64,000 nucleotides of DNA. It comes from Amphibalanus amphitrite. Its lineage: Eukaryota > Arthropoda > Thecostraca > Balanomorpha > Balanidae. Position numbers and translations under genes: made by a program. This document shows positions 1 through 64,000 of the stretch, in pieces (the first letter of the stretch is position 1; every line of letters starts with the position of its first letter). The DNA is taken from positions 248,001-312,000 of the forward strand of contig NW_024881709.1 in assembly GCF_019059575.1 (NCBI RefSeq). The letters run 5' to 3'. The notes under the pieces are model-generated. The model was not told the DNA's origin, made no database searches, and worked only from the letters and a program-made list of their open reading frames with translations.

Positions 1-305
1 GAAATCAGGGGCTGTTCATTGCTATTGATGTAGGTTTGGTTTCAGTTAGCGAGTGAAGCATTAGTTTTGACACGATCCGGGTCCCACTATGTATAACACT
101 TAATGCAAAGTGACGATAAGTCATTTGCGTCAAATCCGCATGCTGATACATTCTTTCTGACGTGGCTAATGGGCACTATAGGGACATGTCAGACTGGAGG
201 AGTTTCGGCCAGTCAAATGGGATTGGTCAGAATTGTTATCGGAAAATGCTGTCTGTGGTTATCTATCGCTTTTGAGAGGGATGAATTACTGCTGGCAGCA
301 TGCTC
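1..305. other. No recognisable gene
   Basis: I see nothing coding here. It lies upstream of, or in an intron of, the PLXDC-like gene. The mariner relic begins at its right edge. Confidence 0.4.
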
Positions 306-1300
306 TACAGGGTGGGCCAAAAAAAGTGTGTCACTTTTCAGCAACTATTTCTCGAAAGTGGTAAGAGATATCAAAAAGAAACTTTCACAACTTAAAGAAA
401 ATCGTTTGACAAATTATATGATACCCATTTTATGAAAAAGTTTCAGTCGAACTGATGTTGCCATCACCATTTCAAAAATGGGATATGTGCGTCTTTTATG
501 TTTGCGCATGTGCTCGAAGTGGGCACCTCAACGCTCAAGGCACGTCTGAACACGCTCCAGGAAACTGGCGCCCACCCTCTCCACGGTGGCTGCTGTCACT
601 TCACGCACGTACTGCTCGACGCTGAGACGCAGCTCCTTCAGGTTACCGGGCTTGTTGCGATAGACGCTGTCCTTGCAGGCTCCCCAAAACCAGTAGTCCA
701 GCGGGTTGAGGTCAGGACTGTGAGGAGCCCACTGCTTTTCGCTTCCCTTGGTGATCACGCTACAAGCTTTGTTCATGCAAGATGTAGCGCCACCGCACAC
801 GGCCCGAGAGACACTGCAACTGCTCCAAGAGCTCTTCGGTTGCCGCGTGATCTCCAAGGGAAGCGAAAAGCAGTGGGCTCCTCACAGTCCTGACCTCAAC
901 CCGCTGGACTACTGGTTTTGGGGAGCCTGCAAGGACAGCGTCTATCGCAACAAGCCCGGTAGCCTGGAGAAGCTGCGTGTCAGCGTCGATCATGGTACGT
1001 GCGTGAAGTGACAGCAGCCACCGCGGAGTGAGCGTCAGCTTCCTGGAGCGCGTTTCCGGATGGCCTTCAGCTTGGCGGTGCCCACTTCGACCACATGGCG
1101 CAAATAAAGAGATGCATAGATCCCGTTCTTTGAAATGATGATGGCAACGTCAGTTCGATTTGAACTTTTCCATTAAAATTGATATCATATAATTTGTCAA
1201 ACGATTTTCTTTAACCTGTGAAAGTTTCTTTTCCGTATCTCTTACTACTTTCGAGAAATTACTGCTGAAAAGTGACACACTTTTTTTGGCCCACCCTGTA
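306..1300. mobile_element. Palindromic Tc1/mariner-like transposon relic
   Basis: The stretch starts TACAGGGTGGGCC and ends with its reverse complement, so the outer TA pairs (306-307 and 1299-1300) look like the TA target duplication of the Tc1/mariner superfamily. The whole 995 bp is nearly palindromic: the left half (306 to about 790) and right half (about 830 to 1300) are diverged inverted copies. Each half encodes the same C-terminal transposase fragment, on the minus strand at 857-528 and on the plus strand at 748-1011. That fragment contains WAPHSPDLNPLDYWFWG, the family's signature around the second catalytic Asp of the DDE/D triad. The N-terminal part is missing from both halves, so the element cannot be autonomous. 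It looks like two 3' halves joined head to head. Confidence 0.85.
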
Positions 1301-18446
<17,146 letters not shown>

Positions 18447-20329
18447 TCGCCGGCAGCGCCAACTGGTGACCGGCCGGCGAAACTGCGCTGTCTGCAGCGG
18501 CCGACAGGTGGCGGGCCGCGCGGCGACTCTCGTGGCATTATCATCCCGACGGTTCAGTCTTTCCGCTGTGGGTGGACGTGGGCCGCCGCGCCGGCTGAGA
18601 AAACGAGCTAGCCGGCAGTGTCGTTTGTGATATTATTTTTGACACGACGGGAAAAGTGACCGGGAGCCGCCGTCGACTCCGCCGCGCGCGCCGGGAGACC
18701 GGACAAAGGAACACCTGTGCGCGCGCTGAACACTCCGTGCTGGTGTGTGCTCTCCGTGAACAGCGGGGCCGGTGCTCCACCGCTGGGACAAGAACGACAG
18801 CGATGCGTGTTACTTAGCCGGCGTACGAAGCGCTCATACGTGCCGATCACCCCTTCGTCGAACGTACATACGCCCGTCAGGACAGCCGGTGGCGAACGAC
18901 GGACAAGTGCGTATGGACTACCGGGAGAGCAGAGTAGTCGGCGCTGCAGAGACTCAGACACACCCGGTGTCGGTGACTCCACATTAACTACCGGGAGAGG
19001 ATAGGCCGACCGGCTCTGGTGGGCAGCCGAGCCGCCGGGCCATACACATGTTCATATCGGCCCAACGAGAGAGAATGAGAAAGGGAGAGAGGGAACACCT
19101 CGGCGCGGGAGGCCGGCCGCGTGTGTGCGTCTGTGTGAGTGTGTGTTTGGGGGAGGTGCTGCGTCAACCGAGGCACGATCCGGTATCAAAAACTGTCGCG
19201 GGGTGGGGTGGCTCGAGCGTCCCGTACTGCATAATAGAAGTGGCAAACGACGAATAGGGAAGGTGGCGCTGCCCCCGCTGTTGTTAGCTGCACTGTGTCT
19301 TACCAAAACGGCACTAGATGGCACCAGCAGTGCGCCGTGGTGACCACCCGTTTTTACAAATTGAACCATTTTGCTTAACTGACCACAATTTTCGGATCGT
19401 TCTTACCTCGTGACTGCTTTTTGACGACTTTGTAGGTAATGAGTGGACTGGCCCTCGCAATCGTTTCATAATTTGTATTCTGAGATAGATGACGTCATGT
19501 GTGTTCGCGACAGATCGCTCATAGAACTGCTGTTATAGGCGCCGCTGTCAGACTCGAGAATGGTACTGGTGGCTCAGTGCGTGTTATCTTTCGCGTCGGT
19601 ATTCTAGAGCAACGTATCAGGTAGACCTTTTTTAGAAACTTTGGGACGCATGCTTGGATTTGCTATAGTGAAGCATCAATTAGCCGTTTTTAAAAAAGAA
19701 CTACGTTGCCATGTTATGTAATGCCCCTTTTGTATTGCCTTGAGCCATCGACACCTATTTTGAATATTTGTATCTGCCGACATGGACCTATTGAAAACAT
19801 CTAAGATTCTTGAAGCAGTAAATATCTCTTGAATTAAATTTCTGTCTATCTGTCTCTTCCTTCTGTAAGAGTTCATGTTCATGTGTCGCCTAACTTCTTA
19901 AGGAATTGGTAGGCAAACCCTTGTATGATATGTTTTAATTCGTTACGTTTTTGACGCAGTTCAATGTTCATTCGGTTGCTCGTTCACAGTTTTGCACTGT
20001 TCACAATTTTGATGCGACGGATCTTCACTGGCGGTGTCGCGCGAGATTTTATCGTGTTAGCCGGTAAAGCGCGTGCTTGTTCCCTAATAATCCAGCCGTT
20101 AAGTGATTATCTTGGATAGAGGCTTGTGTGTTCTGGGATGCTGAATACACAATGTATGTGACGCCATTGTATCTCTGCTCACAATGAGAATGACTTTGTG
20201 GATTGAGATGACTGGTAATGGGTGATTGACGCGAGTGTTCGGAGTCGGACTCGGAGATTGCCCCGCGTTTTACAGTTATTCGGGTGTCAACTAAGCATTA
20301 AGTAAAGTATTTGTGCCGTACGGCCTGAA
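18447..20329. other. 3' untranslated region and flank of the PLXDC-like gene
   Basis: It begins GC-rich after the TAG and becomes AT-rich beyond about 19.4 kb. I see no clear AATAAA on the plus strand close by; ATTAAA near 19833 is a weak candidate. No other gene is recognised. Confidence 0.4.
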
Positions 20330-20615
20330 GTCTATATTCCTGTTCCTAGATGTCGCTAGTAGTAAGCGCCTGGCTGGTATGCCGCCCGTGCCGCACGGCT
20401 TGTAGCTTGTTTTCCTGTTCCTAGATGTCACTAGGAGTCGGCGCCTAGCTAGTATACTGTACCGCATTGCCTATAACCTATATTTCCGCTCCTAGATGTC
20501 ACTAAGAGTCAGCGCCTGGGTGGTATACTGTGCCGCATGGCTTGTAGTTTTTAGCCCTGTTCCTAGATGTCGCTAGCAGTTAGCGCCTGGCTAATATGCT
20601 GTGCCGTATGGTTTG
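20330..20615. repeat. ~72-bp tandem array, about four units
   Basis: Units begin TGTTCCTAGATGTCGCTAG or close variants at about 20341, 20416, 20487 and 20558. Each continues with an AGCGCCTGGCT-like block and a TATACTGTGCCGCATGG-like block. A related but more degenerate array lies at about 37190-37490. Confidence 0.8.
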
Positions 20616-20624
20616 TTACCGAGA

Positions 20625-21610
20625 AAAGTCGTACGTAGATTAGCAGAAATTTCTGAGTATGAGCGAGCGGCCGTCCGTCCGGCCGTGCTCACTGCTCATG
20701 CTTTTGCGAAGCTTATGTATACCTCGGCAGCCACTGACACGATTTAGTTCAAGGGCAGCTTCATTCCTCCTACCAACTAGGTATTGATTTTTACCGACGC
20801 ATGTGGGTGACCCATTATGCACGTCATCACCGTTCCGTGCTTCTATCCTCAGGATACTGAAATCCTTCTCCTCCACGCCGCAATCCCCCTCCGGACTGGA
20901 CAGGCAACTTTATCTCATGCGGGCTGCTCCCTTGGAGCGGCACCGCTGCTCCCGAGGGAGCGCACCCCGTAGCCGGGTGCAGTGAGTGCCTTGGGGCTGG
21001 GTGGCCTGTCCTCTGGACGGGCTCAGCCCCGGCGACTCACTAGGGTGCCTGCCCAGACCAATGTCTCCCCCTATATCCTATCATCCTCCCGGCTCTGAAA
21101 TGGTCTCATTGGACCGAAAGGGCCTAACCCAACAAAACAGAAACAGAAACATTATGCACGTGCCGCGTGCAAAACCAAGAGGTGTCAGTTTTGCAACAAT
21201 TGCGATGTCTCGGTAATTAGTTTACTGGGCCGATTGCACTGAGGCAATGCATTCCCTCCCATGCATCACGATTGGGGTACTGTTGCACGTGCGCACGTGC
21301 AGGGGTCGTTTCCAGATCTCAAGAACGGCTGAACCGATTGCCATTGCGCTCACATTTGGCACACGGCTAGGGACTAGTTAGTAGAGTACCGTGCAAAAGT
21401 CATTTGGGATCCAGGTTGCACTTGCGCACGTGCAGGGTGCCGCTTCCAGATCTCGAGAACGGCTGGGCCGATTGTGCTCAAATTTGGCACATCGCTAGAG
21501 ACCAGTTGGTAGGGTGCTGTGCATAAGTCATTTTGAAGTACCCTCTCAATTCTGCAATCTGCACGTGCAAAGCTCACACTCTCGCTCGCTCGTTTGTCGC
21601 CCCAAAAGGC
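20625..21610 (+). mobile_element. CACGTG-palindrome repeat, copy 1
   Basis: This is the same family as the inverted copy at 29981-30670. Shared landmarks are AGAAATTTCTGAGTATGAGC at one end, the internal block TTGCGCACGTGCAG, the block AGATCTCGAGAACGGCTG followed by a short sequence and AAATTTGGCACA, and GTCGCCCCAAAAGGC at the other end. The internal block is tandemly repeated roughly every 120-127 bp. No protein is encoded. Confidence 0.75.
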
Positions 21611-23265
21611 ATTTTACTGGTTAGTAGCCACTAGCCGCTACGATTTCGATCAGACCTCTGACTTCTGATGATGTTTTTTTGACACGGGCGCGGTCAAAGC
21701 TGAGGTCGGAAGTTGAGAGGCAACCACCATAAAGTGGGGTGCAACGATGGACAGCTGTCAATTTCTTTCCATACACGTTGATATCGTACCTAAACGTATT
21801 GATAGGCATTGAGCATCAAATCGCGCTTTATCAGCAGGGATGGGTTACTCTTCTTCTCATCTCCCTGAGGTATCCCAAATACCTAAGGAAACGGCGTCGT
21901 GCGTCACAACTTTCGACACTACGATTGCGCCGTTTTGTACGGTACTTGTGAAGCTCCATACAAGAACCACATATATACAAAGTACATTTTCGAGTGTCGT
22001 GTCACGACTGTAAATGGGTTTTGACATCGGCGCAGGGGTGCTAAAATATGCATCCGGCATTATCCCCAGGAATTCGGCGGTCCATTGTGCTCAGCAGTCG
22101 GCGCGGTGCCGCGCATTACAGGGTTGATCGCCCCCGGTCCGGTCGACCCTTTCAATTAGTTACGTCCCATCACCCGCGGCGCCGTGTCTGCGCCGGTCAA
22201 CCGTGACGTCATCCGACCGCCGACCAGTCAGCCGTCGGCGACACTGACACGTGACTTCTGCCCTCCGTCACGTGACTGCGATACCGCTCACGTGGCTGTG
22301 ACCGCCGGGCCCGCGGCCGATTTTCTGCTTGCTCGGCATCAATCGAGGATCGAATTCGCCACGGTCGGGTTTGTGGTGGGAGAGAAGGGGGGGGGGCAGC
22401 GGTGCCTCAGTGAATAAATGCCCCCTCGGCCCGGTGCCACTGAAACCAGATCGCCAGGGTTGTAGAAAGGAAACGGGATAGGCCAGCACATATAGCTAGT
22501 TAGGATCAGAGCAGTTCAGGCTTTAAAAACATGTGAATGGGTGGGCGCGTTGGCTCGTTTGGGGATTATTTGGGGAGTGTTCGCTTTGGGACCGACTGCA
22601 GCCTGTCCTTTTAAACTGCACCTTGTTTAGATCGTATCGGAGTTCAGGACAGATGTTAAGGCGGACTAGCTTAGCCAAGGTCGCTAAATGACGAAACTGC
22701 GCTTTGAAAGAGCACGTGCGGGAGAGGTCGCTTCTTTCTTGACCAGAGAATATTTGCACCCCTCCCCCTTGCGGCTCAGGTTCCCTCCCGAACTCTTCTG
22801 CAGCTTACGTCCCTTCAGCTTAGTTCTGGTACAAATGCCTGGGACATGAGCTTAACGAGGTCCGAAAAGAGAGCATCTGTGAGTCTGTTTCGAGCAATGA
22901 TCCGTCACTTTACTGTCCTTCATTAGCACAATACCTATCACCTACTTCAATACACTTTCTTGCAATAAGGTGCCCTAGACGACTGATGAGTGAAATTTTT
23001 GCACATACAAATAGTATGAGTAGGTTTATAGCCCTACGCACGAGTGCTACTCAGATTGACATTACATTATTGCCTGGACTATCATTGAGAAACCTTTGCT
23101 ACTGCATTCGCCGTTGGCGTTGCTATAGATGCGACCCTACGCAAACGTCTTTATGTTCGTTATTTATTGTTGGATGCTATCTTATTGATTATACATATTT
23201 ATTCAAATGTTTCCATAAAGCACTTTCATACTTGCTCTGGACGCATGCCACTGTGACATGTATTT
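21611..23265. other. Intergenic, nothing recognised
   Basis: GC-rich DNA at about 22080-22420 includes GTGACGTCAT and several CACGTGAC-like words and a G-run near 22388. The rest is AT-rich. No gene is seen. Confidence 0.4.
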
Positions 23266-23267
23266 AA

Positions 23268-24400
23268 CTGCCAGATTCAGATTCAGATTCGTTTATTAGC
23301 AATAAGTCCACAGCACGGTGGCTTTTCACCATTGCACGTCAATTGACAAGGGATATAGCAGGGACAAGCACATCACATGCATTCATATACAGACTATCAT
23401 ATAGACATCCAGACAATGACGCGTAAAACGAGCGTTTCAAGGCGGTTGAGACATGATCACACTTTTTAGGTGTCTTTTAAAATTTGTGATACCGGGATCG
23501 AGCCCCAGTTCATTGATGATAGTCACACCGCGGTAACACAGGCGACGTTTACCGGTTTCTGTACGGATACGTGGTAACGTTATTCGACCAGCATTTCTGG
23601 TGGCATGGTCATGGTGCATGTTTGATGGACGCCCGATGGTGCTGAGCAGAGCCTCTGGTTGTCCAGTGGTAATCGTCGACTGAACAGTACAGGCAGTGTG
23701 GTACATGACAAGCTGCTTGGCATCCATCCACCCTAAGCGTTGAAATACATCCGAGACATGTTCTCGCCTTGTCCTTCCGCTGACCACACGAGCACAGAAG
23801 TTTAGAAGCTTCTGAATCCGGTGGAGCTGCGTGCCGTTACACGTACCATACACAGACATACAGTAGCGCACGACAGAAATGACGAGAGCCTGCACTAGAC
23901 AAGGCAGTACGCTCTTAGGTATTGCGTGTTTCGCGTGATTCAGTGCCATCAACATGCCCGTGCATCTTTTTGCCACCGAGCCAATGTGTTCAGTGAATTT
24001 TAAATGCGAATCAAATGTGACACCTAGATTTTTTACAACACTTGTCGCCTGGATCTGAGCTCCGTTGAATTCCAACACGAAAGACTCCATTCCTCTTAGC
24101 ATTGCAGGAGTTCCCATCACTATCATTTGTGTTTTCGCCTCGTTAAGTTTCATCCTATGTTGACAAAACCAGTGGTATAGTGTTCCAAGAGATTGTTCCA
24201 TGCGAGCCTTTAACACGTCCATGTCCTGCTTCTTGCCACTCGTCAAAATCTGCACGTCATCGGCGTATTGTACAATGGTAACATCATCCGGCACATGCAG
24301 GCCCAGGTCGTTTGAGAAAAGCGTGTAGAGCAAACAGCTTAGTGAACCGCCCTGATGCCAGTGTTCATCATTGTTCAGTTCCCTTTTTAAAGAGGCTCAG
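23268..24400 (-). mobile_element. 5'-truncated non-LTR retrotransposon (LINE), RT C-terminal part
   Basis: An open minus-strand frame of about 320 codons ends at 23437. It carries the reverse transcriptase block HQGGSLSC (around 24355-24332), then YADDVQI, the catalytic Y-x-D-D box of the family (around 24265), and a thumb region (KNLGVTFDSHLKF and following). The 3' end has a short tail of tandem AGATTC hexamers (23273-23291), as jockey/CR1/L2-type LINEs often have. The endonuclease domain and the RT N-terminus are missing, and the reading frame becomes uninterpretable above about 24400. It is a dead-on-arrival copy, but the remaining frame is intact, so the insertion may be fairly young. 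Confidence 0.9.
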
Positions 24401-27400
24401 CATCCGATTCATCGTCTGCCTATAATTTTGATGATCGATCGCACTAAACACTCTTGTAGCAGATAAGTCAGACATAACAGGGAGTGCGTCGGCAGCCCGT
24501 TAGCCGTCCAATCTACACCGATGCCGCTGATAGCCGGAGATATGCCGCATTGTCGCCGCTCAGCCCGGTCTGCAATCACCGCCCGTCTGATTGTCGCCGA
24601 CAGCCCGGCTAATGATACATGGCCCGGAGCGGCACGCACCGGCGCGCCACCTCACGGCACGTGCCGCCGGAAACCCATCAGAGCCATTAATAGATCTGTT
24701 CCGCTCCCCCGGCACCGCTCATCCATAATTCATCCACTCGAGTGACGAGCGGGCTGGGGCCGAGCCGGCGACAATGGCGGCCGTCCGGCGCGCGCTGCCG
24801 CCACGTGCCGTCACAGCGCGCGCCAAATTGAATGTGTAACCACCAATTAGAAGGGCGCGCGGCGGCGCGGCGATTCGGCGCGCGCCGGAGCTCTTGAGCC
24901 GCGCTCTGGACCCGTTTGTAAACAGATGCGGCCGACCAGCCGCGAGGATTACGCGGTGAGCGCTTTGATGACTTCATGGCTGTATTGGCGATTACTGACG
25001 GGAGAGCGGCCGGGAAGGGCGCCCGGAGAGTGAACTATAGATGGAATGTGCCGCCGGTTTGGGAGCAGTGTTAAACTGACATACCACAAACTGTGGCCGC
25101 GGGCATGAATATCAAGTGCCTGGGAGGGCTAGGGGTGCGCTGAATCATTGGTTTGTAGGATCTGTCGAGCCTGGTTGCCACCGAGCACGGATGGCGAGAT
25201 AGCGAAATTTGAAGATATGTTGACAGGTTGTGAGGAATTTATCGTGAAGGGTAATGCAAATGAAGCAATATGTCGTTAAACTGACGTTAACTGCTGTTAG
25301 CCTACCGCATTAGCGTTACAAAACCGTTAAGTCGCTATACGGCTTAGCCGTTTAACCATTTAGCTTTTAGTCGTTTAACCGATTTCTTCTTAGCATTCAG
25401 GTTTTTGTAACCAAATAAAGTAACGCAAAGTCAGCATTCCTTACTGTTACAACTAGCCTAGTGGTTATATTGGTTTATTACATTGGTGACTTAGAACGCT
25501 GCGAGGCGATACATCTCCCCAAAGTTCTTGTATTTCCAAAAAAGAAGTTTTTTTTTTTGCTATATTGCTTCCCTTTGCGTTGCTGTGCTGCACAGTGCAC
25601 AGTGCACAGTAGTGCTTAGTTTTCTTCCGTAGAAAGGAAAGCAAAGCGACAAGATGTCGCCAGTCTTGGACGCCGTGATAGGGGTAAATGCCCTTAATGC
25701 CATCACCCCACCCACCCACCTACCACCTCTTGGGACTTCGTAATGAGTAGGGTAAGATGTCTAACTAGCGAGAGCGACCCCCTTAATTTGAACCGTCACT
25801 ACTCACGCTTTATGGGTGTCACTGTATTACTGGATTGATTTTCGGAGAGATCGTTCATTTTCCTATCAGAATCCATTCATTGTCTGCCCCAATATCCACA
25901 AATTTATTTGTAGTGAGCATTTTGGCAAACCATTGCAAAAATGCTAGAAGGGAACTCGTCCCAATTAGCAACGGGGAGGGTCGCTAATAGGTCCATCGGT
26001 GGAACAGTAAAAACGGCAAAAAATGCTACGCTCGAAAACATGAAATAAGATACTTAAATATACCACGTACGCAAAGCACTTAATCACTGGAACAGGAGCA
26101 TTTAGTCAGCCCAGCACGTCTATGTTTGTGGAAGCTGATCACGTAATGCACTAGAGGCGAAAATAAGGTGAAAACCCATTTTTGGAGGTTATCCCGTATT
26201 GTATTCGAGTCCCGCGCTGGATTCGGCACCCCTGCAGTCTGCCATGACAATTGGTATCACCCGCCACACACCGCAAGCTTCAGCAACATTTTCTCTTCTC
26301 TCTTTTCCCATTCATTTCCCTTCTTGAGCTGTTTGCGATCATGTCAGGCGCAATTAGGAAGTATGTCCTGCGACAAATTTTTAACCACCATGCAGTGCAC
26401 AGTCAAGCGATTTATACGGGAAGGCTGCAATTAATTGAAAAAATGATTGTCTATTCAGGATAAAAAGGGTGCATCATCTTAACGTGCGTCGTTTTTCATC
26501 AGACATAGCACAAATACACATGGTTTGGATAAGAAAATGGTCATTTTTATTTAAACTCGCCTATGAAACGTCTCAACAAAGGCATTGACCACCAAAAAGT
26601 AATTGAGATTGCTAAGCAATGTATGGCAGTCCTTTTGACATTGTTTTCTCCCCGATTTCTCTCACCAGTTTTTCTGTAGAGAGGTGGGTCGCTATAGGAA
26701 AGGGCAGCTAATATGCAACCTTACCCTACCTATTGATTGAGAATAAAGCCAATGTCTATCTTCGTAAAAAAGTTCAAGACAAAGATGAAAAAGCATGGAC
26801 ATTTTAGCTATACGTAAGTTTAAGTTTAAATCAAGCGAAAGTGTAAGAAGTGTTTTTTTTTTTGTCATAAGTAGCGCGCATAATTCTAACATTGCAGCTT
26901 AGAACAAACTTTGACGAAATTATAGCTTAACAACAGCATTGTTTATTCCGGTAACATCTACGATTTTCACCATATTTTATAATGTGCCTGGTTTGTGTAT
27001 TGTTGCGATTAACTCATTTATTCATAATGTAGTTCCCTACGTATTTTTCCCCTCATCCATCCTCTTTTCTCAAGAGTCAAGAACTTTCGCAAGTCTTTCT
27101 TTCGTGGTGTGGCATAAATGACTGGCGGCATCCGAGAATAAATTTGTCTTCAGCGAGTGAGTTTTCTCAGCGCGACCCCGGAAGCGTGGCAGGTTGCTCG
27201 GGGCTCGTCTCGCCTCTGAGCCTAACTTGGGGATGAGTGAGCCGCGGCAACTGAGGCTTATCAGACTGAGGCAGCCTCAGCCGGATTTTTCCTTGACATA
27301 TCATTCCCGCAATGGCCTTATCGGACATTAAAGACCGAAGCACGAGAGCCTTAGGACGGGAGCCTTAGAACGGCATGCAGCGGAAGATATGATGGCGAAC

Positions 27401-28446
27401 TCCTCTCTTCTTTGACTATAGAGAACAAATTAGATCTTCACACCGTCGCAAATACCTATTCCATATTCCATTATCTATTCCATGAAATTCACCCTAACAT
27501 AACCAGGAGTGAAACCAATGATCATATATGTTTTTATTGATATCATCCTTATACAAACACGACATAATGTCTATCATACGGGCAATGTCAGGTGCAATAT
27601 TCGGACATAGACAATGATGACTAAAACTAACCTGCAGCGCCTACTATATTGCAAACTTAAGTTCCTCTCTGCAATTCAATAGTCCTTCAATATTCAATCA
27701 ATACACAGAAGCAGCCACAAGAACACCTGACAATGTACAAATAAATAGGCCAGAGCCTTCAGTGCTGGGAGCACATAAATTGCACAGATTTGTATTAACC
27801 GAACTGGTATGGATAGAGGATAAACGCACCCCGAGTCTCTACAGATCCAGCTCGTGTGAAAATGACTTTTTAGGCAGTTACGGCTTAACAAACCGTCTGC
27901 ACTTTTGGCACATTAGCACGCACTCTCAAATAAGATGCTGCTCGAACGATGCAATTACGAGATCAAAGCCTTTCGGGGTCTCTTCTCTGACTTGCATTAT
28001 ACCGCTACAGACAAAGAGCATGCGGTACGTTACACAGAGTAGGTAAAGAGTCAGGTGATGGGGTGACTAGGAAACGACAAGAAAGTCGTCTGGCTCCGCG
28101 CTGCGCAAGCAATTTTCAGCTACACAATTCAAACGTTTTCTGACTTGCGACCTGACGTGAGTCTGAGAACGTAATATAGTCTACGACAGTGCACTGTCGT
28201 ATAGTTTACGACACTGCAGTGTCGTAAACTATATTCCGTGGTTTCAGTATCAGACCGGTGCGCAGTATGATCAAGCCGCGACCATGTGAGTCTGATAGTA
28301 TCTGGTTTGATCAAACCTGGTCGGCCCTAAGCACATTCAGTGTCATGACCGACTCCTATTAGAGATTTGGTTTCTGGTGATTTGCAGAGCGGATCTAGCG
28401 AGTCTTGCATCGTTGACGGTAGGTATTCATTCGCTAGTTTTACGGC
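24401..28446. other. Intergenic region between convergent PLXDC-like and bHLH genes
   Basis: It contains a GC-rich stretch with homeodomain-like AT cores at about 24500-25020, a GTGCACAGTGCACAGT short repeat near 25590, and AT-rich DNA from 25.2 to 28 kb. No coding exons are recognised. Confidence 0.4.
28181..28232. repeat. Two adjacent palindromes downstream of the bHLH stop codon
   Basis: The stretch 28201-28232 is a perfect 32-bp palindrome whose half is ATAGTTTACGACACTG. Immediately before it, 28181-28204 holds ACGACAGTGCACTGTCGT with TA-rich flanks, a second palindrome of similar sequence. On the minus strand they lie ~215 nt after the bHLH stop codon, so they may be in its 3' untranslated region and fold into two stems. 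Confidence 0.75.
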
Positions 28447-31400
28447 TCAGATGCGCTCGGCTGCACTGGGATCTTGGCTGACGGAGAACGAGTTGAGCAG
28501 ATTGCGGCGGGCGGGGTTCACACCGAGGTTTTCCCAGTTGATCCAGGAAAGGCGAGCCGTCAGATCTGTGGACAACAGCGGAAGACACATTTATCAATCA
28601 ATGCAAAACGTTAACATAGCTTCTACGTTGTAATGCCAACGAATCAGCAACACAATTGAAAACCACATAACAAGATAATCAGTCGATTTGCAGTTCAATT
28701 CAGAAGCAAAAAGGCAATAACATATAAACCACCATACATCAAGAGAGCGCTCCCAAGTCTCGCTGAGCGCCACCACTCACCTGAGGTGTTCCACTCGAGA
28801 CTGCCCTCGGTGCGTATCTCGCCCCTCAGACACCGGTCGATGTAGGTGACCGGGTCCAGGTCGCTCTCCAGTACCTCCCTCAGCAGGGCGATGTACGCGA
28901 TCGCCAGCCGCAAAGTGTCGATCTTGCTCAGCCGCTTCTCGTACGGAAATGTGGGCACGTGCACGCGCAGCTCCTCGAATGCCGAGTTGATGCTGGAACA
29001 CGAGTTACTGCAGGCTGAGTTATAGAGACTGTGTCCGGCCGGCCAGCGCCGCATAGCCATCAAAGACATAGCAACTGACAGTGCTTACAGATTGGGATTT
29101 ATAATCTTAATGGATCATGAATGCATAAGAACTTATTATTTAACATTTTCATAGAATCGTAAATTTACGTGTGTAATAGCAAGAGCAATAGCACATGATT
29201 GTATGTTTGATATTACATAATCGGTAGGAAATCAATTGAATGATATATTCCGATGGATTCTGCATATCTGATCGGGCAATGCCTTCGATGCATGATTAAA
29301 AACGATTGGACACATGAATTGATGAGGTGGTCACTGGTCATACATTTTCAATGATACATTAAACGTTTATACATATATTTAATAGCGCAGAGATCCTGCA
29401 AAAAATAACCAATTCCGTCTTTGGTGAGATTCTGTCCTACCTGAGCATGCGTTTCCTTTCTCTGATGTTGGCCGCGTGCCTCTGGACGCGGTACGGACTG
29501 CCAGGGAAGTATAGGTCGTCCAGAGACTCGTACTGCCGGTCCTCCACGCCTGCAGGCCATGCGAGCGGGTCACATGAGCATTGGGCAGGTCACGTGAGCA
29601 GGTCACGTCTTCAGGTCACTTCAATGGTTCACCAACAGTGTGTTGAATCAGCAGGTCACTCCAACAAGTAGTGTCGGTGGGCTGGTTAGTAGAAATGAAT
29701 GTTATTTTGTCCCTATTTTATGGAAGTAAAGTGAACTAGGACGCTTTGACGTCATACATTTGAAACTGGAAATCTTGTCATCAACCATGCAAAAATCTTG
29801 GTTCAAATCTGTTCATAGCTCCACCAGCGGGAAATATGTCACAAATTGACATCAGGCATCAGAACAACTCCGTTCAACGGCGGGATCGGAGCTGCAGCGG
29901 GAAAACCGGCTATATCTCGGAATTTCAAACGAGCCGGAGCTATACAGACGACCGAGTTTCTTCCGTGACATACCACCAGTATAGCGCCTTTTGGGGCGAC
30001 TAACGGAGCGAGCGAGATGGTGAGCCTTGCACGTGCGAAATTTCGAGGGGGTACCTCCAACTGACTTGTGCACGGCACCCTACTAACCGGTCTCTAGCGA
30101 TGTGCCAAATTTGAGCACGATCAGCCCAGCCGTTCTCGAGATCTGGAAGCGGCACCCTGCACGTGCGCACGTGCAGAATGGGTCCCAACTGACTTGTGCA
30201 CGGCACCCTACTAACTGGTCCCTAACCGTGTACCAAATTTGAGCGCCATCGGTCCAGCCGTTCTCGAGATCTGGAAACGACCCCTGCACGTGCGCACGTG
30301 CAGCAGCACCCCAACTCTGGCACATGGATATGCAGTGCCTAGTGGGTGCCTACCTACATGCCAACTTTCAGCGCAATCGGCCAAGTAGTTACCGAGATAT
30401 TGCAACAATTACAAAACTGACACCTCTTCGTTTTGCACGTGGCACGTGCATAAGGGGTCACCCACATGCATCGGGAATAGTCCAATACTTGGTAGAAGGA
30501 ATGAAGCTACCCTACAAAAATTACCCCGTGTAAATCGGTCAAGTGGTTGCTGAGATATAAGCCTCGCAAAAGCGTCCGCACGGCCGGCCGGCCGGCCGGC
30601 CGGCCGCTCATACTCAGAAATTTCCGTTATTCTACGTAAGACTCCGCTCGCTTCGCTCGCTCCGTAACCATTTGGTAGCTGTTCGTGCATGGTCGGATAA
30701 TGATTAAAATCTAACTGCTGATGAACTTGCTATGTTTGTGTTTCCTCTGGCCTGATGTTGGGAAGTAGTTTTGGACGGGTCCTGTCGGTCCGCCAGACCG
30801 ACCAGAAGTATGAGATTGGATCAGCAAATAACTGAAGGTCGCCATTCCATAAAATATGATTCAGTGTTAGGATCCCAACAGTAAAAATACAATTCAAATG
30901 AAAAGAATGATTGTAACACCTAAGGGGGGAGGGGGATGCTTGAGTCGGTTGCACCGCGAATGCGTTTTGATTGGTACCTACCTATTTTGGAACCATGTTT
31001 CACTCAAGCAAATGGTCTCTTCTTGGGCAGAATCCATGCTACACTACAACTCCACTCCGCCCAGAATTCGAGCTACTCGTATTTAGCTACCGAATACGGA
31101 AACTGATAGATCGATCATTCCAGCCGTATCACTCCGGTCGTAAGTATCACTTGACGGCCGACGAGACTTCGAATTTCAAATCTTACTCATGGACGCCACA
31201 GCTGTAAAGGCACCTTGATGGAGCTCCTCTGATCATAGGGACTCACTCAAAGGTACCACGAGCGAGCAACTCTCCTCAATAGATCATCCGCTCCAAAGGA
31301 GGCCTCCGATCACGTCCACTCCTCTAGAAGAACCTTTTCATCCTACAGGCTCACCTAAAGGCATACTCCGAGCCCGTAGACCCACATACAGGAACCGTGC

Positions 31401-31621
31401 GATCCTGCAGATTCACCTAGGGCACCCGTTGATCCTGTAGACTCACCTAGAGGCGCCACTCCGAGCGTCGGGCAGCGGGAGAATGCGCAGGAGGAGGGCT
31501 GCTCCTTGCCGCCGGTTTGCTCGTAGGTGGGCATGACTGGCATCTGGTGCACGGGGCCGGGCCCGAATCCTGCGCGGCCGGCCGCCGCCTCGGCACTGGG
31601 CCCGCACCCGTAGCCCGCCAT
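28447..31621 (-). CDS. Fer2: bHLH transcription factor, Fer2 (48-related 2)/Ptf1a class
   Basis: Four exons on the minus strand: 31447-31621 (ATG at 31621-31619), 29441-29549, 28781-28992 and 28447-28565 (TGA). All junctions are GT-AG and in phase, giving 204 residues. The basic region is residues 81-94 ([10 protein letters not shown]), including the E-box-contacting Glu89. The helix-loop-helix follows at 95-137 with [20 protein letters not shown] and [20 protein letters not shown]. The loop sequence FPYEKRLSK is typical of the Ptf1a/Fer group. After the HLH comes [14 protein letters not shown] and, in the last exon, [16 protein letters not shown], a conserved tail I associate with arthropod Fer2 rather than Ptf1a or Fer3. 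It should act in the nucleus as a dimer with a Daughterless/E protein. Exon 1 encodes a Gly/Pro-rich N-terminus. A GTG six bases before the ATG is in frame but is not a likely start. Subtype is less certain than the class. Confidence 0.9.
29550..29980. other. bHLH intron 1, exon-proximal part
   Basis: It has repeated AGGTCACNTGAGC-like words (29568-29665) and otherwise nothing recognised. Confidence 0.4.
29981..30670 (-). mobile_element. CACGTG-palindrome repeat, copy 2 (inverted)
   Basis: Reverse-complement relative of the copy at 20625-21610, here inside bHLH intron 1. It contains the perfect 20-bp palindrome CTGCACGTGCGCACGTGCAG twice (from 30157 and from 30284), set in ~127-bp tandem units that also carry CCGTTCTCGAGATCTGGAA. 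One end has a GGCC repeat (30584-30606) and CTCATACTCAGAAATTTCC. Confidence 0.8.
31235..31453. repeat. Degenerate repeats containing the bHLH exon 1 donor
   Basis: On the plus strand GATCCTGTAGACTCACCTAG (31431-31450) holds the true donor (GTGAGT on the minus strand at 31446-31441). GATCCTGCAGATTCACCTAG (31401-31420) and CATCCTACAGGCTCACCTAA (about 31339-31358) are diverged copies. Weaker ones occur further left. Confidence 0.55.
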
Positions 31622-33545
31622 CGTCACCAGCGCCTACAGCGGTCGTGTCAAAACGAGCTGACGGAGCGCCGACAAATTGAACCGCGCTCGCCCGGCCGCC
31701 GCCGCCGCCGCTCTCGAGTGCTTGTCTGTGACACCCGGCCCCTGCTTCTGATGGTCCCCGATGCCGGCGCTGCGCAAATGGCTGACGGTTTTTTCGCGGA
31801 CGGTGGCTTGCCGCCGGCGGTGGGCGCTATTTCTCGACAGAGAGGCCTGCCGCTGACAGACTCCATATTCCCGGGCCCTCCTCTTGTCGGCCAGTAATCA
31901 CCCTGTCACACGCAGGCCAGGCCGACTCGCATGCAACAAGGGCATACGGCTGCCGACGAACCACGGCCGCTCGGCCGCTGTTGGCTGTGGGGTGGAGAAA
32001 TAGGCTCCGCCTACCGTGGGTGAGTTGGCCAATGGACGGCGGGCGCGAAATTTCTGTGGCCAGAAGTTGCCAGTGATCGATTCTGTTAGAAGTGGAGGAC
32101 TGGTGGAAAGTGCCTATCCACTGCTCGACACGAAGGCTGAAAGCTATACCGGTTGTGGAGATAAGGCACTTCGCCGCAGAAAGGTGCTATCAATAGGTAT
32201 GCATTTTGCGAATGTGTTCGTATTCACATTGTTCTGACGGCTTAAATTTAAAGCGGTTCACATGCAATCTATCGCACACTGATTAGAACGAGAGAACTGA
32301 TGAAATGGTTTTCTGGGAGTATCTCTGGTAGGTTACAATACATGAACATTTACGAGAAGGAAGCTCCAGATATCTGATGCTACTGATGTCCAAATTGTCT
32401 CCTTTTACGAGTAGGTATGTCCCGCGACCCTACAAGCGCATGCGTATTCCAAAACATGCTCGAAAGTCTTATTAAAAGGCGAGTGAAACGGTTAATTTTC
32501 ATGACTTATTTTGAACGTTGCATGAAAAGAGGACATGCCCTAAACACCTTGGATTCGCTAGCGTCAGTTAGAAACTCACTTCCGGTAGAACCTCTACCAA
32601 GGTTTAGCTCATAACCATAGAGTACTAACAAATGTATCACTCTACCATTGTTTTTTTTTTGGGGGGGGGGGGGGGCATTGCCTCTACCAACGGATAACCG
32701 CTCAGTTCGCTGTCGTTTACCACATACACGTGAGCCGCTCCATTGGATGTTTTATTGTGCTTTGACGACGCCAGTGTATGCGACTGCATAATATTCAACC
32801 ACCAGTGCGAATTATATTGAAATTGGAAAGCACAAAGCTATGTTATTAATAATACATCGAAAAGTTATTTCATATCTTCAACAAGAAATATTTATGCCAA
32901 CTAGTGTTAACAGAACTCAACATTCATTAATTCAACAAATTGAAACGTAGGCTAGGTAGTGCAATGAGCGTCTTATGTGGACGCAATAAACCCAGCGTCG
33001 GCAACACCCAGCCCGGCACTGTCTTACGAAGATGGTAATGCTTGCGTTCGAAAAATTGTATAGCATGTATAAGTCGGGCTGTAGACAAATTTTGACGTTG
33101 TGGTCCCATTGCTTAGGATGTTCAGCATTTTCAAGAGAAATTTCATGCATTTCCGTACAACCGTAACGACTTTATAGACAAAACTTTTTCAGAATGGCAA
33201 TGCGGGGTAATTTGGCCGGTGCTAATGGAGCAGCTTTGACAGTGCTCTTAGGATCGCTATGCTGGGACGGCCGACTTGATAAGGTCGTCGTGCCGAACTG
33301 GTTGGGTTTATAGCCGTTGGCGGTGGCAATTGCGGCACAGTCTGCCTCCTGGGGGCTCATCAAGACACTGCACAATGCAACACGACGAAGATGCTAGGGA
33401 TCTCTTCAAACTAAACTGATAGTCACATCTCCAGCTCGCAAACACTATCGACAACTTTTTTGTAGACATCGGAAGGTTACGAGATGCGAGGATTTGAGAC
33501 TGAGTTGACAGTGATTTCATTGATTGCTAAGGATTTTTAATTGAA
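31622..33545. other. bHLH 5' flank and intergenic DNA
   Basis: The first 400 bp upstream of the ATG are CpG-rich and are the likely promoter region by position, with no defined element. Further right is AT-rich DNA with a T-run/G-run at 32649-32677. No exons are recognised. Confidence 0.4.
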
Positions 33546-34970
33546 ACTAGAGGTACAGGTTTACGCGATAACTGTATGTTTTGATATGTATGATTAACGG
33601 ATGCATTAGTTTGGGTGTAGAAACTTGCATTTTTATTGGTATGATTTTTGTAGAACTGGGTAACTGCTTTTAATTGAACTGTAAAGTATGATGGTGATGC
33701 ATGCGAGTTGTTCGAGCCCTTTGTAAGTTAGGATGTTACTGAACGCAACCCTACCCTACCCTACCCTACCCTACCCTACCCTACCCTACCCTACCCCTAC
33801 ACTACCCTACCCTACCCTACCCTACCATACCCTACCCTACCCCTACACTACCCTACCCTACCCCTACACTACCCTACCCTACCCTACCTTACCACTACCC
33901 TACCTACCCTACCCTACCCTACCCTACCCTACCCTACTCCTACCCTACCCTACCCCACCCTACCCTACCCTACCCTACCCTTACCCTACCCTACTCCTAC
34001 ACTACCCTACCCTACCCTACCCTACCCTACCCTACCCTACCCTACCCTACCCTTACACTACCCTACCCTACCCTACCCTACCCTACCCTACCCTACCCTA
34101 CCCCTACCCTACTCCTACCCTACCCTACCCTACTCCTACCCTACCCTACCCTACCCTTACACTACCCTACCCTACCCTACCCTACCTACCCTACCCTACC
34201 CTACCCTACCCTACCATACTCTACCCTTACACTACCCTACACTACCCTACCCTACCCCTACCCAACCCTACCCTACAATCCCCTACCCTACCCTACCCTA
34301 CCCCACCCTACAATCCCCTACCCTACCCTACAATCCCCTACCCAACCCTACCCTACAATCCCCTACCCTACCCTACCCTACCCCACCCTACAATCCCCTA
34401 CCCAACCCTACCCTACCCTACCCTACCCTACCCTACCCTACCCTACCCTACCCTACCCTACCCTACACTACACTTCCACCGACAGTCCAAGTTTCAGCTA
34501 AATCGGCCCAGAAACGGCTGAGATATTGCAAAAACAAATTAATTGTATTTACTGGCGAATCCCCTTGGCGAGCGGTGCCTTGTGTCGGCCTTCGTTGGCT
34601 CTGATGCTTTTCACTCAACGGTTTTCTAAGCGAACAACTGAGCCTAAAGCACGTGCCCTCTGCTCGGCGCTGGTCGCGGCCCCACCACGTGCACACCGCT
34701 GAACCAACCCCCTCGAAAATTTAATACGACAAATGAGTGCACGCGTCCGACTTGCAGTGAAAATTTCACCCCCGTAGCCCTTACCGTTCCCGAGCAATAG
34801 CGTGTTTTTGCCGATTCTAATGTTAACCCTATGGGCACGCGAGCACACGTGGCCCACATCGCTGTAAAATTTCACGGCCGTAGGTCAACAGACGCCGCCG
34901 CAATAAGCGCTACAAAGTGACTACGTCGCACACGGCGTGGGCGGGGTACTTTTTAGGATTTATAATATAG
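33546..34970. mobile_element. Repeat element with CCCTA array, unit 1
   Basis: The unit begins ACTAGAGGTACAGGTTT and ends GGATTTATAATATAG. Between them lies a (CCCTA)n array (about 33745-34475) with frequent CCCCTA, CACTA and CAATC variants. A unique-looking tail follows, including AGTTTCAGCTAAATCGGCCC and GGCCCCACCACGTGCACACC. The long open frame across the array (33733-34521) is a by-product of the pentamer. A second unit follows directly. Confidence 0.8.
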
Positions 34971-36092
34971 ACTAGAGGTACAGGTTTGCGCGATAACTGT
35001 ATGTTTTGATTAATTATATGTGACGGATGCATTAGTTTGGGTGAGTAGCTTGTATTTTAGCTGTATTATTTGGGTAGATTTGGGTAGCTGTTTTTAATAT
35101 AATAGCGATAGTTGCGGAGTGTCCAAGTTTTTTGTATGTTAGGCCCTTTTTTTAACTCAACCCTACCCCTACCCTACCCCTACCCTACCCCTACCCTACC
35201 CCTACCCCCACCCTACTCCTACACTACACTACACTACACTACACTACACTACACTACACTACACTACACTACACTACACTACCTACCCTACCCTACCCTA
35301 CCCTACCCTACCCTACCCTAGGCCCTATTTTAACTCAACCCTACCCCTACCCTACCCTACCCTACCCCTACCCTACTCCTACACTACACTACACTACACT
35401 ACACTACACTACACTACACTACACTACCCTACCCTACCCTACCCTACCCTACCCTACCCTACCCTACCCTACCCTACCCTACCCTACCCTACCCTACCCT
35501 ACCCTACCCTACCTTACCCTACCCTACACTACCAGCGACAGTCCAAGTTTCAGCTAAATCGGCCCAGAAACGGCTGAGATGTTGCAAAAATAAATTAATT
35601 GTATTTACTGGCAAATCCTCTTGGCGAGCGGTGCCTTGTGTCGGCCTTCGTTGTCAAAGGTCAATGACCTACCGGCCCACTCAGTTTTTTAAGCGAACAA
35701 CTGAGCCTAAAGCACGTGCCCTCTGCTCGGCGCCGGTCGCGGCCCCACCACGTGCACACCGCTGAACCCACCCCCTCGAAAATTTAATACGACAAATGAG
35801 TGCACGCGTCCGACTTGCAGTGAAAATTTCACCCCCGTAGCCCTTACCGTTCCCGAGCAATAGCGTGTTTTTGCCGATTCTAATGTTAACCCTATGGGCA
35901 CGCGAGCACGCGCCGCGGGCGCACCCCCGGCCGCATCATGCCCAAAATTTAATACGACCTACGTGTAAAGGTGGCCCACATCGCTGTAAAATTTCACGGC
36001 CGTAGGTCAACGGACGCCGCCGCAATAAGCGCTACAAGGTGACTACGTCGCACACGGCGGCGGCGGCGGATTATTTAGGATTTATAATATAG
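34971..36092. mobile_element. Repeat element with CCCTA/CACTA array, unit 2
   Basis: Direct tandem copy of the previous unit, 1425 bp downstream, with the same start, tail and end. Its array (about 35158-35530) is shorter and includes two blocks of pure ACACT repeats. The tail carries an extra segment (about 35908-35970) absent from unit 1. No protein is encoded. Confidence 0.8.
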
Positions 36093-36146
36093 ATTATTAG
36101 TCGATTATTTCCTTACTAGAATAAAAATATAACGTTTTTTCCCAAA

Positions 36147-36744
36147 CAATGCCCTCTCACTATTCACTAATTATAAATTTCATTGTGAAAATATTTCTAT
36201 CACAAGTAAAAACAAATGTTTGATTGAGCAATGTATGCAAAGGAAGCGCATTTTCAGTTGTGCAGGAAATGCTGAAATAAGACATGAGTCAAAATCATTC
36301 GAATATAAGTCCGACACCGAGTTAGCCCAAAAAGGCGTATAGGACACATGTTAATGCTGACGCTGAAGCTTACTCGCATGTAAAATAAAATCAAGGCCTT
36401 AAATAAACACCGGCTAAATTGCCCCACCCCACCGGCCAAATAACCCTGCTGCTAACTCTGAAATAATTTAGCCGCTTTGCAGACCTTTGTAAAGCGTCAA
36501 AATTCAGGTATAAGTAATTGCTCTATCATTTTCAGTTTACTGTACAAAAAAGTCAAATCAATGCTACACCTGCCAGCGTTGAGAGAGTGCAGAAATGTGT
36601 CGCCAATTTCGAGCTACAGCGCTTCCTAAAAAAGCGGCCAAATTACCCCATCCTCCCCTATGCTGCCCCACACCACACCTCTTATTTGTGATAGAAATAT
36701 TTTCACAATGAAATTTATAATAAGTGAATAGTGAGAGGGCATTG
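36147..36744. mobile_element. ~600-bp MITE with ~59-bp terminal inverted repeats
   Basis: The left end CAATGCCCTCTCACTATTCA and the following TAAATTTCATTGTGAAAATA are mirrored at 36684-36744. The interior is AT-rich and non-coding. Confidence 0.8.
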
Positions 36745-37185
36745 GTTAGGGGGCACCCCCGGGAAAGATGATTTTCCGGGGGTGCGGGCGGGGGCTCGCG
36801 GCCCGTCTGGAGCACCGGGGAGGTATCCACCAGATCTCCCCGGCCCGGGGAGGTATCCCACAGCTCCCCCCGGGGCCGGGACAGCATATGCCATGGAACG
36901 GCACCGTCCCGGTCTGGCCAGACGGGCCGCCGTACAAAGTTAGGGGGGAGGCCGCAGGCTGGCGGAGCGCGTGTGGTCCAGCTGTAGTGGTCGGAAGGTC
37001 TGTCGGGGCGGCGGGGTTGCGCGTGGGACCTGGTGTGTGTGTGTGTGTGTGTGTGTTTATTTCTGTGATGCTCTGTTTCGTTTTGTTTTGTTGAAGAGGT
37101 GCCTCGTAATAAGTTTATGCTTTTACACCAATTCAACTTTATTTCTGTCCATTGTCCATGCCCATAATCATGAATAAACGACAAA
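36745..37185. other. GC-rich non-coding segment with short tandem and GT repeats
   Basis: GGGGAGGTATCC occurs twice (about 36818 and 36848) with palindromic CCCCGGG words around. A (GT)n run covers about 37031-37054. A long minus-strand open frame across it has no recognisable domain. Confidence 0.4.
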
Positions 37186-37189
37186 CAAA

Positions 37190-37490
37190 CAAACCTTGGC
37201 TTAGACTCTCGTTCCTGGAAGAAATAAGTGGTGAGCGCCTGAAAGGTATGCTGCGCCGCAGCACACCCCGGCTTAGATTCTCGTCCCTAGGTGGCAGTAC
37301 CGTAAACGCCTGAAAGGCATGCTGTACCGCAGTGTTTTATCAACTCCTGATAGGCATGCTGTACCGCAACGCAGCCCCGGCTTCGATTCTCGTCACAAGA
37401 TGGCAGCAGCGTTGAGCGCCTAAGAAGTATGCTGTCCCGCAGTGCTTTACGAGCGCCTGAACGGTATGCTGTCCCGCAATGCTTCAACCG
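37190..37490. repeat. Degenerate tandem array related to that at 20.3-20.6 kb
   Basis: GAGCGCCTGAAAGGTATGCT-like blocks followed by GCCGCAG recur about every 40-75 bp, mixed with CTCGTCCCTAGGTGGCAG-like blocks. The order (TCCT..., GCGCCT..., TATGCTG..CCGC) matches the ~72-bp repeat near 20.3 kb. Confidence 0.6.
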
Positions 37491-39098
37491 ACCGCCCGGC
37501 CTGCTCGGCGGCCAGGGCCGGCGGGTAACCTATACGGCTCGGCGGCCGCGCGGCGCCAGCGCTCACAATTCCTCGCTCTGTATAACGTTGAGTCCCACGG
37601 TGCAGGGTTGAGGTAAGCGACGGCACTGCCCATCTGGTCTTATCAGTCATGATAGCCGATATCTTTGATAGATTCGCTGCGTATCGGTCTGGTCTTGCAC
37701 CCTCCATATTCGCCCGAACATTCAATGAAAATGATTGTTTGCATAGAGGATTAGATTCTCTGTTCAGGATAGGTTACGGACGCACCTTGTTACAGCTAAA
37801 TAAGTAGACATGAGCCTTAATCGTTTTTGGCTGATCACAACCCTTTTGAGTTTGATTTATTCCTTTCACTATTGGGAATGCTTTTCGGAATGTTTTTTCT
37901 TCTTCTTCTATACAAACATATTGATATCTCCAGCCTATTACTTCACGCATTGGCGCTGTATCTATTTATTTGCTGTGGATATTTTTGGTTATACACATAA
38001 GAAAATTCGACTTAATTTCTATTTATCTCTTCGGTACCTGATCAGAGACTTATAACTTAGTGCATGCTACTTATGTAGACTTTATTATATAGTTTTATAT
38101 TTGTACCATTTTTTTTCGCTATTGATTGGTGTACGTTTGACATAGCCAACGAGTGAAAGCGGCTTTTCGGGAGAAAACACGACAAAATGCCAACAGACAT
38201 TAACAAACACATATTACATGTATTTTAGTCAGCCCGCACCAAACAGAAGACAAGCTGCACTTCCAAGTAAACGTATCAAGAAATACGTTCATAACAGTTG
38301 CCCTGGAACAATAGTTCCAGGAGGGCCTGGTTTTCCTAAACATTTCCACCGAAATTCCGTTAACATTCTATCGCACGAGAATAATAAATTGTGGTCAAAG
38401 TCCGCCACCGGTGTAATCATATCAAATGAAACAAACCGTTTCAATGTGAGCTGCATGCGGTGCTATCACCTTCGATATACACCATCAAACACTACTAAGA
38501 ATATTGTGTCGTACATATTACTTGTTATTACTGGCTGTTATCTCACCGAACATCTCCGCAATGACTTTTGGTATTTTTCGGAGCTGACGTTTTTTTCACG
38601 ATGTTGGACGGTCACCTGGACCTCAACTCTCAAGTTTTCAAACAAGAAAATGGTCCACAACATAAACGACTGCTCAGACCAAACATCCTGTTAGTCATCC
38701 TTCAGTTCGCCATACTCGCAGTTCAACACGGTACACTACAGCCTCTAATGGCATCCATACTAGCATGCCTAACTTGCATTTCATTTCCCGAAACAAAATA
38801 ATCGTCTGAAGCCAACACAGCTAACCATTGCGAAGGCTGAAACCAACCAAAGTACAGTGCACAAAAATGGAAGAACTCCACCTTTCAAACCAATTATTAT
38901 CAGTTGTCGTAAGAGCAAACACACATCACCCACTGCTGACCGCTGGCCGAAAACGGACCACTGTCGCGGACCTACTCGGTCCAGTTGGCCGTGGTCTGTC
39001 TTGTCAGATAGTTTAGGTCGTCGTCGGTCCCCCAAAAGTCGCCGGTGTGGAACAGTGTGCGCTGGTCCCGTTCGAACGCTTATGTTCGGATGCTCTGT
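37491..39098. other. Intergenic, downstream of the aldehyde oxidase gene
   Basis: AT-rich. An open plus-strand frame of 158 codons (38218-38694) shows no domain and no splice context, and I do not call it. No clear polyadenylation signal for the minus-strand gene was found near 39.0 kb. Confidence 0.35.
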
Positions 39099-42000
39099 TC
39101 AGGCAACCACCATCATATCGAGAGAGGTGCCACAAGCCATCTGTGCTCGCTCCACAGTGCCCGGGGCGTCTGGAAACAAGACGGGATGTTACACAACACT
39201 GCCGACAGGAGAACGCCAGCAACCAAATAGGTAAGCATTAGCCGTTTTCACGACGGCCATCTGGTACACATTTGGTGCACATCTGGTACAGATTAGGTGC
39301 AGATTTGGTCACATCAGGTTTAGTGTGTCTCTTAGCAGCTATCAGCTAGGGTTGCACTAATTGCTTATATGCCTGCTTTGTCATATTATCAGAGAGCATC
39401 ATCGATTAAAACACTGAAACAAATTCATGAAATGAAGATAATTGCTGTAAAAGAAATTAGGTGCACATTTGGTCAAATCAGACGCATTCGCCGAAATAGC
39501 CCGTCGTGAAAACGGCTATTATCTCCTTTCTCCTTCCAAACAAAGTTGGTTCACCTGTAGCTACATCTGCTATGAATACATCCCTTCAAATCCCAATGAA
39601 TAGCTACAGGCACATCTCGTCGGATTATTATTCAGATGCATCCCATTACGTACCGAAGTCGAACCAGGCGGCGTCTCCGGCGTCGTGTCTGGCGCTGGCC
39701 ACAGCCTCTCTCAGAGCGAACAGACACGCACTGGTCATACACAGAGGCGGCTCGCCGGTGGCTGAAAATAAAACATATACTGGTCATACAGAGAGTTGGC
39801 CAAACGGATAGCGCTGGTCATACAGAGTGGCGGCTAGCCAGTAACAGCGAACGAACACACCCAATTACATTCACAAAGACCGGACAACCAATGTTTAAGG
39901 GTGTTAAGGCGATATAATAACAATATTGCCGTTTATTTCACACCAACTTTGGTACATACGAGACCCAGTGTTCCACCAATGAAGTACCGTTATACATCCG
40001 TACCTTTGGAGTTGAACACGCCAATGTCGTTCTTGTTGTTCTTCAAGAATTTCACTCTGAAGTCACGAGGGATGTCCTTCAACGTTGGTACGTAGTAGTT
40101 CTGAAAATGGAGATGATTGATGAAAGAAGACACGAAAATCATAATCCTTTCAGCGAACAAATAAATCCATATTTAACCCCACTGTAATTTATCCAGACCA
40201 ATACAATTTTATATTTTCAAAACAAATGAAATGTCTTTACCTCCATTAATGTTGAACATTCCCAAAAGGAAAATGTTGTGCCATGAAACAGCTACATATT
40301 TGCACGAGACACCACGATCCTCTCTTCCAATTCCGATCAAAAAATTCTGCCATCAGAGCGGATGTCAATCTTTATTCTCTTTCAGACCTCCCCCCACCAA
40401 CAGCAACCTCCCCCCACTGACCTTTTATTCTCTTTCAGACCTCCCCCCACTGACCCAGGTACGGTTGGTGAGCCGTTTCCCGGTGTCCGGATGGAAGCGG
40501 TGGCGTTCGGTCATGAACAGGCCGAGTCCCATGACGAACGCTCCCTCTGCCTGTCCGATGTCGACCCAGGGTGACAGTGACTGTCCGGCGTCCTCATAGA
40601 GGTCGACACGGCGGACGCAGTTCTCCCCGGTGAGCACGTCCAGCTCGAGTTCCACAGCCGTCAGACCAAACACGTTGTAGGTCTCCGGACGGCGGCGGGA
40701 GCTGGCGGCAGAGCAGAGCAGGTCGAGGAGGGCACAACAGTGGTTAGCGACGTTAGAGATAGCTGAACGAGGTCCGAGAGAGGAGTAATCGGCAGAAGAA
40801 GGAAGAAAGGAAGGGAGCGAGATCGGGCGATACAAGAACGGAACGATAAATCGAGGGACTGATGGATTCAAATTGTAAGTGCAACATGACATGAAAACAC
40901 AGAGCAGAGCAAGGTGTCAACACAATAAGTAAGGTTTGAAATACCGTCAAAGGAATGTTAGAGTTTATTATTCAACAGAAGAAAAAAGTTACTTTCAATA
41001 CTGATTGTGTACGTCTATTCTGTGGCAGCAGACAGCGCTGAGAGGCGACCCCTTACGCGGAGTGAGCGCTGAGGTTGACTCCCGCTCCGGATGCGCTGGC
41101 CACCACCTGGATCCAGGCTTTGTCCTCGCCTTGGAACGGCTTAAGACGCAGCTTCAGCTCCTGACACGCGTCCCGCACCGCCTGTCAACGAACACAGGGC
41201 ACAGGGGTCACACACGGACCACCGAGGTCACCGAACACACTCACAGATCGTAGTGGGGTCGTTGGCAGTTCAACAAAAGTCATTTGGACCACAAACGAGC
41301 CACATATCACGGGAGTCCCAACTCGCAGTCCACACCACACTCGGGTCACATCTCACACAAGCCACATACAAGCCACCGAGAGACTGATCACTTGAAGCAA
41401 CAGGAAGCTGCAGAAGAGTAGATTGCACGCTGCCAAGCCCGCTCCATCCCCTTCCCTGCCGCCAAGACCGAGATATATGCCCACCCGTTCCTTTGCCGAC
41501 AAGACCGATATCTCGCCCTGCTCGTTTTCTTTTTTGCCGGTCTCCAATATCGATATCTCACCATGCAGGACATCTCGCTGCCGATGCTGCCGCCGGTGGG
41601 GGAGGCGTTGGGGCTGATGAGGTTGTCGGACGGCTTGACCGACACCATGTCCAGCGAGACGCCCAGCTCGTGGGCGCACACCTGTGCCACCTGGAGGCCG
41701 AAACGGGAAACATATTATCACTCGTTGCAGATGAACTATGCTGCTGTCGCCTGGCATGATACGACTCACATGACACGTATGAGGATTGAGGACCAGTACG
41801 CTCTCTTTGCAATACGACTGCAAGCTTTAAAATTCAGTCTTTGGCCAATCTCTAGTCATCCATAGAGACTACACATACCTTGGTGTTGAGTCCCTGGCCC
41901 ATCTCTATGCCTCCCACGGAGACGGCCACCGTGCCGTCCAGGTCATAGATGGAGACGAGTGCCGGGTATTTGGCCCACAGGTGGACCGGGTAGCGGAGCG

Positions 42001-45000
42001 GCACCAGCGACAGGGCACGCTTCTTCCAGCGGTTCGCCTGGCAGGAGGGGAAAGACAGCCGTCAGTAATGGCAATCGTCCAACCAGCACGCAGCGAAGAA
42101 TGACAATGACTAATCGTCTAGTTTCGCCCGCTATAGTCTACACTGTGAGATAATCTTTACTTTCCACTAAGTCGTTGCTTCATAGTGATGCAGCTTTGAT
42201 TGTTGCACTTGACTTTCACCTGGTTGAAGGCAGCGATGTCGGCCTTTCGCTGCTGGATCTGTCCCTCGGTGAACATTTCGTCGATCATCTGGGTGAAGAC
42301 GGCATGGTCCGCCTCATCGCTTGCGCTGAGTCTGTGGTGGAGAGCGGGTCATTCGTCAATCCAAGAGCCGAGTAGGGCGAGGTAAACAATCAGCAGGTGA
42401 CACGGTCCATCGCTGCTTACGTACACCAACAAATGTAACTCCCACGCTGTAAAGCGACGACCAATTAGCTTCACTCACGCGAACTTGGTGTCCGGCTTGA
42501 AGAAGTTGGCCTTGCGGACCTCCCACGGGTCCAGCTTCAGCTCGTGAGCGATCCTCTGCATCACATTCTCAATACCAGCCACACCTTGGGTGGTGCCTGA
42601 GGACACATGAGGACATCAGGAATGCTGTATGTAAAAAAGTTCTCAGTAGAACACCACAAACGATACACAACAACGAACAACAACAAACGAACACCACAAC
42701 AGCTTTCCACCAACCAAAATGTAACAAATTACGATACACATCCCTTTGGTATGCGGTTAGCTACACGGCAGACAGACGTTACCATGCATCATATCAAATT
42801 ACAATGTGGCCTAATAACAATCTTCTAGTATATGTCATCAACATCCAAACACCTTCCGCACACCCCGCCACTCGTTTCGCTTTCACGAAACCTACCTGGG
42901 CTGCGGCACCAGGTGTTGGCCGCCAGGTCGGTGTTGACGTGTCCCGGAACCACGGTCCAGTTGGTCGCCTGGTACACATTCTGAGCCATCGACACAGCTG
43001 AGAAGGTGGTGGTGGCAGACGAGGCGAACCCGGCGTCACACAAGTAGCGCATCTTCAGGCCCTGCACCTTGCCCGTCTCGTCCACACCAGCCTGCAAAAG
43101 GATGTGGAGCGAGAGTGAAACTGAGTACGCTTTACGTCCAATAAAATTCGTCAACAGCGACTATTAAGTAGCATTGTTGCAGCTTTGCTGGAGGAAAAGC
43201 AGCCCAACGAAAGAAATTAAAAAAAAAACAAGTAAGAAAAAAATTAACTGAGAATGACGCCCTATATTATACTCCAGGTGTTCACAAGATGGAGCAGCAG
43301 CCACCCGCCATACATACCCGACCAGGTATTACAGCCATTTACCTTATACTCGACCAGGTAGGGCAGTCGTCCTCCGAACATCTCCATGTTGGCCTCCACG
43401 TCGAGCACGATGCGCACGGGACGGTTGAGTTTGACGGCGGCCAGAGCCGCGCCCGCTGCGACCGTGGTCGGGTAAGCCAGCTTCCCACCGTAGGCACCGC
43501 CCAGTCGACGAACGGAGACGTTAATCCTGGAAATTAAACATATTTAAACGAAATGGATCACCAACGAACCGATGAATGAATGAAGTCAACACGAGCAAGA
43601 CGGATTGCGGCTGAAATGCATCAGGTAAGCAATTGAGCAACGATAAAGAGGATGATTCGTTTCAGACAATAATAGTTTATCACGAGTGTAAATACTAGCG
43701 TCTTAAACTTCAAACTAGATATGTCGTCTACGATGCTTATCATATCTCAAATTCCTTGTCAACTGCGCGGTTTTTGCCACAGTTTTTTCTTACTTGTGTG
43801 CGGGCATTTTGAGGACCTTGGCCACCGTGTGGTGGGTGTCTCGGATGTCCTGGGTGGCGCTGAAGAGGTCCAGCTGGTCGTCCTCCCTCGGCACAGCGCG
43901 CACCGTCTGCGTCTCCATGTAGAAGTGGTATTGACCACCGATCTGGAACTCACCACTCAGCTGGCGAGGCGCCGCGGCGATCGCCTCTGCGGGACGGAGG
44001 GAGGGCAAAGGTCAGAATAGAGAAGCAGTATGCAATGATAGCATAAATTACATGTAAACGTATTATAATATAAGGCATAATTAACCGTGCATGTCAACTG
44101 TTTCTATCGTATCTAACATACCGTAAAGTGGGGCTATTTGAGACAGTGGGGCTATTTGAGACAGTATTTAAAATCGCTATAAAATGAAGATCGTTTGATT
44201 TTTATGTGATATTTTTGCTCAGGAAGGTGTGGAATCGAACAGCAATTCGCCTGAGCAAAAATTAAGCATAAATTTCAAACGGTTTTTATTTTATAACAAT
44301 TTTAAATACTGTCTCAAATAGCCCCACTGTCTCAAATAGCCCCACCTTACGGTAGCTACAAAGTCACATTTCAACAGACAAACTTCATGGACCATCTGGC
44401 GGCACCGACTGCCACCCAGCCGGTCAGGTCAGGTTTCCCTTTAACAAGTCATGTCAGGCCAGGTCACCGTCCTTACCGTCCACGTTCTCTCCCGTGTTTA
44501 TCTCCAGATGCATCATCGTGTCTGGTTTGATTTCCTGACCATCTGCGATGGCCTCTTTGATGGTCAGAATCGGTCGCTGTACGTCCTCGTACTGGACTGT
44601 GACCAGTGCTGCCGCCCGGCGGGCAATCTCGGGACTATCGGCCACCACCACTCCGATCGGCTGACCGCAGTACTTGACTTTGTCCGAAACAAACAGCTGC
44701 GGGCAGGAAGACGAGAGGCGAGAGCGTTATGGAAGTGCTCAGGGACAACAGGAAGGTCTGCAGAATGCACACATGCAAAATGAATGCGTTGATAGATTGC
44801 ACAACATCACCTTGTTGCAGCATATTATGCAAAACAAACGAGAAGTCAGAGAGATAGCTATCTGGCACAAAGCATAAGGCTGGGAATTAGTTCAGGTCTA
44901 CGTATCAGAGCCATTACCTCCTCCGGGTTCTTGTCACCCTTGATGTTGTTGGTTCCATCGACATCCTTGGCTGAGAAGAACCCTCTCACTCCATCGAGCG

Positions 45001-45397
45001 CCTAGAGCAGAATATAGGATTCAGTTAACATTAAATTATTTAGGGGAAAAAAGCAAATCACGAAACATGTATTTGATCGTTTTAAACGTTTCAGTGCCGA
45101 TGCTCTGTTCAGTTCAGCTTGAATATCGTACAATCATCACATCATAACACGTAGTAGTCATTCAACACTAGAAATGGGGTATAACGTCCAACAAAGTTCA
45201 GCACATCTGGTGCCTTGCTTTCTCCGTCCTCGCCTACCCACGCATCAGACGATGCGCCGCCAGGTCACCGAGGTCACTCACCAGAGCGGCCGAGGCGTCC
45301 ACACCCTTCAGCTTGGCCTTGGCCACGGTGCTGATGACGAACGCGCCGTGCAGCTCGTCAGATAGTGCCTCCTGATCGTTGATGTATTCCGCCTCGC
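39099..45397 (-). CDS. Aldehyde oxidase exons 11-25: molybdenum cofactor domains
   Basis: Residues 569-1287. Landmarks are GEAEYINDQ at the domain start, [58 protein letters not shown] (the cofactor-binding Gly-Gln-Gly), [16 protein letters not shown] and GEPPL with the catalytic Glu. The last exon encodes only 22 residues plus stop ([13 protein letters not shown]...), matching the family's short C-terminal helix. Confidence 0.92.
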
Positions 45398-48300
45398 CTG
45401 TCGACCACACACATTCGTTAGAGTGCGTGTTACGGTATAACGCTTCGGACTGTATGCGTTACGTGGCGGCTTGACTCTTGACAGAATCGTTTGAGAAGGC
45501 TACAAAGCAGGAGTTATGGGCCAGACAAACTTGAGTTCGTGAGCCTTTTAGAGATATTATTGGTGAAGGACGGAAACAACGAAAGGTACTCGATGAATCG
45601 ATTGTGGTGGACAAAATACCTACTTAGTGATGTTAATAGGACGTAAGAGTTAACATATTTTAGAAATCACGTAACAGCGTGAGTGTTGATAAGCTGTTCC
45701 TCAGTCAGAACTACTTACCGGCGGTCTGCGCCTGCGCCTCGAGCTTGGGTACCGGCTGGTTGACGGGCCACAGGTCCTTGTCGGTGTCGAACTTCTGTGA
45801 GCCCACCACCGGCGGTCGGGTGATGTCCTCGCCCCCAGAGCGGAGGTGCTCCGGCAGCCGGTCACCGAGCGTGTACAGAATCACCTGGTGTGTGGGAAAA
45901 TGCATCAGATTAACAGTCAGACAAGGGCAATCTTTCTTTGTTTGCATGTTTACGTCGCATTTACAACGGTAAAACGTAAATTTATAACGATATAACGCAT
46001 TCCATTTATTTTCAACGAAACTTTAAGTAAGTATGTGGAATACTAACCCAATAGTGCGATTGATGGATGATATATTCACTCATCACTATCTTTGGGACCC
46101 GAGCAAAGTATTATTGGACCCCTGCACTCAGTACATGACCTCTATATTCTGACTTCCGTCCACCCTCTGAGCCGCCCCACATTCTGACCAGTTTGACGTC
46201 TGCCCCCATCTGACCCTCTAAAATCTAAAATCTAATATCTGACCCGCCCCCTCTGACCTTGTAGAGGAGGCTGGTGGTGAGACTGGCGCGGTATTCGGTC
46301 GCCGACAGCTCTGGGTCAGCGTCAGGAACCACCTCAGCTTGTAACGCCGCCAGTGCGCCGCTAACCGTGGCAGCGTCCAGCAGACTCTTACCGGTGAGAA
46401 ATTCCTCGGTAGCAGACGCGTGCACCTGAGGAAAATGATGCCAGAGTGACGCATCGGCAGGCAGCGACACAGACAAAAGTAAGCGGAGACAGAACAAATG
46501 TTTGCAGGATAGACACACAAAGACGTGATACGATACTGTGTGGACAGTGGACACACCAACATGATAATATTTACACACATACAACACTACAGTTTCTGTA
46601 TTTACACACGGTAATGGGATTACGTGAAAACCAAGACAACTGGTTTACATTCTTAATTGGCACTTCGGTGCTTATTGAAAGGCTATAGAAGGCGAGGGTA
46701 TCGATAAGTAGAGCTGAAGGTTGCAGCCTTCATCCTATATTTAGCGCGTATTTCAAATCAACTTCACGATTCCTGACCTTCAGCTATAAGGTTCGGTGCT
46801 TTTTGTCAGTTTATTCGGTCAGTTATCTCAAGTAGAAAATCATAGCTATACATACACCTTCCGGGCCGGTTTGGGACCGTCAAAAGGCCATAATCAGTAC
46901 TCACAAACGTCTTGCTGATGCCACCGAACAGAAGGGTGGGTTTCTCCGTGATAGTCATCGTGTCCTTGTTGACCGGCAACAGGAAAGCAGCGTTCACATA
47001 GGCGTGGGCGCTGACGGCGCGGGGCGTGACCTGCCAACACGGACGGCGGTGTGGTCAGACCCTCGGCAGCACAGCGACGCGCTTTAGGTGTCACTGTTTC
47101 ACCTCAGGGGGAAAAAAGCGAAATCAGGGCAGTTTAAGACAGGACGTTGCAAAATCGTACCTATGCTACAATAAATACCAACGATTGCTGATTTAAATGG
47201 CAACTAGCACCCACGGGCAGACTGCTTATTGCATGTATGTAGCATGAAAATATATAAATATCTAAGTCTAAACACACCGGAGAGTCCACATCAGCGTCTA
47301 GTGCCTACCTTGTACGTCTTGAAGATGTAGTTGTCGTCGAGGGCCGGCAGCTTCAGGGAGACGATGACCTTGCGGTTCATGTCGATCTTGAAGAGGGTTT
47401 CTACATCCATCTCCTCAGCAGCTCCCTGTGCGTCCGCTATAACAGGGAGAGGGAGTACATCGCGGGTTAAGGAGCACAGGAGACAGGTCAATAGAAAAGA
47501 CTATGAAAGGAAGCACACTACTTGCCCAATCGACATTTCACACTGAAGGAGTAAAACGGCCGTTGATCACGCAACACATGGACACTTGCCACCAGGGCCT
47601 ATTGTGTAGAACCCTTCCTTTTCACTGGGCCATGGAACAACCGTTCCAACAAGCACCAGCTGCTTCCCAGGTCCCGGGCTAATTATTTTCATTTTTCAGT
47701 ATTTTATAGACGGGCGTCCCATCCACCAACCCACATAAGGGACATAATATATCGACCTCCTATCGACCATCCGCCACTCACCGACCACAATTTTGGCGCG
47801 GGCGGCTGTCAAAAGAAGGAACACGTCCGACGGGAACTCGCGGTGCGCGTGCTTGATCATCAGGTTGCCGGCCCAGCTGCCCATGTTCCTAACAGGCGTG
47901 TTAGCCACCAAAAGAAGGTGGGAGGCCATCTGACGACAGTGAGCGAACCCGGCGGTCGGCGCCAGAAGCTGTAGTTCCTCGATCAGCCGCGAGAGGGTTA
48001 CAGCGCCGCCGAATGTGGCCGCCTCGGCCGTCTTAGAGACAGCGTGCAGCTCAGGCACTTTGAGTGTTGAGATGTACGAGTCGAATGGTCCGTCATGCTT
48101 GTAGACGCCTGCCAGTCAGAGACGGGGTGGTTAGGGGGAGGGGTAGCAGTGGCCCTCAGCGTCTACAGCGGCTATTGAAAGCCAGGGTCAGCGGGGCAGA
48201 CGCGCGGGCACGGCCTCATCATAAGAACCGAGACGTAAGCAGCACGGATGGTCATGGCCGTAAACAGCAACACCCATCACATGACGACATTATTGACTAT

Positions 48301-51300
48301 ACACTGGACCTGGATGGTTTGGTTCTGGAGACTATCAAAGCTCGCCGTCACGACCAGCTCCATAGTTTACAGCGCTAGAACGTTCGAGATCTGGTTAACT
48401 AAGTCACTCTGCCAGTCATTTAACCAAGCGTTGGAAGATTGCAAGATGTTTGCCGTTACCGATAGATACGCTATCGGTACTGGGCTACGAGAACGGAGAT
48501 ATAGGTAGCAGTATCGGTAACGGACCCTATTGCTTACGATAGAATCCGGTCGCAAACATCGCTTAGTAGTCAGTATTCAGTATTCCGTGCCTAGACATTA
48601 TAGCTGATCGGTGACTTTATCACGTTTCATTGACCTAACCGAGATATCTTACTGTCACACAACTGAGCCCGGAATCGGACTTTTTTTGTTCCGTTTGTAA
48701 TTAACCCCCACAGCTGTCAACCTAGTCGAACGGAGAGTTAGCCTTCAATCCAGGCCTTTACAGTCCAAACACCTGACTGCTCGTTACAGCAACTGTCATT
48801 TGAGAGCATTAGCCTGACCTTTCTGTAGTTATCAATACCCCACGGCATGCAGCGTGAGCTGTGAACCCACCAGAGCCGGTGTTTCCTGTCACCAGTCTCA
48901 GTGTCCTGCCGCGCGGCACGGCTGCCATGGCCGCGTACAGCTTGGCCAGGCTCTCAGGGAGCGCCCACTGCGCCTCCCCAGAGGACATGGGCAGCGCGCG
49001 GGGACAGCCGGCGCACCGCCCGCCGCCCCCGCCGCCGCCACAGGCGCCACCCGACTGAGACTTGCAGCCGGCCGCCTCCTGTGCACGAGAGAGAGGCACC
49101 GTCAGTCGGGGAGGCTTTACGAGGACGATATTAAAGTCCAGGTAAAAAGCAGACAATTACAGTAGGACAGGGAGGGAAATTTTAAAAGGTTGCATAGACC
49201 ATTCTAAGCCCAGGAACAATATGTTTCGGTGAGCTCGCGTGAACTTCAGAGTACTGGCGCTATGAAAGGGCGAATTCCACGCGATTTGATAACAAGAGTC
49301 GCGTGGACTGTGGAGTAGAGAGATTGATAATATCGTATCCGGGGCGCGGGGTATATTGACACTTCTCTGAGGCCATTGATAACGGTAACAGCGCCACGTT
49401 ATGAAAGCACCTAAGTTCCTAGCGGTCACCATTATGTGGCGATATGAATGAGATACGATACACATAATGCACTCGTTTCGTACCATTGATTAAAGTATCA
49501 GTAGGGACATGCATTTTTTATCCAACTATACGAACCCGTGTCCGAGTTACAGAATAACTTAAAACTTAAAAGCTTTAGGTACGAAAGCCGAAAATCAGCC
49601 CAGCAGCGATGAGGACGTCAAACGGCGTTCAATTACATCAAGCACGGTAAACTGTCAATTAAATCAAATTTCACACGGACGCGGTCACGCAGCGCCCTCC
49701 TAGACCCAATTATGCAGCAGCCAAACCAAATATCCAGTAAATGGCAATAGCAAAGCTGCGTCATACTAATTGGCTCACCTCGATATCTTTGACCATATCC
49801 TTGGTCTTTTGATCGGCGTCAGCTCCGAACGTTTTGAAGGCGTCCAGGATGGGCCGGTAGCCGGTGCAGCGGCAGAGGTTGCCGTCCATGGCCTGTTCGA
49901 CGTCCTCCTTCGTCAGCGTGTCCCGCGACTCCAGCAGACTGTGGAAGGCGGTGACGGAAGAGATGTGTCAGAGCGACAGCAGCTGGGTGATACTGTATAC
50001 AATACTAGTTAGAGATACCAATGGGTAGACAGTTGCATATCGGATACGAATGCAATGAAGCGCTGGAAATGGTACCTTTCGTTTATGCTCAAAGCATAAC
50101 AGGAGGGCGAGGAATAGCCAATGAGTCGCAGTTTTCGAACAAAAGCTTGGCGGAACGATCATACACCTGCCTAGTGCAGTCAACCACGACCAACCGTGAC
50201 GACCAACATTAACCATGTGAATGTTTCCACCATGCGATCCGCTGTTTACCTGTACATGGGCATGACCATTCCTGGACTGCAGTAGCCGCACTGAGCGTAA
50301 TTACTGGTCCATTACCTGTACATGGACATGACCATTCCTGGACTGCAGTAGCCACACTGGGTGTAATTACTGGTCCATTACCTGTACATGGACATGACCA
50401 TTCCTGGGCTGCAGTAGCCGCACTGAGCGTAATTACTGGTCCATTACCTGTACATGGACATGACCATTCCTGGGCTGCAGTGGCCGCACTGAGCGTAATT
50501 ACTGGTCCATTACCTGTACATGGACATGACCATTCCTGGACTGCAGTAGCCGCACTGTGTTCCGTTCAGCTGTGCCAGTCGCACCTGGATGGGGTGGTAG
50601 CCGTTCTTGCGGTCACCGATCGCCTCCACGGTCTTCACCTGCGATCAGTGACATTGAGACGTGTCAACAATTAAACGACATATTGTAAAGAGGTAAACAA
50701 AAACGACGAAGGTGGTGAGAAAAGGAACGTTTAGGCGACGTTAGGTTTAAGAAAAATAAGTCACCAAAAATCTCATTGAAGAACTTAAGTGCAAAAAATG
50801 AGTGACTGCCAAAATGAAATAAATACATAAATACTATTTCGGTAAGAAAAATTCGGTTGCGCGGTCTGGCAAAGGCTCTCGTTACCTGCCAGTCCTGACA
50901 GACGTGCAGCGGCACCAGGCACGAGTTGACCGCCTTGGTTTTCATCACGCCGGTCGTCGGGTCGGGCACCCTCACCGACACCACGCAGGCGCCGCAGCCG
51001 CCCTCGCGGCACATGGTCTTTGTGCCGGGCAGGCGGCGGGTGAAGCGCAGGTAGTCGGCCAGTGAGGTGGTGGCTGATACGTCCCCCGAGGCGCCGTCCG
51101 GGGATAGACGGTGTAGCACTGAGGGTGCAGGGTCAGAGTGAGGTCAGGTTGGGGTCGGTTTGTGTCAGGTGAGAGGTCAAGTCACGGTCAGGTCAGGGTC
51201 AGAAGTCAGGGTGAAGTCAGGGTGAAGCCAGACAAGTGTGAGGTCAGGGTCAGATCAGGGTTAGGTCAGGGTAAGGTCAAGTGAAGTTAGGGCGAAGTCA

Positions 51301-52629
51301 GGGTGAAGTCAGGGTAAGGTCAAGTGAAGTTAGGGCGAAGTCAGGGTGAAGTCAGAGTGAAGTCAGGGTGAAGTCAGGGTGAAGTCAGGGTGAAGTCAGG
51401 GTGAGGTCAGGCTCAGGGTGAAGTCAGGATGAGGTCGGGGTAAGGGCAGGGGAGGTCAGAGTCACGCCAGGGTCCTGGTCATCTTAGAGCCAGGTCAGGT
51501 TCAGTGAGGGTCAGGTCAGGTCATGGCATGGTTACTGGTTAGGTCAGGGCTAGAGCAGGGTTAGGACAGAGTCTGGGCAGGGTCAGATCGGGGTTACGTT
51601 GGGGTCAGGGAAGGGTCAAGACAGGGCGGGCCAGGTCGCAGGTCGTTGTCAATATTGCAGAGAATAAAGCATATTGCTTTCCTAAAAATGATAAAATAAA
51701 TCAAAGATGCCATAATGAATTAGCTAATGCGACTTAACTAAAAATATCGGTGAATATCTATAACCTTTGATACCTAATGTTTACCTAATGTGCAGTTACC
51801 TAATGTTTAAGTGTTAAATGTTTGCGTATGACCTTAACGGCTGAAATAAATATAACGTGAAGTAAAATAAAACGCGAGCAGGACAGTCGGACACAAATAA
51901 CGATGAGACACACGGGACACACCGACAAATACTTATTGGACCATTATCATGCCTATTGACGCAATTGTTGATAACGTCTCATCATTCACCTGCCAGGTTC
52001 TTTTGAACGATTTAGGCGGTCGTGAACCACGAATGGAGTTTTTAGTCATTACACAGTCAGGCATTCAATAAACCCGGCGGCTGAATGCATACAGTCTGCG
52101 ACTCTGCTCGAAGGAGACGGTATAAAGCGGACCGAAGTAGAGCTCTTTCAGCCCACCGTCCCTCCGTATATGTTTTAGGGCCTTGGAACAGACGAGGAGC
52201 GTCCGGCCCGGCCGGTCCGCGACGTCTCTCAATATACCCTGCCGGCCGGCTCGCCCGACTGGCCTTGAAGACATCCCTCGCGCCGCCGCATAGCACCATG
52301 GCATTATGCCGCGCCCGGGGCTATCACAGTGACTCGCAGATTCACAGGCTGGCAACTCGGACAGGACAATCACTTCAGCGGGGGGGGGGGGGGAATAAGG
52401 CAATAAGACGGTCCAGGGTCTACCGAAAGCAAACAACGTGACACTGAGAACGCATGAGAGACGTGTCTACTACGGACGATGGGGGGCGGGGAGGGTGGAG
52501 TTTTTCCTCATAGGAAAGTCAGAAGCCGAGACGTTACGGATTACGAATCTGTCAGGTGCACTGACCTTTCTGCGGCTCATCGTTGATGGTGAAGGTGACG
52601 GCCGGTGACTGAACGTCAGAGGTCGGCAT
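39099..52629 (-). CDS. Aldehyde oxidase (molybdo-flavoenzyme), 25 exons, complete
   Basis: Minus-strand exons: 52566-52629 (ATG), 50886-51118, 50514-50638, 49779-49938, 48871-49078, 47782-48108, 47309-47436, 46905-47030, 46258-46425, 45719-45884, 45282-45397, 44918-45001, 44477-44696, 43794-43986, 43343-43526, 42896-43091, 42479-42596, 42220-42331, 41879-42037, 41562-41690, 41057-41181, 40455-40701, 40004-40100, 39654-39761, 39099-39169 (TGA). All junctions are GT-AG and in phase, giving 1287 residues, close to the family length. The xanthine oxidase family oxidises aldehydes or purines in the cytosol, passing electrons from a molybdenum cofactor through two [2Fe-2S] clusters to FAD. Aldehyde oxidase fits better than xanthine dehydrogenase. 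At the position of bovine Glu802 there is Leu789 (GGAYGGKL), Arg880 is Gln871 and Phe914 is Pro899, while Arg912 (Arg897), the catalytic Glu1261 (Glu1232 in GEPP) and Gln767 (Gln647 in CGQPIG) are kept. Intron 1 is 1.4 kb; most others are under 800 bp. Confidence 0.95.
40371..40454. repeat. Tandem repeat of donor-flanking sequence, aldehyde oxidase exon 22
   Basis: TTTATTCTCTTTCAGACCTC followed by CCCCCAC occurs at 40371-40397 and again at 40424-40450. CAACCTCCCCCCACTGACC (40405-40423) duplicates the bases carrying the GTCAGT donor of exon 22. Confidence 0.7.
41465..41562. repeat. Degenerate repeat after the exon 20 donor
   Basis: On the minus strand the donor GTGAGATATCG is followed by GCGAGATATCGGTCTTGTCG and then TATATCTCGGTCTTGGCGG. 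These are two or three loose copies about 40-50 bp apart. Confidence 0.4.
44119..44354. mobile_element. 236-bp palindromic MITE in aldehyde oxidase intron 13
   Basis: It begins TACCGTAAAGTGGGGCTATT and ends with the reverse complement (GGTGGGGCTATTTGAG when read from the right). Each arm contains two copies of GTGGGGCTATTTGAGACA. The outer TA pairs fit a Tc1/mariner-type target duplication. It is non-coding. Confidence 0.85.
45719..49078 (-). CDS. Aldehyde oxidase exons 5-10: linker and FAD domain
   Basis: Residues 195-569. Exon 5 opens with a Cys/Gly-rich linker containing seven consecutive Gly codons (around 49023-49043), unusual for the family, then [13 protein letters not shown] of the FAD-binding fold. 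Exon 6 holds [20 protein letters not shown] and FPSDVFLLL, which resembles insect aldehyde oxidases. Xanthine dehydrogenases have an ASLGGNI-type loop there. Exon 8 gives VNAAFLLPV and exon 9 the end of the FAD domain. Exon 10 encodes the segment leading to the molybdenum domain. Confidence 0.92.
48109..49778. other. Aldehyde oxidase introns 4 and 5, no other feature
   Basis: Intron 5 (48109-48870) and intron 4 (49079-49778) flank exon 5 (48871-49078). Neither intron holds a recognisable gene or repeat. Confidence 0.4.
49779..52629 (-). CDS. Aldehyde oxidase exons 1-4: two [2Fe-2S] domains
   Basis: Residues 1-194. The plant-ferredoxin-type cluster uses Cys58, 63, 66 and 88 ([11 protein letters not shown]...NSC). 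The second cluster uses Cys128, 131, 163 and 165 (QCGYCSPG and CRCTGYRP). All eight ligands are present. The first ATG is followed directly by the FTIN strand that opens the family's ferredoxin fold, so this start is preferred and no targeting peptide is apparent. The donor end of exon 3 is repeated in the intron (see the 66-bp array). Confidence 0.93.
50248..50555. repeat. 66-bp tandem array copying the exon 3 donor junction of aldehyde oxidase
   Basis: ACCTGTACATGG followed by CATGACCATTCCTGG recurs at exactly 66-bp steps (unit starts at 50248, 50314, 50380, 50446 and 50512). The rightmost copy is the real 3' end of exon 3 plus its GTAATG donor. The four others lie in intron 3. Each copy contains the 41-nt coding end that includes [10 protein letters not shown], the second Fe-S cluster motif, a following GT donor and a preceding CAG. 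Confidence 0.92.
51125..51640. repeat. AGGTCAGGGTGA-type minisatellite in aldehyde oxidase intron 1
   Basis: About 500 bp of degenerate repeats built from GTCAGGGTGAA and AGGTCAGGGT. AGGTCA is also the nuclear receptor half-site. The rest of the 1.45-kb intron is AT-rich and featureless. Confidence 0.85.
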
Positions 52630-53200
52630 GGTGACCCGCTGTGCCGACGGTAGCCGAGGTCAGAGGTGATGGCCGATCAGGTCACGCGCAGGCTGACACT
52701 GAAAAATGGCGACCGTTTGTCAGTTAGACAGTCGTAGCAATATCTCAGCAGGGGTCTAGCGAGGTGACCAATACAGCGAGTGATTGAGGCACACAATGCC
52801 AATGGCGATGGACCTATACATGGGTCGTAGAACAGTCAGCGACATAAAGGCTGCGACCGTTTACTTTTATATACCGTTTTTACCCGTCAGTAGGTCTTTT
52901 CGTCCACGGCAAGACGCACTGGATTCGGCCCAGTTTCGGGACACCTCGAATCAACTTCAAATTCGCACACAACAGCATTTGGGGTGGAGCACAGCATAAT
53001 CTTGGGATAGCGATAGCAACATGACCGAATTCATCGGGCAGTGCTCCAGGCTATTTGAACTAGATAAGGTCAAACAATGACCAAGGACCCTAAACCAATG
53101 ACTTTATCTCGACATAGGCCATACGCTCGCTTTTCTGCGCTCGATCAGGGACCGAACGGCTGGGTCCGATATATTCGATATACATATGTATAGCCTTGAG
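52630..53200. other. 5' flank of the aldehyde oxidase gene
   Basis: By position this holds the promoter of the minus-strand gene. I see no defined promoter element. Confidence 0.35.
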
Positions 53201-53204
53201 CAAG

Positions 53205-53300
53205 GCTGCGGAGTCGGAGTCGGAATCGGAGTTGTCGGAGTCGGAGTCGGAGTCGGAGTCGACAAAATCTTACCGACTCTGACTCCGGAGTCGGAGTTAA
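53205..53300. repeat. CGGAGT hexamer microsatellite, left block
   Basis: Repeated GGAGTC hexamers with variants. A second block of the same hexamer lies at 55982-56042, on the other side of the 2.4-kb foldback. Confidence 0.85.
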
Positions 53301-53554
53301 CGCTCCATGGCTCAACGCAATGCACGGCGCCTGTTTGATTGACGATACTGCACTCAAAATTATATTTTTTCGAAAAAAGGCAATTTTGCTGTTTTGGACG
53401 AACGTTTTCAGCGAAAGAAGCAGCAGACGGTGAATGCTCCAGAACCCGCTTTTTAATCCTGCATGTTATTTTTAATGCATATTTGCAACGCAAAACCTTG
53501 GAACGCTCAAATGGGATCGTTTCAGGCAAAATAAAAACCTCTCAATTATGAACT

Positions 53555-55955
53555 TTAACCCGCGCCCCGCTGGGGGGGGGGGGGCAGAATCTGCCCCCTC
53601 CCGTTTTTCGCCAACAACTTCTAAACGCGTTACGCCAGCAACATCAAACTTTCAGTACCTTATCATATATCAATTTAAGACGTTCCTGCAAATTTGAGTG
53701 AAATCCGTCGGAAATTTTTGAGAAAATGACGTTTTAGTGACGTTCATGTTCGCCATTTTCGCCTCAAAAACGGCAAAATTTCAAACGTCGCTAACATCTT
53801 CATTTTTTTAAGGAATCCAGACGTAATAAAAAGGTTATACGTGATTCTACTTTGTCTATCAAATGGCGATCTCGGTTAAAAAAAAAAAATAGACTTTGGC
53901 CCAATTTTTTTTCTTTAAAAAAACTAACTTTCTTTTGGAAAATAATTACCTATAAAATCCAAAATTTTGAGTGTATCGAAAAAACCGGAATATATGTCAG
54001 TGAAGTGGTCTATGTGCACCTACATACCAATTTTTAGAAGAATCGGTTCAAAAATGTGGGAGTTATTCAAAATTTTATGACGTCACGACACACACACACA
54101 CACACACAGAATGTTTATTAAAACCCTCGCCCGCACATGCCATTTTCCCATCCTAGAACGCACATGGGGGGGGGGGTTGCCATCCCCCCCGCGCCATTTC
54201 GTTCCTGTTGGAGATAGAGCTTAGCGGTAAAGACCAAAAAGATTCTTTGGGAAGAGACGAATCCAATGATACCCAGTTTTACCTTCTCAGGTCAGTCATT
54301 GACCTTCCAGGTCAGGTCAAACTAAAAAATGTTGCTGTTTTGGGTCACCGTTGGATATCAAGTGCGCTACTTATCATATACCGATGACGATGCTGTTTTC
54401 TGGTGCCAAGCCAGCTAGAACCTCTTTGTCACACTACCCGACCAGATTTTTGTTGCTGAGGTCATTTCAGGTCAAGTTAGGTCAAGGTCAATTATGTGTT
54501 TGTATGTCTGTGTGTGTCTGTGTGCATACTGATGTGTGCACAGATTGTTTTTGTGTCCATATTACATGAAATCATGATCGACTCCGGAGCTTTTACCAAA
54601 AATGCAGTCAAAAAACTTCACAAAAAGTAAATTTCGCTTGCCCAAAACGCAATTATCTTGGATGACCTAGGTTGACCTTGACCTTGACATATGTACATCG
54701 TCGAACAACATGTTCCATGATAGGTGGGAGGTAAGACTGGCAAAAAAGGCCGAAATCAAGGTGTCAAAAGCTCACAAGACCCATAGCCAAAGCAAGATAT
54801 TGGGTATTTGTCATATGGGTTATGGCATCACCTGAAGAATAAGGTCACATCTCCGAAACCAAAAACCACAGAAACTTGAAATTTTCAGTGGACATCAAGA
54901 AAGGATAGAGGAGCAGCTATACCAAAAATCAGCCTCCTAGCTCTAAAAATGTTGAGTTCAGAGCAGAAAGACTACCTGGGGGGGGGGCAACCACCCCCCC
55001 CCATGTGCGGGCGGGGGTAATCAACACGTATTACCAAAAAGAGAAACGTAAGTAGAAAACAAATAGTTATAAGGCGTTTCGAAAAAATAATACCAGATTG
55101 GTGCAAAAGCGCCAAGCGCTTAATTATAGGCACCTCTGTAAGGGAAATGAAATTAATTGCTGCTAATCACAACGCCGCCGCCAACCCGGTCACCGATGAG
55201 CGGTTGGGATGAATGCAGACCGCGCGCCGGCCCGCGGGGACAGCACCAAGGTCACCGATTGAAAATCAGTGAAATACGAAGGTTGATTTTAAAGAAAATC
55301 AACAATTAAAAAAAAGTTTTTTAACGTTCTAGACCTCGTACGGAAACAAGAATAGCACCATTCGATACACCGTGAAAAACTGCATCAGATAGACACCTTT
55401 TTAGGCCTTAACAACCAACTTCAAAATTTGACCTCACTTGACCCGACCTTGACCTGACGGCTGACCTCGACCTGAAATTCATCCAGAGGTGGTCCACATC
55501 ACTTATTGAGTGTGCCTATTGAATTCTATGAATACAATGAGCCATAACCATGTGTCGCACATGCTCTTTTCTGTATTTTGTTTTTGGTGACCTGACCTGA
55601 CCTGACCTTGACCTTCGAATGATATTGATGATATTGCATGCAACGAATATTGTCTTGGTAGCCTAAGAACACGTTTTGGGCAATCAGTCTCAGTCCATTA
55701 CTCGGCAACTACGGTGCAAGGCCGATACTGTAGAAACTTGCATTTTGTACCCTTGACCTGACCTTGACCTGACCTCTGACCTACTTAAGCAAAACAAATG
55801 GGCTTTTAAGATCCGCCTTGTTGAGAGCTTTCGATTGCCGTTTTCCCAGTCTTTCTACGACCATCGGTTCGGAAGTTAGACAGGGGGGGGGGCGGAATCT
55901 GCCCCCCCCCCCCCCAGCAGGGCGCGTATGAATAGCCCAGCGGGGCGCGGGTTAA
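53555..55955. mobile_element. 2.4-kb foldback element with perfect 20-bp terminal inverted repeats
   Basis: Starts TTAACCCGCGCCCCGCTGGG and ends with its exact reverse complement. Just inside each end are G- and C-runs around a GCAGAATCTGCC-like core (53568-53603 and 55880-55915). A nested pair of inverted ends, ACCCTCGCCCGCACATG near 54122-54138 and CATGTGCGGGCGGGGGT near 55001-55017, again with G/C runs, suggests an inner element. Many AGGTCA/TGACCT words lie inside. No transposase is visible. Confidence 0.85.
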
Positions 55956-55981
55956 TATCATAATATGAATTTTAATAGAAC

Positions 55982-56042
55982 CGTCCGGAGTCGGAGTCTG
56001 AGTCGCGTTCGATTTTTGAAGCCGGAGTCGGAGTCGGAGTCA
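55982..56042. repeat. CGGAGT hexamer microsatellite, right block
   Basis: GGAGTCGGAGTC-type repeats matching the left block at 53205-53300. The flanking CGACTTCGCAACCCTG resembles the mirrored flank GAGCAAGGCTGCGGAGTC. Confidence 0.8.
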
Positions 56043-56049
56043 CCCTACA

Positions 56050-57090
56050 ATCCATCGACTTCGCAACCCTGTCCGATCGACCGCCTCCCGGCTGTGAAAC
56101 GTTTAAACGTTAGCGGCTGTGAAAAAGCCAGCACGAGCGAGGGTTAAGCACTAAAATTATCATATTACAGTTTCCTATAATGCAGTAGCGGCGGAACACC
56201 TTCAATGAAGGGGGGGGGGGGGCACTGCCGACTTTTGGTCCCATTCTTTCCATGCAACGCCCATAGGGCTAATGTTGAAATGCCAAAATCAAAAGGGGGG
56301 CACGGTGCCCCGGTGCCCTCCCCGTTCCGCCGCCTATGCTTTAATGTTGTGCAAGTGCAATCAGTCATTCAGTGTTGACCTATATCTGGACGAATCTTGC
56401 TCTACTTGAACCGTCTAAATTTTACAGACCTTAAGTTGCCTGTTATTTCAACAAATATCCGCCAAAATGACCTAATGTGAGATTTGGAGCTTCTGGTTTT
56501 CAGCCAAAGCACTGGGCATAAAAGTAAAAAAGGTATCGGGGATATACATTTACCTACATATGACGACGGTTGAAATAAAATATATATCTTTTTGCGATTC
56601 GATAAGTAGTCGTTTTATATCAATATAAACGGCTCGCAATAGGTCTCGGGCCTCGATTTAAAACTATTGAACACAATAAATGCAATAGCCAGCAGGCAGC
56701 AGCCACACTAACCAGGCTCACACTAACAAGTAACAACAATAGGTAGGTGAACCTTTTCACGACACCCCTGATCACGATGTGCTCATTGTTCACCGTAGAT
56801 TATGTAACACCTAGGGGAGGGACGTCAACGTAGCCTCCCAATCCGGCCCCTGCGAAATGTCGAATGGGCGACCCGCATACCAGTTCCCGCATAGGTGAGT
56901 TATGTAACACAGGGTAATTATGGGCGTAAGCACGGATAATGTATCGGCCTTTAGGTATCGGCATAATCACGGTGAGCTGAACATTCGTATTAGCTCACAA
57001 TAAATTATACATGTCTCTGTTGCACGCGTAACAAAACTCCAACATTCTCACGCCTCTACCCTTCCCCTTTTCGTCGGTACTCACCGTCAG
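56050..57090. other. Intergenic, nothing recognised
   Basis: It holds G-runs near 56211-56222. The sequence is AT-rich from 56340 to 56760. No coding exons are called. Confidence 0.35.
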
Positions 57091-57840
57091 AGATGTCTCA
57101 CGTGGTCCCGTCGATGTCGACAGCTCGCTCGCGGTCGTCCGGTGGGCCCCTTGCGCTCCGATCCGCGACTGGCGGTCCCGTGCGCGGCGGGAGGCGAAGC
57201 GAGCATCACACCCGGCGGCCAACGAAGGACGGTGGTAGAGTGGCGGGTTTCGAGGCCACGCGCCCGGTCGGCGAGAGCTCGTAAGTGCTGATATGAAGAT
57301 AAGGGAAGGGAGCTCCGTCTGTAATATCCATATTAAGCTCTTTGATTCTATCCCTAACCTCATCCACTCAACCTGCAGAAGCTACGGCTAGGGACCTAAA
57401 GCTATGCTTCATCAACGGCCCTGACGTGTTTGAATTCCGCCACTCTGACTCTTTATCAGACCGTCCAGCTAGCTCCCTGTTCACCGTCCAACGACGGCAG
57501 GCCAGGTGAGCTCTTTGATGTCGTGTATGATAGCATAAGTAGCAACATGAGTAGAACATGCAGCTCTAGTAACGCTCGCCAGCCCAGCCCCGAGGGGGCC
57601 GAAAGGGGTGTCGCAGTGGCCCCGTCGACCACTCCCCGACCGGCCCCGCCCCTCCCCTACAGACCAAACATGCCACGGTCCCCCGCAGCCCGGCTCAAGG
57701 TCACGAGGGCTGACGGGCCATTGCCGGTGGCTCCCGTACACGGCCTCTGGAGCTGGGGATGGGGGAGGGGTGGGGTTATCGACCCGGTGGCCCTCAGCAA
57801 ACAGCTGATTGACGCACTGACAATGAACCGGGACCGGTGA
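57091..57840 (+). CDS. Possible 3' end of an unknown plus-strand gene (three exons)
   Basis: Three stretches with GT-AG ends join in a single open frame: 57091-57280, 57379-57505 and 57564-57840 (TGA 57838-57840). The second reads DLKLCFINGPDVFEFRHSD and the third is Pro/Arg-rich, ending DPVALSKQLIDALTMNRDR. I do not recognise a family. Frame agreement across two introns is modest evidence, and GC-rich DNA gives open frames easily. In exon 1 another frame starts with an ATG (57093) but does not join in phase. It could be a non-coding transcript or chance. Confidence 0.3.
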
Positions 57841-58754
57841 AAGAGGTCTGATACACGGGAGGGCGTCGGCAGGAAACGATGTGCAGATAAGGAAAACAAA
57901 AACGTCACCGTTTATTCATTTATTCGGCGTGAGTGTTGCGCCTAAACGGTTCGCTTAGCCACCGGGCTCGGCTCACCGAAGCTTTGCGGCGAGCATTCAC
58001 AATGAATGGTTGTGTTAGAATGTATTGCTATATTCTAGGTCAAAGGCAGGGATCGAGCGTATTGCACATCAGCACACGCTCTAAACATTGCACGTTACAC
58101 TACGCTATAGAAAAATGCCCGAGACAAGACACCATTCACTCGTCATGCTATTCTCACATGATGAAGGCTTCTTTTTGGGAGGGCAATACCACGATATGCA
58201 AGGGAAAATAACGCTGCGGTAAATTCTCAAAACATGGTATAGATAATTGACACCAAAACCTTTTACCGTACGTACACCTATAGCACACTTTATGTACACA
58301 AAGTAGCACTTGCGGGCATCAGATCTATGAGCGATGTTGCACCAAACAGAGGACGAGGGACACAACAGGCAATCAATAGGCAGATATAGTCCATAACACA
58401 TTCCTAGCGGGTATTATCGTCAAGCACTGCCATAGGGTCTGTAAGAAAAGATGTGCCGAGCTTCAGTACGTACCTCGAAGCCGTCCAGTGGTACCTCTTA
58501 TCAGCCTCGCTGTCAAAGCAGCGCCAGGCAGAGCGGTACGTTGCATATCCATTTGTACTGAAGAACGAAAACAGAGCTGATTTAGACCTCGCCCTCATGG
58601 CTCGCCCTAGCTGGATCGGAAAGTACCCACATTGACCGTCCAGCCGACGCTCCGCTGGCGGTGCGGGCGCATAGTGTCGCCCTCTGCGCGGCTCGGTACC
58701 GTCACAGGTGGCGCTGTCGTCACTCGGCGCTCCCACAGGTGGTGCTGCGATCGC
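57841..58754. other. Region downstream of the TGF-beta-like exons
   Basis: On the minus strand 58561-58470 is bounded by CTTCAG and GTACGT and could be a small exon, but it is not recognisable. No cystine-knot ligand was found in any minus-strand frame here. Confidence 0.35.
57911..57924 (-). promoter_or_regulatory. Two AATAAA polyadenylation signals, minus strand
   Basis: TTTATT on the plus strand at 57911-57916 and 57919-57924 reads AATAAA twice on the minus strand. The pair could end the transcript of the TGF-beta-like gene. Confidence 0.35.
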
Positions 58755-60136
58755 TCAGGGCTGCCTGTGGCGGCGCCACGACCTGTCGGCGGTACGCCGC
58801 TGGCGGCTGTGGCGGTGACGACGACCGGCGGCCGATGGCCGGTGCGGGAGTCTGCCCTGCCTCCTGCTCCCCTGCCCGCCAGCAGGAGGGCACGGCTCGT
58901 CGAGTGTCGAGGCGCTGCCGACGGGCAGTGGTGTCTCGGCGGCCGGCTCGGCGGTCAGTAGGTCCAGCACAGGGTACCGAGGCTCGGCCTGTATGTCCAG
59001 GTGGGCGTCCTGGGCGACCTTGACCAGCACACCCGGCACCGGGCTGCTGGTCACTGCAGGACACAGAGGGAGAGGCTGCATCAGGGACGCCGGCACACGA
59101 CACTGTTCCGGTAGACAGATAGACAGTGTCCCCGCAGTCATTGCAGGGGCGTCACAGACCAGAGGCAGGTGGACAGAAACGTTAACGGGATCAGATACAG
59201 TAACTATCGGGTACAGTAACTCCGTATATGGGGTCGGCCAGAACTCACTGCTCTCAGCCCTAGCTGTCCTTTCCGGGGAGAAGAGGGGGCACTCACCAGC
59301 CACGTCACAATCCATGCCCTGTAGGAAGGCGCGGGGCGGCAGCTGCCGGCCGGCCGTGTCCTGTACAGTCAGCAGGAAGCCCCAGCTGTCGGCTCCCAGC
59401 TGCCAGGCACGCACCGCCGACCGAACGTCGAACGTCAGCCAGCCGTGCCGAGAGGGGGCCACCGTCAGACTGTCTACCAGCCGCGGGCCGGCCGAGGGGC
59501 CGGGAGGGCCGGCTGGGGTTCCTAGAGGCAGGAGGGAAACATATTCAGTCTGTCCATCAGACCTTCCGAGGGGCCGGGAGGGTCAGCTGGGGTTCCTAGA
59601 GGGAGGAGGGAAGAACACAGTCAGTCCAGCAGTCGCGGGCCGGCCGAGGGGCCGGGAGGGCCGGCTGGGGTTCCTAGAGGGAGACGAGGGGAACATATTC
59701 AGTCTGTCCATCAGACTGCTGTCCGAGGGGCCGGGAGGGGCGGCAGGGGTACCTAGAGGGCGAAGGGAGGGAGGAGAGTAGAGACTCAGTCAGTCATGCT
59801 GTTCACTAGCTGTGCTGGCCTTCCGAGGGGCTGGGGGGACCTCCAAGGGTGGAGGAACACAGTCAGACTACCTCCTGAAAACAGGGGGACACGAATCCCG
59901 TCAAACTATTTATTAGCCTTGGCTCTCACTAGGGGCAAGAGGAGAGAGGGTGAGAGATCCTGGAGAGCGGGAGGCCGGAGGGGTCTTAGAGAACGAGAGG
60001 TGGGCGGGCTCTGGAACCCGTCAGGACCTGGATGGCTTCAGGATGAGATCAGCACACCGTCATTGTGATGGCTACTCGACGGTGATTCATGAGCTCCCGT
60101 GGTGTGGTACATAATGACTATTGTGATGTATTAGGT

Positions 60137-60213
<77 letters not shown>

Positions 60214-60333
60214 CCTCCCTCTCTCTCCCTCTCTCTCTCCCCCCTCTCTCTCTCTCTTCTGCCTCGGTCTCGGTCTCTGCCCTCTGCCCTCTGCCTCTGC
60301 CTCTGCCTCTGCCTCTTCTCTCTCTCTCTCTCT

Positions 60334-60384
<51 letters not shown>

Positions 60385-62322
60385 TCTCTCTCTCCCTCTC
60401 TCTCTCTCCCTCTCTCTTAATCCTATTTAAACATCAAGCTACATGAGACTTAAGTTATGCAACTCACTTGACCACGGATTGACGTCATTCGTGACGTCAT
60501 CAGACCAGGGAGTGACGCCAGCAGACCATGGTGTGACGTCACCTCCTTGATCCCAAGGAGAGACGTCGCCTCCGTTAGCCCAGGATGAATCGTGCGTCTG
60601 GTCTGAGTCGTTGGAGGCATATGCGTGGAGGGAGACTCGCACCGTCTGCTCTTCTCCAACCTGAGGCATGCAAACGAAATACTTTCCCGTTATTTACCGT
60701 TAACGGTTAAATACTTTCCCGTTATTTACAGTCACCGTGATACTTTCGTTAAAAATAGTCCTTAGTCATAGTTACATAAACAGGAACATCGCCGAGGTTA
60801 ATTAAGCTACTAAAACATCACCGTCACAGTCATCGACGTTTAAACGTCAACCAACATTAAAAGACCACATGTGTGTGTATGTGTGTACGGTCCAGGAAGT
60901 TTAGAATCGCGGTGCCTTCTCGGCCTGGAGTAGCGATCGGACACTGCACCGCTATAGACCTGCACTATTCGTCCGCCAAGCAGTCGTTGATATAGTGTTT
61001 ATTATCGCGTGAAGCCGGTGTCTGGCTGCGCAGTGCGCAGTCTGTTCCGGTCGGTTCGACTGCGTGGCCAGGGTCGAGTCGTCTCACAGAGGCAGCTCGG
61101 CGAGCGTCGAACACGAGCCCCGGCCTCAGTGACACGGTGTAGGAATGTGTGTGTAATACCGATACTTTGGTCCTTACAACGGCCGGTGTAGCGCGTGAGG
61201 AGGTGATCACCAGCTATCCTGTGACGGGATACTCGAGATGTATACTCACGTAGACCCACGAGCGGAGTTACGATCACAATACACTTCCGCTTTACACTTA
61301 AATTACAATGATTTTTAATGGCCATGAGTTGGGCGTGTTCGTACACCCGCTTACCTGTGGGTGTGGCGGCTATATGCATGGTGTAAGTTCCAAGAACTGG
61401 GATGCTGTATGTTAGTTGATGATGCTATGTTGCTATAGCTTCCGTGTGCGTAGCTAACATGAGAACTATTTAGGTACATTTGAGGAGGACTGTTAGGACT
61501 ATATGTTTTCCAAGTCCACACCGAAGTATTTGCCTATTACGGACGAATTAATGTGTTTCGTCCGTGAGATCATGCAGCTAACTTCTGGCCTTTTACATAC
61601 GCTCACCTTTACCGTGAAATCTTGTCACTTTATCCCTAAAGAAAAGGCATAGGTCAAGTTTATAAATTCAGGTCTGATCATCTTACCGGTGCGGCCAGTT
61701 TGTAGACCCGGAGAGTGGCCTGCTCTATGGTGACGTCATCGGGCACCGAGGGCAGAAATGACGTCAGGTTGAAATAGACGTCCATAGAGGGCGATGAACG
61801 GTCAGAGTCCTGACTCGACTCGGGCTGGTGGTCACCTGGAGACACAATCGGGTTCACGTCAGGTCACAGGTAATCGCGTGGTCACTGGTCATGATATACG
61901 AATGTAGTGCAACCGGAAACTCATTATCGATGTTTAAAGGGCTCTACAGCTGACCGGAACAAATTATGTAACCCCAATGTCACCCGATCTTTCTATAATT
62001 TCCGTCACCCTGTCACCTGTTCCTACAGTCTCAGGTGTGAACGTGACTGATGCCTCTCCCCGGCCCTACGCCACGACCTCTCCCGTCCCCTCCCCTCCAT
62101 AGCAGCCCACACGATCTCCTACTCACAGGTCGGATAGAAGCTCTGCGCCCGTTTGAGTAGGTCGCTCCGGTCGTGGTAGCGCCGACTCTGCATGCTGCTG
62201 ACCAGCCGCGCCAGCTTACGCCGCTCGTCGCTGGAGAGTCGCGGCGCTTGCGGTCGGCACGGCATATCCAGAGATATTAAAATGTGGTTTAGTATCTCCT
62301 TGAGCATTCTTTGCTCCTCCGC
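58755..62322 (-). CDS. TGF-beta-family propeptide, partial, ligand domain not found
   Basis: Minus-strand exons: 62127-62322, 61687-61835, 60468-60660, 59297-59521 and 59053-58755 (TGA at 58757-58755). All junctions are GT-AG and in phase, giving 353 residues without an N-terminus. The secreted family is made as a propeptide that is cut by furin to free a dimeric cystine-knot ligand. Seen here: a helical start (EEQRMLKEILNHILISLDM), SMDVYFNLTSFLPSVPDDV, IEQATLRVYKLA, EQTVRVSLHAYA, HGWLTFDVRSAVRAWQLGA followed by WGFLLTVQDTAGRQL, and AEPRYPVLDLL, all in the order of a TGF-beta propeptide. A basic stretch RRHRHSRQRR (residues 332-341) fits a furin site. Only 12 residues follow before the stop, and the seven-Cys ligand is missing. 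Either exon 5 splices on, for example at GACAG/GT near 58783, or the gene is broken or misassembled. Exons encoding the signal peptide lie beyond 62322. The subfamily is uncertain. Confidence 0.7.
59490..59862. repeat. 74-79-bp tandem array copying an exon acceptor of the TGF-beta-like gene
   Basis: CCGAGGGGCCGGGAGG followed by GGCTGGGGTTCCTAGAGG recurs at 59492, 59566, 59644 and 59723, with a degenerate fifth near 59823. The leftmost copy contains the true acceptor (exon starts at 59521). The others supply look-alike CTCTAG/GAACCCC acceptors with first bases at 59595 and 59673, and a weaker one at 59752. Confidence 0.88.
60137..60420. repeat. (CT)n microsatellite
   Basis: About 280 bp of CT repeats with CCCT interruptions and a CTGCCT-type central block, in an intron of the TGF-beta-like gene. 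It explains the Ser/Leu-only open frames here. Confidence 0.97.
60469..61686. other. Exon 3 of the TGF-beta-like gene and the intron before it
   Basis: The intron (60661-61686) has no gene or clear repeat. Two open frames near 61.0-61.4 kb have no domains. Confidence 0.4.
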
Positions 62323-62448
62323 CTGCCGCCTGGGAGGGCAGATATTTGGTCAGTGTGGTCGTCACTCATCGGTTATAAATCATAAATTGGTTCTTGCCAA
62401 TTTATGGCATAATAGTTATAACGAACATCATGTTATCGTTCTAGACGA

Positions 62449-63261
62449 TAGGGGAGAGAGGTCATATTGCGCCATGTTCTTAAATGCGCCACACCTTCCT
62501 CCTGTCCAAAATTCGATTCGAATGAATGCTCGAATGTGTGCATTTACTTCACCACCAATAACTCGCTCTTATTCCGGTCCACGGGGGCAGGTGAGGTGTC
62601 TCAGCTTTCTCGCAGACCATTTTTTGTGATTTCCTCTATTTTCTTACGCGAAACAGTCTATTTCGACCTTTGCTAGTGTCATGGTTTATCTTAGAGATAG
62701 TGATTCAACTAATAATCATTGTTAATTGCTCGTTTAATGGTAGTTTTGAAAGTTTATCACCACCGTGGCTTCGCTGTCCTCGCCATATTTGAAGCTCGTG
62801 AAAAATGTGTTCCATTCGTAATTGCGTCCACCCTATTTGCGCCCTATTCTTCAACCCAGAGAAACAGCATCTGGTGGTTGGGACACATTTCATTGAACAC
62901 TTTGATTATTAGAGCGCTCACCTTACCATTACCTTAGCCTTCACATCATAAATGGTTAATGGGCTGACACGTTCAAATAGGCTTCTTATTTAGGTGGCAA
63001 ACCGTTGTTTTTAATAGGGCGCTTTTACATGAGAGGTATGGGCGCTTTTTGATGGGGTAGTCCGTAAATGCGCCCTTTGCAGGTGTGTCGGAAAACTTTT
63101 CCCTTGTTAATTTTTATGGGTGTGATACAAATTAGGAGTTGTAATTTGATGCCAAAATAACTGAGGTACAATTTGAGATATCATCAAGCATGACAGCTGG
63201 TCAACTTTAGCCGCAATAGGCCGATATCCTTAAGGTGGCGCAATATGACCTCTCTCCCCTA
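62449..63261. mobile_element. 813-bp MITE with ~27-bp terminal inverted repeats
   Basis: Begins TAGGGGAGAGAGGTCATATT then GCGCCA, and ends with the reverse complement (GGTGGCGCAATATGACC, then TCTCTCCCCTA). TA lies at both ends as a possible target duplication. The interior repeats TGCGCC/GGCGC words (TTTGCGCCCTATTC, AAATGCGCCCTTTG). It is non-coding. Confidence 0.85.
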
Positions 63262-64000
63262 CGCGCCGGCCGAGGGGAAGGAGGGGGGGAGGGGGGATGG
63301 TACGATCCCCTTCGCCGTATCGCCCCTGATGGAGCTAAAGCGTCGCGGAAAATACGAGCATGTGCGCCGTTATGAGACGTAGCAAATGGTATCCGATTTT
63401 AAGGTTTCAGGTCAACCGGTGACCTTTAAGCTCAGGTCAGGTGACCCAACACACGGGTTCAGTTTTTCATAAATAATTTCGCAAAAAACGGTCGTAGAGC
63501 TGCTATTTTGGCATCATCGTGTTCGCCTCACTCAACGCACCGAACGGTATACTTTTTCTTCGGTTGAGGCCAACCTGAGATGTTGAACTCAGGTCAAGGT
63601 CAGGTCAGCGCCCCCAGGTCACGAAGCTGGTCAAAGAAGGTCATGTCGCATAGCATTCGATTTTGCAGGTCTTCCTGAGTCCATTGGTGGCTTTGCCGAC
63701 TCGGTAGCTTAATTTGGTCGAGAGATCTTGACGACAAGCTCTTATGCCCAAGTGACGTCATAAATGACGTCACGCAAGGTCAACAATGCACAAATGAAGC
63801 ATCGGACCTTGTCACGCAAGGTCAACAATGCACAAATGAAGCATCGGACCTTGCAAGGAGTGCAAGAAATCACGATTTCGCGTGCTTGAGATATAGTTTG
63901 AGATCGTTCCCGATGCTAAACTAGCAGTTTTCATTTTTCCCCATTAATTTTAATGATGAGGTCACGTGAACGACCTGACCCCATGTGACCTGAGAATGCA
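63262..64000. other. AGGTCA-rich DNA at the right edge
   Basis: No gene is recognised. AGGTCA/TGACCT occurs many times between 63410 and 64000, often as CAGGTCAAGGTCAGGTCA. Confidence 0.5.
63769..63852. repeat. 42-bp perfect tandem duplication
   Basis: The 42-bp unit starting GTCACGCAAGGTCAACAATG and ending GCATCGGACCTT occurs twice back to back (63769-63810 and 63811-63852) without a mismatch, so it is a recent event. Confidence 0.95.

Follow-up and report, generated by a model that had tools for sequence, protein, structure and literature searches.

In human segmental-duplication genes, variable internal tandem repeats have been described at exon-intron boundaries, where they can create introns or activate splice sites (PMC2812944). 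Intron gain by tandem duplication has been described and an AGGT model of it named (PMC4974935), and in Cryptococcus CNN00420 repeat expansion creating introns was put down to slippage, unequal crossing over or conversion (PMC2395259). Recursive splice sites, or ratchet points, in which AG is directly followed by GT, are described mainly from long introns (PMC8605326). The window analysed here, a 64,000-nt stretch of the genome of the barnacle Amphibalanus amphitrite, holds an aldehyde oxidase gene in which the end of exon 3 is repeated in tandem across the exon-intron boundary. Among the papers listed by searches on duplicated splice donors and on barnacle aldehyde oxidase, none appeared to report this array.

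The array belongs to the same class of event as the boundary repeats, the tandem-duplication intron gain and the Cryptococcus repeat-borne introns. Like the human repeats, it consists of head-to-tail units crossing the boundary, and its unit number varies between paralogues (5, 2, 2, 2 and 1); unlike the cases in that account (PMC2812944), the barnacle paralogues are old (they differ at half of the fourfold sites), a 5' donor lies within the unit, the identity of the linker exceeds that of the gene, and the locus is known here from DNA alone. As described in PMC4974935, tandem duplication over the boundary supplies extra splice signals, but, differing from the description there, the barnacle copies sit inside an existing intron with no sign of a new one. 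Near-identical repeat units with splice sites are shared with CNN00420, whose introns are given with EST support (PMC2395259), whereas the 25-nt barnacle spacers are too short for introns. The copies end in ACAG/GTAA (a slash marks the junction), with AG and GT juxtaposed as at ratchet points (PMC8605326); unlike those, the barnacle intron is short, and it was read here as genomic sequence only. The duplication of the splice-donor region is real; it is probably tolerated and not a row of switch exons.

The 41 nt at the end of exon 3 and the adjoining 25 nt form five tandem copies with a period of 66 bp at 50246-50557 on the minus strand (Table 1). Over the same interval TRF reported period 66, 4.7 copies and 95% matches, and a second repeat search gave a unit spacing of 66/66/66. 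The best period-66 self-match was 65 of 66, whereas 500 single-base shuffles of the surrounding 1.8 kb reached no more than 33. A tandem duplication of the exon end with a repeated donor, as put forward in the original prediction, was confirmed by these searches and the shuffle control. The 41-nt copies end on the minus strand at 50514, 50448, 50382, 50316 and 50250, each followed by CAG/GTAA; the first four had been named as junctions and are all copy ends, but 50250 was missing from the list. Five 66-bp units had been claimed, which applies to units 1-4 (pairwise differences at 1-4 of 66 positions) but not to unit 5, of which only CAG, the 41 nt and GTAA are common to the others, the downstream sequence being different. 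Both coding changes reported earlier are real, but the total within the 41 nt is four, two of them synonymous (AGT>AGC and TGC>TGT) and two non-synonymous, too few for a test of coding constraint; of 41 possible transitions, 10 are synonymous. Since the period equals 22 codons, open frames also cross the array in other frames (50209-50565 minus and 50213-50674 plus).

Table 1. Features of the aldehyde oxidase gene and its exon-end array, in window positions.
Feature	Position	Strand	Evidence
Exon 2, first [2Fe-2S] cluster, CREGGCGAC	50886-51118	minus	
Exon 3, 125 nt; last 41 nt (50514-50554) are copy 1	50514-50638	minus	Pfam Fer2_2, E 1.8e-28, hand-joined exons
Linker 1, 25 nt, begins with donor 1 GTAATG	50489-50513	minus	
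Intronic copy 2 (Tyr>His; AGT>AGC, synonymous)	50448-50488	minus	
Linker 2 with donor 2	50423-50447	minus	
Intronic copy 3 (AGT>AGC, synonymous)	50382-50422	minus	
Linker 3 with donor 3; end is ACACCCAG (two further changes)	50357-50381	minus	
Intronic copy 4 (TGC>TGT, synonymous)	50316-50356	minus	
Linker 4 with donor 4	50291-50315	minus	
Intronic copy 5 (TCC>CCC, Ser>Pro), then donor 5 GTAAAC and unlike intron sequence	50250-50290	minus	
Intron 3 if spliced from donor 1, 575 nt, holds copies 2-5; acceptor CTTCCACAG/T	49939-50513	minus	
Exon 4, remaining [2Fe-2S] domain, SLLESRD...LCRCTGYRP	49779-49938	minus	

In this minus-strand gene, exon 3 ends in the second [2Fe-2S] motif and would join exon 4 at 49938. 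On hand-joined exons, in two parts, Pfam gave Fer2, Fer2_2, FAD_binding_5, CO_deh_flav_C, Ald_Xan_dh_C, MoCoBD_1 and MoCoBD_2 above the cut-off. The molybdo-flavoenzyme domain set ([2Fe-2S], FAD and molybdopterin in one chain) is therefore present on the exons read, to which the word 'intact' also applies, the joined exons stopping short of the C-terminal end. The Ald_Xan_dh_C match is partial (positions 71-108 of 110 only), and may be so because of a wrong-frame stretch at the start of the second part. The best PDB match of the N-terminal part was 'Aldehyde oxidase 1' (7px0, E 9.8e-105, 36-510), against 3.1e-46 at best for xanthine dehydrogenases; other PDB chains named aldehyde oxidase rank slightly below the latter. 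By this measure the putative enzyme, its substrate aside, resembles aldehyde oxidase more than it does xanthine dehydrogenase. Intron 1 of the gene carries a second minisatellite (window 51175-51459, 11/43-bp period) beginning 57 nt upstream of exon 2, which may provide several CAG acceptor-like sites.

The host genome searched comprised 807,550,619 bases in 2,644 contigs. In the Pfam Fer2_2 search, aldehyde oxidase exons turned up at five or more loci; a xanthine-dehydrogenase-like locus was present on two contigs, and one further contig was bacterial-like, all counts being lower bounds. The xanthine-dehydrogenase-like label rests on a CGFCTPGIVMSMYT motif, as in the enzyme aligned from the PDB search, and in this locus (C705 and C424) there is no intron at this position and the reading continues. 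The bacterial-like sequence (C2440:2153-2365, on a high-numbered contig) holds a Fer2_2 domain without an intron in a 200-aa open frame and is perhaps bacterial contamination of the assembly.

Four of the five aldehyde oxidase loci found have an intronic copy. Counted by sequence, the exon end occurs five times in C212 (the window) and in C77, twice each in C333, C1182, C24b, C17 and C162, and once in C24a. Copy 2 occupies matching positions in C333/C1182, C24b and C17/C162, at 66, 66 and 61 nt from copy 1, but its splice signals are not kept among the paralogues: it is intact in C333 and C1182, the latter with AG>AT before it (CAT), matches at 37/41 in C24b with the donor changed from GT to GC, a rare but sometimes usable form, and is broken by indels in C17/C162, where the donor is gone. 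In C17 and C162, unlike the window gene, exons 2 and 3 are fused without intron 2. Each of the three aldehyde oxidase branches in the tree, whose order is unsettled, contains array-bearing genes. C24a groups beside C24b (support 91/94), and therefore either C24a lost the array or C24b gained it, probably.

As a control, 57 exon matches from nine sequences (114 boundaries) were examined for ungapped copies of their first or last 41 nt within 400 nt; C77 was left out, two sequences contributed one exon each, and exon ends were taken as tblastn match ends. At 26/41 or more, 6 of 57 tails, exon 3 only, and none of 57 heads were flagged, so no other duplicated exon end was found among these boundaries. 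The weakest flagged scores were 29 (C17) and 27 (C162), and the best unflagged score was 24. It is the comparison with paralogues that makes the array more interesting than a lone minisatellite.

The C77 contig carries the same array, 100% identical to the window over a 401-bp region. Around the array, C212 and C77 match exactly for 4,899 bp, and they diverge more further out; they appear to be two haplotypes, or one haplotype represented twice. Because of this identity, the C77 array is not independent proof of the copy number, which rests on one assembly and is better supported by the related two-unit arrays of other genes.

The bases preceding the copies point to an origin from the exon itself. 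In C17/C162 the heptamer CACCCAG stands directly before both the exon copy and the second copy, and it also precedes window copy 4; ACTCAG precedes the copy in C333 and C24b, as in the C24b exon. Compared with the paralogue exons, exact exon-like sequence extends 5-7 nt upstream of eight of nine further copies and 0 nt in the ninth (C1182, CAT), and because exon-like bases precede the copies the copied exon stretch was taken as about 47-48 nt. The CAG before each copy, rightly noted earlier for the window units, looks like the exon's own Gln codon in NGTQ-CGYC. In C333 and C1182, the intron that follows the final copy begins with GTAACGGACTAAACCCA, which resembles the C17/C162 linker GTAACGGACTAATCACCCAG. 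The idea that an 18-nt filler had been inserted at the duplication was rejected, since in the paralogues the linker consists of the intron start and an exon-derived tail.

In the proposed course of events, an ancestral aldehyde oxidase gene would have gained a head-to-tail duplicate of the exon 3 end (about 47-48 nt), its 5' donor and about 13-19 nt of intron. This first duplication may have been guided by ACCCAG, a short repeat present in both exon and intron. The two-unit state persists in several paralogues, decayed in some; it would have been lost, or never present, in one, and have grown to five units in the window gene.

The units have stayed more alike than the genes that carry them. 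Between C212 and C333, identity is 60/78 in exon 3 just upstream, 39/41 for each of copies 1 and 2, 24/25 for the linker between them and 22/75 beyond copy 2, and in other exons 79 of 158 fourfold sites and 170 of 443 residues differ. The chance of at least 24/25 at an expected 0.5 is 8e-7; without GTAA and CAG the match is 17/18, with a chance of 7e-5, or 1e-3 at 0.6, all these figures being for a comparison chosen after the fact. An exon edge that stays alike between old paralogues while the intron beyond is unalignable can mislead gene annotation and estimates of synonymous rates.

Genome-wide, the linker pattern gave 11 matches with up to three mismatches (one in C24, four in C77, four in C212, one in C333 and one in C271), and the reversed control pattern gave none in the genome. 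This linker (linker A) is confined to C212/C77, C333 and C24b, apart from the three-mismatch site in C271, around which no exon copy was found within the 701 bp examined (best 19/41). Outside the gene family there is only that single site, and the linker as a dispersed element was rejected. Across most of an 18-kb stretch C333 and C1182 are collinear, with 99.4% identity along 7.4 kb, and judging by this collinearity they are apparent alleles; their linkers match at only 16/25, which speaks for turnover. The same pair (L012 and L015) is about 99% identical from exon 4 onward and 86-94% before it, a step that suggests a recombination or conversion breakpoint in intron 3.

Part of the likeness of the units may be due to codon or splicing constraint, because the 41-nt core shows 0/10 synonymous differences between C333 and C24a, which lacks the array. 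Coding constraint on the intronic copies themselves was rejected, as the C17/C162 indels argue against it, and conversion with unequal exchange is favoured over constraint. Unequal exchange within the array would keep the units alike, as would short tracts of gene conversion between paralogues, with the exon copy as their anchor, and the gene would tolerate the array through donor 1, which adjoins the real exon and, as the open exons suggest, still yields the correct frame. We regard it as likely, with reservations, that an old duplication across the splice donor was expanded and homogenised by unequal exchange and conversion and is tolerated via donor 1. Two points count against this explanation: conversion tracts so short and ending at the unit edges are unusual, and selection on linker DNA would likewise give high identity. 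The later copies have no demonstrated function.

The donor consensus is CAG/GTAAGT, and all five donors fit it at 7/9 positions; donors 1-4 are also nearly identical in their flanks. When exon 3 is extended to donor 2, 3, 4 or 5, an in-frame TAA follows directly after MSMYR every time. Use of donors 2-5 could thus tune expression, the stop leading to destroyed or truncated transcripts and less enzyme, and the equal fit of the donors and the shared stop would suit this. Against such tuning, two of the four loci with an array have an altered or lost donor 2 (C24b, with GT>GC, and C17/C162), one locus has no array, so that the feature is not kept across the family, and the RNA fold is ordinary (z 0.13), a value on which an RNA structure hiding the later donors was also rejected. 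Competing donors as an expression control are accordingly possible but unlikely. In human DOK7, an SR protein can suppress one of two competing donors (PMC5585400), so that the splicing outcome at the barnacle locus is not predictable from sequence. The locus is a natural experiment in 5' splice-site choice, with five near-identical donors of which only the first leads to a full-length protein.

Selection could instead act directly on the block of linker and copy, for instance because it binds a protein or U1 and so promotes intron 3 splicing, and would conserve it between old paralogues for that reason. Linker A is identical at 24-25 of 25 positions in three diverged loci, among which the intron beyond matches at about the random level (20-23/75). 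The linker of the apparent allele C1182, at 16/25, does not fit this, nor do the 20-nt linker variant in C17/C162 and the absence of a linker in C24a, and we consider direct selection improbable.

The array might also act as a self-healing chain of donors, its exon-edge units moving between paralogues by conversion like a small, gene-family-specific mobile repeat. As at recursive splice sites, AG/GT is juxtaposed at all five copy ends; the pyrimidine fraction before it (0.53) is near that of the exon 3 acceptor (0.59) and below that of exon 2 (0.76). GT...AG spans of 66 nt, linker plus copy, are present and would be the candidates for a gained intron. Under the self-healing model, mis-splicing from donors 2-5 would leave a GT...AG span of 66, 132, 198 or 264 nt, running from donor 1 to the end of the copy used, and taking it out would give back the correct mRNA. 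The exon junction complex of flies blocks re-splicing of spliced mRNA and its loss permits it (PMC8184009), which weakens the model, and we give this reading a similarly low probability. If true, the array could lengthen without penalty, and the exon edge would behave as a small mobile repeat of the gene family via conversion anchored in the exon end.

The original prediction described a row of decoy exons, in which single copies are spliced in as 41-nt cassettes, decoy or poison. AG and GT flank each copy, and the frame arithmetic held: one 41-nt copy, computed for copy 3, shifts the frame and would bring an early stop, while joint inclusion of copies 3, 4 and 5 brings the frame back and leaves it open. 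Lying 91, 157 and 223 nt from donor 1, these three are at distances that permit single inclusion. The pyrimidine fraction before copies 2-5 is 0.47, against 0.76 for exon 2, 0.59 for exon 3 and 0.82 for exon 4 (the last computed with the exon start shifted by two), and the pseudo-acceptors thus appear only moderately worse than exon 3's own. Neighbouring copies are, however, 25 nt apart, against 122 nt for the shortest intron in the subset measured (C333, exons 9-10) and 135 and 139 nt for intron 3 in C17 and C162, so adjacent copies are not plausibly joined; at most two of copies 2-5 are non-adjacent, and joint inclusion of copies 3, 4 and 5 needs two 25-nt introns. The AG apparently derives from the copied Gln codon and is AT in C1182, and copy 2 decays in two loci. 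Cassette use is very unlikely on this evidence, and the decoy row is not supported.

Mis-assembly that inflated a single or double unit is scarcely credible: the basis is a single assembly, with a second contig identical over 4.9 kb, but the units differ in substitutions and the 66-bp period recurs in paralogues on other contigs.

Other repeats were seen elsewhere in the window. Short tandem repeats at 9858-9914 and 10308-10367, and at 44127-44165 and 44308-44345, form pairs of mutual reverse complements about 0.2-0.5 kb apart, a layout resembling small elements whose inverted ends are repeated; the pair at 9.9-10.3 kb has relatives of 79-80% in loci L016, L018 and L019. Two long arrays of an ACCCT pentamer lie about 0.7 kb apart (33748-34471 and 35160-35533). 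On the minus strand, a 319-aa open frame at 23437-24396 looks, by eye, like the end of a non-LTR reverse transcriptase.
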